Source: Chlorobaculum parvum NCIB 8327 (GTDB lineage: Bacteria; Bacteroidota; Chlorobiia; Chlorobiales; Chlorobiaceae). From it: a stretch of 64,000 nt of DNA. A program made the position numbers and the translations under genes. The stretch covers positions 356,001 through 420,000 of the forward strand of contig NC_011027.1 of the NCBI RefSeq assembly GCF_000020505.1. Direction: 5' to 3'. Positions 1-64,000 of the stretch are shown here, piece after piece (the stretch's first letter is position 1; each line of letters begins with the position of its first letter). The notes beneath the pieces were generated by a model that was not told the origin of the DNA, made no database searches, and was given only the letters and a program-made list of their open reading frames with translations.

Positions 1-837
1 GTGTTCCGTTTCTCCAACGGTATCTTCGAGCCGCTCTGGAACCGGCAGTACATCGCGCAGGTGCAGATCACCATCGCCGAGGATTTCGGCATCCGGGATC
101 GCGGCGGCTACTACGAGGAGGCGGGATTGCTGCGCGACATCATCCAGAACCACGGCTTGCAGCTTCTGGCGGCTATCGCGATGGAGCCGCCGGTCGATCT
201 CAGCGCTGATGGCATCCGCGACGAAAAGTCCAAAATCCTGCGTTCGATTCGCCATTTTTCTCCCGATACGATTAGCGATACGGCGGTGGTGGGTCAGTAC
301 GAAGGGTATCACAGCGAAAAGGGCGTTGCGCCCGATTCACGGGTCGAGACCTTTGCCGCTGTCAAATTCCACATCGACAACTGGCGCTGGTCGGGCGTGC
401 CGTTCTACATGAAGGCCGGGAAGAATCTCGCCAAGCACGTGACCGAAATCATCATTACCTTCAAATGCCCGCCGCAGAACTACTACGGTGCCTCCGCAGC
501 AGCGTGCAGCACGCCGAACCAGGTGGTGCTCGGCATCCAGCCCGACGAAACCGTCGCCATTCGCTTCGGCACCAAGCGCCCCGGCGAGCAGATGGTCACC
601 GACCCGGTTTTCATGAAATTCGATTACCGCGAAACCTTCCCCGGCGAGCAGTTGACCCCGTATCACCGATTGTTGCTCGACGCTATCGAAGGCAACCAGA
701 TGAACTTCATCCGCAAAGACAGCGTCGAAACCTCCTGGCAAATCATCGACAGCCTGCGCGACTCGCTCGACGGCATCACGCCCGAGCGCTATCCACCCCA
801 CTCCTGGGGGCCTGATGCGTCGCATTTGTATGGGTGA
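1..837 (+). CDS. zwf: Glucose-6-phosphate 1-dehydrogenase, C-terminal part (5' end outside window)
   Basis: NADP-dependent glucose-6-phosphate dehydrogenase, the first step of the oxidative pentose phosphate pathway in the cytosol. The frame is open from base 1, and the visible 278 residues begin in the family's central FEPLWNR segment, followed by [21 protein letters not shown] and AMEPP, all hallmark blocks of the C-terminal domain. Zwf proteins are usually about 480-510 residues, so roughly the first 200, with the Rossmann fold, lie to the left of the window; the GTG at base 1 is not the real start. Pgl and transketolase lie just downstream on the opposite strand, so the pathway genes are clustered here. 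Confidence 0.96.
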
Positions 838-880
838 GATGAATTTTGAGGAGGGTTGAAAATTCTGTCATGGACACTCA

Positions 881-1054
881 ATCTTACATTGCCATGTTCA
901 ATTGTCCCGGTTTCTTTCACTCAGGAGGGTTTCAACCCGACGGACATTCGACTCTTACATTGCCGTTCAGTTGCCCCGGCTTCTTATACTCAGGAGAGTT
1001 TTAACCCGACGGATATTCGACTCTTACATTGCCAGTTTAATTGCCCCGGCTTTT
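881..1054. repeat. About 70-bp tandem repeat, 2.5 copies, between zwf and the RAYT
   Basis: The word CTTACATTGCC recurs at 883, 954 and 1023, giving periods of 71 and 69 bases. The units share blocks such as CCCGACGGAYATTCGACTC and TTGCCCCGGCTT. The third, partial unit runs straight into the outer hairpin of the RAYT element, so the array looks like repeated duplication of a REP half-site plus its flank. It has no protein-coding character. Confidence 0.7.
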
Positions 1055-1656
1055 AAGCCGGGGACTACATGACAAAAAAAATACTGGGCTTCAGCCCAAT
1101 TTTTTCCTGCCTCGCAAACATCAGAGCCTGTCGGCAAATCCAAACTTCTCAATGAACTCCTGATACTCGTCGGCAAAGGTTTTCACTCTGTGATGTTCGA
1201 TCTGACCATCGATATAGGCACGAACCGTGTCGAGCTGTGATTCACTAACGGAAACGGCGAAATAGTCATCCTGCCAACCGAACCGGAAAGGCAGCATACC
1301 ACTTTTGTTCATCCAGCAAGACGATTCTCCCTTGAGAGTCTGAATGACTCTGGCAATATTCTGATTGGAACCAAGAGAGATCAGGAGATGGACATGGTCA
1401 TTGCCTCCGTTAATCCGATCGATAAAAATGCCCTGATTCCCGGCATAGTTCGCGATGTGGCTGAAGAGGTTTGTGCGAACGCTATGATCCATCATTGCCG
1501 AGCGGTTTTTTGTCGCCCAGACACAATGAATCCAGATTTTGATAAATGGCATTCCGGGAAGAGATTGCAGGGGTTGAAGTCTTCCAATTATGTTCAAATA
1601 TAAGAAATTGGGCTGAAGCCCATATGGGGGGCTCTTCCCCGGACTGAAGTCCGGGG
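1044..1656 (-). mobile_element. RAYT (REP-associated IS200-like) unit with hairpin ends
   Basis: One Y1 transposase gene is bracketed by nested hairpins. On the left are CCCCGGCTTTTAAGCCGGGG (1044-1063, followed by GTAG on the minus strand at 1065-1068) and TGGGCTTCAGCCCA (1085-1098). On the right are TGGGCTGAAGCCCA (1609-1622) and CCCCGGACTGAAGTCCGGGG (1637-1656). The inner pair form an exact 18-base inverted repeat (1085-1102 against 1605-1622). REP-associated tyrosine transposases are known to lie between such REP palindromes preceded by GTAG/GGAG. No target-site duplication is expected for this class and none was sought further. Confidence 0.7.
1121..1552 (-). CDS. REP-associated tyrosine transposase (IS200/Y1 family)
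   Basis: Single-strand DNA transposase of the Y1/HUH class (Transposase_IS200-like). The 143-residue form starting MPFIKIW shows the HUH metal site as HVH (residues 53-55), followed by LLISLG, and the likely catalytic tyrosine in VRAYIDGQIEHH (Y113). The C-terminus DEYQEFIEKFGF is typical of IS200-like proteins. An upstream in-frame ATG at 1597 would add 15 residues (MNIIGRLQPL...) but overlaps the element's end sequence, and family members normally begin at MPF, so 1552 is preferred. The gene looks intact. Its hairpin flanks suggest a domesticated RAYT rather than a free insertion sequence. Confidence 0.9.
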   Translation of the reverse strand: MPFIKIWIHCVWATKNRSAMMDHSVRTNLFSHIANYAGNQGIFIDRINGGNDHVHLLISLGSNQNIARVIQTLKGESSCWMNKSGMLPFRFGWQDDYFAVSVSESQLDTVRAYIDGQIEHHRVKTFADEYQEFIEKFGFADRL

Positions 1657-1703
1657 CAACATGAATGTCAGAGATTTGAATGTCCGGCGGGATGAATCCC
1701 GCC
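1605..1703. repeat. Right-hand REP hairpin cluster of the RAYT
   Basis: Three hairpins in a row: TGGGCTGAAGCCCA at 1609-1622, CCCCGGACTGAAGTCCGGGG at 1637-1656 and GGCGGGATGAATCCCGCC at 1686-1703. The first is the exact inverse of the left inner hairpin. All three share a GA or TGAA loop. They lie downstream of pgl, so they may also act as its transcription stop. Confidence 0.65.
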
Positions 1704-1738
1704 TGAATATGGGAACAGAAGTCTAAAAAGAACTAACA

Positions 1739-2554
1739 CTATAACATTTCTTGATTTTGCTTCTGAGACTCCTCCACAAACCACCACACATCCCCGCTTC
1801 TCGGCCTCACCATCCCCGACGGCAGTTCCGGCCTTTCTCCGTTGCTGATCGAGCGGGCGAAGTCTTTGCGCGATGGCGGGACGAGGAAGAGCACGTTCTT
1901 GGCTTCGTTGATGACTGGTAACGTCAGTGTCAGCCTTGTGCCGGGTGGTTTGCCGTTGGGGGCTTCTACGGCGATGACCCAGCGCTCTTTTTCATTGAGC
2001 GCTGCTTTATCATCAGGCATCAGCGAGGCGGTGTGGCCGTCGTCGCCGAGGCCGAGGAGGATGAGGTCGAAGCTGGGCGGGGCTTCGTCACTTCCGCGTT
2101 TGTGGAACAGGCCACGGATCAGCGCTTCGTAGCGGCGGGCGTCGGCTTCGGGGTCGCCCGATTCGGTCGGCATCCTGTGGATGTCCGCAGGCTTGATGCA
2201 GATGTAGCGGATGAGCGTTTTGCGGGCCATGCCGTAGTTGCTGTCGGGGTGGCTGGGGGGCAGGTAGCGCTCGTCGCCCTGAAAGAGCAGGGTTTGCGGC
2301 CAGGGGAGGATGATCGATTCGGGGTTGCGAACCGGGCGCCGCGCCTCGTCCGGCAGGGTATAGCCGAGTTCGAGGTAGCGCTCCTCCTTGATGCCGCGCG
2401 CGAGCTTGAGATAGAGCGCGGCGGGGGTGTGGCCGCCGGAGAGCACGAGCGTGAAGCGCCCGCGCTCGGCGACCGCGCGGTAGGCCAGATCGGTGATGGC
2501 GGCTACAGCTTTTTCGAGCAGCTCGTCGTGCGGCGCGGAAATCCAGTGCGTCAT
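1739..2554 (-). CDS. pgl: 6-phosphogluconolactonase
   Basis: Hydrolyses 6-phosphogluconolactone, the second step of the oxidative pentose phosphate pathway; cytosolic. The 271-residue protein carries the family blocks [13 protein letters not shown] (near residue 40), [25 protein letters not shown] and [15 protein letters not shown], in the order seen in DevB/Pgl proteins. Its start codon overlaps the transketolase stop as ATGA (2551-2554), so it is the second gene of a tkt-pgl operon and is probably translationally coupled. zwf lies convergently just beyond the RAYT, giving a near-complete oxidative branch with transketolase. Confidence 0.96.
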
Positions 2555-4575
2555 GCCTCTCCGGTTTTGAGCAGTTCGAGGGTTTGCGCGGCGATGTTCG
2601 ACGCCGTGAAGCCGAAGTGCTCCATCACCTGCGGGCCGGGGCCTGATGCGCCAAAGCGGTCGAGGCCGATGACGATGCCGTCGCTTCCGGCCACGTCGTG
2701 CCAGCCGAAGGTGGTTGCGGCTTCCACGACAACGCGCTTCGTGACGTTCGCGGGCAGCACGCTGTTGCGGTACGCCGCGCTCTGTTCGGCGAACAGCTCT
2801 TTCGAGGGCATCGAGACCACCCGGACGGCATAGCCCTCTTTTTCGATCCGCGCTTTGGCTTCGAGCGCCGGATGCACTTCGGAACCTGTTGCCACGATGA
2901 TGGCGCAGTTGCCCGGCTGCTCCTCGGCTCCATCAGCCCAGTCGGCGAGTACGTAAGCGCCTTTCGGCACTCCGGCGCGGATGCGTCCGTCAGTGTCGTC
3001 GATCACCGGTAAGCCCTGCCGGGTGAGCACGAGGGCGGCGGGTTTGCGACGTTCGAGCGCGAGCAACCATGCTGCCTTCGTTTCGTTCGCGTCCGCCGGG
3101 CGATAGACGTCCATCCCCGGCATGGCGCGGAGCATGGCGAGCTGCTCGATGGGCTGGTGGGTCGGGCCGTCCTCGCCGAGGCCGATGCTGTCGTGCGTGA
3201 AGATGAAGAGCGAGGGCGACTGCATCAGGGCCGCGAGGCGCAACGCGGGTTTCATGTAGTCGGCGAAGACGAGGAAGGTTGCGCCGTAGGGAACCATCAT
3301 GTTTGAGAGCGCCAAGCCGTTGACCATTGCGCCCATCGCGTGTTCGCGCACGCCGAAGTGGAAGGTCGAGCCGTCGTAGCTCCTCGCCTCGAACGCGGTG
3401 CCGAGGAGCGTGCCGTTCGACGGGGCGAGGTCAGCCGAGCCTCCCGCCAGCAGCGGGATTTTCTCCGCGATTGCGCCGAGCACTTTTTTCGATGCCTGCC
3501 GCGTGGCCAGCTTTTCGCCCGCCGTGAACTCCGGCATGTCGGGCAGCCACGACGCGGGGAAGCGGCCTGCGAGCAGGTCGGTCAACGCTGCGGCGAGGTC
3601 GGGTTCCTCCCGCTCGAACGCTTTCCAGAGCTTTTTCCACTCCGCCTCGAGCCCGATGCCGCGCTCTGCAATTGTCCGGAAGTGATCGCGTACCTCTTCC
3701 GGCACGCCGAAGGATTCATCCTCCGGAAAGCCGAAGGCGCGTTTGACCAGCTTCGCCTCGTCCGGGCCGAGCGGCTCGCCGTGTGCCGAGGCTGTGCCCT
3801 GCTTGTGCGGGCTGCCATAGCCGATGGTGGTGGTGACGATGATGAGCGATGGGCGGTCGTCGATCTCCTGCGCGTCGCGCACGGCCTGTTCGATGGCCGC
3901 GGTGTCGTTGCCGTCGATGTGCGAAATGACGTGCCAGCCGTAGGCCTCGTAGCGCTGGGCGACATTTTCGGTGAAGGCCAGCTTCGTCGAGCCTTCGATG
4001 CTGATGTGGTTGCTGTCGTACAGGCAGATGAGCTTGCCGAGCTTGAGGTGGCCCGCCAGCGACGAGGCCTCTGAGCTGACGCCCTCCATCAGGTCGCCGT
4101 CGCCGCAGAGCACGTAGGTGAAATGGTCGATGAGCGCACGCTCCGGCGTGTTGAGCTTCGCGGCAAGGAAGCGCTCGGCGGCGGCCATGCCGACGGCGGT
4201 GGCGATGCCCTGGCCGAGCGGGCCGGTGGTCATCTCGACGCCCGGTGTTTCGCCGTACTCCGGATGGCCTGGCGTGCGGCTGCCGAGCTGGCGGAACTGC
4301 TTCAGCTCGTCCATGCCGAGGCCGTAGCCGCAGAGGTGCAGCAGCGAGTAAAGCAGCGCCGATCCGTGGCCCGCCGACAGCACAAAGCGGTCGCGGTTCG
4401 GCCACTCCGGGTTGGACGGGTTGAAGCGCATGATTTTGGTGAAAAGCGTGTAGGCCATCGGAGCTGCGCCGAGCGGCAGTCCGGGGTGGCCGGATTTGGC
4501 CTTTTCGACCATATCGACTGCAAGAAGTCGGATCGTGGAGATCGCTTGTTGTTCGATGGAGGGGGTGTTGGTCAT
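2551..4575 (-). CDS. tkt: Transketolase
   Basis: Thiamine-diphosphate enzyme of the non-oxidative pentose phosphate and Calvin-type sugar shuffles; cytosolic. Starting at [10 protein letters not shown] gives 674 residues, the usual length. Visible blocks are the N-terminal [31 protein letters not shown] and [16 protein letters not shown], the ThDP motif [13 protein letters not shown], then [13 protein letters not shown] and [15 protein letters not shown] of the pyrimidine domain. An in-frame ATG at 4704 would add 43 residues with no family resemblance and was rejected. The gene is first in the tkt-pgl pair and is divergent from the DUF2278 gene. Confidence 0.97.
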
Positions 4576-4732
4576 GAGTGGTTGGTTTCGGCAGTTGAGG
4601 AAGTATGATTCAAAGTAATCATTCTCCGGGGTCAAGGTCAAAACACAGAAGAATTGCAGGGGCTGTTTTTTGCGGTTGGTTGGCAGAATCCTAAGTTTAA
4701 ACAATGGCGTTTCAAACTTAACCCCTGTGCTT

Positions 4733-5386
4733 ATGCCGCTCTTCGATGGCTATGGTGTTCTTGCTGGAACGCTGTTACGGTATGGCTGCGACAACCGGCA
4801 GGATGAAACGCACTACTACCACTGTTCGCTTCTTGTTCGCGCACGGGCCAGCGTCTATCGCTGCGTGGTCGATCTGGACAGCAAGCACCGCCGTGACGGC
4901 ATTCAGTGGAAGACGGTCGACCTTCCGCATTTACGGGCAGCGGCGCTGACCGATCGCCCGGACGGGTGGCACGATCTTGAGATGGAGGAACACTCCGGAG
5001 CGCTCGATTACTACCGGAGTGAGTGGCTTGGCCCGTCGGCGGAGTGCGTCCGCGCCGGCTGCGAAGAGAGTGCGAGCCGGATGTGCTGGAAGTATGGCAC
5101 GGGGCACGACGCCTATCGTGACCTCGAACCGCTGCTGAGGCGGGGACGGAGAATTTTCGTGTTTGGCGAGCCTTTTCGCAGGGGCAAGGGGGTGCACAAC
5201 ATTCACCAGAATCAGGGCGATCCGCCCGGCAGCCGGTGGGCAGCGGAGAACGGCCCCTGGCAGGACGGCTCGGTGATGGTTGAGCGTCCCGACGGCAGTG
5301 TGGTTGCCTTCCTGAGCAAATTCAGTACGCAGCGCTTCTGCCTCGATGAGCACTCCGCCACGGTTTCGGAGGCGGATGGACGCTGA
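4733..5386 (+). CDS. DUF2278 (YukJ-like) protein
   Basis: The 217-residue protein starts [15 protein letters not shown], then shows [11 protein letters not shown] and the C-terminal block [18 protein letters not shown] followed by [14 protein letters not shown], which is the pattern of the YukJ/DUF2278 family. That family has no established biochemical role. No signal peptide or membrane segment is seen, so it is probably cytosolic. An in-frame ATG at 4670 lies in the divergent tkt leader and adds residues unlike the family, so 4733 is preferred. The family call rests on recognised motifs only. Confidence 0.8.
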
Positions 5387-5391
5387 TTTGC

Positions 5392-5420
5392 TTGAGCTTT
5401 TCAGGCGCCCCGGTTATCTT
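5392..5420 (+). promoter_or_regulatory. Possible sigma-70 promoter for the SIMPL gene
   Basis: TTGAGC (5392-5397) and TATCTT (5415-5420) are 17 bases apart, about 60 bases upstream of the SIMPL start codon and just after the end of the DUF2278 gene. This is pattern matching only. Confidence 0.3.
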
Positions 5421-5482
5421 TCAAAGAACGCTTTTTTCAGATGTTTGATCTCGTTATCACCGACTTAACAAGGAGGCTGATC

Positions 5483-6214
5483 ATGATGTTACGTTCCGAT
5501 TCGATGAAGAGCGCTATCGCTTTTCTGATGCTGCTTTGCTTTGGCGTATGGCCCGCGTCGTTGCATGCCGAAGTTCCCGCCATTTCGGTGACGGCATCGA
5601 GCACCGTTCGCTATGAGCCCGACACGGCTGAATTCACCACTTCGGTTTCCGCAACAGAGAAGGACGCATCAAAAGCCGCGGCCAGGGTTGCCGAACTCTG
5701 GAAGTCGCTGCAGCAGTCGTTGCGCAGCGCCGGTATTCCCGCTCCGGATGCTTCGTCGATAGCCTATTCGGTGAATCCCCAGTGGGAATACAACCGGACG
5801 ACCGGAAGCAGAAGCCTGAAGGGCTATACGGCTCAGCATACCGTTCGGGTGACCGTGCGCGATCTGCGCAAGCTTGGCGGCGCGATCGATGCGGTTGCCG
5901 GTGCAGGTGCGAGCACCATTCAGGGACTGCGGTACTCTTCATCCCGCTACGATCAGTTCCGCACCGAGGCGCTCGCGGAAGCAGTCCGGAACGCCCGGCA
6001 CGATGCCGAGGTGATGGCCAAAGCGGCCGGTGGCCGGATCGGTACTGTGCTTGACCTTGCCTATACCGCGCAGCGTCCGGTTATTCCGGTCATGCGCACG
6101 ATGATGGCCGCAAGCCCGCAGGCGGAAGAATCCACCGAACTGCAACCGGGCGAGCAGGAAGTTACCGTATCGGTCAGCTCGCGCTGGCAGTTTCTTTCGG
6201 TAAAGGGGAAATAA
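5483..6214 (+). CDS. SIMPL-domain (DUF541) exported protein
   Basis: A 243-residue secreted or periplasmic protein of the SIMPL/DUF541 family (oxidative-stress-linked YggE relatives; molecular function unknown). The start was chosen because a strong Shine-Dalgarno AAGGAGG (5470-5476) precedes ATG 5483. A signal peptide follows (hydrophobic IAFLMLLCFGVWPASLHA, cleavage likely after LHA). The mature part begins AVxSVTASSTVRYEPDTAEFT-like, and later blocks SIAYSVNPQWEY, GYTAQHTVRVTVRDL and ALAEAVRNARHDAEVMAKAAGG match the family. The next gene, a two-helix membrane protein, starts 32 bases downstream and may be co-transcribed. Confidence 0.85.
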   Translation: MMLRSDSMKSAIAFLMLLCFGVWPASLHAEVPAISVTASSTVRYEPDTAEFTTSVSATEKDASKAAARVAELWKSLQQSLRSAGIPAPDASSIAYSVNPQWEYNRTTGSRSLKGYTAQHTVRVTVRDLRKLGGAIDAVAGAGASTIQGLRYSSSRYDQFRTEALAEAVRNARHDAEVMAKAAGGRIGTVLDLAYTAQRPVIPVMRTMMAASPQAEESTELQPGEQEVTVSVSSRWQFLSVKGK

Positions 6215-6246
6215 GACGGCGGTAAGGCGCAAACAGGCGTGATGCC

Positions 6247-6813
6247 ATGAAAGAGAAGATTCTCGAGCGGTATGACCGCACGGATGATAACCGGGTCATC
6301 ATCGATGTTTCCGCCTCGAAGGTCGAGGAGCTTTACGAAGATTTCGATAAGCAGGCGCCGTATCACCGCAAAGATCTCGATGAGGAGCTGGCCTCTTACC
6401 TTGTCGATTGCGTTCGTGAAATCGGGGCGGCCGATTTCGTCATCCGCATAACGCTCGACCGGCCTCTTTCCGCCGAGCTTCAGGCGCGCATCCGCACCAG
6501 CCTGTACAAGTTTTTCATGTATCAGCGCGAGCTTGAGGTCGCTTCGGTGAAACGTATTCTGAAGCGTTCGCTGATGTTGCTTTTTGTCGGCTTTGCGTTG
6601 CTGTTTCTCTCTTTCCGGCTTCATGGTGACAGCGTGCGCCCGTTTTATCAGAACGTGTTGATCGAGGGCGTGACCATTGCCGCCTGGGTGTCGCTCTGGG
6701 AGTCGCTGAGCATCGCGTTGTTCAACTGGTGGCCATCGCATCACCGCATCAGATTGAATTTCCGGATCGCCAATGCCGAGCTGCTTTTTCAGGCCCAGTC
6801 ATCTCGGCTGTGA
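6247..6813 (+). CDS. Unknown two-helix membrane protein
   Basis: A 188-residue protein whose family I do not recognise by name. The first 100 residues are soluble and charged (MKEKILERYDRTDDNRVIIDVSASKVEELYEDFD...). They are followed by a hydrophobic helix (LMLLFVGFALLFLSF, about residues 103-120) and a second one (VLIEGVTIAAWVSLWESLSIALFNWW, about 137-160). A short cytosol-like tail follows. The arrangement fits an inner-membrane protein with a large N-terminal cytosolic domain. It follows the SIMPL gene at 32 bases and may share its transcript. Its function cannot be inferred. Confidence 0.7.
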   Translation: MKEKILERYDRTDDNRVIIDVSASKVEELYEDFDKQAPYHRKDLDEELASYLVDCVREIGAADFVIRITLDRPLSAELQARIRTSLYKFFMYQRELEVASVKRILKRSLMLLFVGFALLFLSFRLHGDSVRPFYQNVLIEGVTIAAWVSLWESLSIALFNWWPSHHRIRLNFRIANAELLFQAQSSRL

Positions 6814-7021
6814 CCGTTTCCCTGCTTTTGGCTTTATGAAAAAAAGCATTACCTTGATCTAATTTGTTGAAATACAGCTGTGCGTCCCGGCGCGGTTTGT
6901 GTGCAGGGGATTCCCCATTTGCCCTGTTCTCTCTGTCTGTTTTTTTGATTACCGTAACGAATTATTACTACGATGATGCCGGCAACTGTTTCGGCATCCA
7001 TGATTCACAAGGAGCTTGCGT

Positions 7022-7744
7022 ATGAAAAAAGGAATCGTGGCTTTACTGATGCTGTTCATGGTACTCCCCGTGACCGGCCGTTCCACTACGATGGACAATA
7101 CGTCTCAAAACAGGTGGATCTCCTCGATGATGCGAGCCATCGAACGAAACAACGATATTAATCCACAGGCTCTCCGACTTGCCTTGCAAGGGTACTGGAA
7201 CCTCTATTCCGAGGGACAGCTCCGCCGAAAAGACGTTCTCACGGTCATCGATTTCAGCAAACCTTCCGATACCAAGCGCCTCTTCATTATTGATGTCAGT
7301 CAGGGAAAAATTCTGCAGTCGTCCCTTGTGGCCCATGGCCGAAACAGTGGCGGTGTCTACGCAACGAACTTTTCCAACCGACCCGGCTCTTACCAGAGCA
7401 GTCTTGGCTTCTACCTCACCTCAAATACTTACGATGGCAAACATGGTTACTCCCTTGTGCTGAAAGGGATTGACCGCGGTATTAACGATAATGCCGAACA
7501 GCGGAACATTGTGCTGCACGGTGCAGACTATGTTTCCGAGCAGTTCATCAGGTGTAATGGCCGTTTGGGCCGCAGCCTTGGATGCCCTGCCGTGCCGATG
7601 GAGGAGCGTTTCGAGGTAATTGACAAGATCAAAGATGGTTCCTGCCTTTTTATTTATCATGACGGCAGGGATTACGCTTCCCGCTCGGCCGTGCTCAATC
7701 CTGAGATGGCTTCGAGAATCGCTCAGAGCGATAACCCTGCATAA
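7022..7744 (+). CDS. Exported L,D-transpeptidase-like protein (YkuD_2 / murein L,D-transpeptidase catalytic domain family)
   Basis: A 240-residue secreted protein. The start at 7022 follows AAGGAG (7009-7014) at good spacing, and a signal peptide (KKGIVALLMLFMVLPVTG) follows. The C-terminal half has VAHGRNSGG, SSLGFYLTSNTY, NIVLHGADYVSE and RSLGCPAVP, the conserved H (about 166) and nucleophilic C (about 188) of the YkuD_2 clan. Such proteins are thought to act on peptidoglycan in the periplasm, although activity has been shown for few members. It lies 16 bases ahead of a second, unrelated-type L,D-transpeptidase, so the two probably form an envelope operon. Confidence 0.85.
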   Translation: MKKGIVALLMLFMVLPVTGRSTTMDNTSQNRWISSMMRAIERNNDINPQALRLALQGYWNLYSEGQLRRKDVLTVIDFSKPSDTKRLFIIDVSQGKILQSSLVAHGRNSGGVYATNFSNRPGSYQSSLGFYLTSNTYDGKHGYSLVLKGIDRGINDNAEQRNIVLHGADYVSEQFIRCNGRLGRSLGCPAVPMEERFEVIDKIKDGSCLFIYHDGRDYASRSAVLNPEMASRIAQSDNPA

Positions 7745-7760
7745 CCCCTACCCTTTGCCT

Positions 7761-9512
7761 ATGCGTTCGATTGTGCGGTTCTGGCTTGTAGTTTTTTCGT
7801 TTCTGCATGTGGCAACTCCCGCCGCGCTCCATGCTGCCGAAAATGATAACGAGGCTGCTGCTCCCCGACTGACGATCGTCGGAGAGCAACTGAAAGAGTC
7901 GCTGGATCGCCTCCAGCGTTCAGCCGGCTCCATCTCTCCTGCAAGGTCTGTGATTGTCGGGCAGATGCAGCGCTTTTACGATTCTTTGGAGTATCGCATT
8001 GCCTGGACCAATCGCAAGGCCATAGCTCGCCTTATCGAGGTGATCCGGCAGAGTGCTGACGACGGCCTCGATCCTTCGGACTATCATCTCGAAGAGATCA
8101 GGGCGGCGTATGACAATCCTCCGACCTCCCCGGCCCTGCAGGTTCGCGCCGATCTTTTGATGACCGATGGCCTTTTCACGCTGCTTTCGCATATGCGCGC
8201 GGGCAAGGTGGTGCCCAAGTCGCTGGATTCGAACTGGAATCTGCCGCTCTCCGGGCCGGCCAAGAACAGCGACGACATGCTGAAGTCAGCCGTGATGGAC
8301 GCAAAATTTCCCGAGATGATCGCCTCCCTTCGGCCATCCACGCCGGAGTACAGGCTGTTGCGCAAAGGCCTTGCGAAGTATCGCAAGGTTGCAGCCGCCG
8401 GTGGATGGAAGCCGGTGCCTGCCGGGCCGAGAATCGGAGATGTCGGCCAGATCGATGAGCGTATGCCGCTCATTCGCAAGCGCCTTGTCGTGACGGGTGA
8501 TCTTATCGAAGATGGGCTGACGATAAGCGCACCAGCGAATTCTGCTGACTCCACGGCTGCCCGTCAAGCCTTCGTCTATACTGCCGAGCTCTTCGATGCG
8601 GTGAAAGCTTTTCAGGAAAGGCACGGGCTTGAAGTGGATGGCATTATCGGCACCGAAACCGCCGGAGCGATGGCTGTGCCGGTAGAGGAGTGGATCGACC
8701 AGATCCGGATCAATCTCGAACGCTATCGCTGGTATTCAAGTTCATTGGGCTCGACCTATGTGATGGTCAATATTCCATCATTTTCAGTCGAGTTTGTGCG
8801 TGACGACTCTGTCCGCTGGAAATCGCGGGTCATTGTCGGCAAGCCGAACCTGCAAACTCCCGTTTTCAAGGCTGAGATTCAGTCGGTGATTTTCAATCCG
8901 CGCTGGGTTATTCCTTCCGGCATTCTGGCCAAAGAGGCTTTGCCCGCCATCAAAAAGAATCTCGACTACCTGAGCAGGCACCAGTTGACTGTTGTGAACA
9001 ACCAGGGTAAGCCGGTTGATCCTTCGAGCGTGAATTGGGCTGCCTATCAGGGACGCGGATTTCCTTATCGACTGGTTCAGGCTTCTGGCGACGATGGCGC
9101 TCTCGGCAGGATCAAGTTCAATATGCCGAACCGTTTTACGGTCTACATGCACGACACTCCCACCAAGCCTCTGTTTGAGCGTAGCTACCGCGCGTTCAGT
9201 CACGGCTGCGTCAGGGTGCAAAACCCGAACGAACTTGGCGTGCTTCTTTTTAACGACCCGGTCAAGTGGGACATGAACAGGATCGAGGCGATGATCGATA
9301 CCGGCAAGACCCGCACCATCAATCTTCCGGAGAGAATTCCGGTCTATTTCATGTATCAGACCGCATTCCCGGATGGTGACAACATTGATTTCCGGTATGA
9401 CGTCTATGACCGCGATCCCGACCTGCAAAAGGCGCTCGACAGCACCAGAGAGCGTGTGATCGTCGAAGAGGCTCTTCGTCCCGTAATGTCTTCTGTGGTG
9501 ACTAAGCCATAA
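7761..9512 (+). CDS. L,D-transpeptidase, YcbB/LdtD type
   Basis: A periplasmic peptidoglycan cross-linking enzyme forming 3-3 links. Starting at MRSIVRFWLVVFSFLHVATPAALHA (signal peptide) gives 583 residues. Domains in order are an N-terminal scaffold (YRIAWTNRKAIARL..., about 60-200), a peptidoglycan-binding domain type 1 (AVKAFQERHGLEVDGIIGTETAGAM, about 275-305) and a YkuD catalytic domain with MHDTPTKPLFERS and SHGCVRV (nucleophile about C483). This is the architecture of E. coli YcbB. An ORF extension upstream to 7620 overlaps the previous gene in another frame and lacks a signal, so it was rejected. Confidence 0.92.
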   Translation: MRSIVRFWLVVFSFLHVATPAALHAAENDNEAAAPRLTIVGEQLKESLDRLQRSAGSISPARSVIVGQMQRFYDSLEYRIAWTNRKAIARLIEVIRQSADDGLDPSDYHLEEIRAAYDNPPTSPALQVRADLLMTDGLFTLLSHMRAGKVVPKSLDSNWNLPLSGPAKNSDDMLKSAVMDAKFPEMIASLRPSTPEYRLLRKGLAKYRKVAAAGGWKPVPAGPRIGDVGQIDERMPLIRKRLVVTGDLIEDGLTISAPANSADSTAARQAFVYTAELFDAVKAFQERHGLEVDGIIGTETAGAMAVPVEEWIDQIRINLERYRWYSSSLGSTYVMVNIPSFSVEFVRDDSVRWKSRVIVGKPNLQTPVFKAEIQSVIFNPRWVIPSGILAKEALPAIKKNLDYLSRHQLTVVNNQGKPVDPSSVNWAAYQGRGFPYRLVQASGDDGALGRIKFNMPNRFTVYMHDTPTKPLFERSYRAFSHGCVRVQNPNELGVLLFNDPVKWDMNRIEAMIDTGKTRTINLPERIPVYFMYQTAFPDGDNIDFRYDVYDRDPDLQKALDSTRERVIVEEALRPVMSSVVTKP

Positions 9513-9521
9513 GGGTGGCCC

Positions 9522-9989
9522 ATGTCCTTCACGGTCACTCTCGACGTCTCGAAATCGTTCGAGACGTCTGCCCAGCCCGATAAAGTCTTCGAACTGCTTG
9601 CCGACGTCCCCCGCTCGGCAAGCTATTTCCCTGATGTCGAAAAGCTCGAACCGCTCGGCGACAACTCGTATCGCTGGATCATGGAAAGAATCGCCCTTGG
9701 CGACCACACTCTTCAGCAAACCATCTACGCCTGTACCTACCGTAGCGACCCCGCGACACTGAGCGTTGACTGGACGCCCGTCGATGGTGAGGGCAACGCC
9801 AGAGTCGAAGGCAGCTGGCGTATCGAACCTGCCGGAACCGGTACGAAAGTTCAGCTCCATACCAAAGGCACGCTCGAAGTCGATCTCCCCGGATTTCTGC
9901 AATTTCTCCTCTCTCCGCTGATCGAGCTGGCGTTTGTTCAGAAGATTGAGCGTTATATCTCGAACCTGCAAGCGGCTTTCGAAGGGTAA
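9522..9989 (+). CDS. SRPBCC/START-fold protein
   Basis: A 155-residue cytosolic protein of the SRPBCC (polyketide cyclase/CoxG-like) fold. It shows the N-terminal strand-helix pattern VSKSFETSAQPDKVFELLADVPRSASYFPDVEKLEPL and the C-terminal long helix LSPLIELAFVQKIERYISNLQAAF that closes the hydrophobic pocket. A ligand cannot be told from sequence. It starts 9 bases after the L,D-transpeptidase stop, preceded by AAGGGTGG, so it is probably translated from the same message. Confidence 0.8.
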   Translation: MSFTVTLDVSKSFETSAQPDKVFELLADVPRSASYFPDVEKLEPLGDNSYRWIMERIALGDHTLQQTIYACTYRSDPATLSVDWTPVDGEGNARVEGSWRIEPAGTGTKVQLHTKGTLEVDLPGFLQFLLSPLIELAFVQKIERYISNLQAAFEG

Positions 9990-10060
9990 GGGGAGCTCTC
10001 AGAAAAACTCTTGCCGTTGTCTTTGGAAGTAACGTCGTTAATTTTAGCCATAGCGGAATA

Positions 10061-10366
10061 ATGCGGCCATTTGCAATATTTTCTGTAACAACGCTGGTGA
10101 CGTTTGTGCTTATGCTTGTTGCAAACATTCTGGCGTTGCCTGTTGTTTTCGATACGCAGGGTGTCGGATGGTCAGCCGCGCCTTTTCGCAGTGCTTTGGT
10201 ATTTGTCGGCAATCTGTTGCAGTGGCCAATGGTGGCGATCTACTCGCTTGCGGGAAACAGATCGAATGATGGCATGGTTGCTATCGTTGTGCTGTCTATT
10301 ATCTACGGCACTGGAGCTGTGGGGATTTGGGCGTTTTGGGGGCGATATAGAAAGGTGCGAAAGTGA
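10061..10366 (+). CDS. Small hypothetical membrane protein
   Basis: A 101-residue ORF with three hydrophobic segments: FSVTTLVTFVLMLVANILAL (about 6-26), FRSALVFVGNLLQWPMVAIYSLAG (about 43-64) and GMVAIVVLSIIYGTGAVGIWAFWG (about 70-93), ending in a basic tail RYRKVRK consistent with the positive-inside rule. No family is recognised. No clear Shine-Dalgarno precedes the ATG. It sits between housekeeping DNA and an AT-rich nuclease gene, so it could belong to either. Confidence 0.55.
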   Translation: MRPFAIFSVTTLVTFVLMLVANILALPVVFDTQGVGWSAAPFRSALVFVGNLLQWPMVAIYSLAGNRSNDGMVAIVVLSIIYGTGAVGIWAFWGRYRKVRK

Positions 10367-10488
10367 GTGTGCCTCAAAATTTTGCGCCAGATTGATGATG
10401 GGTGAAGGATCAGTTTTACGGCAGAAGTCGCTGTGTTTTATGATGAAATGGTAAATTATGTGACGTTCGCATAATCTATCAATGAGCC

Positions 10489-11397
10489 ATGTTTGACGTT
10501 TTTACTGAAGAAGTGGAAGTCCTTATCAAGGATGGAATCGCTAACCTATACTGGTACAAAGGCGATCTGCATAAGGCTTGGTTGCGTTCAGGAGTCGATA
10601 TATCTGTTCGCGATGAAATATTACGCTTGAAAACCGATGATGGTCGAGAGCTAACTAAGCGCCGTCAAATGGATGCTCTCTACGAGCGTTTAAGAAATGG
10701 TGACTACAACCGACGTTTAGAGGTTTCGAGAAATTTTGTTCGCATTCTGGTTGGGCACAAAAGCTTTGCCCCGCAAAGTGAAAAGCATCGGGTGGAAATC
10801 GCAGAACGTAGTGCTTTGAAACTACGTGAACTTATTCAGCAGCAGGAAAAGGATCGAGAGTATCGCGACAGCATTCGTGCAAGTGCGGAGAAGGCCTCCC
10901 GCGAAACCTATGATTCAAAGCTTGATGAGCTTCGAGAAAAGTTTACCGAGGCACTAGACCTGCCGCCCCAAAAAAAGGGTTACGTCCTCGAAGCATTGTT
11001 CACTGAACTTATGAGAATCAGCGGTATTCCTGTTGAGGAGCCGTTCAAGATTCAAGGTGAACAACTCGATGGCGCAATCAAGTATGACGGACACTACTAT
11101 TTGGTTGAGTTGAAGTGGGTCGCTGGGAAGACCGAGCCGAAAGAGATCGGTCATTTTTATTACAAAGTTGAAGGAAAACTACAGGCTCGGGGATTGTTCT
11201 TGGCAATGAATGGATATTCAGATGGTGCGATAGCAACTCTTCCAAAGGGTAAAGACTTGAAGGTTTTGCTACTTGATGGCAATCACTTGGCGAATGTCAT
11301 ATACGGTATGTACAAGTTTCAGGAACTTCTTGAACATTCTATTCGTCAAGCGTCATTGCGTGGAGAAATTTACTGTACACATAACCTGCAAACCTAG
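10489..11397 (+). CDS. Orphan restriction-endonuclease-like (PD-(D/E)XK, Mrr-like) protein
   Basis: A 302-residue protein. Residues 160-280 look like an Mrr-type PD-(D/E)XK nuclease: E168 in GYVLEALFTELM, D194 in QLDGAIKYDG and E207-x-K209 in YYLVELKWV, followed by a helix and LFLAMNGYSDGA. Residues 1-155 are helical and charged (YWYKGDLHKAWLRSGV..., then a likely coiled coil EQQEKDREYRDSIRASAEKA) and may sense or bind a partner; the domain is not one I can name with confidence. The gene is AT-rich next to its neighbours (23 G/C of 60 bases at 10501-10560), which suggests acquisition. No methylase lies beside it, so it is not an ordinary type II pair; a role in phage defence is inferred. Confidence 0.75.
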   Translation: MFDVFTEEVEVLIKDGIANLYWYKGDLHKAWLRSGVDISVRDEILRLKTDDGRELTKRRQMDALYERLRNGDYNRRLEVSRNFVRILVGHKSFAPQSEKHRVEIAERSALKLRELIQQQEKDREYRDSIRASAEKASRETYDSKLDELREKFTEALDLPPQKKGYVLEALFTELMRISGIPVEEPFKIQGEQLDGAIKYDGHYYLVELKWVAGKTEPKEIGHFYYKVEGKLQARGLFLAMNGYSDGAIATLPKGKDLKVLLLDGNHLANVIYGMYKFQELLEHSIRQASLRGEIYCTHNLQT

Positions 11398-11472
11398 ATG
11401 GGTTCTACCCTCCTCAACTGTTAGCTGACAGAATGTGCAGGTGAATTCATTTGGTTCATATTGCCCTAAAAC

Positions 11473-11517
11473 AACACCGCCCGCTTACGGTAAATCGTAG
11501 CGGGCGGTGTTTTCGTT
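11473..11517. terminator. Bidirectional terminator between the nuclease gene and metH
   Basis: The 13-base arms AACACCGCCCGCT (11473-11485) and AGCGGGCGGTGTT (11499-11511) are perfectly complementary and are followed by TTCGTTTT on the plus strand; the minus strand reads TTGTTTTAGGG after the stem. It sits between two convergent genes. Confidence 0.85.
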
Positions 11518-11533
11518 TTATAGCGGCAATCCC

Positions 11534-15217
<3,684 letters not shown>

Positions 15218-15303
15218 GCAGCGGCGGAAATTGGTTGGAAAAATTGACCCTAAAGGTAAGCAAAAAAGCGCTCAATTCCCCATCCGCCGGAAGGCGGGGC
15301 GCG

Positions 15304-15975
15304 TCAGGAAAGCGCCCGGTCGATGCGCTCCGAAAGCCACGAGCGGAGCAGTTCGATCGAGGCGTGGTCGGTCTGGTGCGCCATCGGATATTCGCGGTAG
15401 GTGAGATCGGAGACCTTGTCCTTCAGCCACGCCTCGGACTCGCGCCCTTTGGCGATGGGCAGCACGTCATCGAACTCGCCGTGCTGCACGAGGAATGGAA
15501 TGTTGGCGAGGCCTTCAGGCATAGCCTCGGCGTCGGGACGAGAATCGGGAAGCTGGCCGCTCAGGGCGGCGACGCCGTGCAGCAGCTCCGGGTTGCGGAA
15601 CGCAGTCATGTAACTCATCACCGCACCCTGGCTGAAGCCCATGAGGAACGCCTTGTTGCCCGCCGGTTGAAGCGTCGCGATCATCTTTTTCAGGAACGCC
15701 GTGAACTGGTCAGCAACGTTGATGGCCGCCTCGTGGTCGGCCGTGATGCCGGTGGGCGTGAAGTCGATCGGAAACCAGCCGAACATCTCAGGGGCAAGCA
15801 GCTGCGGCGCGCGTACGCTCACGATGCGCAGCCGCGGGTCGAGTGACGGAGCTAGCATGATGAGGTCGCGCTCGTTGCTTCCGTAGCCGTGCAGCATCAC
15901 GAGCAGCGGGCTTTCTTCGTCAGGACGGCGGTTGTAATCGAGCCAGGTAAAAGCGTCGTTATTGCGTGTGAACAT
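15304..15975 (-). CDS. Carboxylesterase/phospholipase (alpha/beta hydrolase)
   Basis: A 223-residue alpha/beta hydrolase of the YpfH/carboxylesterase type. It shows LVMLHGYGSNERDL (oxyanion loop), the nucleophile elbow GFSQG, the acid in HGEFDDVLPI and the catalytic His region AHQTDHASIELL. The natural substrate is unknown; relatives hydrolyse short esters or lysophospholipids. No signal peptide is seen. It is separated from metH by about 86 bases and from mnmA by a REP hairpin, so it is probably its own unit. Confidence 0.85.
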   Translation of the reverse strand: MFTRNNDAFTWLDYNRRPDEESPLLVMLHGYGSNERDLIMLAPSLDPRLRIVSVRAPQLLAPEMFGWFPIDFTPTGITADHEAAINVADQFTAFLKKMIATLQPAGNKAFLMGFSQGAVMSYMTAFRNPELLHGVAALSGQLPDSRPDAEAMPEGLANIPFLVQHGEFDDVLPIAKGRESEAWLKDKVSDLTYREYPMAHQTDHASIELLRSWLSERIDRALS

Positions 15976-16013
15976 GGGGGATGGGTTGGTGTTGACAATT
16001 CGATGAATGATTT

Positions 16014-16038
16014 GTAGGGGCGGCCCTTGCGGTCGCCC
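16014..16038 (+). repeat. GTAG-headed REP hairpin
   Basis: GTAGGGGCGGCCCTTGCGGTCGCCC-type element: head GTAGGGGC, stem GGGCGGCC pairing with GGTCGCCC through one G-T wobble. It lies between mnmA and the esterase gene. It is a member of the dispersed family described in the findings. Confidence 0.65.
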
Positions 16039-16061
16039 TGGGAAGAAACAGCAATCTCTTT

Positions 16062-17156
16062 TTACTCCGGCGTCGCGCTGTCCGCAGGATTCACCTCCGC
16101 GATGATTCCCCCGCCGAGCACCTCGTCGCCATCGTAAAACACAACCGCCTGCCCGCAGGCAACGCCCTGCTTCGGCTCGTGGAAACGTACCCGCGCCCGG
16201 TCATCGCCGAGCGGCTCGACCATGCAGGCGCTTTGCCGGTCGCGGTAACGGATTCGCGCTTCTGTCTCGAACGGCGCGTCCGGCGTTGCGATGCCGCTCC
16301 AGTTCATCGCCGTGGCGATGAGGCTGCGGCATTCGAGGTCGGCCTTGCTGCCGACGCGGATTCGGTTGTGTTCTGCGTCGATCTTCGTCACATAAACCGG
16401 TTCTCCGGTCGACACGCCGAGGCCCCGGCGCTGGCCGATGGTGTAGAACGGGTAGCCGCGATGGTGCCCGATCACCTTACCCGACTGATCGACAATCTCG
16501 CCCCCCGCGACACGCTCCTCAAGCCCAGGAATTGCCCTGGTAAGATAGGCGCAATAGTCGTCGTGCGGTACGAAGCAAATCTCCTGGCTCTCCTTCTTTT
16601 CCGCCGCGTGCACTTCGAACGACCGGGCCAGCTCCCGCACTTCAGCTTTCGTGTAACCGCCGAGCGGGAAAAGGGTTTTGGCAAGCTCCGCCTGAGTCAG
16701 CATCCAGAGAAAATAGCTCTGATCCTTCTCCGGATCGATCCCTTTGAGAAGGCGCGTCACGCCGTCACGCCGTTCCGTGCGGGCGTAGTGGCCGGTCGCC
16801 ACCAGATCGGCTCCGAGCAGCCGCATCGCCTCGAAAAGCCCGAACCACTTGATCGCCTTGTTGCACACCATGCACGGATTCGGTGTCCGTCCGGCGAGAT
16901 AGTCGTCATGAAAATAACCGACGACGTCGCGGGCGAACTTTGCGCTCAGGTTCAGCGTGAACACAGGAAAGTCGAACTCCTCTGAGTCGCTGATCCGCAT
17001 TGCCGACGGAGCCAGCGTGGAAGTATCCTCCGGCGTATCGAGCACACGGATGTTCAGCCCGGTCACGCGATAGCCTTGCTTGATGAGCAGGCAAGCCGCC
17101 GCCGCCGAATCGACGCCGCCCGAAAGGCCAATGATGACGTGTTGCTTCGCGTGCAT
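16062..17156 (-). CDS. mnmA: tRNA-specific 2-thiouridylase
   Basis: Adenylates and thiolates U34 of tRNA-Glu, -Gln and -Lys in the cytosol. The 364-residue protein has the PP-loop GLSGGVDSAAAA (residues 10-21), the catalytic cysteine in NPCMVCNKAIKW (C98) and its partner in ESQEICFVPHDDYCAY (C194). It also has GHHRGYPFYTIGQRRGLGV and the C-terminal beta-barrel with ARVRFHEPKQGVACGQAVVFYDGDEVLGGG. The length and both cysteines match active family members. The gene ends next to a REP hairpin and has no close operon partner. Confidence 0.97.
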   Translation of the reverse strand: MHAKQHVIIGLSGGVDSAAAACLLIKQGYRVTGLNIRVLDTPEDTSTLAPSAMRISDSEEFDFPVFTLNLSAKFARDVVGYFHDDYLAGRTPNPCMVCNKAIKWFGLFEAMRLLGADLVATGHYARTERRDGVTRLLKGIDPEKDQSYFLWMLTQAELAKTLFPLGGYTKAEVRELARSFEVHAAEKKESQEICFVPHDDYCAYLTRAIPGLEERVAGGEIVDQSGKVIGHHRGYPFYTIGQRRGLGVSTGEPVYVTKIDAEHNRIRVGSKADLECRSLIATAMNWSGIATPDAPFETEARIRYRDRQSACMVEPLGDDRARVRFHEPKQGVACGQAVVFYDGDEVLGGGIIAEVNPADSATPE

Positions 17157-17304
17157 GGGCTGGTTTCGGTTGGTTAGAGGGGCTTACAGCTTTTCTTGGA
17201 TTATGCGCTTGTCTGGTCTGGTTGCTTGGCCGTCGGAAGTCGTTTTTTCACCAGAACAGTCTCTCTGGCATCGCCATAAAATCACCCATGCAAGTGGACA
17301 GTTC

Positions 17305-18687
17305 TCACAGCAGCACGCCCTTGAGCAGCACCGAGGCGAAGCTGAAGTAGATGACGATACCGGTGACGTCAACCAGTGTGGCGACGAAGGGGGCCGAGGA
17401 TGTGGCCGGGTCGATGCCGAGGCGCTGGAGCAGCATGGGGAGCATGGAGCCGGCAAGCGTTCCCCAGAGAACGATGCCGAGCAGCGAAAAGCCCACCGTG
17501 AGGGCGATCAGCAGCCAGACGCTCGTGTACTGGTCGAGAATCATGGCCCAGAAGATCACTCTGAACACGCCGATGACGCCGAGCAGGCTGCCAAGCATCA
17601 GGCCGGACAAGATCTCCCGTTTCATCACTTTCCACCAGTCCTGCAGGGTGATTTCACCGAGTGACAGTGAGCGGATGATAAGTGTGGCGGCCTGCGAGCC
17701 CGAGTTACCGCCGCTTGAGATGATGAGCGGAATGAAGGTTGCCAGCACGATTGCTTTGGCCAGCTCTCCTTCGAAGTAGGTCATGGCCGAAGCGGTGAGC
17801 ATTTCACCGAGGAACAGCACTACGAGCCAGACTGCACGCTTGCGTACCAGTTCGAGCAGCGGCAGGTCGATGTATGGCTCTTCGAGGGCTTCGATACCAC
17901 CGAATTTCTGGATGTCTTCGGTTTCCTCTTCTTCGGCGACGTCGAGCATGTCGTCAACCGTGACGATGCCGATCAGGTAGCCGTTGGAGTCCACTACCGG
18001 CAGTGCGACACGGTCGTAGCGCTTGAAGGCTTCGAGGGCGTCCTGCTGATCCTGGGTGGCCGTAAGGGTGATGATCTTGTCTTCGGAGATGATTTCTCCG
18101 ACTTTTTTGTCGAGCGGCGAGAGCAGCAGATCGCGGGCCATCATTTCGCCGACGAGCTTGCCGTGGTCGTCAACCGCGTAGATGACGTTCAGGGTTTCGC
18201 TCTCGTGGCCGTGCGTACGGATGTATTCGAGCACCTTGCCGATCTCCCAGTCGGTTTTGACGCTGAGTACGTCCGGCGACATAAGCCTGCCGACGCTGTC
18301 TTCGGCGTAGGCCAGCAGCGTTTTGGCAATCTTGAACTCCTTGAAGGTCAGCAGCTTGATCAGCTCCTGGGCGACCGGGCCCGGCAGCTCTTCGAGCATG
18401 GCGGTACGGTCGTCCGGCGACATGCTGTTCAGGATGTGTGTGACATCCTTCTGGGTCAGGGCGTTGAGCAGGTTCTGCTGGGCATCGACTTCGAGGTATT
18501 CGAAGGTCTCGGTTGCCACGTCTTTGGGCAGCAGCCTGAAGAGGATGGCCTGCTCGTTTTCGGGGAGGTCGGAGATCAGTTCGGCGAGGTCAACCGGCAG
18601 CCAGTCGTTGAAGAGGCGTTGCAGTGCGCTGAAGTTCCTCTGTTCGATCAGCTCGCGGATTTCGGGAAGTATGGGAGTGCCGATCAT
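17305..18687 (-). CDS. mgtE: Magnesium transporter MgtE
   Basis: An inner-membrane Mg2+ channel. Domains in order are the N-terminal MgtE_N superhelix (residues about 20-120: [46 protein letters not shown]), a CBS pair ([17 protein letters not shown], then [25 protein letters not shown]) and five membrane helices with the pore signature [18 protein letters not shown] near residue 340. Mg2+ binding to the cytosolic domains closes the pore in known homologues. The start is ambiguous: ATG 18687 ([10 protein letters not shown]) gives 460 residues, while ATG 18723 adds 12; neither has a clear ribosome-binding site. Confidence 0.95.
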
Positions 18688-18751
18688 AGCTGGCTCGAGG
18701 TTGACTTGTGGATGTGCCCTCATTTACCGTATGACCCTAAAAAAGGAAAAA

Positions 18752-19381
18752 TTATCGTCTTTCCAACCGCTTCTGACGCTTTTTTTTCGGAGCACCCAAA
18801 CGGGTTGTCGATACGTGCGGCGAAGCGGTTACGAATTTTCGCCACGGCAGCTCCGTGCTGCGTGTGATTCCGATTCTCGGCGACGTGCCGATCAGCTCTT
18901 CCGGGATTTCCGGAGCGTCTTCCAGCCAGCAGCTTTCGCCGAGCAGCGAGCTGCCGTACAGCTCCGGTCCGATGCCGAGCGCCTGTGCCAGCTTGCCGGG
19001 GCCGCTCATCAGCGCACGCTCGTCAGCCGTTCCGCGCCGTTCCTGCATCCGGTCGATCCCTTCGAGCGGCTCCATGGCCCGGAGCAGCACCGCGCCCGCA
19101 GTTCCTTCCTGCTCCGAGACGATGTTGATCATGTAGTGACAGCCGTAGGTGAAGTAGATGTACAAATGTCCGGGCGGGCCGAACATCGCGCGGTTCCGGT
19201 TGGTCATTCCGCGCCATGCGTGGCAGGCTTCGTCGCCCTCGCCGAGGTAGGCTTCGGTCTCCACGATTCGCGCTTTGGTCACCATGCCGGTGTCTTCGCA
19301 ACGCACGAAAATCTTGCCCAGCAGCCGCTCGGCAAGTTCGAGTGTGGGGGCCTGGTAAAATTCGGCTCCAAGCCGTTTCAT
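18752..19381 (-). CDS. DNA-3-methyladenine (alkyladenine) glycosylase, AAG/MPG family
   Basis: A base-excision repair enzyme that removes alkylated purines. The 209-residue protein begins [20 protein letters not shown] and has [47 protein letters not shown] and [13 protein letters not shown]. These are the signature blocks of the MPG fold, with the catalytic Glu in VETEAY. It ends with a very basic tail ([13 protein letters not shown]) that could help DNA binding. It is divergent from parA, sharing a 113-base intergenic region. Confidence 0.95.
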
Positions 19382-19397
19382 GGGTCGATATTCCTGT

Positions 19398-19425
19398 TTG
19401 CAAAAGTTTATGCAAGTATTATACT
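19398..19425 (+). promoter_or_regulatory. Likely promoter of parAB
   Basis: TTGCAA (19398-19403), a 16-base spacer and TATACT (19420-19425) lie in the divergent mpg-parA gap about 70 bases upstream of the parA start. The sequence matches the sigma-70 consensus but is otherwise unsupported. Confidence 0.4.
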
Positions 19426-19494
19426 ATACAACGTGTCGCTGAAGAAGATCAACCGCTTGAATATTTCATTTTTCATTTCGCTGGCTACGGTTAC

Positions 19495-20292
19495 ATGGGA
19501 AGAGTTATTGCTATTGCAAATCAGAAAGGCGGGGTAGGTAAAACAACCACCGCGGTCAATATTGCGGCTTCCATTGCGATATCAGAATTCAAAACGCTCC
19601 TGGTCGACATCGATCCCCAGGCAAATGCCACTTCGGGCTTCGGGCTCGAACCTGGCGACGAGATCGAGAATACCTTTTATCATGTGATGGTCAACGGCGG
19701 CCAGATCAGGGATGCCATCAAGTCTTCGAGCCTTGAGTATCTCGACGTGCTGCCTTCGAATATGAACCTCGTCGGCATGGAGGTTGAGCTGGTCAACATG
19801 CGTGAGCGTGAGTATGTCATGCAGAAGGCCCTGAAGCAGGTGAAGGATCAGTACGATTACATCATCATCGACTGTCCGCCGTCGCTTGGTCTTATCACCC
19901 TCAACTCGCTGACCGCGGCCGATTCGGTGCTTATTCCGGTGCAGGCCGAGTATTACGCGCTTGAGGGTCTTGGCAAGCTGCTCAATACGATCAGCATCGT
20001 CCGCAAGCATCTGAATCCGCGCCTTGAAATCGAAGGGGTGCTGGTCACCATGTTCGATGCCAGGCTCAGGCTTGCCACGCAGGTGGCCGAAGAGGTCAAG
20101 AAGTTCTTCAAGGACAAAGTCTATAAAACCTGCATTCGCAGGAATGTTCGTCTGTCCGAGGCTCCGAGTCATGGCAAGCCGGCGCTTCTGTACGATGCCC
20201 AGAGCATCGGATCGAAAGATTACCTCGACCTTGCGCAGGAGATTTTCGAGCGCGACGGCAATATCAAGAAATTCAAAGTTCGGCAGCAGTAG
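19495..20292 (+). CDS. parA: Chromosome partitioning ATPase ParA/Soj
   Basis: A Walker-type ATPase that, with ParB and parS, moves replicated origins. Starting at [22 protein letters not shown] gives 265 residues with the deviant Walker A KGGVGKTT near residue 11, [15 protein letters not shown], the Walker [15 protein letters not shown] and [18 protein letters not shown]-type C-terminal blocks. Longer ORF versions upstream overlap the mpg gene and are unrelated. parB follows 20 bases downstream, so this is a chromosomal parAB operon. Confidence 0.97.
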
Positions 20293-20312
20293 GTGGCCGG
20301 CCACGTGAGCGT

Positions 20313-21197
20313 ATGTCCAAAAAAGCACTGGGAAAAGGCCTGAAAGCGCTGATCTCCGAAGAGGGATTTGCAGCAGCCGAAAAAGCTGAAGAGCGGGAAG
20401 CCATTCAGGAGGGCGCTATCGGCAGCCTTCCGGTTGACAAGATCAAGGTCAATCCATTCCAGCCGCGTAAGGAGTTCGACGAAGCAGCGCTTGAAGAGCT
20501 ACGCAACTCGATTATCGAAAACGGCGTCATCCAGCCGGTGACCGTCTGTCGCGATGGCGACCAGTACCAGCTCATCAGCGGCGAGCGCCGTCTGCGCGCC
20601 GTGACCTCCGCCGGCTTCAAGTTCATTCCCGCCTACGTCATCGAAGCGCACGAGGATGCCAGCAAGCTCGAACTGGCGCTGATCGAGAACATCCAGCGCG
20701 AAGACCTCAACGCTATCGAAGTCGCCCTTGCCCTGAAAAGCCTGGTAACCAAGTGCGACCTTACCCAGGACGAGGTGGCCCAGAAGGTTGGCAAGAATCG
20801 CTCGACGGTCAGTAACTTCCTTCGTCTGCTCAAGTTGCCGCGTCAGATTCAGGAGAGCATCCGCACGCGGGAGATTTCGTCGGGCCACGCCCGTGCGCTT
20901 ATCAATCTGCCGAGCGAGCACCTGCAACTCAAAGTGTGGCGGCAGATCGTCGCCCGTCAGCTTTCGGTTCGCCAGACCGAAGCGCTGGTCAACAACATTT
21001 TTAAGGATACAACCAAGCCCGCCGTTCCGAAAGCGGAACCCCGTGCCATCCAGCTCGACCAGATCGAAGGCCAGCTCCGTGAGCGGCTTGCCACCAAGGT
21101 ACGGCTCATTGAGCGCAAAGGTGGGCAGGGCGAAATCCAGATCAAATACTTCTCCGGCGAGGATCTCGACAGGATTCTCGACCTGCTCGGTCAGTGA
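20313..21197 (+). CDS. parB: Chromosome partitioning protein ParB/Spo0J
   Basis: A DNA-binding CTPase that loads at parS and spreads. The 294-residue protein starts MSKKALGKGLKALIS, the classic ParB N-terminus that contacts ParA. The CTP-binding N domain is seen in VNPFQPRKEFDEAALEEL, SGERRLRAV and LIENIQREDLNAIE. The HTH is in LTQDEVAQKVGKNRSTVSNFLRLLKLP and ISSGHARALINL, and the C-terminal dimerisation region ends the protein. No canonical parS palindrome was found by eye in this window. Confidence 0.97.
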   Translation: MSKKALGKGLKALISEEGFAAAEKAEEREAIQEGAIGSLPVDKIKVNPFQPRKEFDEAALEELRNSIIENGVIQPVTVCRDGDQYQLISGERRLRAVTSAGFKFIPAYVIEAHEDASKLELALIENIQREDLNAIEVALALKSLVTKCDLTQDEVAQKVGKNRSTVSNFLRLLKLPRQIQESIRTREISSGHARALINLPSEHLQLKVWRQIVARQLSVRQTEALVNNIFKDTTKPAVPKAEPRAIQLDQIEGQLRERLATKVRLIERKGGQGEIQIKYFSGEDLDRILDLLGQ

Positions 21198-21243
21198 GCG
21201 TTCCGGAGGAGTCATTTCCTGAAATTCCAAGTAGTATGAGATT

Positions 21244-21993
21244 ATGAAGGTTACCCTGGTCGGCAATGGCCGTATGGGCCAGCAGATCGCCGGTATCGTC
21301 AACGCATCGGACGCCAATGTTATCCACAAGGTGCTCGATGTGAGCGACGCCGTTACGCCGGAAGTGTTCGAGGGATCGGATGCGATTATCGATTTCACCG
21401 TCAGGGATGCGTTCCTGGCGAACTACAAGGCGATGATTGCCTCCGGCGTGCCGGTTGTGGTTGGCACCACCGGCTGGGACGAGTTGATGCCGCAGATCGC
21501 CGAAGAGGTGAATGCCGCCGGAAGCTCGATGCTCTACTCGGCCAACTTTTCGCTTGGCGTGAACGTCTTCTTCCGGACATTGCGTGAGGCGGCTCGCCTG
21601 ATCGCTCCGTTCGAGCAGTTCGACATCGCGCTCTCCGAACAGCACCATACCGGCAAGGCGGATTTCCCGAGCGGCACAGCGATCAAGGCAGCGCAGGAGG
21701 TTCTGAATAACAATCCGCGGAAGCGCACCATCGTTCGTGAGCTTGAGGACGGCAAGAAGTTGCAGAGCGACGAATTGCAGGTCTCGTCGATCCGTCTCGG
21801 CACGGTGTTCGGCGTGCACTCGGCTATTATCGATTCCGAGTCGGACACCATCGAGCTGACCCACACGGCCAAGAACCGCACCGGCTTCGCTTCGGGCGCC
21901 GTTCGCGCCGCCGAATGGCTCGCCCAGCAGCACGCCGCAAAGCCGGGCTTCTACACGATGGACGATTTCCTGAACGATCTCTTTTCGGCCTGA
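21244..21993 (+). CDS. dapB: 4-hydroxy-tetrahydrodipicolinate reductase
   Basis: An NAD(P)H enzyme of lysine and diaminopimelate synthesis. The 249-residue protein has the nucleotide-binding start [54 protein letters not shown], the catalytic [17 protein letters not shown] block and the C-terminal [24 protein letters not shown]. It is a short variant but contains all key residues. It lies 46 bases after parB and 3 bases before a small membrane protein gene, so the four genes may be co-transcribed. Confidence 0.96.
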
Positions 21994-21996
21994 AGG

Positions 21997-22524
21997 ATGG
22001 GTATAGACGTTATTCCGGCCCGTCCATCGAAAAACACGGCGATCGCGCTTGGCGCGGCGTTGCTGTTGCTGACGACCACGGTGCCCTACCTGACGCTTAT
22101 CAATGCCTTCCTTTTTGCCGGCATTATCATGTCGGGAGCGGTTGCCGCCTGGTTCTACATCATGCGTCATCAGGTGCGGCTCAGCTATCCCGAGTCGTTC
22201 GTGCTTGGCGCTGTCAGCGGGTTTTTCGGCGGTGCGTTATCGGTGCTTGCCGGATTTCTGCTGGAGAGATGGTTTGGCTATGTGCCGGGTCTCGAAAGCC
22301 TCAAGCTGCTGGCCGACTGGGCGAGCAGCATAGATTCCGGTGATGCCGAGACCATCCGTCAGATGCTTGCGCTGGTCAGCGCACCGAAAGAGATCAGCTT
22401 GGCAGATCTGATTATCAGCATGCTTTTCACGGGCATTTTTTATGCTCCATTCTCCGGCCTCGGCGGTCGCCTGACGGTGTTTGTGCTCAAGCGGAAGGCA
22501 AAGAAGAGCGCTGTTAGCAAGTAA
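21997..22524 (+). CDS. Unknown multi-helix membrane protein
   Basis: A 175-residue protein of unrecognised family with about four hydrophobic segments: TAIALGAALLLLTTTVPYL (about 14-32), LINAFLFAGIIMSGAVAAWFYI (about 33-55), FVLGAVSGFFGGALSVLAGFLL (about 68-90) and LIISMLFTGIFYAPFSGLGG (about 138-158). The tail is basic (KRKAKKSAVSK). It starts three bases after the dapB stop, so it is the last gene of that transcript. The glycine-rich third helix resembles the DUF4199-like membrane proteins of Bacteroidetes, but that is only an impression. Confidence 0.7.
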   Translation: MGIDVIPARPSKNTAIALGAALLLLTTTVPYLTLINAFLFAGIIMSGAVAAWFYIMRHQVRLSYPESFVLGAVSGFFGGALSVLAGFLLERWFGYVPGLESLKLLADWASSIDSGDAETIRQMLALVSAPKEISLADLIISMLFTGIFYAPFSGLGGRLTVFVLKRKAKKSAVSK

Positions 22525-22541
22525 CGGGTAACAAATTGCCT

Positions 22542-22574
22542 GTAGGGGGGCAGCCCTCGCGGCTGCCTTTTTTG
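22542..22574 (+). terminator. REP hairpin acting as a rho-independent terminator
   Basis: The GTAG head (22542-22545) is followed by stem GGCAGCC (22549-22555), loop CTCGC and GGCTGCC (22561-22567), then TTTTTTGTTG. It has the same architecture as the dispersed GTAG hairpins, but here a T-run follows, so it probably ends the dapB transcript. Confidence 0.7.
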
Positions 22575-22683
22575 TTGTATTTCAGGGTGTCGTTGAAAGA
22601 AAAAGGACTGCAAAGACGGCAAGGATTTCAAAGACAGAGAGATTGCTCATCGTCGGAGGGCATTCCGACAAATCGGGCTGCTC

Positions 22684-24054
22684 CTACACGTGATTTCTGT
22701 ACCAGCCGCGGTCGATCTTGGCTGAACCGGGGAGTGTCTGCCATGTCTGGATTCGATGCAGCGCAACCGGCGTCTTGAGCCTGCCGAGTTTGTCTCTCAG
22801 GCTTGCGATGATCGCAGCATCGTCGAGCGCGTCGCTCCGGGCTTTGATCCAAGCCACCGGCCTCATGCCGTACTCCGCGTCCGGCGCGGGAACCACCACT
22901 GCCTCCTCGATGCCTTCGATTGAGGTGAGCGCTTTTTCTATCTCTTCGGGGTGGATGTTCTCTCCGCCTGAAATAAACATGCTGTCCTTCCTACCGAGCA
23001 CGTTTAGCCGCGCGTCCTCCGACAGCTCACCCATGTCGCCCGTGTGGAACCAGCCCTCCGAATCTCTTGCTGTCCGTATCCCGTTTTCTTCGAGATAGCC
23101 CATGAAGAGGCACTCGCCTTTGACGAGGATTTCGCCGTCAGGTGAAATCGCAACTTTCCGATATGGCAGCACGACGCCGCTGTCGGCCTGTGCTTCGGTG
23201 ACGGGGGCAGGCGATGTGGTGACCTGCGTGCTCATTTCGGTTGAACCGTAGGTGAGGTAGAGCGGCACTTGCTCGCGTATGGCTTCGCGCAGGAGTGGTG
23301 CGCTGACCGCGCTGCCGCCGAGCAGCAAGGCTTTGAGGCTGCGCAGCCGTTCCTGGCCACCGTCGGTACGAAGCATCCGATAGAGCTGCGTCGGCACCAG
23401 CGAGAGATGCGTGACGGGGAAGGGCGTGAGCGAGTCCGCAAGCGACGCATCCGGCGACGGCATGGCGAGCGCGCCTCCACCGATGAGACATTTGAAAAGC
23501 ATAGAGTATCCGCCGACGTGGTAGAGTGGCAGCGAAAGCAGCCAGCAGTCGCCCGGCCCAAAGGGCAGGTTCTGCGCGGAACCCATCGCGCTGTGCCAGT
23601 GGTTCGAGAGGCTGTGCATGGCGGCTTTCGGCTTGCCGGAGCTGGCGGAGGTATGGATGATTGAGACAGGCCTCGACATCTCCGTTGCGGAAGTGAAACT
23701 CGCTTCCGTCCGGTTGAGTGCGTCAGTGATGAACGTTTCGAGCTTCGCCGCGTCGAGCGTCATCGTCGGCTTCAGCCGCGCGATGACGCCTTCGATGTGG
23801 CTTGCCGGGAATCGGTGGTTCACCGGCGCGGCGACTGCGCCCATGCGCATGAGCGCCATCAGCGCGAGTAGGATTGCCGCGCTGTTCGGCGCGACGAGCG
23901 CGACGATGTCGCCGCGCCGGGCGCCGCACGCCTCGAATGCGGCGGCGATGCGAGCGGTGTCGCCATCAAGCTCGCCGAAGCTCCAGCGCCGGTCGGCGGT
24001 GATGATGGCGGGCTGGTCGCCGAACTTCTGTGCGGCGTGGGCTACAATGTCCAT
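22684..24054 (-). CDS. menE: o-succinylbenzoate-CoA ligase
   Basis: An ANL-family adenylating enzyme that activates o-succinylbenzoate for ring closure by MenB in menaquinone synthesis. The 456-residue protein shows the phosphate loop SIIHTSASSGKPKAAMHS (T/S/G-rich A3 motif), LTYGSTEMSTQVT (A5), GWFHTGDMGELSEDARLNVLGRKDSMFISGGENI (A7-A8) and VVVPAPDAEYGMRPVAWI. Other acyl-CoA ligases share these motifs; the assignment rests on position at the end of menH-menB-menC-menE. It overlaps the end of menC by 13 bases. Confidence 0.92.
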   Translation of the reverse strand: MDIVAHAAQKFGDQPAIITADRRWSFGELDGDTARIAAAFEACGARRGDIVALVAPNSAAILLALMALMRMGAVAAPVNHRFPASHIEGVIARLKPTMTLDAAKLETFITDALNRTEASFTSATEMSRPVSIIHTSASSGKPKAAMHSLSNHWHSAMGSAQNLPFGPGDCWLLSLPLYHVGGYSMLFKCLIGGGALAMPSPDASLADSLTPFPVTHLSLVPTQLYRMLRTDGGQERLRSLKALLLGGSAVSAPLLREAIREQVPLYLTYGSTEMSTQVTTSPAPVTEAQADSGVVLPYRKVAISPDGEILVKGECLFMGYLEENGIRTARDSEGWFHTGDMGELSEDARLNVLGRKDSMFISGGENIHPEEIEKALTSIEGIEEAVVVPAPDAEYGMRPVAWIKARSDALDDAAIIASLRDKLGRLKTPVALHRIQTWQTLPGSAKIDRGWYRNHV

Positions 24055-25133
24055 GACTCGACGATTTCGATCATCTCCGGTTTCACGCGCAGGCTGTCAC
24101 GCCATGCGGCGGCGGGATCGGCGAAACCGTCCGGTGCGGCGAAGGGCGTGTCGGTAAGATCATCAGCCAGAAAGCTCGCCGTGTCAAGGCCGGACGCCGC
24201 CGGGTTTGGCGAGGAGACGGCGGCCAGGAGCGCGTACATACCGAGGCTGACGCTACTCTCGAAGGCCGAGCTGAAGACCGCCTGCAAGCCCATCCGATGC
24301 GCTTTGGCCGCGATGTCGAGCGATTTTGCGATGCCGCCGATGCAGTTTGGCTTGAGCACCAGTGCGCCGAGCGGTTCGGGGCCGATCTCGTCCAGTAGCT
24401 CCGGACGCTGCCAGAGCGACTCGTCGAGCGCTGACGGCAGGCTGGTTGCGGCGTGGAACTCCGGGATCAGCGCCGCATCAGTCAGCGGCTCCTCGATGTA
24501 CGAGATGCTGCCGTGCGGCAACGCTTTGCCGAACCCGACCGCCTCGTCGAAATCGAGCGACTGGTTGGCGTCGAGCCGCAGTTCGGCGTTGTTGCCGAAC
24601 ATGTCATGAAACGCCCGAATGCTGGCGATTGCTTCATCAAGCTGCCCTTTGCGCACCTTCAGCTTGAACGCGCGGAATCCCTCGGTGTAGCGCTTCGCCG
24701 CACGGTCGAGCACCGTCGCCGTATCTCCGGCCAGCAGCGCGTTGACGGGAATTTTCGATGCTGGAGAGAAGGCGTCAGGAAAAACTGGAATCGAGCCGGT
24801 TTCGAGAGCTTCGAGGTTGACGAGCGCCATTTCGATGCCTGTTGCCACCGACGGCGGCAGCTTCGTCTCGCCGATTAGCCGCAGCCGTTCGGCGGAAGTG
24901 TTCCGAGTGAGTCGTGAAAGTTCGGGAATGAATGCGGTGAGCACTTGCAATGCCTCGTCGAGCGATTCGGCGTGCAGGCCGGTGAGGGGGGCGATTTCGC
25001 CATATGCGGTCGCCCCCTCGCTTGTCAGGCGCAGGAGCAGCCCCTCGCGTTTTCGGAGGAGCACGCCCCTGACCGTGACCGGTGCAATAAACGGGAGTTC
25101 ATACCGGCAGATGTCGGCATGAAGCAGCTTCAC
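24042..25133 (-). CDS. menC: o-succinylbenzoate synthase
   Basis: An enolase-superfamily dehydratase converting SHCHC to o-succinylbenzoate. The 363-residue protein has the N-terminal capping domain ([38 protein letters not shown]) and the barrel with catalytic lysine in FKLKVRKGQ, metal ligands in [11 protein letters not shown] and SYIEEPL, ALDESLW and a second lysine in [10 protein letters not shown]. The start is GTG at 25131-25133, overlapping the menB stop as GTGA, which indicates tight coupling. Its place between menB and menE supports menC over other enolase-superfamily roles. Confidence 0.93.
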
Positions 25134-25951
25134 GGGTGTTTCGGGAACTTGCCGAAATCGGGTTTGCGCTTTTCGACGAAGGCGTTGCGGCCTTCCTGCC
25201 CCTCTTCGCTCATGTAGTAGAGCAGGGTGGCGTTGCCCGCAAGCTCCTGCAAACCGGCCTGGCCGTCGCAGTCGGCGTTCAGCGCGGCCTTCAGGCAGCG
25301 GATGGCGAGCGGCGAGTTGGCGAGGATTTCACGGCACCATTGCACGGTCTCCTCTTCGAGTCTTTCGAGCGGCACGACCGTGTTGACCAAGCCCATATCG
25401 AGCGCCTCCTGCGCGTTGTACTGGCGGCAGAGGTACCAGATTTCGCGGGCCTTTTTCTGACCAACAAGACGCGCCATGTAGCTCGCGCCCCAGCCGCCGT
25501 CGAACGAACCGACGCGCGGGCCGGTCTGGCCGAAGCGGGCGTTCTCGGCAGCAATCGTCAAATCGCAGAGCATGTGCAGCACGTGGCCGCCGCCGATGGC
25601 GTAGCCTGCCACCATCGCGATCAGCGGTTTCGGGCAGGTGCGGATATCGCGCTGGAAATCGAGCACGTTCAGCTTGTTGACGCCCTTCTCGTCGGCGTAC
25701 CCGGCATTGCCGCGAATCTTCTGGTCGCCGCCCGAGCAAAACGCTAGGTCGCCCTGTCCTGTCAGGATGATGACGCCAATCTGGCTGTCGTTACGTGCAT
25801 CCTGAAGCGCCTCGATCATCTGATCCACCGTCTGCGGGCGGAACGCATTGCGCCGCTCCGGGCGGTTGATGGTGATTTTGGCGATGCCCTCAGCCTTGTG
25901 GTAGAGGATGTCGGAGTACTCCCCGGCTGCAATCCAGTTGACTGTGCTCAT
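25130..25951 (-). CDS. menB: 1,4-dihydroxy-2-naphthoyl-CoA synthase
   Basis: A crotonase-fold enzyme that closes the naphthoate ring. Starting at [42 protein letters not shown] gives 273 residues, with oxyanion-hole segments [15 protein letters not shown] and [45 protein letters not shown], all diagnostic of MenB rather than of other enoyl-CoA hydratases. An upstream in-frame ATG (26017) would add 22 unrelated residues and was rejected. It is followed without gap by menC. Confidence 0.96.
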
Positions 25952-26084
25952 ATCGAAAGTGTCTGTGGTCGTTGATAAAAATCTGTATCGCCCCGATGGG
26001 GTGAAAAAAGAGTTCAAATATAAGCAATCCCGGTTGATTAGTGCGAGGTGATGCGGGAATGGGACTTATAGGGCGAATAGTACC

Positions 26085-26915
26085 TTATGGGACGAATTCT
26101 TTTGTGAGCGATATTTCAGTTTTGCTTTTCGATAAACCGCTCACGCTCGCGAGGAAGCGCTCCGGCTCTTCGATGTGCAACGTGTGGCCGCAATGTTCGA
26201 AGAGTTCGAGGCTCGATTGCGGGCACAGCTCAACCATCTGCTTGCCGATCTCCACGTACTTCGCATCTTTCTCGCCGACGCAGAAGAGCATCGGCAAGAG
26301 GTTGCCCGGCAGTTCGTCCCAGAACGATGGCTGGTTGCCCGTGCCGAGCAGGCGCAACGCGCAGGCGAGATTTTCCGGCGAACCCTGCTTGCGCTGTGCC
26401 TCGACTTCGTGGAAGAGATCGTGGCTTTTCAGCGTCGCGAAGAGCGGCTGGTCGTACCAGAACTGGATGAACCCCTCAAAATTCCGCTCGATCTTGCGGG
26501 CGATTCCCTCGTCGCTCTTCCGCCGCGCCGCATGCTCCTCCTCCGTGCGCAAGCCCGGCGACGACGACACGATCACCGCCTTCGAGAACAGCTCCGGATA
26601 ACGCAATGTCAGCGCCAGCCCGATCCGCCCGCCCATCGAATAGCCAACCAGCACGCATGGCCCAGCGCTCAACTGCCGAATCTCACCCGCCAGCGCTTCG
26701 ACCGTTTGCATGAAAAAAAGCTCCGGATCGCCATCCGCCGGAATTCCCGTTTCGCCATGCCCCGGCAGATCGACAAGGATGCTGCAAAAGCGATCCTCAA
26801 GTTTCCGGGCAAAGGAAAGCCAGTCGCTTCCCGAACCGAGGAATCCGTGCAGGAACACGATTTTTGGAAGTGACGGGTTGCCGACGGTGGTGAGGTGCAG
26901 GGGGATGTTTGGCAT
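26085..26915 (-). CDS. menH: 2-succinyl-6-hydroxy-2,4-cyclohexadiene-1-carboxylate (SHCHC) synthase
   Basis: An alpha/beta hydrolase-fold lyase that eliminates pyruvate from the MenD product. The 276-residue protein has IVFLHGFLGSGSDWLSFARKL and DLPGHGETG, the nucleophile elbow VGYSMGGRIGLALTLRYPELFSKAVIVSSSPG, and the C-terminal His in EHCGHTLHIEEPERFL. MenH and simple hydrolases are hard to separate, but the position just upstream of menB makes MenH much the best call. About 133 bases separate it from menB. It would be expected next to menD but is about 8.4 kb away. Confidence 0.9.
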   Translation of the reverse strand: MPNIPLHLTTVGNPSLPKIVFLHGFLGSGSDWLSFARKLEDRFCSILVDLPGHGETGIPADGDPELFFMQTVEALAGEIRQLSAGPCVLVGYSMGGRIGLALTLRYPELFSKAVIVSSSPGLRTEEEHAARRKSDEGIARKIERNFEGFIQFWYDQPLFATLKSHDLFHEVEAQRKQGSPENLACALRLLGTGNQPSFWDELPGNLLPMLFCVGEKDAKYVEIGKQMVELCPQSSLELFEHCGHTLHIEEPERFLASVSGLSKSKTEISLTKEFVP

Positions 26916-27037
26916 TGCTGAGGCGATTGTTTCGAGGCTTCGGCTTTCAGAGCAATATAGGACAAAGACAAAAAGGTGGGGTTATATTGAAAAAACGTAG
27001 TATCGGATTTGTCTTGAAATTAATGGTTTAGCGAGAC

Positions 27038-27517
27038 ATGGGCACGATTGACGATTATCGAACCGGTAAAATTGTCGAGGGTATCCGGAAGGCAGAATCG
27101 GCGCTTGATAACAGAAATTCATTTTCGGCTGACGATCCGGTGTTCGGGCATATTCGGGAAAAGATTGTGGCTTTCAAGCCAGTCTGGATCGCGAAGGAAC
27201 AGGCCGTCGAGATGATTCAGCAGTCGCGTACCCTTGCTGTCGGCGAGCGGGTTTGCCGGGCGTTGCATCCGGAGTCGCCGGAAACGCAAACCGTGTTTCT
27301 CGACGAGCTTGCCGAAGCGATGGCGGGGGCAGGCAAGGCCGAAATCGTGACGACGGCGGAGGCGGCGCAGCTCGTCAACCGGCAGTCGCGCGACCGGATC
27401 ATCGCCTCGATGGTGAGCGGCAACTACCTCGAACTCTGCTCGGCGCACCCTTCTGATTGCATCTTCTGCAAAGCTGAACGAGCTGGAATCAGGTGTTTTC
27501 CGGAGACTCTTCGGTAG
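27038..27517 (+). CDS. Hypothetical protein with a C-terminal four-cysteine cluster
   Basis: A 159-residue protein of no recognised family. The first 130 residues look alpha-helical and soluble, with no signal peptide. The end carries LELCSAHPSDCIFCKAERAG followed by IRCF, a C-x6-C-x2-C-x8-C spacing that could bind zinc or an iron-sulfur cluster; one further cysteine is in GERVCRAL. It is divergent from menH and is the first gene of a plus-strand series (this gene, DinB protein, Hhe-like protein, NAT) separating the two halves of the menaquinone genes. Confidence 0.65.
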   Translation: MGTIDDYRTGKIVEGIRKAESALDNRNSFSADDPVFGHIREKIVAFKPVWIAKEQAVEMIQQSRTLAVGERVCRALHPESPETQTVFLDELAEAMAGAGKAEIVTTAEAAQLVNRQSRDRIIASMVSGNYLELCSAHPSDCIFCKAERAGIRCFPETLR

Positions 27518-27588
27518 CTTCGGTTGTGTGAGTGAGTGAGCATCGCTAACTTGCGGAAAGCATTTTTCCCACTAAAATCGGAATTGCT

Positions 27589-28107
27589 ATGAGTGCACTC
27601 ACGCTGTTGACCGATATGTATCGGCACATGGCCTGGGCGGATGCCCTTGTCTTGACCACCGTTATGCAAAAGCCGGAAGCGGAGGGGGATGAGTATCTCC
27701 TTGCAAAGCTGCGGCATCTGCACGCAACCCAGAGGGTTTTTCTGGATGTGTGGACTGGCCGACCAATCGATCCGCGGGTGGCCGATGAACTTGACGTTCG
27801 TGCCCTCGCCGCATTTGCCCGTGAGGTGCATGATGGTGCGATGCAGTTCCTGGCATCCCAGACCTCAACTGGTCTGCAAAGCGTGATTGAGCTGCCGTGG
27901 TCGAAAACCGCAACCAAAAAGCTCGGGTTTGACGTTGCTGAACACACGCTTGCCGATACGCTCGTGCAGGTTCCATTGCACAGCTCTTCGCATCGTGGGC
28001 AGGTCAGTGCCCGGCTTCGAGAGCTCGGTATCGATCCCCCCATGACCGACTACATCGCCTGGATCTGGCGGCAAAAGCCTGAGGCTTCGTGGCCGGAGCT
28101 GTCCTGA
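27589..28107 (+). CDS. DinB-family four-helix protein
   Basis: A 172-residue protein of the DinB/YfiT-like metal-binding four-helix bundle. It shows LTDMYRHMAWADALVLTTV at the start, the first metal His in LLAKLRHLHATQRVFLDVW and the second site in VPLHSSSHRGQVSARLRELG. DinB proteins include thiol-dependent (bacillithiol, mycothiol) S-transferases, but many have no known substrate. The C-terminus TDYIAWIWRQKPE is also common in the family. It begins about 70 bases after the Cys-cluster gene. Confidence 0.88.
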   Translation: MSALTLLTDMYRHMAWADALVLTTVMQKPEAEGDEYLLAKLRHLHATQRVFLDVWTGRPIDPRVADELDVRALAAFAREVHDGAMQFLASQTSTGLQSVIELPWSKTATKKLGFDVAEHTLADTLVQVPLHSSSHRGQVSARLRELGIDPPMTDYIAWIWRQKPEASWPELS

Positions 28108-28305
28108 ATCCCTGAAATCGCCACACAACGATCTCTTCACGGCTCGGCGCTTTTGATGCCGCATCCCGAAGCTGACGGGCGTCTCTGTTCAGGTTCACCT
28201 GCGGACGAGTGTTTCTGCTATTCAGGCATTGAAAAACTCTCCTATATTGCTTTTTGCAGACAAGGGTTTGTTCCGTAAGCATTCCAATGAAAGGGTGATT
28301 GGGCG

Positions 28306-31300
28306 ATGAGTGAACCGAACAGGTCGGTGGTTATCCAGTGCGCGATGGCGGCGAAGCTGAATTTCGCGTGCCATCAGAGCGCGTTCGCGTTTCTGCGGGA
28401 GTTGCGGGTTGAAAACCGGTCGCCGGAAACGCCGTTAGAAGATGTTTCAGTGACGCTGTCGGCGAATCCTCCATTTCTGAAGCCGAAGTCGTGGCGGGTG
28501 GAACGGATCGATCCAGCGGGTTCGGTGTCGATTCCGGATCGGGATGTCGAACTCGATGGCGCGTTTCTGCTCGGCCTGACCGAATCGGTGCGCGGCACGG
28601 TGACGGTTGCTGTCGAAAAGGAGGGCGTGGCACTGGCCGAAGAGAGCCACCCGGTCGAATTGCTCGCGTTCAACGAGTGGGGTGGAGCGGGGTTTATGCC
28701 GGAGTTGTTGGCGGCCTTTTCGCTGCCGAACGATCCCTTCATCGACCGCCTCCTGCGCGAGGCGAGTCTGGTGTTGCGCAGGGCGGGGCGGCCCGACGGC
28801 ATCGACGGTTACGCGGCGGGCAGCCGCGAGCGGGTGTGGGAGATCGCCTCGGCGCTTTACACAGCGGTCTGCAATCTCGGCATCAGCTACGCGGTGCCGC
28901 CGTCGAGCTTCGAGCGCAACGGCCAGAAGATTCGCCTGCCTGGCCAGATCGCCGACAGCCGCGTGGCGACCTGCCTCGACCTGACGATGCTCTTCGTTTC
29001 GGCGCTGGAGCAGGCGGGCCTCAATCCCGTCGCCGTGCTGCCGGCGGGCCATGCGCTGGCGGGCGTCTGGCTGCAACCCGAGGAGCTTTCGACGATCGTC
29101 ATCGACGAGGCCGAGCCGCTGCGCAAGCGCATGCAGTTGAAGGAGTTGCTGCTCTTCGAAACCACCTTCGTGACTTCGTCGCCGCCTCCGCCATTCTCCA
29201 AAGCCGTGGCGGCGGCTGCCGACCTCATCGAGTCCGACAGGGAAGACACCTTCCAGCTTGCCGTCGATCTGCGCCGTGCTCGCGCCCACCGCATCATGCC
29301 GCTCGCCCTGACGAGCGCCCTGCCTTCTCCGCCATCGACCGACGACGACGGCAGCGCGGAGATCGCCTTCGAGGCGGCTCCGGCGCTTCCCGATTTCGAC
29401 GAGCTGACCGCCGAAGCGGCCCCGCCCGAAACGCCCGCCGGTCGGCTGGAGCACTGGCAGCGCAAGCTGCTCGATCTCTCGTTGCGCAACGCACTCCTGA
29501 ACCATCGCCCCGCGAAAAGCAGCCTTGCGCTGCTCTGTCCCGATCCGGTTTTGCTCGAAGACAAGCTGGCGGGAGGCGCGAAAATTTCGATCCAGCCCGT
29601 GCCGCGTACCGGCTCGCAGCAGCAGGACGAGGCGCTGCACCGCCAGCGCACGGGGGAGGTGATCGCCGAGGAGTACGCCCGCAACGCGCTCGAACAGAAC
29701 CAGGTGCTGGCCGATCTGCCGCCGGAGGAGCTGGTGCGCCGGTCGGTCGATCTTTACCGGAAGGCCAAAAGCTCGCTGGAGGAGGGGGGCGCGAACACGC
29801 TCTATCTCGCGTTCGGTTTTCTCTTGTGGAAGCAGGAGGTCAAGGAGAGCCGCCGGTTCCGCGCACCGCTGATTCTCGTGCCGGTTTCGCTGGAGCGCAA
29901 GTCGGTGCGGAGCGGCGTCAGAATCATCGCGCACGACGACGAGAGCCGTTTCAACACGACGCTGCTCGAACTGCTGCGCAAGGATTTCGGGATCGACATC
30001 CGGGGCCTCGACGGCGTGTTGCCGAAGGACGAAAAAGGGGTCGATGTGCAGGGCATCTGGGACAAGGTGCGCCGCGAGGTGAAAGATGCGCCCGGCTTCG
30101 AGGTGATCGAGGAGGTGGTGCTGGGCCACTTCTCCTTCGCCAAATATCTGATGTGGAAGGATATGGTGGATCGCGCCGAGGCGCTGCGCCAGAGCGCGGT
30201 TGTGCGCCACCTGATCGACACGCCGCGCGATCCCTTCCCGAGTGACATCGCGTTTGCCGATGCCGACCAGCTCGACCGCGAGTTCGCGCCTTCCGACCTG
30301 TTGACGCCACTGCCCGCCGATTCATCTCAAATGGCGGCTATTGCCAGTGCGGATCGCGGGAAGAATTTCATCATCATCGGCCCGCCAGGTACGGGCAAAA
30401 GCCAGACCATCGCCAACCTGATTGCCCACGCGCTCGGCAAGGGGCGGCGGGTGCTGTTCGTCTCCGAAAAGACCGCTGCGCTCGATGTCGTCCATCGCCG
30501 TCTCGAAAGTGTCGGGTTGGGACGATTTTGCCTGCAACTGCACTCCAGCAAGGCGCGGAAGGCGGACGTGCTGGCGCAACTCGGCAGGGCGTGGGAGCAG
30601 CGCCAGCTTGCCGACGAGGCGGAGTGGACGCGTGAAGCCGGACGGCTCGGCCAACTGCGCGACCGGCTGAACCTCGTGGTTGACCGGCTCCACCAGAAGC
30701 GTCGTAACGGTCTGACGGCGCACGAGGCGATGGGCGTGAAAGTGCGCGACGAGGCGCTGACGTCGCGCGTGCAGTTTGCATGGCCCTCCACCGACCGGCA
30801 CGACGAAGCGCAGTTGCAGGCGATGCGCGAGGCCGCCACGCGCTTGCGCATCCAGGCGGCGGCAATCGGCGAAGTCACGGGAACGCCGCTTCAGCTCATC
30901 GCTTCCGGTGAGTGGAGTCCGCAGTGGGAACATCGGGTCGTGGAAGCTTCCCGCCGACTTGCCGCCGCATCTGCCGCGCTCGAAGCGGCGACTGGCGCGT
31001 TGCTCGATGCGGTCGGCATTGCGTTGCCCGACCGGACGCTCGAACGTCTCGACGCGCTGGCCGGGTTTGCGGCGCTGCTGTCGGAATCGTACCGAACGCA
31101 GGTCGGCTTTGCGCTCGAAGCTGACGGAGCGGAGCGGATCGAAGCGCTCGAAGAGGCGGTGCGCCGCCTCAAGGCTTACGCCGAAGCGCAGGCCGGGCTG
31201 AGCTGTTCGTACGAAGCGCTTGCGTGGCGCACGCTGGATGGCGGCGACATCGCCCGGCGCTGGCAGGAGGCCGAGGCCGCGTGGGGACCGAAAAAGTTTT

Positions 31301-33534
31301 TCGCCAAACGGACCCTCGTCAAGGAGATGAAAGCGGGCGGCGCGAAGGGCGAACCCGACCCGGAGCGCGATGCGGGGGCACTGCAACGGATGCGCGAGGA
31401 GGGGGAGGCGATTGACCGGCTGGAGCGGCAGTTGTCAGGCTTCCGCTCGTGGGCAGGCTACGAGACCAGCCCCGGCGAAGTCGAGGCGCTGCAACAGCTT
31501 GGCGAGCGCGTCAGGTCAGCGGTCACTCGACTGGCCGACGATCCGGCATCGCTCGTAGAGCTTCGCGGCAAGGTGCGCGGCCTGTTGCACGAGGGCAACG
31601 ATCTGCTCGCTCCCGATGCGGTGGTCGGACGTGCCGTCGCGGCTTTTGCGGAAGTGCACTGCGAGTTCCAGGCGGCGTGCGCAGCGTTCGAGGCGCTGGC
31701 CGGGCAGTCCGTCCGCGGCTCTTTCGCGGGCAACGCCGAGGCGCTCGCCGCCGTTCGCGAAGCTGTCGAAGCGATCGCGGCGCGTCATGCGGAGCTGCGC
31801 GACTGGTGCGCGTGGCGTCGCGCCCGCGCCGGGGCCGTCGAGCTGGAGCTGACGCCGCTCGTCGAGGCGTTGGAGGCGGGTTCAGCGCCGGTCGAAGAGA
31901 TCGAGCAGACCTTTGAGGCTGCCTACTGCGCGTGGTATTCGGCGGCGGTGATCGGCGAGGACGAGGTGCTGCGCAGCTTCTCGACGCCCGAGCACGCGGC
32001 GGCAATCGACGAATTCCGTCAGCTCGACAGCCGGTTCCGCCAGCTCACCGCCGACTACATCGCCGCCAAGCTCTCCGGCGGCCTGCCCGATGCCGACGAG
32101 GTGACGCGCGCCTCCGCGTGGGGAATCCTTCGTCGGGAACTTCAGAAGAAAAGTCGCCACAAACCGGTGCGCCAACTGCTCGAAGAGATTCCCGAAGTGG
32201 TCACCGCGCTCGCCCCCTGCCTGATGATGTCGCCTCTGTCGGTCGCGCAGTATTTGCCCGCCGACGAAGAGCTGTTCGACCTCGTGATTTTCGATGAAGC
32301 GTCGCAGATCACCGTCTGGGACGCCGTGGGCACGCTCGCTCGTGGGAAGCAGGTGATCGTGGCGGGCGACCCGAAGCAGATGCCGCCGACCAACTTCTTC
32401 GCCCGCTCGGACGACGACCCCGACGGCGAGCTTGATGGCGAGGGCGATCTGGAGAGCATTCTCGACGAGATGATGGGAGCGAGCATTCCGGAGCGCCTGC
32501 TCAACCTGCACTACCGGTCACGCCGCGAGAGCCTCATCGCTTTCTCCAACAGCCGCTACTACGGCAACGAGCTGGTCACTTTCCCCGCGCCGATCCATCC
32601 CGACTGTGCGGTCACGCTGGTGCGTCCGGAAGGCATCTATGCGCGGGGCAAGGAGCGGCAGAACGAGGGTGAAGCACGGGCAATCGTCGCCGAGATTCTG
32701 CGCCGGATCACCCACGAAAGCGAGGCGGTGCGCCAGCAGTCCATCGGCGTGGTGACCTTCAATTCCGAACAGCAGACACTGATCGAGAACTTGCTCGACG
32801 CCGAACGCTCGAAGAATTCCGCCATCGAGTGGGCCTTTTCATCCGAACAGACGCTCGAACCGGTGTTCGTCAAAAACCTCGAAACCGTCCAGGGTGACGA
32901 GCGGGACGTGATCCTCTTCAGCGTCACCTACGGCCCCGACCGGAACGGCTACGTCACGATGAACTTCGGCCCGCTGAACCGGCTGGGAGGCGAGCGTCGC
33001 CTGAACGTGGCGATGACGCGCGCCCGTTCGGAGATGATGGTTTTTTCGACGCTTGCGCCGGAGATGATCGACCTGTCGCGCACCCAGTCTCGGGCGGTGG
33101 CTGACCTGAAGCACTTCCTCGAATACGCCGAGCGCGGCCCGTCGGTGCTTGGTGCACCGCTACGGAATTCGCCCTCTCAAAGCAGCTCGGCGCTCGAAAC
33201 CGCCGTAGCTCGCGCCCTCGGCGACAAGGGCTGGGTGGTGCATTCGCAAGTCGGCGTCTCGGCCTACCGCATCGATCTCGGAATCGTCCATCCCGACGAT
33301 CCAAACCGCTACCTCGCCGGCGTGGAATGCGACGGCTCGATGTACCGCAGCGCCACCTTCGCCGCCGAGCGCGACAAGATTCGCCAGTCGGTGCTCGAAG
33401 GGCTGGGCTGGCGTCTGCTCAGGCTCTGGTCGCTCGACTGGTGGACGCATCCGCAGAAAGCCATCGACGAACTGCACAGCGCGTTGACGGCACTGCTGGA
33501 AGAGGATCGGGCGGCCATGAAGAATAATCTTTAA
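28306..33534 (+). CDS. Giant DUF4011-helicase-nuclease protein (Hhe-like defence), with N-terminal transglutaminase-like domain
   Basis: A 1742-residue protein. Domains by position: a beta-rich N-terminus (about 10-115); a papain/transglutaminase-like segment with C223 in ATCLDLTMLFVSALEQAG, H249 in PAGHALAGVW and an acid at 266-267; DUF4011 (from about 382, LEHWQRKLLDLSLRNALLNH); a superfamily 1 (Upf1-like) helicase with Walker A GPPGTGKS (692-699), DEAS (1330-1333), GDPKQMPP (1354 on) and RLNVAMTRAR. It ends in an MTES_1575/Vsr-like nuclease with E1631, D1657 and E-C-D (1674-1676), followed by IRQSVLEGLGWRLLRLWSLDWW. DUF4011-helicase-Vsr proteins are a described single-gene anti-phage system (Hhe). 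The transglutaminase-like call is mine. The base composition is like the host's. Confidence 0.85.
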   Translation: MSEPNRSVVIQCAMAAKLNFACHQSAFAFLRELRVENRSPETPLEDVSVTLSANPPFLKPKSWRVERIDPAGSVSIPDRDVELDGAFLLGLTESVRGTVTVAVEKEGVALAEESHPVELLAFNEWGGAGFMPELLAAFSLPNDPFIDRLLREASLVLRRAGRPDGIDGYAAGSRERVWEIASALYTAVCNLGISYAVPPSSFERNGQKIRLPGQIADSRVATCLDLTMLFVSALEQAGLNPVAVLPAGHALAGVWLQPEELSTIVIDEAEPLRKRMQLKELLLFETTFVTSSPPPPFSKAVAAAADLIESDREDTFQLAVDLRRARAHRIMPLALTSALPSPPSTDDDGSAEIAFEAAPALPDFDELTAEAAPPETPAGRLEHWQRKLLDLSLRNALLNHRPAKSSLALLCPDPVLLEDKLAGGAKISIQPVPRTGSQQQDEALHRQRTGEVIAEEYARNALEQNQVLADLPPEELVRRSVDLYRKAKSSLEEGGANTLYLAFGFLLWKQEVKESRRFRAPLILVPVSLERKSVRSGVRIIAHDDESRFNTTLLELLRKDFGIDIRGLDGVLPKDEKGVDVQGIWDKVRREVKDAPGFEVIEEVVLGHFSFAKYLMWKDMVDRAEALRQSAVVRHLIDTPRDPFPSDIAFADADQLDREFAPSDLLTPLPADSSQMAAIASADRGKNFIIIGPPGTGKSQTIANLIAHALGKGRRVLFVSEKTAALDVVHRRLESVGLGRFCLQLHSSKARKADVLAQLGRAWEQRQLADEAEWTREAGRLGQLRDRLNLVVDRLHQKRRNGLTAHEAMGVKVRDEALTSRVQFAWPSTDRHDEAQLQAMREAATRLRIQAAAIGEVTGTPLQLIASGEWSPQWEHRVVEASRRLAAASAALEAATGALLDAVGIALPDRTLERLDALAGFAALLSESYRTQVGFALEADGAERIEALEEAVRRLKAYAEAQAGLSCSYEALAWRTLDGGDIARRWQEAEAAWGPKKFFAKRTLVKEMKAGGAKGEPDPERDAGALQRMREEGEAIDRLERQLSGFRSWAGYETSPGEVEALQQLGERVRSAVTRLADDPASLVELRGKVRGLLHEGNDLLAPDAVVGRAVAAFAEVHCEFQAACAAFEALAGQSVRGSFAGNAEALAAVREAVEAIAARHAELRDWCAWRRARAGAVELELTPLVEALEAGSAPVEEIEQTFEAAYCAWYSAAVIGEDEVLRSFSTPEHAAAIDEFRQLDSRFRQLTADYIAAKLSGGLPDADEVTRASAWGILRRELQKKSRHKPVRQLLEEIPEVVTALAPCLMMSPLSVAQYLPADEELFDLVIFDEASQITVWDAVGTLARGKQVIVAGDPKQMPPTNFFARSDDDPDGELDGEGDLESILDEMMGASIPERLLNLHYRSRRESLIAFSNSRYYGNELVTFPAPIHPDCAVTLVRPEGIYARGKERQNEGEARAIVAEILRRITHESEAVRQQSIGVVTFNSEQQTLIENLLDAERSKNSAIEWAFSSEQTLEPVFVKNLETVQGDERDVILFSVTYGPDRNGYVTMNFGPLNRLGGERRLNVAMTRARSEMMVFSTLAPEMIDLSRTQSRAVADLKHFLEYAERGPSVLGAPLRNSPSQSSSALETAVARALGDKGWVVHSQVGVSAYRIDLGIVHPDDPNRYLAGVECDGSMYRSATFAAERDKIRQSVLEGLGWRLLRLWSLDWWTHPQKAIDELHSALTALLEEDRAAMKNNL

Positions 33535-33561
33535 GAGCAACCACGTGATCGTTTCCTTTCC

Positions 33562-34335
33562 ATGAACGCAGCCAATTTCGATCTTTCGTCCTATCTGTCA
33601 CGCATTGGCTTCAACGGCAATCCGGTTGGGGATTTCGAGACGCTGAAGCGTTTGATGCGCTGCCAGCTCTTTTCGGTGCCGTTCGAAAATCTCGATGTGC
33701 AGGCCGGGCAGGTGCCGTCGCTTGTGCCTGAAGAGATTTGCGACAAGATCGTCAAACGGCGGCGCGGCGGGTACTGCTACGAAGTGAACGCTATCTTCGC
33801 AATGGCGCTGGAGGCTCTCGGCATTCCGTACCGCTTCGTGGCGGCGCGGCCCATGACCTACGCCGTCCGCCGCCCCAAAACCCACATGGCGATCATCGCC
33901 TCCATCGACGGCGCGGAGTGGCTCTGCGACCTCGGTTTTGGCAGTTACGGCATCCGCGAGCCGATCAACCTCGAATGGCTCGACCGGCAGATCGTCCAGG
34001 AGTGCGACACCTTCAGGCTCACGATGGTTTCGGAGCGCGACTACCGGTTGCAGTCGATGAGTGATGGCGAGTGGAAAGCGCTTTACGAGTTCAACCTCTG
34101 TCCGCAAGAGCTTGTGGATTTCGAGCCGGCCAACTGGCTCAACGCGACCCATCCCGACTCGATTTTCGTGCAGGCGCCGATCGTGGTGTTGCAGCACGCA
34201 TCGGGCAAAACGGTGCTCAGCGGCGAGCGTTTCCGGGCGGTCTCCGAAGAAGGCCAGGTGGAGGAGAGGCGTGTTGGCGAGAATGAGATTGAGGAATTGC
34301 TGCGGGCGCGCTTTGGGCTTGATTGGCATCCTTGA
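33562..34335 (+). CDS. nat: Arylamine N-acetyltransferase
   Basis: An acetyl-CoA-dependent transferase acting on aromatic amines and hydrazines, cytosolic. The 257-residue protein has the N-terminal pattern YLSRIGFNGNP...FSVPFENLDV and a full catalytic triad: C72 in RRRGGYCYEVN, H108 in KTHMAII and D123 in CDLGFGSYGIREP. It starts 27 bases after the giant helicase gene and is on the same strand, so the two may be co-transcribed, though nothing suggests a shared role. Confidence 0.94.
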   Translation: MNAANFDLSSYLSRIGFNGNPVGDFETLKRLMRCQLFSVPFENLDVQAGQVPSLVPEEICDKIVKRRRGGYCYEVNAIFAMALEALGIPYRFVAARPMTYAVRRPKTHMAIIASIDGAEWLCDLGFGSYGIREPINLEWLDRQIVQECDTFRLTMVSERDYRLQSMSDGEWKALYEFNLCPQELVDFEPANWLNATHPDSIFVQAPIVVLQHASGKTVLSGERFRAVSEEGQVEERRVGENEIEELLRARFGLDWHP

Positions 34336-34407
34336 GGCGTCAGTGCGGCGAGCAAAATGGTTCTGGCGACATCGTGTGTGCTGAGGCCGCCAGAACAGGA
34401 GAGAAGC

Positions 34408-34986
34408 TTAAAAAACAAGGTAGGCGCGTGCCTGATCGAGCTTGTAGCCCCAAGGCAAACCGGCGTTCTTCCAGCCATTGACCGTGCGGAAACCTTCCTT
34501 GCTCTTGTCTCCTTCAAAGCCTTCATACACCGAATAGACGTTGGTGTAACCCGCTTTGGTGAGGAGGTCGGCAGCAGCAGCGCTGCGGTCACCGGAACGG
34601 CAAATCAGGATGATTGGATCGGTTTTTTTCAGGCCACGGGCAGCGAGCGCATCAGCGATCTTCATGGTGAAAGCTGAGTTGGGGCTCATCTGGTAACGGT
34701 TTTTCTTGCTGTCCCAGGTCGAGAAATCGTTCAGCATGTAAGGAATGTTCAGATTGACCTGGTCGGCAATTCCCACATATTCGTTCTCTTCTGGCGTCCT
34801 GATATCGACGAAGAGCACCTTTGCAGGAGCTTTGGTTACCATTTCATAAGCACCTTTGGCGGACAGGTACTTGCCGGAAATGGTGCGTTTCTTTTCCGGG
34901 AGTTGGCTTGCATCGAAGGATGCGGCGTGCAGCAGGCTTGTCGAAACCAGCAGGAGGGTGACGACCAGGGAGACGATTTTTTTCAT
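34408..34986 (-). CDS. Exported rhodanese-domain protein
   Basis: A periplasmic or secreted single-domain rhodanese, 192 residues, presumably a sulfurtransferase handling sulfane sulfur. The start MKKIVSLVVTLLLVSTSLLHAA is a clear signal peptide, preceded by AAGGGA. The domain shows VLFVDIRTPEENEYVG and the active loop CRSGDRSAAAADLLTKAGYTNVYSVYEGFEGD (C129). A longer start at 35034 has no leader character and was rejected. Such proteins are common among sulfur-oxidising green sulfur bacteria. An AT-rich palindrome lies in its upstream region. Confidence 0.9.
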   Translation of the reverse strand: MKKIVSLVVTLLLVSTSLLHAASFDASQLPEKKRTISGKYLSAKGAYEMVTKAPAKVLFVDIRTPEENEYVGIADQVNLNIPYMLNDFSTWDSKKNRYQMSPNSAFTMKIADALAARGLKKTDPIILICRSGDRSAAAADLLTKAGYTNVYSVYEGFEGDKSKEGFRTVNGWKNAGLPWGYKLDQARAYLVF

Positions 34987-35093
34987 GAGGATTTCCCTTG
35001 TTTTGAGGGTTGTCGAGAAAGAGTTGATGGTCACTGGAGATTTGAGGTACTCTGAAGAGCATGCCGTGTGAATGGCCCCTTTTCTCTATTAGT

Positions 35094-35109
35094 GATATAT
35101 AACTATATC
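35094..35109. promoter_or_regulatory. Palindrome upstream of the rhodanese gene, possible operator
   Basis: GATATATAACTATATC has 6-base arms GATATA and TATATC around TAAC and lies in a very AT-rich patch (35089-35120) of otherwise G+C-rich DNA, about 108-123 bases ahead of the rhodanese start codon. The rest of the 34987-35285 gap holds no gene that I can see. Confidence 0.35.
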
Positions 35110-35285
35110 GCTATATAAAAAAGTTGATCGGAATTTGCAAGCTCGCAAGCGCTGATTTTTAACAATTGTTTCGAGGTAGTCCGTGCGCTTTTAACGCCGT
35201 TGCTGCACGATGAAAGGGAGATAAGGTGTTTCTTTGCAGTGCGTTGTTGTGACGGTGCGGCCTCTCGATAGTCCGCCGGTTTTTA

Positions 35286-37037
35286 TCAATTACCGAAGAT
35301 GCCGGCTTTCTCGAAAATCGGGTCGAGTTTCGCTTTGAGGGTGCGGTGGAGGAGCAGGTTTGCCTGACGGTTGCTTCTGATTTCGATGACGAGGCTTTTG
35401 TTGCGTTTGAGCGCGTCAGCGTAGAGTTCTGTGAACTCGCGGTTGCTTGCAGGGCTGGCGTAGTCGAGGTCGAAGGTGCGGGCTGCGGATTCGATGCTGA
35501 AATTCTGCGGGGTGGCGAAGCACTCGTCGAGCCGGTCGGTTTGCGACGCAATGGGCAGGAATGAGAAGATGCCGCCTCCGTTGTTGTTCAGCACGATGAC
35601 GATCAGCGGGTTTGTGGGATTGTCGAGCAGCGAGAGCGCGTTCAGGTCGTGCAGGAACGAGATGTCGCCGATGAGCAGCGTGGTCGGTTTGTCAAGCCCG
35701 GCAGAGAATCCCGCCGCTGTCGAAATGATACCGTCGATGCCACTGACACCCCGGTTCAGCTCCACGCGCAGGGGCTTTTCCGAGACAGGCGCGGCGTACA
35801 GATCCATGTCGCGCGCGGGCATGCTGTTGGCTACGAAAAGGGCGTGTTTGCCGTCAGTAAGCGACGAAACGATGCGTGGCGCGGAGATTTCGTTGACCGG
35901 CTCATCAGGCGCGCACGCCGCTGTGTCAATCGTGTGAGCAACTTCCGAAAAGAGAGCAGCAAATCCGCCCATCTCCGCAGGCTTGCGGCATTCGGAAAGC
36001 GCCGAGACGACGGCAGCGGGCGACGCTTCAATGCTCAGGGTGACGTTGTGGTCGGGGTTGAAACGGCCGGGATGGTTCCTGACCACGACGTAATGAAATG
36101 GCGGTTCCTTCCGCAGCGTCATTGCTGGCTGTTTGCCGATCAGTGCTCCGCCGAAATGGATCACCACGTCGGGTTTGAAGCTGGTCGCGAAAGTTTCATT
36201 TTGGAACGCCAATTGCCATGGTGTGCACTTGTTCGTAAGCCGCAAGCCGGAGGTGAGATCGGCAAAGAGCAGAATGCCGAGCGAGTCGGCCAGCGAAGCT
36301 ACGGCCTCGGCATCATCAGCTTTATCCATGCTGCCAGCGACAAAAAGCGGACGCTCGGCATTGGCAAGGATTTGTTGGAGCGCTGTCAACGCATTGGCGT
36401 CCGGCGCGGTTCGGGGCTGTTCAAAGCGGCACCAGGGTTGCTCGGAGGCCAGCCAGTTGCGAAGCGGCTCAACCCAGGGGTGAGCCAGATCGTGTGATTC
36501 CGGTTCGAGCGGTTCGCGGAATGGCAGGTTCAGGTGCACCGGCCCCGCCGGAGATCCAAGGCTGCGCTTGACCGCTTGCCCGACCGTTGAAAGCAGCGAG
36601 GCGAGCGGTGTGCCAGTGCCGGGTTCGGGAAGTTCGAGGTTCCAGCGAGTGTAGCTGCCGAAGATATCCTGCTGGCGGATGGTCTGGTTTGCTCCGGCAT
36701 CGAGCAGCTCGAAGGGGCGGTCAGCCGAGAGCACGAGCATCGGTTGTGCGTCTGCCGATGCTTCGACGACAGCCGGGAAGTAGTTTGCCACGGCGGTGCC
36801 GGAGGTGCAGACGAGTACGGCAGGTTTGCCGGCCGCCCTGGCGTAACCGAGCGCGTAAAAGCCCGCTGAGCGCTCGTCGGGGAACATCCTGAATCGCGCG
36901 TTCGGATTGGCTGCCACGGCCAGGGTCAGCGGCGTCGATCGGGAGCCGGGGGAGATACAGAAAAATCCGGCGCCCTGCCGGATCAACTCTTCAACGATCA
37001 CCCTGCACCAGAGGGTTGTGATCTGTTTGTGGTTCAT
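35286..37037 (-). CDS. menD: SEPHCHC synthase (MenD)
   Basis: A ThDP-dependent enzyme that joins isochorismate and 2-oxoglutarate, the committed step to menaquinone. Starting at MNHKQITTLWCRVIVEELIRQG gives 583 residues. Blocks: FCISPGSRSTPLTLAVAANP with the ThDP-activating glutamate in DERSAGFYALGYARA, VCTSGTAVANYFPAVVEA, RPFELLDAGANQTIRQ and the C-terminal ThDP site GDISFLHDLNAL...NNNGGGIFSFLP. Longer ORF forms reaching 37445 read through menF in another frame. The ATG overlaps the menF stop as ATGA, so menF-menD is an operon. Confidence 0.97.
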   Translation of the reverse strand: MNHKQITTLWCRVIVEELIRQGAGFFCISPGSRSTPLTLAVAANPNARFRMFPDERSAGFYALGYARAAGKPAVLVCTSGTAVANYFPAVVEASADAQPMLVLSADRPFELLDAGANQTIRQQDIFGSYTRWNLELPEPGTGTPLASLLSTVGQAVKRSLGSPAGPVHLNLPFREPLEPESHDLAHPWVEPLRNWLASEQPWCRFEQPRTAPDANALTALQQILANAERPLFVAGSMDKADDAEAVASLADSLGILLFADLTSGLRLTNKCTPWQLAFQNETFATSFKPDVVIHFGGALIGKQPAMTLRKEPPFHYVVVRNHPGRFNPDHNVTLSIEASPAAVVSALSECRKPAEMGGFAALFSEVAHTIDTAACAPDEPVNEISAPRIVSSLTDGKHALFVANSMPARDMDLYAAPVSEKPLRVELNRGVSGIDGIISTAAGFSAGLDKPTTLLIGDISFLHDLNALSLLDNPTNPLIVIVLNNNGGGIFSFLPIASQTDRLDECFATPQNFSIESAARTFDLDYASPASNREFTELYADALKRNKSLVIEIRSNRQANLLLHRTLKAKLDPIFEKAGIFGN

Positions 37038-38443
37038 CGTCCCTGCCGGGTTATGGCCAGAATATCGCCGATCTTCTGATCGACCTCCTCCCACTCCGAC
37101 TCGGGATCGGAGCCTCGCACGAGTCCGGCTCCCGAATAGAGATAGACCTTGTCTTCGAAAATCAGTGCCGAACGGATGCCGACGGCGAACTCGGCGGCGT
37201 CGCGGCTGAGCCAGCCCACCGGTGCGGCGTACCAGCCACGGCAGAACGGTTCGACCGACAGGATCAGCTCCATCGCCTCTTCGCGCGGCACTCCACCGAC
37301 GGCCGGAGTCGGGTGGAGCTGGCGGAGTACCGTGCTGTCGTTGCGGAACTCTGGGCGCAGCCGGGCGCGGCACCGCGCGTAGAGGTGGGCCAGGCGGTTG
37401 AGCTGGAGCACACCGACCTCCTCCTGCATGTCGATCTCGCTGCACACCGGTTGCAGTTCGCGGTAGATGGTGTCCTTCACGAAGCGGTGCTCCCGGACAT
37501 CCTTTTCTGAGGCGAGCAGCAGTTTCGAGGCGGTGTGGTCGTCGGCTTTCACCTTCTCCTTGGTGACCGTGCCAGCAAGTGCTTCGGTCTGGAGCAGGTC
37601 GCCATCGCGGCGGTAGAGCCGTTCGGGCGTGAAGCTCACGAAGGCGTGACCCTCGATCGGTTCGAAATAGAAGCGATAGGCGGCGTTCTCAGGATATGGG
37701 TAGTCGAGCAGGAAGCGGATGGCCGGAACCTTGCCGGAAAAACTCAACTCGGTCTGCCGGGCGAGGATCACCTTGTCGAGTCCGCCTTCGTCGAATTTCC
37801 TTAGAATCGTTTCGCAACGCTCGATCCACTGTGCCCGGTCGGGGCTGTAGGCGGTTCGGGTTCTTCCAGGAATCGCGGGCGTCTTTACAGCCTGTTCGCT
37901 CCTGAGCGAAGCCAGGGTCTGCAAGAGCTGTTCGAGGGCCTGCTTGCGGTCGTCCTCAGGCTTGAGCCAGACCGAGCAGGTCATCGAGGTTTTGCCGTCA
38001 CGGTGCTCCAGGCTGATGAGTGGCAGAATGAACAGCGCCGAGCTGAAGCCGTGCCAGATGTGATCCTGTTGCTGGCGGTTGTTGAAGCAGAATCCGCCTA
38101 CATATCGGGCGTGCGGATTTTTCAGCTTCAGGGCTTCTTCAAGCAGGGTGAAACTTCGTTCGTTCGGGCCGGTTTCGGTGATTTCGATGCGGTCGGCTTC
38201 TCCGATGCCTGCGATCCACTCGCTTTTCTCGCGGTTCATCCAGAAAAGCTTTGGAAACTGCTGCCTTTCCGCAAGCCAGGCCGGGCCGTCGACCGAGCCG
38301 TCAATGCTGGTGGTGAAGCTTTCCAGCACGGGCCTGCCGTTGTCGTTATGCGGCGGTTGGGGCTGCGCAATGGCGGCTTTCACCGATTCTTCGAGGAGTT
38401 GAAGTGCCTTTTGCAACATTAGGGTACTATCGTCCGCCGGCAT
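37034..38443 (-). CDS. menF: Isochorismate synthase
   Basis: A chorismate-utilising Mg2+ enzyme that starts menaquinone synthesis. The 469-residue protein has the family's C-terminal catalytic half: FSFTPERLYRRDGDLLQTEALAGT, KDVREHRFVKDTIYRELQPVCSEI, LHPTPAVGGVPREEAMELI, EPFCRGWYAAPVGW and FAVGIRSALIFEDKVYLYSGAGLVRGSDPE. Anthranilate and aminodeoxychorismate synthases share part of this, but the menD neighbour decides the call. The start is MPADDSTLML at 38443. A TPR lipoprotein gene lies upstream 13 bases away on the same strand. Confidence 0.95.
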   Translation of the reverse strand: MPADDSTLMLQKALQLLEESVKAAIAQPQPPHNDNGRPVLESFTTSIDGSVDGPAWLAERQQFPKLFWMNREKSEWIAGIGEADRIEITETGPNERSFTLLEEALKLKNPHARYVGGFCFNNRQQQDHIWHGFSSALFILPLISLEHRDGKTSMTCSVWLKPEDDRKQALEQLLQTLASLRSEQAVKTPAIPGRTRTAYSPDRAQWIERCETILRKFDEGGLDKVILARQTELSFSGKVPAIRFLLDYPYPENAAYRFYFEPIEGHAFVSFTPERLYRRDGDLLQTEALAGTVTKEKVKADDHTASKLLLASEKDVREHRFVKDTIYRELQPVCSEIDMQEEVGVLQLNRLAHLYARCRARLRPEFRNDSTVLRQLHPTPAVGGVPREEAMELILSVEPFCRGWYAAPVGWLSRDAAEFAVGIRSALIFEDKVYLYSGAGLVRGSDPESEWEEVDQKIGDILAITRQGR

Positions 38444-38456
38444 GGTGGTTCAGAGT

Positions 38457-39071
38457 TCATTTTCCGGCCTTTTCAGGCACATCGTTCTGCAGGTGCCGTT
38501 CCAGGGATGCGGCAAGATAATTGTTTTTGTCCTGAAGCCATGTAAGGATTTTTCTGGCTTCGTCAATTTTGCCCTGTTGAAGGTAACACATCCCCATCGT
38601 GTAGTAAGCCTCCTGGAACGAATAGCTGTTGTCGATGGCTTTCTGATAAGAGTCGAGGGCTTCGTCGTAGCGTTTGAGCTGGTAATAGACGTTGCCGAGA
38701 TCGAAATGACGGAGCGAGTCGTCGGGCGCGATGCCGACCCGTTTCTGCATCCATGGAAGGGCCGCGGCATACTCTTCTTTATTGAAATAGGCTGCGCCGA
38801 GCCCCGAATAGGCTTCGTCGAGACCCGGTTCGATTTTGATGGCTCGTTGGTATGACTCGATAGCTTCATCGAACCGCTGCTGGCGAGCGTATTCTCTGCC
38901 GAGGTTCAGATAGGCTCGTGCATTTTCGGGATTTTTCCAGACCACCTGTTGCAGCTCCTGAATGCGCGCCTCCTTGTTCTGGCAGCCCAGAAGTCCGGAA
39001 AGGCAGCAGAGGATAAGCAACGGACGGGCAATCCGGCGGTATGGTTGCAAAATCTGTATCATAAACTTCAA
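38457..39071 (-). CDS. TPR-repeat lipoprotein
   Basis: A 204-residue protein. The N-terminal hydrophobic stretch ends in LSGLLGC, a lipobox with the acylated cysteine near residue 30, so it is probably membrane-anchored. It is followed by about four TPR units (NARAYLNLGREYARQQRFDEAIESYQRAIKIEP, then DEAYSGLGAAYFNKEEYAAALPW, SLRHFDLGNVYYQLKRYDEALDSYQKAI, AYYTMGMCYLQQGKIDEARKIL). These form a protein-binding scaffold; the partner is unknown. An alternative start at 39062 removes three residues. It is 13 bases upstream of menF and may be first in the menF-menD transcript. Confidence 0.85.
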   Translation of the reverse strand: MKFMIQILQPYRRIARPLLILCCLSGLLGCQNKEARIQELQQVVWKNPENARAYLNLGREYARQQRFDEAIESYQRAIKIEPGLDEAYSGLGAAYFNKEEYAAALPWMQKRVGIAPDDSLRHFDLGNVYYQLKRYDEALDSYQKAIDNSYSFQEAYYTMGMCYLQQGKIDEARKILTWLQDKNNYLAASLERHLQNDVPEKAGK

Positions 39072-39188
39072 TATAGCGACTGGTTTATTTTTCTGCTAAC
39101 CTTCACCTGAGCCGTTGCTTTGCAGCCGATGGCGGGCAGAGCAGGTTATGGTGACGTTCAACCCGATTAATAATAAAACAACAAGGTC

Positions 39189-39395
39189 ATGAAAAAGGAA
39201 ATACATGTGAGCGGGATGCGCTGTTCAAGTTGTGAAATGCTGGTCTCCGAGGCCCTTGAAGCGCTCGAAGGGGTTCAGAAAGCGCAGGCTTCCCATCAGC
39301 GCGGGGTGGTCGAGGTCGAATACGACCCTTCGAAAACCGATGATGAGGCCATGAAACGGGCGATCGAGGGGGAGGGCTTCACGGTCACTGATTGA
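39189..39395 (+). CDS. Small heavy-metal-associated (HMA) domain protein
   Basis: A 68-residue single HMA domain, CopZ-like, with the metal site GMRCSSCE (C12, C15) and a beta-alpha-beta pattern ending VEVEYDPSKTDDEAMKRAIEGEGFTV. It is likely a cytosolic copper or other soft-metal chaperone or sensor. AACAAGG precedes the start. It stands alone: no P-type ATPase or metal regulator lies nearby. A terminator follows directly. Confidence 0.9.
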   Translation: MKKEIHVSGMRCSSCEMLVSEALEALEGVQKAQASHQRGVVEVEYDPSKTDDEAMKRAIEGEGFTVTD

Positions 39396-39408
39396 GCGGT
39401 GGAAATCA

Positions 39409-39432
39409 AAAAAGCCTCCACATGGGAGGCTT
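39409..39432. terminator. Bidirectional terminator between the HMA gene and tRNA-Asp
   Basis: GCCTCC (39414-39419) pairs with GGAGGC (39425-39430). The stem is flanked by AAAAAA on the left, which gives a T-run for the minus-strand tRNA, and by TTT on the right. Confidence 0.75.
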
Positions 39433-39448
39433 TCGTATCGGTACGGTG

Positions 39449-39523
39449 CGGAGCTGACGGGACTCGAACCCGCGACCTCCTGCGTGACAGGCAGGCGCTC
39501 TAACCAAACTGAGCTACAGCTCC
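39449..39523 (-). tRNA. tRNA-Asp (GTC)
   Basis: Read on the minus strand, the 75-base gene has acceptor arm GGAGCTG/CAGCTCC, D-arm AGCTCAGTTTGGTTAGAGC, anticodon stem-loop with GTC in CCTGCCTGTCACGCAGG, and T-arm GCGGGTTCGAGTCCCGT. The discriminator is G and the CCA tail is not encoded. A terminator hairpin follows within 40 bases. Confidence 0.95.
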
Positions 39524-39761
39524 GTTCCTGATTGGGTTGACAAATGTAGTGAAGCCCTCTTTTGTTTCCAAATAATTTTTTCATTTTTAACAAGCACGTA
39601 TGCAGAAGAGAGGGATGCCGGTCGGTTCGGGAGGTTTTTTTCGAGCGGCTTGCAAAGAGGTGTCCTAATGCCGGGAGTTTCGTAAATTAGTGCTCAATGT
39701 GACGGCAACCCCTCGTAAAAGGGGCGTTATGTCTTTGTTAACGTTTATCAGTGCAACAAAC

Positions 39762-41105
<1,344 letters not shown>

Positions 41106-41156
41106 TTTTGATCTGCCAAACGTAAGGTATTTGTTTTCATTAAATGGATTTACACT

Positions 41157-41444
41157 ATGTCTGTCACTACAAAAGATGTTGCCTATATCGCGGAACTTGC
41201 CCGCCTGAAATTCACCGATGCCGAGCAGGAACGGATGACCGATGAGCTGAACATGATTTTGCACTATGTCGACAAGCTCAACGAGGTCGATACCGAGGGG
41301 GTCGAGCCGCTCAACACGATTCACGACCAGATCAACGTGCTTCGTGCCGATGTGGAGCATACGCCGCTCTCCAACGAGGAGGCGCTGAAAAATGCTCCCG
41401 ACCGCCAGGATCGCTTTTTCAAGGTGCCGAAGGTGATCGGCTGA
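41157..41444 (+). CDS. gatC: Asp/Glu-tRNA amidotransferase subunit C
   Basis: The small subunit of GatCAB, which converts Glu-tRNA(Gln) or Asp-tRNA(Asn) to the amide; GatC wraps around GatA. At 95 residues it is the normal length, with [43 protein letters not shown] and [22 protein letters not shown] followed by FFKVPKVIG. The other subunits are not in this window. The YggU gene follows five bases downstream, with dtd overlapping that, so gatC-yggU-dtd looks like an operon. Confidence 0.95.
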
Positions 41445-41448
41445 GCCG

Positions 41449-41766
41449 ATGCCTTTCATCAGCCAGAAGGGCGATGATGCCTGCCTCTCGGTGAGGGTGC
41501 AGCCCCGTTCTTCGAAAACAGGCATTGCCGGCCGGTACGGAGATCAGGTCAAAATCTGCCTGAAGTCCGCTCCGGTGGACAATGCCGCCAACAAGGAGTG
41601 TTGCCAGTTGCTGGCCAAAACGCTCGGCGTGCCACGCTCAAACGTGTCGGTCATGAACGGCCAGACCTCGCGCAGCAAGGTGCTGAAGGTGGAGGGCATG
41701 ACGCCCTCCGAGCTTCGCAAAGCGCTCGCTCCCGTGCTCGGCGATGAATCGGAGGCGGGCGCATGA
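41449..41766 (+). CDS. DUF167 / YggU family protein
   Basis: A 105-residue protein with [45 protein letters not shown] and [18 protein letters not shown], all YggU/DUF167 signatures. The family is widespread and structurally known but has no firm function. Its stop overlaps the dtd start (41763-41766, ATGA), so the two are probably translated together. Confidence 0.9.
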
Positions 41767-42212
41767 GGTGTGTTGTGCAGCGGGTGCGCGAGGCGAGCGT
41801 TACCATCGGCGGTGAACGTTTCAGCTCTATCGGCGCGGGGCTGCTCGTGCTGGCCGGAATCTCGCGCGAGGATACGGAAGCCGATCTCGCCTGGATGAGC
41901 CGCAAGCTCCCCAACCTGCGCATTTTCGAGGACGATGAAGGCAGAATGAACCGCTCGGTCAAAGAGATCGGCGGCGAACTCCTCGTCGTCTCGCAATTTA
42001 CGCTCTACGCTGACGCTAGCCGCGGCAACCGTCCCGGCTTCACCGAATCCGCGCCCTCCGAAGTCGCCCAGCCGCTTTTCGACCGCTTCGTCGAACTGCT
42101 CCGCCGCGAGTCCGGTCTGCCGGTTGAAACCGGAAGCTTCGGTGCGGACATGCAGGTCTCGCTCATCAACGACGGGCCGGTCACCATTATTCTCGAATCA
42201 CCGAAAAAGTAA
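41763..42212 (+). CDS. dtd: D-aminoacyl-tRNA deacylase
   Basis: Hydrolyses D-amino acids (and Gly) mischarged on tRNA. The 149-residue protein has [87 protein letters not shown] and [26 protein letters not shown]. These include the SQFTLYA and NxGPVT (here NDGPVT) active-site motifs. Length and motifs are those of the bacterial enzyme. Confidence 0.96.
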
Positions 42213-42265
42213 GGGGCATGGCGTGCGCCTGTTGTGTGCTGTCATTTTTCGATGCTCCCAAAAAC

Positions 42266-42291
42266 GGGCGACCGCAAGGGATCGTCCCTAC
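42266..42291 (-). repeat. GTAG-headed REP hairpin (inverted orientation)
   Basis: Read on the minus strand it is GTAGGGACGATCCC followed by TTGCGGTCGCCC. The stem GGG(A)CGA against TCGCCC has a single bulged A. It sits in the dtd-kdsB gap. Confidence 0.6.
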
Positions 42292-42330
42292 ATCATTGAA
42301 ATCGAGTTCTGATAACGCTACTATCCGCCC

Positions 42331-43077
42331 ATGAACGTCGTCATCGTCATCCCCGCGCGTCTCTCATCCAACCGCCTGAAAGAAAAAATGCTGGCCGATC
42401 TGGAAGGCGCTCCGCTGATCGTGCGCACCTGGCAGCAGGCGATGAAGTCGCGCCTTGCCAACCGTGTGGTGGTGGCGACCGACAGCGAGCGCATTTTCGC
42501 GGTGCTGCGTGACGCCGGGGCCGAGGTGGTGATGACCTCGCCCGACCTCACCTGTGGCACCGACCGCATCGCCGAGGCCGCCGAGCAGGTCGGTGGCGAC
42601 GTCTTCGTCAATCTCCAGGGCGACGAGCCGCTCATCGACCCGGCGACCATCGACCTCGCCATCGCGCCTTTCTTTGAAGATGGTCCGATGCCAGACTGCA
42701 CCACGCTGGTCTTCCCGCTGAAGCCGGATGAGCGGCACATCATCGACGACCCACACGTCGTCAAGGCTGTGCTCGACGCCAAAGGCAATGCGCTCTACTT
42801 CTCCCGCTGCCCGATACCCTATCGCCGCGAAACCCTGCCCGACACCCGCTATTATCGTCACATCGGCCTCTACGCTTTCCGTGCCGACGTGCTCAAAGCG
42901 TTCGTCGCACTTCCCCCCTCGATGCTCGAACGCACCGAATCCCTCGAACAGCTTCGCCTGCTCGAAAACGGCTACCGCATCCGCTGCATCGAAACGACAA
43001 CGGATACGCCGGGCGTCAATACCGAGGAGGAGCTGGAAGAGGTAAGGAGGTTGTTCAGGGAAAGGTTTGGTTCGTAA
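42331..43077 (+). CDS. kdsB: 3-deoxy-manno-octulosonate cytidylyltransferase
   Basis: Activates KDO as CMP-KDO for lipopolysaccharide core assembly, implying a Gram-negative outer membrane. The 248-residue protein starts [24 protein letters not shown], followed by [54 protein letters not shown] and [14 protein letters not shown]...[19 protein letters not shown]. Its 3' end overlaps the end of the convergent xseA by 23 bases. Confidence 0.97.
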
Positions 43078-44263
43078 CCTTCGCCTCTCGCCGCCCGTCG
43101 TGGAATGTGATGCCGATCTTCGCCCCTTCTTCGAGCGCTTTTGCTGAGGTCACGTAACGATCATCCTGCGATACCAGCGCGAAGCCGCGTTTGAGGACTC
43201 GCTGGATGTCGAGCATTTCAAGGCGGTCTGTGGCGGCTCGGAGTTGCTGTTCGCGGTCACGCACCTTTTCAGCCATGGCTCGCTTCATCTCTTTTTCCGT
43301 CAACGCCAACCGCTCTTCAACCTGGCCGAGCATCTGCGCCGGGCGGTTGAAGGCGTAGCTGCTGGTGATGGAGTCGAGCTGGAGTTGCGCTCCCGAAATC
43401 TTGCCCTCCATCAAGATCGATTGCCGCTGCATGAGTCCGTCGATGTGGCGGAGCAGTTCGTCGCGGTCGGGCACAGCGCGTTCGGCGGCGATTGACGGCG
43501 TGCCTGCGCGGAGGTCGGCCACCATGTCGGCGACCGAGAGGTCGGTTTCGTGGCCGACGGCGCTGATGACCGGAATCTTCGACTGGTAGATCGCTTCGGC
43601 CACGGCTTCGTCGTTGAAGGCCTGAAGGTCTTCGGCAGAGCCACCGCCTCGCGCCACGATGAGCACGTCGGGGCGGTGTTCGGGAATCGGCGGGTCGTTG
43701 AAGTAGCGGAGCGCACGCACGATCGATTCGACGGCGCGTTCGCCCTGCACCTGCACCGGGTAGAGTAGCAGCTCCGCCGCCGGAAAGCGCCGGGCGAAGA
43801 CGTCACTCATGTCGCGGATCACCGCGCCGGTGGAGGAGGTAATCATGCCGATGCGCCGGGGAATGCGCGGGATCGGCTTCTTGCGTTCCGGATCGAAGTA
43901 GCCGGCCTGGGCCAGTTTGGCGATCAGCCGTTCGAGCGCCAGCCGTTGCGCTCCCTCGCCGGTTTCGAACAGCGCCGTGCAGATGAGCTGATATCGTCCG
44001 GCGGGCGGATAGACCTCCAGCCGCCCTTCCGCGATCACTTCAAGGCCGTCGCGCAGCTCCATCGGAAAGCGGGTGCGCACGCTCTTCCACATCACGGCGG
44101 GCAACTGCGCCTCGCTATCCTTCAGCGTCAGATAGACATGCCCAGAGCTGTGCAGCTTGCAGTTCGACAGCTCGCCCTTCACCCTGACGAACGGGAACAG
44201 GCTCTCCAGCTCGCTTTTGATGGTGCGGGTCAGTTCGCCGACGCTCTGTGCGGTTTCGGTCAT
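43055..44263 (-). CDS. xseA: Exodeoxyribonuclease VII large subunit
   Basis: The nuclease subunit of ExoVII, which degrades single-stranded DNA. Starting at [49 protein letters not shown] gives 402 residues, with the OB-fold first, then the catalytic domain ([77 protein letters not shown]) and a coiled-coil C-terminal part ([30 protein letters not shown]) ending RGFALVSQ. A start at 44299 would add 12 basic residues. The small subunit xseB is not adjacent. Confidence 0.96.
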
Positions 44264-44385
44264 ACGGTCACGGTTTTTCGGCAACTTACGGTTTTTCACC
44301 CTGATTCCCGCGTCCGTCAGAAGCCCGTCTTTTGGCGGGGATGTGTTATATTCTCTGGACTTTTCACTCTACATCGGATAACAGA

Positions 44386-45390
44386 ATGGCCGACCAAACC
44401 GCACCTGACATTCTTGCCAGGCTTCTCGACATCCAGCCGGATGAAGCGCAGCGCCTGCTCGACCGCTTTGCTGGCGGCATGACGGCCGAGCTGCTCGACC
44501 GGAGCCGCTTGTCCGTCGACGGATTGGGGTCATTTTCGGTTGTTCATGAACAGCCGGTGCGCGAGTCGGGAACAGATGGCACGCGCTATTTGCCCCCGAG
44601 GAACCGGGTGGAGTTTACGCCGCGCGCGAAAGGGAGTGGCGACACGGCATCCATCGCGTCGGCGCGGCTCGACATGGAGTCGTCCGAGGCTCGGCGCTTC
44701 GCCCAGGCGCTTGCCACCACGTTCGGGAAGCTGCTCGCCAACGCGGGCGGATTCGAGCTGCGGGGGTTTGGTTCGTTCACTACAGTATCGGGCAAATTCC
44801 AGCTCCAGCCCGACTCGTCGCTCGAAGCGCTGCTGAACAGTGCGTACGAGGGGCTGAAAACCATCGTTATTCCGGATCGGAGCGATGGCGCTCCCGAGAG
44901 CAAAGCTCATGAGGGTTCGGCGCTTTTGAAACCGGTTGCGTTGACGCTTGCCGTGCTTTTGCTGCTTGTCGGCGGCTGGTTCCTGTCCCGCAACGTTCCA
45001 TCCGGTAGCCCCGAGGTCGTTTCCGCTTCGGTTTCGTCAACGGTCGTTCCGGTCGTCGAAGAGAAAGTCGAAGCTCCGGTTCAGGTGGAACCTCCGGAAT
45101 CCGATTCGCTTCTGCTTCGCAAGGGCCGATATACGGTAATTGCCGCGACCTTCTCGTCCAAAAGCGGGGCGATGCAGGAGCGGCAGCGTCTTGCGGCGCT
45201 GGGTCATCGCACCTGGTTCTGGGAGGTCACTTCGGATGGCAGGCGCTACTACCGGCTCGCGCTTGGCGATTTTGCAACCCGGAGCGCGGCGCTCGACAGC
45301 ATGAAGTCGATGCCGAAAGGGCTGCCGAAGCACAGCTATATTCAGCAGGCATACAAAAATTTCGTGTTATATGGAGAACAAGAGTTGTAA
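44386..45390 (+). CDS. HU-like/SPOR-domain membrane protein
   Basis: A 334-residue inner-membrane protein in the style of Bacteroidetes/Chlorobi SPOR proteins. The N-terminal half holds two HU/IHF-like folds: LSVDGLGSFSVVH...YLPPRNRVEFTPR (about 40-85) and FELRGFGSFTTVSGKFQLQP (about 125-145). A single membrane helix follows (PVALTLAVLLLLVGGWFLS, about 184-203), then a linker rich in V, E and S, and a C-terminal SPOR domain (YTVIAATFSSKSGAMQERQRL...YYRLALGDFATRSAALDSMKSM) that would bind denuded glycan at the septum. The start at 44386 was chosen over 44332. Its 3' end overlaps bchY by 20 bases. Confidence 0.85.
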   Translation: MADQTAPDILARLLDIQPDEAQRLLDRFAGGMTAELLDRSRLSVDGLGSFSVVHEQPVRESGTDGTRYLPPRNRVEFTPRAKGSGDTASIASARLDMESSEARRFAQALATTFGKLLANAGGFELRGFGSFTTVSGKFQLQPDSSLEALLNSAYEGLKTIVIPDRSDGAPESKAHEGSALLKPVALTLAVLLLLVGGWFLSRNVPSGSPEVVSASVSSTVVPVVEEKVEAPVQVEPPESDSLLLRKGRYTVIAATFSSKSGAMQERQRLAALGHRTWFWEVTSDGRRYYRLALGDFATRSAALDSMKSMPKGLPKHSYIQQAYKNFVLYGEQEL

Positions 45391-46618
45391 CAAACTGCAT
45401 CCGCAATCGATGTGCCCCGCGTTTGGCGGGTTGCGCGTGCTGATGCGCATCGACGGCGCGCAGGTCTGCATGGCCGCCGATCAGGGTTGCCTGTACGGAC
45501 TGACCTTCGTGTCGCACTTTTACGCGGCGCGGCGCTCGATTGTGTCGCCGGAGCTGATGAATGTGCAGATTTCCGGAGGTACGATGATCGATGACGTGCG
45601 CCGTACCATCGAACAGATTGCCGAAGACCCGGCGGTGCGCTTCATTCCGGTGGTGAGTACCTGCGTCGCGGAGACGGCGGGCATTGCCGAGGAGCTGTTG
45701 CCGAAGAAAGTCGGTAACGCCGAAGTGCTGCTGGTGCGGCTTCCGGCGTTCCAGATCAGGACGCACCCGGAGGCTAAAGATGTGGCTGTGTCATCGCTGG
45801 TGAAGCGGTTCGGCGCGTTCGACCAGCCGAAAAAGGGCAAGACGCTCGTGGTGCTTGGCGAAATCTTCCCGGTCGATGCGATGATGATCGGCGGTGTTCT
45901 GCAGAAAATCGGCGTCGAGTCGGTCATCACGCTGCCCGGCGCTGACCTCGACGACTACGTGCAGGCGGGGCGCGCGTCGGCGTGCGCGGTGCTGCATCCG
46001 TTCTACGAGCGGACGGCTGCGCTCTTCGAGTCGGCGGGCGTGAAGATCGTGGGTGGTAACCCCATCGGCGCGAACGCCACCGGCCAGTGGATCGAGCAGA
46101 TCGGCGAGGCGCTCGACCTCGATCCGGAGATCGTCAAAACCGTGGCCGAGGAGGAGCGGCAAAAGGCCAAGGGTGTGATGGCCGGGTTCGCCGAACGGCT
46201 GCAAGGCTCGGTGATTGTCGCTGGCTACGAGGGCAACGAGCTGCCGCTGGTGCGCCTGTTGCTCGAAGCGGGTCTCGACGTGCCATATGCCTCCACTTCC
46301 ATCGCCCGCACCCCGCTCGGTGAGGAGGATCACCGCCTGCTGACGATGCTCGGCACGGAGGTGCGCTACCGGAAATACCTCGAAGAGGACATGGAGGCCG
46401 TGCTGGAGCACAAGCCCGACCTGGTCATCGGCACCACCTCGCTCGACAGCTTCGCCAAGGAGCACGGCATCCCGGCGATCTACTACACCAACAACATCTC
46501 CGCCCGCCCGATCTTCTTCGCCTCCGGCGCAGCATCGGTGCTGGGGTTGATTGCCGGGCTGATCGAAAAGCGGGAGATTTACGGAAGGATGAAGGAGTAT
46601 TTCATGCCGACGGAGTGA
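45371..46618 (+). CDS. bchY: Chlorophyllide reductase, subunit Y
   Basis: The nitrogenase-like catalytic subunit of chlorophyllide a reductase (BchXYZ), needed for bacteriochlorophyll a. The 415-residue protein carries the BchY signature SMCPAFGGLRVLMR and GLTFVSHFYAARRS. Likely cluster cysteines are C15 (MCPAF), C40 (DQGCLYG) and C98 (VSTCVAET). NifD-type blocks follow, such as VVLGEIFPVDAMMIGGVL, GGNPIGANATGQWIEQI and VPYASTSIARTPLG. BchX and BchZ are not in the window. It starts inside the end of the HU-SPOR gene, implying translational coupling. It is the best single indicator that the host is phototrophic. Confidence 0.93.
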   Translation: MENKSCNKLHPQSMCPAFGGLRVLMRIDGAQVCMAADQGCLYGLTFVSHFYAARRSIVSPELMNVQISGGTMIDDVRRTIEQIAEDPAVRFIPVVSTCVAETAGIAEELLPKKVGNAEVLLVRLPAFQIRTHPEAKDVAVSSLVKRFGAFDQPKKGKTLVVLGEIFPVDAMMIGGVLQKIGVESVITLPGADLDDYVQAGRASACAVLHPFYERTAALFESAGVKIVGGNPIGANATGQWIEQIGEALDLDPEIVKTVAEEERQKAKGVMAGFAERLQGSVIVAGYEGNELPLVRLLLEAGLDVPYASTSIARTPLGEEDHRLLTMLGTEVRYRKYLEEDMEAVLEHKPDLVIGTTSLDSFAKEHGIPAIYYTNNISARPIFFASGAASVLGLIAGLIEKREIYGRMKEYFMPTE

Positions 46619-46679
46619 GGAGGCAGACAGTTTCGTGAACTTCTGCGCATTTTGATTTGTTCTCTTCGGTGGTTATCAT

Positions 46680-46691
46680 TGATATATATCA
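46680..46691. promoter_or_regulatory. Palindromic operator candidate for vapBC
   Basis: TGATATATATCA is a perfect 12-base palindrome lying directly before the AGGAGGG ribosome-binding site and 15 bases ahead of vapB. VapBC modules are normally autoregulated at such sites. Confidence 0.5.
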
Positions 46692-46706
46692 TCAGGAGGG
46701 AAGCAC

Positions 46707-46940
46707 ATGGACACAGCGAAAATATTTACCTCGGGTCGCAGTCAGGCGGTTCGGTTGCCGAAAGAGTATCGGTTCGAGGGCAAAGAGGTGATTGTCCGGC
46801 ATTTTGGCAACGGTGTCATTCTTCTGCCCTGTGACAAGCCTTGGGATATGCTCGAAGCGGCTTTGAACGAGTTTGAACCCGGCTTTCAGCTTGTGCGTGA
46901 GCAGCCGGAGACGCAAAGCCGCGAGGAGATCAAGGGATGA
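46707..46940 (+). CDS. vapB: VapB/VagC-type antitoxin
   Basis: A 77-residue AbrB-fold (SpoVT-like swapped hairpin) antitoxin. [41 protein letters not shown] is the DNA-binding part, and the tail, rich in E and Q, should occlude the toxin's active site. AGGAGGG at 46695-46701 (approximately) gives a strong ribosome-binding site. The stop overlaps the vapC start as ATGA. Confidence 0.92.
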
Positions 46941-47344
46941 TCTATCTGCTCGACACCAACATCTGCATCTACATTATCAACCAGAAACCGCCTCACGTTC
47001 TCGAACGCTTTCGCCGCGAGAGGTTGGGAGATATTGCCATATCGAGCGTTACGGCTTCGGAGCTGACTTTTGGCGTCGTCAAAAGCGGTTCAGAGAAGAA
47101 CCGGCAAGCGCTGGCTTTGTTCTTTGCTCCACTCGAAATCCTGCCGTTCGATGCTTCCGTGATCTGGCATTACGGAGAGATCAGAAGCGACCTCGAAAAG
47201 CGCGGCACTCCGATCGGCTCCCTCGACACCATGATCGCCGCCCACGCCAGAGCGCTCGGCGCAGTGCTGGTAACGAACAACGTCAGGGAGTTCAGCAGGG
47301 TTGAAGGATTACGGGTGGAGAACTGGGCGGAGTTGTCTGGGTGA
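46937..47344 (+). CDS. vapC: VapC-type PIN-domain toxin
   Basis: A 135-residue PIN RNase. Acidic metal ligands are visible in [11 protein letters not shown] (D6), [11 protein letters not shown] (E about 43), [27 protein letters not shown] (D about 96) and the following acidic region. VapC toxins cleave tRNA or rRNA; the target here is unknown. Both genes look intact. Beyond its stop the same frame continues into a TonB-like remnant. Confidence 0.93.
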
Positions 47345-47482
47345 TGCTGGAAATATCTCGAAGAGGGCATAGTGGCGGTGCGAATCGCGATAGAGATAAA
47401 GTACACGGCTGGAGTGCAGAACGGCAGAAGGGTGAGGGTCTGGATGACCATCCCGGTGCGGTTCACGTTGCATGAAGCATAA
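47345..47482 (+). pseudogene. Remnant of a TonB C-terminal domain
   Basis: Directly after the vapC stop, in the same frame, 45 codons read CWKYLEEGIVAVRIAIEIKY, TAGVQNGRRVRVWMTIPVRF and TLHEA before TAA. KYTAGVQNGRRVRVWMTIPVRF is the closing strand pair of TonB/energy-transducer C-terminal domains (family form K-F-x-P-G-x-Q-N-G-x-P-V-x-V-W-x-x-x-P-V-x-F). The rest of the gene is missing and there is no start, so this is a fossil, probably left by the insertion or deletion that brought in vapBC. Confidence 0.7.
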
Positions 47483-47512
47483 TGGATAGTTGACAGTTGA
47501 CAGTTGATAATT

Positions 47513-47547
47513 GTAAGGGCGGACCTGTGTGTCCGCCCTGAATTTTT
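47513..47547 (+). terminator. GTAA-headed hairpin with T-run (REP family)
   Basis: GTAAGGGCGGAC, loop CTGTGT, GTCCGCCCT (47513-47539), then GAATTTTTT. The 9-base stem AGGGCGGAC/GTCCGCCCT is perfect. It probably stops transcription from vapBC and marks the boundary with the AT-rich island. Confidence 0.75.
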
Positions 47548-47592
47548 TAGTTAGTATAACGTTTCTTAGTCACATTATTCATTAGTGTCTAT

Positions 47593-48702
47593 CTATATTC
47601 CAATTTGTTCTTTAAGTTTTTTGTATAAGCTTGACTGGCCACCAGATCCTGGAATGAAATTCGCTCGGTTAAAGTCTTGACTTTCTAATGTGACTTTGTT
47701 TAAATACTTGAGATATTCTTCCGCAAGAACAAGTTCGCCAACTCGTCCAATTTTAACATATAAATCTCTAAATAGATTCATTAGTGCAATAAAACCAGTA
47801 GACTTGTTAAGTATCATTTCTGGTTTGACCTGTTTCCATGCGACAGGCCATTTTGTTTCAATGGCTTTAAAATATTCCCAAATTATTTTTGCAATTAAGA
47901 TGTCATCTTCATTTACAAAAATATTGCGTAATGGCCTTTGTAATAATTCATTTCCATCAAATTTATTCGGCTTATTACCTCTTTTGTATGTATCTCTATC
48001 TGACATTAAATCTTTAGAATATAATTTCATTAAAGATTCAGAAAAGGTCGCTTGTGTAATAGTTTCTTTTTCTTTGTCGTCCGCCGTGCCCAGGATTTTT
48101 ATTTTGTCTTTGAATGGGCTGCCTTCTTTTTGGTTTAAGGCTCTAACAATATTATGAGCAGTTTTATGCGGGCTTCTATGCGTTGCGAACTCAAATAGGT
48201 CAGCCACTAGCGACTTGTTTACTTTGGTTTGTGTCTTATTAATTGTTGCAAAAACTATGGCTTGATCTTCTAACTCCATTCCTACAAAAATTGTGACACT
48301 GATTTGAAAAGAATCATCACTCTTGGCGTATTCTTCTAGGCCTGCTATTCTATGTTGCCCATCTAACACCTTGGCAATATTGTCCGAGAAAGGTATGGTC
48401 ATCATCTCTTTCTCTGCATTATATTCAAGTATGTTTTTTTCATCAATATGGATAATGACGCCAGTTGGAAATGTTGCGTCTACCATATTTACATATTTTC
48501 CAATCTCCTTAACGCGATTTTTTGATAGCTCTCTTTGAATGCCTGTATAAATCTCAACTTCTCTTTGTTCTGATCCTTCTCTATCTAAGCGTCTAATGTC
48601 CGCATAGGTAATTTTTATTAAATCTTCGTGGTTCAGTATGCCGATATAGAATTCGCCTATTGGCTGTTTGCATTTCAAACATTTGAAACTTATTTTTTGC
48701 AT
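47593..48702 (-). CDS. DGQHR-domain protein (DndB/DpdB-like)
   Basis: A 369-residue protein with VLDGQHRIAGLEEYAK (DGQHR at 114-118) and the following FATINKTQTKVNKSLVADLFE, the core of the DGQHR family. This ParB-like fold includes DndB of phosphorothioate systems and relatives in 7-deazaguanine systems. The N-terminus has a CLKC pair (C8, C11) that could be half a zinc site. The remaining C-terminal helical region is specific to the subfamily. It is the last gene of a three-gene operon after a membrane protein (11-base gap) and a Dam methylase. Composition is very AT-rich (15 G/C of 60 at 48001-48060), indicating recent transfer. The function within this module is unknown. Confidence 0.85.
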   Translation of the reverse strand: MQKISFKCLKCKQPIGEFYIGILNHEDLIKITYADIRRLDREGSEQREVEIYTGIQRELSKNRVKEIGKYVNMVDATFPTGVIIHIDEKNILEYNAEKEMMTIPFSDNIAKVLDGQHRIAGLEEYAKSDDSFQISVTIFVGMELEDQAIVFATINKTQTKVNKSLVADLFEFATHRSPHKTAHNIVRALNQKEGSPFKDKIKILGTADDKEKETITQATFSESLMKLYSKDLMSDRDTYKRGNKPNKFDGNELLQRPLRNIFVNEDDILIAKIIWEYFKAIETKWPVAWKQVKPEMILNKSTGFIALMNLFRDLYVKIGRVGELVLAEEYLKYLNKVTLESQDFNRANFIPGSGGQSSLYKKLKEQIGI

Positions 48703-48713
48703 GGCTTATAAGC

Positions 48714-49211
48714 TTAAAGCTCTTTTAAGATATTGTCGACACCTTTCTTACTTTCTTCTTTTATGTCAACGTCGGGGTAAGTTTTTAAGAAATCAATGAA
48801 TAGGCTTCTGTAAACCGAAATAATCGAGACAAAAAATAACAAAACAGATGTCCATCTGATAAAGCTAGTGTTAATAGAGAGCGCGTCATGCTTAATCAGA
48901 TCTAGGCAATAAATAATTGCATAAAATGATGAGCATATAATCAGAAACCAAACAGATATATTGTTTAAAATCTTATCTATATCATGCCTGATAGATGCTT
49001 GATTTTCGCCAAAAAGGAAAATGGAGGTTGTGTATAGGCCTGCGCCAAAAAGCAGGAACTGGCCTTGGTCAAGGAACGTCCAAATAGCATTATATTTACC
49101 CAAAACAAATATTGGAATCAAGGATAGGATAAATGGTAAAATCACTCCTATAACATTGTATGAAAAGCCCTTGAGGGTTTTTTCAAAATGTATTCTTGTT
49201 TGATTTTCCAT
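48714..49211 (-). CDS. Four-helix membrane protein of the Dam-DGQHR operon
   Basis: A 165-residue protein of no recognised family. Hydrophobic segments are about 18-37 (YNVIGVILPFILSLIPIFVL), 46-66 (LDQGQFLLFGAGLYTTSIFL), 85-105 (ISVWFLIICSSFYAIIYCLD) and 121-140 (TSVLLFFVSIISVYRSLFID), with a charged C-terminal tail (DVDIKEESKKGVDNILKEL). It starts three bases after the Dam stop and ends 11 bases before the DGQHR gene. A small membrane protein inside a DNA-modification operon suggests an effector or sensor that acts on the membrane, as in several abortive defence systems, but this is inference. Confidence 0.75.
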   Translation of the reverse strand: MENQTRIHFEKTLKGFSYNVIGVILPFILSLIPIFVLGKYNAIWTFLDQGQFLLFGAGLYTTSIFLFGENQASIRHDIDKILNNISVWFLIICSSFYAIIYCLDLIKHDALSINTSFIRWTSVLLFFVSIISVYRSLFIDFLKTYPDVDIKEESKKGVDNILKEL

Positions 49212-49214
49212 ATT

Positions 49215-50084
49215 TTAATAATTAGTTATAATTAGCTCATTAACAGCTTTTCTTTCAGCTTTGCAATTTACGTAACGATATGCGCTTACTCTTTTTATGT
49301 TCCAGTCTTTGTATAACTTTATTATCATGGGCGTTTCAGCATTAGAAATCATTACGAATGAGCCAAGGTTGCTTAATTCTCGGGCATATTCAGAGAGCTC
49401 GATTTGTTGTTTATTCGGAAATTTATCAATTGAATAGTGCTGAAAAAATGACGTCTCATTTAAAGGTGGATATGGCGGATCAAAATACACAAAATCATTT
49501 CGCTTCACATTTGTCAGGATATCTTCATACATCCCGTTTGTTATTATTGCACCCTTGAGCTTGCTTTGGATTTTAAGCAAATGAGAGCTGTCAGGGATGG
49601 CTGGTTTTGCCTTGCCAAATGGAACATTGTATTCGCCTTTTTTATTTACCCTGTAAATCCCATTAAAAGATGTATGAACTAAAAAGATGAAAATTGCTGC
49701 TTGGTCAATAGTAAAGTGATTTTTTCTTTTATTGAAAACATCGCGCAATTTGTAGTAATATTCTTCACTAACTCTTTCCTTATAGAATGCCAATCTATCA
49801 GAAACTTCTTCGGCTGATTCTCTGATAGAAATATAGCTATTGATAAGGTGTGGGTTTATGTCTGAAAGTTTTGAATTAATAAAATTGTTGTGAAAAAACA
49901 ATGAGCCGGCTCCGACAAATGGCTCAAAATATGAACAAAACTTTTCTTTTGGTAAGTTTTCGGAAAGTTTTGAAACAAGATTTTGCTTGCCACCAGCCCA
50001 GCGAATAAATGGTTTGACAGACTCGGGAACAGAATCAGTGTTTTGTCGAAAGGATCTTAGTTTATTTATTTCAGTCTTTATCAT
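49215..50084 (-). CDS. Dam-type (D12 class) adenine-N6 DNA methyltransferase
   Basis: A 289-residue Mod/DpnM-like m6A methylase. It has the N-terminal PFIRWAGGKQNLVSKL SAM motif, FEPFVGAGSLFF (FVGAG at 56-60) and the catalytic DPPY at 202-205 (VYFDPPYPPLNE), in the alpha-class order. It also has SFNGIYRVNKKGEYNVPFGK and VMISNAETP, typical of Dam, where GATC recognition is common; the actual target cannot be read from sequence. It is the first gene of the AT-rich operon with the membrane protein and DGQHR protein. No restriction endonuclease is next to it. Confidence 0.93.
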   Translation of the reverse strand: MIKTEINKLRSFRQNTDSVPESVKPFIRWAGGKQNLVSKLSENLPKEKFCSYFEPFVGAGSLFFHNNFINSKLSDINPHLINSYISIRESAEEVSDRLAFYKERVSEEYYYKLRDVFNKRKNHFTIDQAAIFIFLVHTSFNGIYRVNKKGEYNVPFGKAKPAIPDSSHLLKIQSKLKGAIITNGMYEDILTNVKRNDFVYFDPPYPPLNETSFFQHYSIDKFPNKQQIELSEYARELSNLGSFVMISNAETPMIIKLYKDWNIKRVSAYRYVNCKAERKAVNELIITNY

Positions 50085-50510
50085 GTATGTCTTATTAATT
50101 CTACACCTAACCCCTGATCTACAATACTCTTTTGCGCCATTTTTCTATATCCAAGACGAATAAACGCAGCAAAAAAAATGTTTATTTTGGCAGTCGAATC
50201 GCTGTATTGCTTTTGCGGACGCAACCGCCTGTGTATCTGACCGATCACCTCATCAAAAATCGCGATAAGCCAGCGTTCGTAACGGCAACTACTGTGTGAG
50301 CCCCATCGTTGCTGTTTTTCAATCCGGCGTTCGAGTGGCGCGAGCAGTATGAAGGTGATTGAGTGAGGCATTCGTTGAGGGGGCAAGGTAATAATGCCTT
50401 GAATTTCAGCCAACGCATGATGTAAAAGTAAGCAATTAGTAAACCTATGCCAAACAAATGATTATGGAATTTTGCCTTTAGCATCTCCTTTTTATCCTAC
50501 CTTCACAAAC
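50085..50510. other. Non-coding or decayed stretch between the island and frr
   Basis: Two overlapping minus-strand ORFs (50081-50413 and 50245-50484) are present, but neither has a ribosome-binding site, a recognisable domain or normal composition. Composition shifts from AT-rich to mixed across this stretch, so it probably holds the island boundary and worn-out DNA. Confidence 0.45.
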
Positions 50511-50541
50511 GCAAAAAGCCGGGAAATTCCCGGCTTTTGCT
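50511..50541. terminator. Terminator of frr
   Basis: GCCGGGA (50518-50524) and TCCCGGC (50528-50534) form a tight hairpin flanked by AAAAA on the left (a T-run for minus-strand frr) and TTTT on the right, so it can work in both directions. Confidence 0.85.
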
Positions 50542-50563
50542 GAATCTGTTCTGACCTCTTTTG

Positions 50564-51124
50564 TCAGACCTCCATGATCTCCTTTTCTTTCTGGGCGATC
50601 ATTTCGGTGATCTTCTTCTCATACTTGTGCACAAGATCGTCGGCCTCTTTTTTGCCGTGGTTCTTGTCGTCCTCGCTGATCGCCTTCTCCTTTTCGAGCT
50701 TGTCAAGCTCGTGGATCAGGTCGCGGCGATGGTTGCGCAGCGATACTTTGGAGTCTTCGCCGAACTTCTTGGTGAGCTTCACATACTCCTTGCGGCGCTC
50801 TTCGGTGAGCGGCGGAATGCTGATGCGCACCGTCTGGCCGTCGGCTGAGGGATTGAGTCCGAGATTGGCGTCGCGAATTGCGCGTTCGACCGCACCGACC
50901 ATTGACTTGTCCCAGACCTGAACCGAGAGGGTGTGCACGTCGAGCACGCCGACGTTGCCGACCTGCTTGAGCGGCATCTGCGAGCCATAGGCCTCGACCT
51001 TCACGCGGTCGAGCAGCGCCGTGGTGGCCTTGCCGGTTCTGATCGAAGCGATTTCATGCTGGAACGCCTCGATGGTTTTCTTCATGCGAGGCTCGATTTT
51101 CTGGATAACGTCCCTGACAGTCAT
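50564..51124 (-). CDS. frr: Ribosome recycling factor
   Basis: Splits post-termination ribosomes together with EF-G. The 186-residue protein is full length and has MKKTIEAFQHEIASIRTGKATTALLDRVKVEAYGSQMPLKQVGNVGVLDVHTL, the tip and body of the three-helix bundle, and LTEERRKEYVKLTKKFGEDSKVSLRNHRRDLIHELDKLEKEKAISEDDKNH in domain I. It lies 34 bases from rpmE on the same strand, so they may share a transcript with rpmE first. Confidence 0.97.
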   Translation of the reverse strand: MTVRDVIQKIEPRMKKTIEAFQHEIASIRTGKATTALLDRVKVEAYGSQMPLKQVGNVGVLDVHTLSVQVWDKSMVGAVERAIRDANLGLNPSADGQTVRISIPPLTEERRKEYVKLTKKFGEDSKVSLRNHRRDLIHELDKLEKEKAISEDDKNHGKKEADDLVHKYEKKITEMIAQKEKEIMEV

Positions 51125-51158
51125 GGCGGTATCGGATGAAATTTATTCGGGCAGTCGC

Positions 51159-51383
51159 TTAGTTCGCAGCGGCTTTGGGAGCGGCTTTCGCGAAGCGTTT
51201 CTTGAAGCGCTCGACGCGGCCAGCGGTATCGACGAGCACCTGCTTGCCGGTGTAGAACGGGTGGCAGCTGCTGCAAATGTCAACCTTGATGTTGTTGCGG
51301 GTGGAGCGAGTTTCGAAGCTGGTGCCGCAGTTGGCGCAGTTGACCGTAACTTTCGTATACTTTGGATGAATCTCTGGTTTCAT
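51159..51383 (-). CDS. rpmE: 50S ribosomal protein L31 (zinc-binding form)
   Basis: A 74-residue L31 with the metal-binding cysteines in NCANCG (C16, C19) and [13 protein letters not shown] (C37, C40), so it is the C+ type. The start is [15 protein letters not shown]. The alanine-rich tail [10 protein letters not shown] is normal. A C+ L31 gives a zinc reserve; no zinc-independent paralogue is seen here. Confidence 0.96.
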
Positions 51384-51479
51384 GATCCTTTAGGATTTCG
51401 TTGCCTTGGTGACAATAAACAATTGACCCGAAATAAAGGGATTTTTCCGCTAATAACCAAGCCGATACGGTAATTCCTC

Positions 51480-53612
51480 ATGCCCTCATCGTCAGTCCCA
51501 ATTTCATCGTTGCAGAGCATCAAGGGGGTCGGGCCGAAGCGCGCGGCAGTTCTGGCGGAGGCGGGTATCCGGTCGGTTGCCGACCTGTACGACTATTTTC
51601 CGCGCCGCTACCTCGACCGCACCGTCATCCGGCGTATTGCCCAGCTTCGCGACGGCGAGTCGGTGACGGTGGTGGGCACGGTGACCGGCACGCGGCTCGA
51701 AGGCGGGGGGCGCGGACGGGGGCGCTTCAAGGCGACCGTTAGTGACGGTTCGGGCGTGCTGGAGCTGACCTGGTTCCGGTCGGTGCACTACTTTTCAAAA
51801 AGCATCCACAGCGGCGACATGCTTGCCGTGCATGGCCGCGTGAGTTTTTTCGGGCGCACGCCGGGGATGCAGCACCCCGACTACGACCGGCTCGGCGGCA
51901 GCGGAGAAGATGGCCGCGCGGAGGGGTCGGCGGACGGCGAGCTGTACAAAACCGGCGGCATCATTCCGCTCTACCCGACAAGCGACGCCATGAAGCAAGG
52001 CGGCGTCAATTCGGGGACGCTCCGTGCGATCGTACATCGGGCGTTCCGCGACCAGCCGCCGCGCATCACAGAATATCTCACTCCTGAAATCATGGAGGCG
52101 TACGGGCTGATGCCCATCGGCGAGGCGTACCGGCAACTCCATTTTCCCGATTCCGCCGAGCTGCTCGAACGGGCGCGCTACCGCATGAAGTGGAGCGAGC
52201 TTTTTTTCGCACAGCTCTTTTTCGCCCTGCGCCGCACCGAGGAGCGCCGGAGCCTCACCTCGGCGCGATTCGAGCGCTCGGGCGACAAGACTGCCGGGCT
52301 GCACGAACGGTTGCCGTTCGAGATGACCGGCGACCAGAAACGCGCCGTCAAGGAGATTTACCACGACCTGCGCAGCGGCCACCAGATGAACCGCCTGGTG
52401 CAGGGCGACGTCGGTTCGGGCAAGACGCTCGTGGCGCAGTTCGCGATGACGCTCGCCGTGGACAACGGTTTGCAGGCGGCCTTTATGGCGCCGACCGAAA
52501 TCCTCGCCTTCCAGCACTACATCGGCCTGAAGCAGGTGCTCGAACCGCTCGGCGTGACGGTTGCGCTGCTGACCGGTCGCCAGAAGAAAAAGCTGCGCGA
52601 GGAGCAGCTTGCCCGGCTCGAAAGCGGCGAAATCGACATCGCGGTCGGCACGCACGCCATCATCGAGGCCGGGGTGCGGTTCCGGCGGCTCGGGCTGGCG
52701 ATCATCGACGAGCAGCACCGCTTCGGCGTGATGCAGCGCAAGGCGTTGCAGGACAAGGCCGAGAATCCGCACGTGCTGCTCATGACCGCCACACCGATTC
52801 CGCGCACGCTGACGATGGGCATCTACGGCGACCTCGACGTGTCGATCATCGCTGAAATGCCCGCCGGACGCCAGCCGATCCAGACGCGACTCTGCCGCGA
52901 AGATCAAAAACCGGAGCTTTATCGTCTCTTGCGGAAGCAAATTGCCGAGGGGCGGCAGGCGTACATCGTCTATCCGCTGGTCGAAGAGTCGGAGAAGATG
53001 GATCTGAAGGCGGCTACCGAGAGCTACGAGCAGCTCCGGGGCGAAGTGTTTCCGGAGTTGCGTTTGGGGCTGATCCACGGCAAGCTCCCGGCTGAGGAGA
53101 AGGAGGCGGTGATGGCGGCATTCCGCAGCGGCGAACTCGACATCCTTGTCGGCACGACCGTGATCGAGGTCGGCGTCGATGTGCCCAACGCCACGGTGAT
53201 GGTGATCGAGCACGCTGAGCGGTTCGGCATTTCGCAGCTCCATCAGCTTCGCGGGCGCGTGGGGCGCGGCACGCATCGCTCCTCGTGCTACCTCGTCTAT
53301 GCCAAAATGGCTGGCGACGCCAAGGAGCGGTTGCAGGCGATGGCTGCGACCAACGACGGATTCCGGCTCTCAGAGATCGACCTCCAGCTTCGCGGCGCAG
53401 GCAACATGCTCGGCCGCGAGCAGTCGGGCACGGCGAGCAGTCTCAGAATCGCCGACCTGATGACCGACGGCGAGATCATGCGCTCCGCGCGTGCGGCGGC
53501 GTTCGAGTTGGTCGAAAAGGATGAAACGCTTTCGCATCCCGAACACGCTCGGCTCCGCGACTACTACCACACCCACTTCCGGAAGCGCATCTCGCTCGCC
53601 GACGTGGGGTGA
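51480..53612 (+). CDS. recG: ATP-dependent DNA helicase RecG
   Basis: Remodels stalled forks and branched DNA. The 710-residue protein has an N-terminal wedge domain (SLQSIKGVGPKRAAVLAEAGIRSVADLYDYFPRRYLDRT, then the OB-fold VTVVGTVTG...VLELTWF), helicase motif I in LVQGDVGSGKTLVAQFAM, II in AIIDEQHRFGVMQR, III in LLMTATPIPRTLTM, and the C-terminal part with LIHGKLPAEEKEAVM, TTVIEVGVDVPNATVMVIEHAERFG and QLHQLRGRVGRG. Length and motif set are standard. It is divergent from rpmE. Confidence 0.98.
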   Translation: MPSSSVPISSLQSIKGVGPKRAAVLAEAGIRSVADLYDYFPRRYLDRTVIRRIAQLRDGESVTVVGTVTGTRLEGGGRGRGRFKATVSDGSGVLELTWFRSVHYFSKSIHSGDMLAVHGRVSFFGRTPGMQHPDYDRLGGSGEDGRAEGSADGELYKTGGIIPLYPTSDAMKQGGVNSGTLRAIVHRAFRDQPPRITEYLTPEIMEAYGLMPIGEAYRQLHFPDSAELLERARYRMKWSELFFAQLFFALRRTEERRSLTSARFERSGDKTAGLHERLPFEMTGDQKRAVKEIYHDLRSGHQMNRLVQGDVGSGKTLVAQFAMTLAVDNGLQAAFMAPTEILAFQHYIGLKQVLEPLGVTVALLTGRQKKKLREEQLARLESGEIDIAVGTHAIIEAGVRFRRLGLAIIDEQHRFGVMQRKALQDKAENPHVLLMTATPIPRTLTMGIYGDLDVSIIAEMPAGRQPIQTRLCREDQKPELYRLLRKQIAEGRQAYIVYPLVEESEKMDLKAATESYEQLRGEVFPELRLGLIHGKLPAEEKEAVMAAFRSGELDILVGTTVIEVGVDVPNATVMVIEHAERFGISQLHQLRGRVGRGTHRSSCYLVYAKMAGDAKERLQAMAATNDGFRLSEIDLQLRGAGNMLGREQSGTASSLRIADLMTDGEIMRSARAAAFELVEKDETLSHPEHARLRDYYHTHFRKRISLADVG

Positions 53613-53675
53613 GGTGGAGAGGGATTCTTCTCGGTCATTGAAATCGGCGACTTCGTCGGCGGTAATTGCGTTTTA

Positions 53676-53958
53676 GTAGGGGCGATCCCTTGCGGTCGCC
53701 CTGTTACGTTTTCATCAGAAACGCGGTGGCGCACCAGGGCAGGCGCAAGGCCTGCCCCTACGGGGATTATTGAATTGTCAACCGAAATTCAATTGATGTA
53801 GGGGCAACCCTCGCGGTTGCCCATTTACGGAAACATCGAACATGTGGTGGTGCACCTGGGCAGGCGCGAGGCCTGCCCCTACAAGGATTGTTCAATTTTC
53901 AATTGTCAACAGCATTTTCATTGACGTAGGGGCGATCCCTTGGGGTCGCCCTGTTGCG
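53676..53958. repeat. Alternating array of five GTAG-type REP hairpins (BIME-like)
   Basis: Three plus-oriented elements begin at 53676, 53798 and 53926 (GTAGGGGCGATCCCTTGCGG type). Two inverted ones lie between them at 53732-53761 and 53853-53882 (GGGCAGGC...GCCTGCCCCTAC). The spacing of like units is 122 and 128 bases, so a plus-minus pair has been tandemly repeated. Linkers share GAATTGTCAA-like words. The array fills the 502-base gap between recG and rsgA, which has no gene. Confidence 0.8.
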
Positions 53959-54114
53959 TTTTGCATCGGAATCATGTCGGTACACGCTGGCTACAATGCT
54001 TCCGGAATCGGCGGTGAATTGTTTATATTTCAAGCTTTGCGCTCCTGCCTCGTCGCATCCTGCCGAAGTTCGACAGTTCTGCGTAGTCGGGGATAATTCG
54101 TACCGCTTTGTTGC

Positions 54115-55050
54115 ATGAATGAAACCCTTTCCGGCGTGGTGACGCGGGTCACCGGTGCTACGTATATCGTTGAAACCGGCGATGGCCCGAAGGTCAGGTG
54201 CAGAACCGTGCCCAGCACCGTCAGCGAAAACGAGGGGTCGAACCTCGTGGCGGTCGGCGATCGGGTCGAGTTCAGGCCGAAAGCATCCGAGACCGAAATG
54301 GCGGAAGGCGTGATCGTCCGCGTCGAAGAGCGGCGTAGCGTGCTGGAGCGGCGGCGGGAGGTGCGGCGCAACCGAAGCAAGGAGAAGGAGCAGGTCATCG
54401 CGGCCAATATCGACCAGATCGTCCTGATCACTTCGTTCGATGATCCGCCGTTCAACAGCCGCCTGGTTGATCGCTACCTCGTGTTTGCCGAATCGGAGCA
54501 CCTGCCGCTGCTGATCGTGGTCAACAAGATCGATCTCGACGAGGAGGGGATGGTCGAGGAGGATCTCGAAGTCTATCGAAATCTCGACTGCAATATCTGC
54601 CTTGTCAGCGCGGAGGATGGCCGGGGCATCGAGGAGCTTCGCGAGCTGTTGCGCGACCGTTTGTCGGCTTTCAGCGGCCACTCCGGCGTGGGCAAATCGA
54701 CGCTCATCAACCTGCTCGTCGGGCGAGAGGAGCTGCGAACCGCCGAAACGAGCGGCAAGACCGGCAAGGGTGTGCACACCACCACCAGCTCGGCGATGTT
54801 CCAGCTTCCGGGAGGCGGTTATGTGATCGACACGCCGGGCATCCGCGAGTTCAACCTTGCCGGCATCACCCGCGAGAACCTGCGGTTTTACTATACCGAG
54901 TTCCTGCGCTTCATGCCGGAGTGCGCTTTCTCGTCATGCAGCCACACGGTCGAGCCGGGGTGTGCCGTGATCGCGGCAGTCGAATCGGGCCGCATCGATG
55001 CCGAACGCTACGAGAGCTACCTGGCGCTGCTCGACTCGCTCGATGAGTGA
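54115..55050 (+). CDS. rsgA: Ribosome small-subunit GTPase RsgA (YjeQ)
   Basis: A circularly permuted GTPase that checks 30S maturation. The 311-residue protein has an N-terminal OB-fold (GVVTRVTGATYIVETGDG), then G4 LLIVVNKIDLD before G1 GHSGVGKSTLINLL and G3 VIDTPGIREF, the reversed order diagnostic of the family. It ends with a zinc knuckle, ECAFSSCSHTVEPGCAV (C-x4-C-x-H-x5-C). The next gene starts about 55 bases downstream. Confidence 0.97.
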   Translation: MNETLSGVVTRVTGATYIVETGDGPKVRCRTVPSTVSENEGSNLVAVGDRVEFRPKASETEMAEGVIVRVEERRSVLERRREVRRNRSKEKEQVIAANIDQIVLITSFDDPPFNSRLVDRYLVFAESEHLPLLIVVNKIDLDEEGMVEEDLEVYRNLDCNICLVSAEDGRGIEELRELLRDRLSAFSGHSGVGKSTLINLLVGREELRTAETSGKTGKGVHTTTSSAMFQLPGGGYVIDTPGIREFNLAGITRENLRFYYTEFLRFMPECAFSSCSHTVEPGCAVIAAVESGRIDAERYESYLALLDSLDE

Positions 55051-55105
55051 GTTGCCGTCTCCTTTTATTGCATATCTATTCGGAACCCATAAAGAACGCT
55101 TAGCT

Positions 55106-56479
55106 ATGATCGTTACCATTAATCCAGCAACCGGCGAGAGGCTCGCCGAATATCCGGTGATGATTGCCGGGCAGATCGATACCGTACTTCGCCAGACCGA
55201 TAACGACGCGCGTCAGTGGCGCAACAGCAGCTTCGATGAGCGCCGCGCTTGCATGAAACGGCTTGCGGAATTGCTTCGCGAAGAGGCAGAGGAGCACGGG
55301 CGGATCATCACGCTTGAAATGGGCAAGCCGTTCTCGCAGGCGGTGGCCGAGGTGAACAAGTGCGCTTGGGTGTGCGACTATTTCGCCGATCATGCCGAGG
55401 AGTTTCTCCAGCCGGAACAGAGTGAGATCGACGGCGCGAAAGGCATCGTCGCTTTTGAGCCGCTTGGTGTCATTCTCGGCGTGATGCCGTGGAATTTCCC
55501 GTACTGGCAGGTGCTGCGCTTCGCCGCGCCGATTCTCATGGCGGGCAATGGCATCGTGGTGAAGCACGCGCCAAACGTGACCGGTTGCGCCATCGCCATC
55601 GAAAAGCTGTTCCGCGATGCGGGCTTTCCGGAGCACCTCTACCGCGCGGTGCATATCGATCTCGACGAGGTTGACCGGCTGACCGGTTTCATGATCGACC
55701 ATCCGGTCATCAAGGCGGTTTCGGTGACCGGGAGTACCGGCGCGGGCCAGGCCGTGGCGACCAAGGCGGGCAAGGCGCTGAAGCGCAGCGTGCTGGAGCT
55801 GGGCGGCAGCGATCCCTACATCGTGCTCGAAGATGCCGATCTCGCGCAGGCGGTCGATGCGTGCGTCGCCGGACGCCTCCTCAACGCGGGCCAGAGCTGT
55901 ATTGCCGCCAAGCGCTTCATCGTGCGCAAGGAGATCATCGGCGAGTTCACCAAAAAGATTGTGCAACGAATGCAGACGGCGGTGATGGGTGATCCGTTCG
56001 CCAAGAGCACGGAGGTCGGCCCCATCGCCCGCGAGGATTTGCGCGACCTCGTCCACTCACAGGTGCAGCGGAGCGTTGAGGCCGGAGCCGAGCTGCTGTG
56101 CGGTGGCCACGTGCCGAATGCGCCGGGCTGCTACTATCCGCCGACTGTGCTCTCCGGCGTCAAAGCGGGGATGCCCGCCTACTCGGAGGAGATCTTCGGC
56201 CCGGTGGCCACGATCATCGAGGTAGCCGATGACGAAGAGGCGGTCGCCGTTGCCAACGACAGCGAGTTCGGACTCGGCTCGGCGGTCTTTTCGCAGGATG
56301 CTGACCGAGCGCTCGCCATCGCCCGGCAGCTCGAAGCGGGAAGCTGTTTCATCAACTCGATGGTCAAGTCCGACCCGCGTCTGCCGTTTGGCGGCGTCAA
56401 ACAGTCGGGCTACGGGCGCGAGCTGTCGCACCACGGCATCCGCGAGTTCGTCAACATCAAGACGCTCTACCTGCCCTGA
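55106..56479 (+). CDS. NAD(P)-dependent aldehyde dehydrogenase (succinate-semialdehyde dehydrogenase type)
   Basis: Oxidises an aldehyde, most likely succinate semialdehyde, to the acid. The 457-residue ALDH has LEMGKPFSQAVAEV, GVILGVMPWNFPYWQVLRFAAPILMAGN, SVTGSTGAGQAV, the general base in LELGGSDPYIVLEDADL and the nucleophile near C265 in NAGQSCIAAKRFIV. The shortish length and VTINPATGERLAEYPV start fit the GabD/Sad group. The longer ORF starting at 54998 overlaps rsgA in another frame and was rejected. Confidence 0.92.
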   Translation: MIVTINPATGERLAEYPVMIAGQIDTVLRQTDNDARQWRNSSFDERRACMKRLAELLREEAEEHGRIITLEMGKPFSQAVAEVNKCAWVCDYFADHAEEFLQPEQSEIDGAKGIVAFEPLGVILGVMPWNFPYWQVLRFAAPILMAGNGIVVKHAPNVTGCAIAIEKLFRDAGFPEHLYRAVHIDLDEVDRLTGFMIDHPVIKAVSVTGSTGAGQAVATKAGKALKRSVLELGGSDPYIVLEDADLAQAVDACVAGRLLNAGQSCIAAKRFIVRKEIIGEFTKKIVQRMQTAVMGDPFAKSTEVGPIAREDLRDLVHSQVQRSVEAGAELLCGGHVPNAPGCYYPPTVLSGVKAGMPAYSEEIFGPVATIIEVADDEEAVAVANDSEFGLGSAVFSQDADRALAIARQLEAGSCFINSMVKSDPRLPFGGVKQSGYGRELSHHGIREFVNIKTLYLP

Positions 56480-56553
56480 GCCGCGCGTTCCGTGGGTGGG
56501 AAAAGCAGCTGATTCGCATCGAGACTGGCGAAGAGGTCGAGGCGATTGCGCCC

Positions 56554-57417
56554 GTGATCGTCTCGGCCAGCCGTGCCACCGACATCCCGGCCTTCCACGC
56601 CGACTGGTTCATGGAACGGCTTCGTGCGGGTTACGTGCAGTGGCAGAATCCCTTCAACGCGCGGCAGCGGCAGTACGTCTCGTTCCGTAAAACGAGAGCC
56701 GTAGTTTTCTGGAGCAAAAACCCCGCTCCGCTCCTGCCGCATCTCTCCGAAATCGAGGCGCTGGGCATCAACTACTACTTCCAGTTCACCCTGAACGACT
56801 ATGAAGCCGATGGTTTCGAACCGGGTGTTCCGCCGCTGAGCGAGCGAGTCGAAACCTTCCGGAAGCTCGCCAGGCGCATCGGCTCGGAACGCGTCGTCTG
56901 GCGCTTCGATCCGCTTATTTTGACGGCGAGCGTGACGCCTGAGATTTTGCTCGGCCGCATCGCCCGGTTGTTCGAAATGCTACGCGGCTTCACCCGTCGG
57001 CTGGTCATCAGCTTCGCCGACATCGAATGTTATCGGTCGGTGCATCGCCGTCTTGGGCGTTCTGGTTGCGGTGCTCGTGAGTTCACGCTTGAAGAGATGG
57101 ATGCGTTTGCCGCCCGGCTGGTTGAGCTTAACAAGAATTGGGGACTCGAACTCTCCGCCTGCGCAGAGGATAGCGAACTGGCGGGGATTGCAAACAGCCG
57201 GTGTATTGACGGTCGTCTGCTGGCGAGCTGTTTCAGCGACGACGCTGAACTGATGCATTTTCTTGGTGGCGGCACCCTCTTTCCGGGGGATGGACCGGTC
57301 AGTTCCGCGCTGAAGCATCGGGGGCAGCGCAAGGCCTGCGGCTGCATCGTCAGCAAAGACATCGGCGCGTACGGAACGTGTGCGCACGGCTGCCTCTACT
57401 GCTACGCTATGCGGTGA
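56554..57417 (+). CDS. DUF1848 family protein with a C-terminal cysteine cluster
   Basis: A 287-residue protein with IVSASRATDIPAFHADWFMERLRAGYVQWQNPF, VFWSKNPAPLLPHL, NYYFQFTLNDYE and VVWRFDPLIL, then a C-terminal KACGCIVSKDIGAYGTCAHG followed by CLYCYA. These are the hallmarks of DUF1848, whose C-terminal cysteines resemble an iron-sulfur site; function unknown. The only usable start is GTG 56554, but the frame is open far upstream and reads WEKQLIRIETGEEVEAIAP, which looks like genuine family N-terminus, so the true start may be a non-standard codon or lost. Confidence 0.8.
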   Translation: MIVSASRATDIPAFHADWFMERLRAGYVQWQNPFNARQRQYVSFRKTRAVVFWSKNPAPLLPHLSEIEALGINYYFQFTLNDYEADGFEPGVPPLSERVETFRKLARRIGSERVVWRFDPLILTASVTPEILLGRIARLFEMLRGFTRRLVISFADIECYRSVHRRLGRSGCGAREFTLEEMDAFAARLVELNKNWGLELSACAEDSELAGIANSRCIDGRLLASCFSDDAELMHFLGGGTLFPGDGPVSSALKHRGQRKACGCIVSKDIGAYGTCAHGCLYCYAMR

Positions 57418-57448
57418 CGACGGGGGTGTTGAGGTTTGACGTGGTCGT

Positions 57449-57471
57449 GTAGCGGCAATTCTGCGGTTGCC
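57449..57471 (+). repeat. Degenerate GTAG REP hairpin
   Basis: GTAGCGGCAATTCTGCGG followed by TTGCC; stem GGCAA/TTGCC. A second worn copy in reverse orientation lies near 57520-57536. Both are in the gap between the DUF1848 gene and the first HTH regulator. Confidence 0.5.
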
Positions 57472-57650
57472 CTTTTGCGGAAGCATCGGAAGCGATGGTA
57501 CATCCCGACTCGTCGGGACGCCATGCGCCCCTATGGAGGTAGCGGTTTGTTATCGGTTGGCCGGTCAGGGGAATAAAATACGGTGAAGACGCCCTCCAAC
57601 CGGGGCGACACGGAGCCGCCCGAGGTTGAAAAGCCAGGAGGACGAAAGCG

Positions 57651-58880
57651 TTAGATGGTTTCCGAAGCCAGTTCGGCAAGATAGGTCTTGATCGACTTGT
57701 GCTTGTCGAGGCCGAGCTTGCGGTGCATCCGGTAACGGATGCTCTCCATGCCTCTGGTCGAGATGCCGATCGAACGGGCGATCTCTCGCGTGTCGTAGTT
57801 GAGTTTGACCATCAGGCTCACCCGCAGCTCGCGCTGGTTGAGGTTCGGGTGCCTCTTCTGGAGCTTGGAGAGGAATTCGGAGTCGCCGACCGTCAGTTCC
57901 ATTTTCAGCCTCTTTTCGGTCAGCTCCGTCTCGATCATCTGATGGCACTGGTCGAGGATTCCCTGCTTGACCTGCGCGTCGATGTCGAGTCCCTTGATCT
58001 GGTCGCAAATGGTGTGCAGGGCGGAAGCTTTTTCGCCGATGGCGGTCGAAATCCGGGTCAGCTCCATGTCCTGTGCGGCGATTCTGGATTTCAGCGCGGC
58101 TTTTTCCTTTTCGAACCGCTCGATATCCTTTTTGCCCAGCTCCACCTGTGCGTTGAGCTGAATGATTTTCTGGGTCAGCTTTTGTTCGCTGTTCGACTTG
58201 AGCAGCACCATCTCCTGTTCATGCTCCGAGTCCCGGGCTTTCAAATCCTCCTGCATGTGATCGATCGCCTTGAAATAGGGATAAAAAGGGCTGTCGTTTG
58301 GAGGAAGATAGACCTTCTGGTTGAACATGTTGAGCCATGAAATTCTCGCGACCGTCGAGAGAAATTCATTTTTCATGAACGTCTCTTCGTCGAGCTCCTG
58401 ATCTTCCTGATTTTCCGGAGTTTTGCCCGACCGGTACTCCATGATGGTGGTCATGGCATCTTTATAGTCATCCTTGATCAGGACGGTCATGGTGTTCGGG
58501 GACAGGGCCGCGAAAGTCTCAAGGATAATCTGGCACGAAGGATCGACGTTGTAGAAAACGACCACGCCGAAATTCAGTCCCAGGTGATAGATGACATCGT
58601 TAATTCCTTCCTTGTACTGATAGGAGATGTTGCTGATGTTGTGCATGTCGTAGAGGAGATAGAGGGACGTTTTAGCTGAAAGTCCACTCTCCTCGAAAAC
58701 GGTCTGGACCAGCTCGTTACTCATCTCGGTCAGTGGCTTGGGCTGGTCCGACTCGATGTAGGCATGGATGATGTTGTCACCGATGAGGTCAAGATGCTTG
58801 ACATAATCGGTGCCGGCCGGGGTCACCTTCCAGTTGGGCTTGGAGGTAACCGGCAGATGGGAAACAGGGCAAGTTTTCAT
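57651..58880 (-). CDS. HTH transcriptional regulator, paralogue 1
   Basis: A 409-residue protein. The start MKTCPVSHLPVTSKPNW matches its neighbour's MTHCPVSGLPITEKEHW. A globular N-terminal domain (about 1-150, with LYLLYDMHNISNISYQYKEGINDVIYHLGLNFGVVVFYNV) is followed by a coiled coil (about 205-290) and a C-terminal LuxR/GerE-like HTH (LNQRELRVSLMVKLNYDTREIARSIGISTRGMESIRYRMHRKLGL, about 345-395). It is probably a DNA-binding regulator, and the N-terminal domain could be a sensor. No receiver or kinase domain is seen. The ligand is unknown. Confidence 0.75.
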   Translation of the reverse strand: MKTCPVSHLPVTSKPNWKVTPAGTDYVKHLDLIGDNIIHAYIESDQPKPLTEMSNELVQTVFEESGLSAKTSLYLLYDMHNISNISYQYKEGINDVIYHLGLNFGVVVFYNVDPSCQIILETFAALSPNTMTVLIKDDYKDAMTTIMEYRSGKTPENQEDQELDEETFMKNEFLSTVARISWLNMFNQKVYLPPNDSPFYPYFKAIDHMQEDLKARDSEHEQEMVLLKSNSEQKLTQKIIQLNAQVELGKKDIERFEKEKAALKSRIAAQDMELTRISTAIGEKASALHTICDQIKGLDIDAQVKQGILDQCHQMIETELTEKRLKMELTVGDSEFLSKLQKRHPNLNQRELRVSLMVKLNYDTREIARSIGISTRGMESIRYRMHRKLGLDKHKSIKTYLAELASETI

Positions 58881-59179
58881 AGGTGCTTCGTTCTTTTTGC
58901 GTTATACGTGGCACCTGTTCATGAAGTAATAGGCTACTGTTTTGATACAGGTGTTATCTGTATAATACCATTTTGCAGCGTATTCTTCCCAATTTCTACG
59001 TATGAATTTTCATTAGTACGCAAAAAATATCTGGAGATGCTCAGTGAATAGCCAAAATTGCTGCATTTTCGTGAATGCTTTTTGGCGAGAAATTGAGAGA
59101 TGTATGCTTGCCAAGCGTATTTTGCAACGGCAAGCGATGTGCGGTATGACGTAACGATCGGTTCCGGTTCCTGACGATT
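58881..59179. other. Intergenic region between the two HTH paralogues
   Basis: About 300 bases, AT-rich for this genome, with no ORF of interest. It contains an inverted repeat CACCTGT (58912-58918) and ACAGGTG (58947-58953), 28 bases apart, upstream of paralogue 1, which may be a regulator site. Confidence 0.4.
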
Positions 59180-60412
59180 TCAGATCTGTCCGGTGGCTAA
59201 ATCGGTGAAGTAGGTTTTGAGCGATCGATGCTTGTCGAGTCCTACTTTCTTATGCAGCCGGTAGCGGATGCTTTCGATGCCTCTGGTTGACAGGCCGAGA
59301 GTTCTGGCAATGTCGCGCGAGTGATAGTCCAGCTTGATAAGCAGGCTGATTCGGAGTTCGCGCTGATTGAGGTCGGGGTGCCTTTTCTGGAGTTTGGAGA
59401 TGAATGCGGAGTCGGTTTCCGTCAATTCCGTGTTGAGCAGGTTGGCCTTGCTGCTGTTTTCAAACAGGGGGATGCAGTAGCCTGAAAGCTGCTCTCTGAC
59501 CGACGGGTCGACCTCAAGGTTTTCAAGTAGGTCGCAAAGGGAACGCAAGGCAACGTTTTTTTCGGCGTTTGCCGTGGAAATTCTTGTGGTTTCAAGCTCC
59601 TGCGCGGCAATTCTCGACAGCCAGGCGGCCTCTTGCTCCTTGAAGCGCTGTTCATTCTTTTTATTCAGCTTTACCTGGGAATCGAGCAGCGAATTCTTGC
59701 TGGCCAGCAGCGTTCGGAACTCCTGTTCGATGCGTTCGACAGTTTGCTGGTGCTCCTTTGTCAGCGCTTTCAGGTCTTGCCGTATGAGTTCGAGCATCAG
59801 GAAATAGGGGTGAGCCGGATGCCCTTCGGGCGGGAGAAACAGCGGCCGATCGAACTGTTTGTGCAGCAGCATTTCGGCTGTTTCAGCAAGGAACTCTCTT
59901 TTGAGCGCGGGCTCTTCAAGGCTTTCCGGTTTGGGCTCAGAGCTTGAGCCGGTAACGGCTCCCGATTTGAACTCCAGAATCGAGGTTACGGCGTCGTTAT
60001 AGGTTTTGGCAAGAATGACCGGCCGGGCAGCAGCCTCAAGAGCCTGAAGCATCTCGAAATGAAGCCGGGCGGAAGGGGTGGTATTGTAAAGGACGATCAG
60101 TCTGAACGGCGAGTCCTGATCGAGCAGCAGATTGGCGAACTCTTTTTTGTAGGAGCGGCTGATGCTGGCGATGGGTGAGCAATCCATCAGCAGGTAGAGC
60201 GGATTGCCGGTGAGGTTCTCCTCGGTGATCAGAGAGTTGAAGTCTTCCGCATAGAGCTGCTCAGGAGTGATCGAGTGATCGGCGATTTCCTGGACGTGAA
60301 GAATATCGGTTCCGATCAGGCTATATTTTCTGATATAATTTCCCTGCCGATGTTCGAAACTCCAGTGCTCTTTTTCGGTTATCGGCAGTCCTGAGACAGG
60401 GCAATGTGTCAT
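59180..60412 (-). CDS. HTH transcriptional regulator, paralogue 2
   Basis: A 410-residue paralogue of the gene 299 bases downstream, same strand. It has the same plan: CPVSGLPITEKEHW start, YLLMDCSPIASISRSYKKEFANLLLDQDSPFRLIVLYNTTPSARLHFE in the N-terminal domain, a coiled coil near 215-290 and a C-terminal HTH with LNQRELRISLLIKLDYHSRDIARTLGLSTRGIESIRYRLHKKVGLDKHRSLKTYF. The HTH is nearly identical to paralogue 1 while the sensor halves differ more, as after duplication and specialisation. It is divergent from the LMW phosphatase. Confidence 0.75.
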   Translation of the reverse strand: MTHCPVSGLPITEKEHWSFEHRQGNYIRKYSLIGTDILHVQEIADHSITPEQLYAEDFNSLITEENLTGNPLYLLMDCSPIASISRSYKKEFANLLLDQDSPFRLIVLYNTTPSARLHFEMLQALEAAARPVILAKTYNDAVTSILEFKSGAVTGSSSEPKPESLEEPALKREFLAETAEMLLHKQFDRPLFLPPEGHPAHPYFLMLELIRQDLKALTKEHQQTVERIEQEFRTLLASKNSLLDSQVKLNKKNEQRFKEQEAAWLSRIAAQELETTRISTANAEKNVALRSLCDLLENLEVDPSVREQLSGYCIPLFENSSKANLLNTELTETDSAFISKLQKRHPDLNQRELRISLLIKLDYHSRDIARTLGLSTRGIESIRYRLHKKVGLDKHRSLKTYFTDLATGQI

Positions 60413-60595
60413 AGTCGTAGCCTTTGTAGATATTCCGGAGAGGGGAGATTCTTGCGTCTTATATATTCTGCTCTACTGTAAATATCCGATATTGTTACTA
60501 TAAAAGAAAGTATTCGCTATGATTCTTTTTGTTTTACCTCAGCGAGTTGCGCCATTGATGCAGAGGGAAAGGCGCGTTTATCATTGTGAAAAGCT

Positions 60596-61096
60596 ATGCC
60601 GTTAAGGTTTCTTTTTGTCTGTTACGAGAACATCTGCCGCTCACCGATGGCAGAGGGCGTTTTCGGGCATCTGGCCGAATCGATGGGCGCGGGTTCGTTT
60701 TTCGAGGTCGAGTCGGCGGGCACGGTTTGTTACCAGTCCGGCTCGTGTCCCGACGAGCGGGCCATTCGCGCTGCCGGTCGGCACGGGATCGATATTTCAT
60801 CGATCCGGGCGCGCTGTATTCACGATCTCGATCTGGCGCGCTTCGACCGGATTTTTGCGATGGATTTCGAGAACCATCGCGACCTGTACGATGCGCTGGA
60901 AGGCCGTCCGGTTTCGGTGCACATGATGACCGAGTTCGCCGGTTCGGATGCGGGCGAGGAGATCGAAGACCCCTACTATGGCGACGAGGCGGGGTTCGAC
61001 CGGACGCTTCGGCGTCTCATGGAGAGCGCCACAGGCATTCTTGAAGCCATGCTTGTCGAATACGGTTTTCCGGATGATGGAGGCCATGAGCGGTAA
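60596..61096 (+). CDS. Low-molecular-weight protein tyrosine phosphatase
   Basis: A 166-residue cysteine phosphatase with the P-loop VCYENICRSPMAEG (C9-x5-R15, with a second Cys at 14), SAGT, DERAIRAAGRHGIDISSIRARCI and the general acid in EEIEDPYYGDE. Its substrate could be a tyrosine kinase of polysaccharide export or arsenate; nothing here decides. It overlaps the lipid kinase start by 11 bases, so they are co-translated. Confidence 0.93.
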   Translation: MPLRFLFVCYENICRSPMAEGVFGHLAESMGAGSFFEVESAGTVCYQSGSCPDERAIRAAGRHGIDISSIRARCIHDLDLARFDRIFAMDFENHRDLYDALEGRPVSVHMMTEFAGSDAGEEIEDPYYGDEAGFDRTLRRLMESATGILEAMLVEYGFPDDGGHER

Positions 61097-61994
61097 CGTC
61101 ACCTTTATTTTTAATCCCGCCGCCGACAAGGGACGCGCGGCTGCGAAGGCGGAAATGGTCAGGCGTTCGCTTGCGCAGTTCGATCACTGTACGCTTGCAG
61201 AGACGCGCTTTGCGGGTCACGCCACGGAGCTCGCCCGCACTGCTGCGAGTGACGGCGCGACGCTGATCGCGTGTGGCGGCGACGGCACGCTGAACGAGGT
61301 GGTGAACGCCGTGGTTAGTCAGCCGGTCAGCATCGGCATCCTTCCTGTTGGTTCGGCCAACGATTTTCTGAAGAGTTTCCAGCCGTCGAAAAAAAGTGCC
61401 GAAGAGCGCATTCGCGCCTTTTCCGCAGCTTCCAGCCGGAAGGTCGATCTCGGGCGGGTGGCGTTCAGCGAAGAGAGCCAGCGCCTGTTCGTCAACTCCA
61501 TTGGCATCGGCTTTACGGGCCGGATCGCCAGCGCGGTCAAATCGGCCAAATGGCTGCGCGGAGAGCTCTCATACGCCTGGGCGCTGGTGAGTGTGCTCTT
61601 GGGTTATCGCCCTGTAAAAATGCATATTACGATTGATACCGCTGACGGCATGATCACGCTCGACGAGCCGGTATTCGCCTTTTCGGTTTCCAACGGCAAG
61701 GTCGAGGGCGGCAAGTTCCGGATTTCGCCGGAGGCCGATCTTTATGACGGACTGCTCGACGTGTGCATTCTGAAAGCCGTTCCCAAATGGCGCGTGCCAG
61801 GCTATGTGCTGAAGTACCTCAAAGGCACCCAGATTCACGATGCCGAAGTCATCTACCGCAAGGCGTCCTCCATCGAGATTTTTATGCCGGATGAGGAGCA
61901 CATGCACATCGATGGCGAGGTGATGGGTCGGGTCGGTGGCAGGATCGGTATCCACGCCGTACCGCGCGCGGTTGAATTGCTTTATGACTCATAA
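61086..61994 (+). CDS. Diacylglycerol/lipid kinase (YegS/BmrU type)
   Basis: A 302-residue ATP-dependent lipid kinase. It starts MSGNVTFIFNPAADKGRA and has the nucleotide-binding ACGGDGTLNEVVNAVV and GILPVGSANDFLKSF. The C-terminal domain has FAFSVSNGKVEGGKFRISPEADLYDGLLDV and a final IDGEVMG. The family phosphorylates diacylglycerol or related lipids at the inner membrane. The longer frame start at 60948 lies within the phosphatase gene and was rejected. Confidence 0.93.
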   Translation: MSGNVTFIFNPAADKGRAAAKAEMVRRSLAQFDHCTLAETRFAGHATELARTAASDGATLIACGGDGTLNEVVNAVVSQPVSIGILPVGSANDFLKSFQPSKKSAEERIRAFSAASSRKVDLGRVAFSEESQRLFVNSIGIGFTGRIASAVKSAKWLRGELSYAWALVSVLLGYRPVKMHITIDTADGMITLDEPVFAFSVSNGKVEGGKFRISPEADLYDGLLDVCILKAVPKWRVPGYVLKYLKGTQIHDAEVIYRKASSIEIFMPDEEHMHIDGEVMGRVGGRIGIHAVPRAVELLYDS

Positions 61995-62009
61995 CCAGTT
62001 GCCCCCCTC

Positions 62010-63248
62010 ATGCAAATCATCGTCTTTGAAGATCAGGCCGTGTTGCGGTTTTCACCGCTTGTTGACCTGAAACCGGTTTATGATCTGGTCACCGGTTGCC
62101 ATTCTCTCCGCCAGCGCTTTGTCGCGAACCTTTCCGCATCGCACAACCTGAGCTGGCATCTTCGCCGCCGTTGCGCTGCGTGGTTCAGCGAGGCCAATCC
62201 CGGCGCGGTGGTCAATCGCGTGACTGAGGATGACGTGCTGCTTGTCAACGGGCGGCTCATCTGCGATGCGGCGGTGATGCAGTTCATCAACTCGGGTCGG
62301 ATCGAGCCGGGCGAGGCCGTTATCCAGAACGGCAACCTCCTGTTCTGCCGCACCACGGCGGAGCCGCTTCCTTTTGCGGGAACGGTGTTTCCGGATACCA
62401 TCAATGGCATGGTGCTGGCCGGTGCGTTCTCCTGCGTCGAAGTTTCCGGGTTCCGGTTGATCGAAAACCTCTGGGAGCCCGTGGCGATGCACCCGGAGAT
62501 GATGCAGCTTGATGGCGAGTCGCTCGATCTCGGGCGCATCGAAGGCGAGGTGCACCCTTCGGCGATTCTGGTCAATCCGTCTGCGATCACTGTCGAAAAG
62601 GGGGCGGAGGTCAAGGCTGGCGCGGTGCTCGACGCCAGCGACGGGTTCATTTACATCGGCGCGGGTGCGTTGGTGGAGCCGATGGCGCTCTTGATGCAGA
62701 ACGTGTATATCGCGCCGGGCGCGCGGGTCAAGAGTGGCGCGCGGATTTACAGCAACGTCTGCATCGGCAGCGGGGCGAAGGCGGGCGGCGAGATCGAGGA
62801 TTCGATCATGGAGCCCTTCTCCAACAAGCAGCACGACGGCTTCCTCGGCCACTCCTACATCTCAAGCTGGTGCAACCTCGGCGCGGGCACCGACACCTCC
62901 GACCTCAAGAACAACTACAGCGCAGTCTCCATCGATACCGGACGCGGCCCGGTCAAAACTGGTCAGCAATTTCTCGGCCTGCTGATGGCCGAACATGCCA
63001 AATGCTCCATCGGCACCCGCTTCAACACCGGCACGGTCGTTGGCACCTCGTCGAACGTCTTCGGCGACGGAATGCCCGCCAAGCACATATCCTCATTCTG
63101 CTGGGGCGACGGCAAATCCGACTCCGAAGCCTATGAAATCGGCAAAGCCGTCGAGACTGCAAGAAAAGTCATGGCTCGCCGCAAGGTTGAGATGAGCGCC
63201 GCCTACGAGGCGATGTTTTGTACCGCAGCGCAGCAGAGTGGGCGGTAG
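62010..63248 (+). CDS. Alternative bacterial GlmU-like sugar nucleotidyltransferase/acetyltransferase
   Basis: A 412-residue protein of the GlmU-like family found in Bacteroidetes and Chlorobi. It starts MQIIVFEDQAVLRFSPLVDLKPVYDLVTGCHSLRQRF and lacks the usual LAAGxGTRM loop. The second half is a left-handed parallel beta helix with hexapeptide repeats (VEKGAEVKAGAVLDASDGFIYIGAGALVEPMALL, GARVKSGARIYSN, GSGAKAGGEIEDSI) and ends with NLGAGTDTSDLKNNYSAVS. It likely makes UDP-GlcNAc or a related sugar for envelope use. It lies 15 bases after the lipid kinase gene, making a phosphatase-kinase-GlmU cluster. Confidence 0.82.
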   Translation: MQIIVFEDQAVLRFSPLVDLKPVYDLVTGCHSLRQRFVANLSASHNLSWHLRRRCAAWFSEANPGAVVNRVTEDDVLLVNGRLICDAAVMQFINSGRIEPGEAVIQNGNLLFCRTTAEPLPFAGTVFPDTINGMVLAGAFSCVEVSGFRLIENLWEPVAMHPEMMQLDGESLDLGRIEGEVHPSAILVNPSAITVEKGAEVKAGAVLDASDGFIYIGAGALVEPMALLMQNVYIAPGARVKSGARIYSNVCIGSGAKAGGEIEDSIMEPFSNKQHDGFLGHSYISSWCNLGAGTDTSDLKNNYSAVSIDTGRGPVKTGQQFLGLLMAEHAKCSIGTRFNTGTVVGTSSNVFGDGMPAKHISSFCWGDGKSDSEAYEIGKAVETARKVMARRKVEMSAAYEAMFCTAAQQSGR

Positions 63249-63288
63249 GTTTTCATGCTCGCAGGTGAGAGTTTAGAGGCCTGGATTT

Positions 63289-63311
63289 GTAAGGGCGCAC
63301 GCCATGCGCCC
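63289..63311 (+). repeat. GTAA-headed REP hairpin
   Basis: GTAAGGGCGCA, loop CGCCA, TGCGCCC. The stem GGGCGCA pairs perfectly with TGCGCCC. It lies between the GlmU-like gene and the AT-rich gene at the right edge. Confidence 0.65.
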
Positions 63312-63439
63312 GTGTGTGCCGGAGCGCTTTGCAGCAAAAAGACAATTGACAGGGTAATAAAGCGAAGTTGGCTTGTTTGCTGTTCGTTTTACGAATATAT
63401 TTCGTTAGTCTTAAATATTTGTTAATAAAATTCAATACT

Positions 63440-64000
63440 ATGAAGCTAAGTCAAATATACAACTTAGGGAAATCGCAAGCAGAATTGGATTTTGTTGATA
63501 TAGATCCAAGCGAAGATTTGCCTCTGTTTCTTGACCCATTTTTTCTAAGTATAAAAAAAGATAATTGGTCTCACGAGGCGACCTTAACACTTAGAAGCTT
63601 CTTTCAACAAGTTATTGACTTAATTAGAGTCAATGATGAGGATGGCGCAAAAGCTTTATTCGACCATCTTCATGAGCCGAATGTTACATGTTTAGGTATG
63701 TCGGTTGGTGATCCAAGAGGTAGAGGTGTGGGGAATCAAGATACGGATAAGATTTATGAAAGCTTGCTTCGTAGCCGAGCAATTCAAACAGGGCTTATTA
63801 GAGATATTGAGGACAATATTTTGTTTGTTGATAATTTTGGAAAAGATAAGTTGTCAGATATGACAACAAATATAATAACTAAGCATCTTATTGAGTATAC
63901 CCAAAATCAATGTAGATTGAATAATATTCCTTTGTTGGATGGTATAAATTCTGGGTTTTACTGGGATAGATATGAGGGTGAATGGGTTTCAAGTCATTCG
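63440..64000 (+). CDS. Unrecognised AT-rich gene, 3' end outside window
   Basis: The frame from ATG 63440 is open for 187 codons to the last base. It begins MKLSQIYNLGKSQAELDFVD, then IDPSEDLPLFLDPFFLSIKK and DNWSHEATLTLRSFFQQVID, later LFDHLHEPNVTCLGMSVGDP and ILFVDNFGKDKLSDMTTNII. No signal peptide or membrane segment is visible. The LPLFLDP motif is memorable but I cannot tie it to a named family. Composition is very AT-rich (15 G/C of 60 at 63841-63900), like the Dam-DGQHR island and unlike the neighbours, so it probably starts another acquired locus. Confidence 0.7.
   Translation, partial: MKLSQIYNLGKSQAELDFVDIDPSEDLPLFLDPFFLSIKKDNWSHEATLTLRSFFQQVIDLIRVNDEDGAKALFDHLHEPNVTCLGMSVGDPRGRGVGNQDTDKIYESLLRSRAIQTGLIRDIEDNILFVDNFGKDKLSDMTTNIITKHLIEYTQNQCRLNNIPLLDGINSGFYWDRYEGEWVSSHS

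Follow-up and report, generated by a model that had tools for sequence, protein, structure and literature searches.

What does the long N-terminal region that precedes a DUF4011-helicase-nuclease module contribute to a giant protein of the green sulfur bacterium Chlorobaculum parvum NCIB 8327, and to which defence family does this protein belong? Fusions of a transglutaminase (TG)-like peptidase, an SF1 helicase, a Vsr-family REase and a wHTH domain with HEPN were described previously, and it was proposed that the TG domain adds another layer of defence by cleaving proteins (Anantharaman et al., 2013; PMC3710099). The gene analysed here lies in a 64,000-nt window of NC_011027.1 (the whole stretch of DNA that was studied; all coordinates are window positions), and its features are collected in Table 1. 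A previous, sequence-only reading of this DNA had proposed a TG-like cysteine protease in front of a DUF4011 domain, an SF1 helicase and a Vsr-like nuclease, and had likened the part behind the protease to the Hhe single-gene defence architecture. The three downstream domains were all matched by Pfam, and the helicase motifs are intact, namely GPPGTGKS (Walker A, residues 692-699), FDEAS (DEAS, 1330-1333), GDPKQ (1354-1358) and VAMTRAR (motif VI, 1566-1576). Residues 1-365 yielded zero Pfam matches, TG-family models included.

Table 1. Features of the ProA-type gene and its insertion site, in window positions
Feature	Position	Strand	Basis
ProA-type protein, 1742 aa: Ig-like + TG-like + DUF4011 + SF1 helicase + MTES_1575 nuclease	28306..33534	+	NCBIfam NF058533
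N-terminal beta-sandwich (Ig/CARDB-like), residues ~8-119	28327..28662	+	AF2 model mostly strand
Predicted TG-like cysteine hydrolase core, residues 120-335	28663..29310	+	AF2, core-only Foldseek, DUF553 in 7/23 members
C223, proposed nucleophile, first residue of helix 223-236	28972..28974	+	59/61 Cys; DSSP of model
H249, proposed catalytic His, flanked by strands 241-246 and 251-255	29050..29052	+	60/61 His; DSSP of model
E285, putative third catalytic residue, in FETT at the end of strand 281-285	29158..29160	+	61/62 Glu, 1 Asp
DUF4011, residues 387-557	29464..29976	+	PF13195 5e-49
SF1 helicase, residues ~672-1580	30319..33045	+	AAA_11/AAA_12; aligned relatives retain the motifs
MTES_1575 Vsr-like nuclease, residues 1631-1727 (RIDL ... 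VECDG)	33196..33486	+	PF18741 1e-30; motif alignment
Interval missing from two genomes of the genus, where the DinB-like gene adjoins the NAT gene	28108..33561	.	L092, L093

The question of family membership is settled by profile scores. The NCBIfam model NF058533, ‘anti-phage protein ProA’, aligns to residues 19-1739 over model positions 1-1715 with 2049.1 bits (2050 bits in the genome-level search) against a cut-off of 1500, whereas the Hhe model NF042953 gives 784.2 bits, below its curated cut-off of 2000. On these scores the assignment to Hhe has to be abandoned, and the window protein belongs to ProA, a separately named family whose model takes in the N-terminal domain. The match to ProA is full-length in the sense that the N-terminal TG-containing region (model ~1-345) is present; the difference lies at the other end, where the window protein stops at model position 1715 and lacks positions 1716-1903 (~190), the DUF3320/wHTH end, which is also missing from several other relatives and is not needed to pass the ProA cut-off. 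With Hhe (NF042953, PADLOC Hhe) the window protein shares DUF4011, the SF1 helicase and the MTES_1575 nuclease, but the Hhe protein L097, whose genome yields no TG match, falls in a clade devoid of the TG-like domain that the window protein carries. The best PADLOC model, the candidate single-gene defence model PDC-S37 (1135 bits), likewise covers the DUF4011-helicase-nuclease part; it differs in that it begins at residue 380, so that the TG-like half is ignored. The distribution of ProA is patchy: 12 of the 198 genomes of the same phylum exceed the ProA cut-off in a profile search, and the N-terminal profile was matched in 31 of 398 genomes of another phylum.

The nature of the N-terminal region was addressed by structure prediction and fold search. 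An AF2 model of residues 1-372, built from 23 sequences, has a mean pLDDT of 91 and consists of a beta-rich unit (residues 8-119) followed by an alpha/beta unit. When this whole model was used as a Foldseek query, transglutaminase 2 and factor XIII came out on top (E 2e-4). These matches were rejected as proof of a TG core: they span 115-124 columns, beta-galactosidases appear alongside, the matches are mainly of Ig-type sandwich length, and the viral-library search with the same model returned Ig-like proteins, all of which indicates that the transglutaminase 2 and factor XIII alignments most likely cover residues 8-119. These residues are modelled as a separate Ig-like domain, and CARDB gives a weak score in one relative that has this module. 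The core (residues 120-335) modelled alone (pLDDT 92.8, pTM 0.92) gave a Foldseek list that is mostly made up of TG-superfamily proteins, with modest scores (best E-value 2.1e-3, TMq at most 0.39). The matches include the 3kd4 protease, PNGase, the 4xz7 TGase, 3isr, CPR-C4, the pseudomurein endoisopeptidases PeiP/PeiW, TgpA, TglA, XPC/Rad4, menin and arylamine N-acetyltransferase. The Pfam family DUF553, ‘Transglutaminase-like domain’, was matched in 7 of the 23 members (best 1.7e-4; none in the window protein), and Transglut_core weakly in a single member; no relative among solved structures was retrieved when the N-terminal profile was run against PDB sequences. The window domain resembles DUF553/Transglut_core and PNGase in its predicted TG-like fold and in the Cys-His-acid triad of those enzymes, and differs from them and from XPC/Rad4 in that its sequence similarity lies below the family cut-offs. 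Taken together, fold, profile and conservation (see below) support a predicted TG/papain-like cysteine-hydrolase fold for residues ~120-335; no fold lacking the TG core was encountered. The interval 28306-29100 originally assigned to this domain leaves E285 outside and holds only part of the core, which extends to residue ~335 (base 29310).

The putative active site can be delineated from 62 distinct ProA-type TG-like domains joined to DUF4011. The cysteine and histidine singled out by the sequence-only reading lie where it had placed them (C223 in SRVATCLDLTM, H249 in VLPAGHALAGV) and are near-invariant among these homologues (59/61 and 60/61, respectively), as is G253 (Gly in 61/61). The acidic residue lies elsewhere: I266-D267 are indeed found at the indicated place (STIVIDEAEP), but D267 is Asp in only 37 of 61 domains and was rejected as the third catalytic residue. 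By contrast, E285 is Glu in 61 of 62, with Asp in the remaining one, and the nearby T287 is retained in 59 of 62. This difference in conservation is the basis on which C223-H249-E285 is proposed as the putative catalytic triad of the TG-like domain. The Cys, His and Glu motifs are kept in many far-diverged relatives of other architectures, and distant matches to the N-terminal profile retain GDCDD ... DH ... ETT, some of them also scoring DUF553; judged by this conservation, the C-H-acid pattern exceeds chance. The cysteine can nevertheless be lost, since Ala replaces it in L013 and L084, the latter of which is also devoid of the His and forms a very long branch in the helicase region.

The history of the domain was traced in a tree of 73 rows built from the DUF4011-Walker A region. 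Twelve TG-less proteins, including the Hhe protein L097, form one clade with a support of 98/93, and presence of the TG domain is the mark of the ProA side; L031 and L114, scored as lacking the domain, have it in an adjacent ORF. Because the sampled TG-less relatives fall in one clade, the TG domain is read as retained rather than shuffled, with long branches leaving some deep placements uncertain. Within the family, the seven homologues read from Akkermansiaceae (L011-L015, L020, L021) are of particular interest. In 7/7 of these proteins the nuclease motif GIECDGxxYH is changed to GIVLDGxxYA or similar, so that Glu and His are both lost; the helicase motifs are kept, and the Cys-His-Glu of the TG-like domain is intact in 6/7. 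These sequences form one clade and hence count as one case in evolutionary terms, and in nucleases of this kind acidic residues are able to migrate. Still, loss of the nuclease Glu with retention of the triad implies that the TG activity may be kept for its own sake, and this case suggests that the putative activity matters independently of the nuclease. The nuclease of the window protein retains VECDG but, like that of L031, has YR in place of the usual YH; with Arg replacing the common His, it may be altered as well.

Several other forms of the gene were observed. The ProA-type genes L055 (L031) and L114 are split, the TG-like part and the DUF4011-helicase lying in separate ORFs that overlap, a configuration that could represent either decay or a two-gene form; L083 is another split gene. 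The open frame of L065 encodes 2404 aa, with an N-terminal extension of 326 residues that has no Pfam match, and that of L117 encodes 2286 aa. L046-L051, from other genomes, are proteins of ~835 aa with the same Ig-like and TG-like module at residues ~310-600 and without a helicase, which also give weak TPR or CsgG matches; no defence context was seen for standalone relatives of the TG domain.

The ProA gene lies between two genes that are adjacent in relatives. It is flanked upstream by a DinB-like gene (27589-28107) and downstream by an arylamine N-acetyltransferase (NAT) gene (33562-34335), within a menaquinone gene cluster that has MenF and MenD on one side and MenH, MenB, MenC and MenE on the other. 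In two genomes of the same genus (G052 and G106), the DinB-like and NAT genes adjoin, ~44 bp apart; the ProA gene is a clean insertion between them. The G+C content is 66% for the ProA gene and 58% for the window. Relatives are carried on plasmids of Klebsiella, Rhizobium and Acinetobacter, on an ICE-like plasmid of Pseudomonas and on IMG/VR contigs. The menaquinone cluster as a whole (22684-38443) contains ~8 kb of variable gene content between MenD and MenH, and given that same-genus genomes carry different genes in this gap, it looks like an insertion hotspot. The NAT gene itself encodes another member of the TG-like-fold superfamily; it is present in relatives without ProA and so is native to the site, which makes its pairing with ProA probably coincidental. 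Neighboring genes differ between distant ProA loci, and ProA is accordingly probably a one-gene system. A conserved upstream partner was considered and rejected, the recurring ORFs of ~290 aa having proved unrelated except among close relatives. PADLOC, run on 60 neighbor proteins, gave scattered matches to PglW, a type I REase and PD-T4-6, in one member each and with no background rate for comparison.

The reading that we favor, and consider reasonably probable, is that this gene encodes a horizontally acquired, stand-alone ProA anti-phage protein that would combine a TG-like cysteine hydrolase, with C223-H249-E285 as its triad, and a helicase-nuclease; the analysis shows its architecture, predicted fold, conserved residues, family and insertion site, whereas catalysis, substrate and defence in this host are the inferred parts. 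Under this scheme, the DUF4011-helicase would engage foreign or replicating DNA, and ATP-driven movement would bring the nuclease to DNA, which it would cut; the same movement would let the TG-like domain reach a protein that it might cleave or deamidate. The substrate could be a DNA-bound phage protein, a host protein or ProA itself, and the TG-like domain could act as a second effector or as an activation switch.

A switch of this kind would be intramolecular, the TG-like domain cutting its own polypeptide or a partner and thereby releasing the nuclease. Protease and nuclease do share one polypeptide, the absence of a conserved partner gene fits a substrate in cis, and an analogous logic has been published for Hachiman and AVAST, in which pro-nucleases are activated by trypsin-like proteases (PMC12799240). 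We nevertheless regard a switch as unlikely: no cleavage site was identified, and retention of the triad in Akkermansiaceae despite the lost nuclease Glu would not be expected of a pure nuclease activator, which is why an independent effector is preferred. In its strongest form, which we put forward only tentatively as a rather improbable proposition, the domain would be a true second effector, a cysteine protease delivered by the motor against DNA-bound phage or host proteins, and would have become the main effector in Akkermansiaceae after nuclease loss, amounting to helicase-guided proteolytic immunity.

The domain could also bind rather than cut. In XPC/Rad4, a TG-like domain without the catalytic triad helps DNA binding, and the ProA domain might similarly grip DNA or a partner, its conserved residues being structural. 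The presence of XPC/Rad4 and menin among the core Foldseek matches, the fusion to a DNA motor and the loss of the Cys in L013 and L084 are all compatible with such a role. However, the triad is near-invariant in very diverged proteins in which adjacent residues vary, and many distant relatives of other architectures have it too; on the former ground an independent effector is preferred, and a mere binding module seems quite unlikely. More doubtful still is a housekeeping helicase-nuclease of DNA repair or replication: although the closest solved relatives by sequence are SF1 helicases of the SMUBP2/Upf1 kind, the patchy distribution, the occurrence on plasmids (one of them ICE-like), the clean insertion and the matches to NCBIfam and PADLOC defence models all speak for defence. 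That the TG-like domain is a functionless passenger of chance fusion or decay can be considered only an extremely slim prospect. Occasional split genes (L031/L055, L083, L114) and the two Cys-less relatives would fit it, but domain and helicase remain together in many phyla, the sampled TG-less relatives fall in one clade, and the columns of the putative catalytic residues rank with the best conserved.

Much of the outline is thus already known, namely the ProA family name (NCBIfam), the TG-helicase-Vsr architecture and, for related proteins, the idea of protein cleavage. As far as the literature search went (the primary description of ProA was not found), the putative Cys-His-Glu assignment appears to be new, as do the TG domain as a marker of the ProA side, with the sampled TG-less relatives including Hhe in one clade, the loss of the nuclease Glu in Akkermansiaceae with the triad kept, and the clean insertion between the DinB-like and NAT genes. 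If the proposed role is correct, the joining of a protease to a DNA helicase-nuclease would enable one protein to hit both phage DNA and protein, or would employ proteolysis as a safety catch. The residues to mutate can now be named, C223, H249 and E285 rather than D267, and the Akkermansiaceae copies provide a natural experiment through which the TG domain's role can be tested directly.

Among known systems, the MTES_1575-type giant proteins (PMC3710099) share with the window protein the TG-like peptidase, the SF1 helicase and the Vsr-family REase. They differ in carrying HEPN and wHTH, whereas the window protein starts with an Ig-like domain and lacks the DUF3320 end; an N-terminal HEPN was not matched by Pfam, and residues 8-119 are modelled as a beta-sandwich. 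The nuclease-protease pairs of Hachiman and AVAST consist of a trypsin-like protease and a separate gene for an MBL-type nuclease (PMC12799240). Although the folds of these pairs are unrelated to the TG-like and Vsr-like ones and their nuclease resides in its own gene, they are similar to the proposed ProA arrangement in that protease and nuclease activities are joined in antiviral systems.
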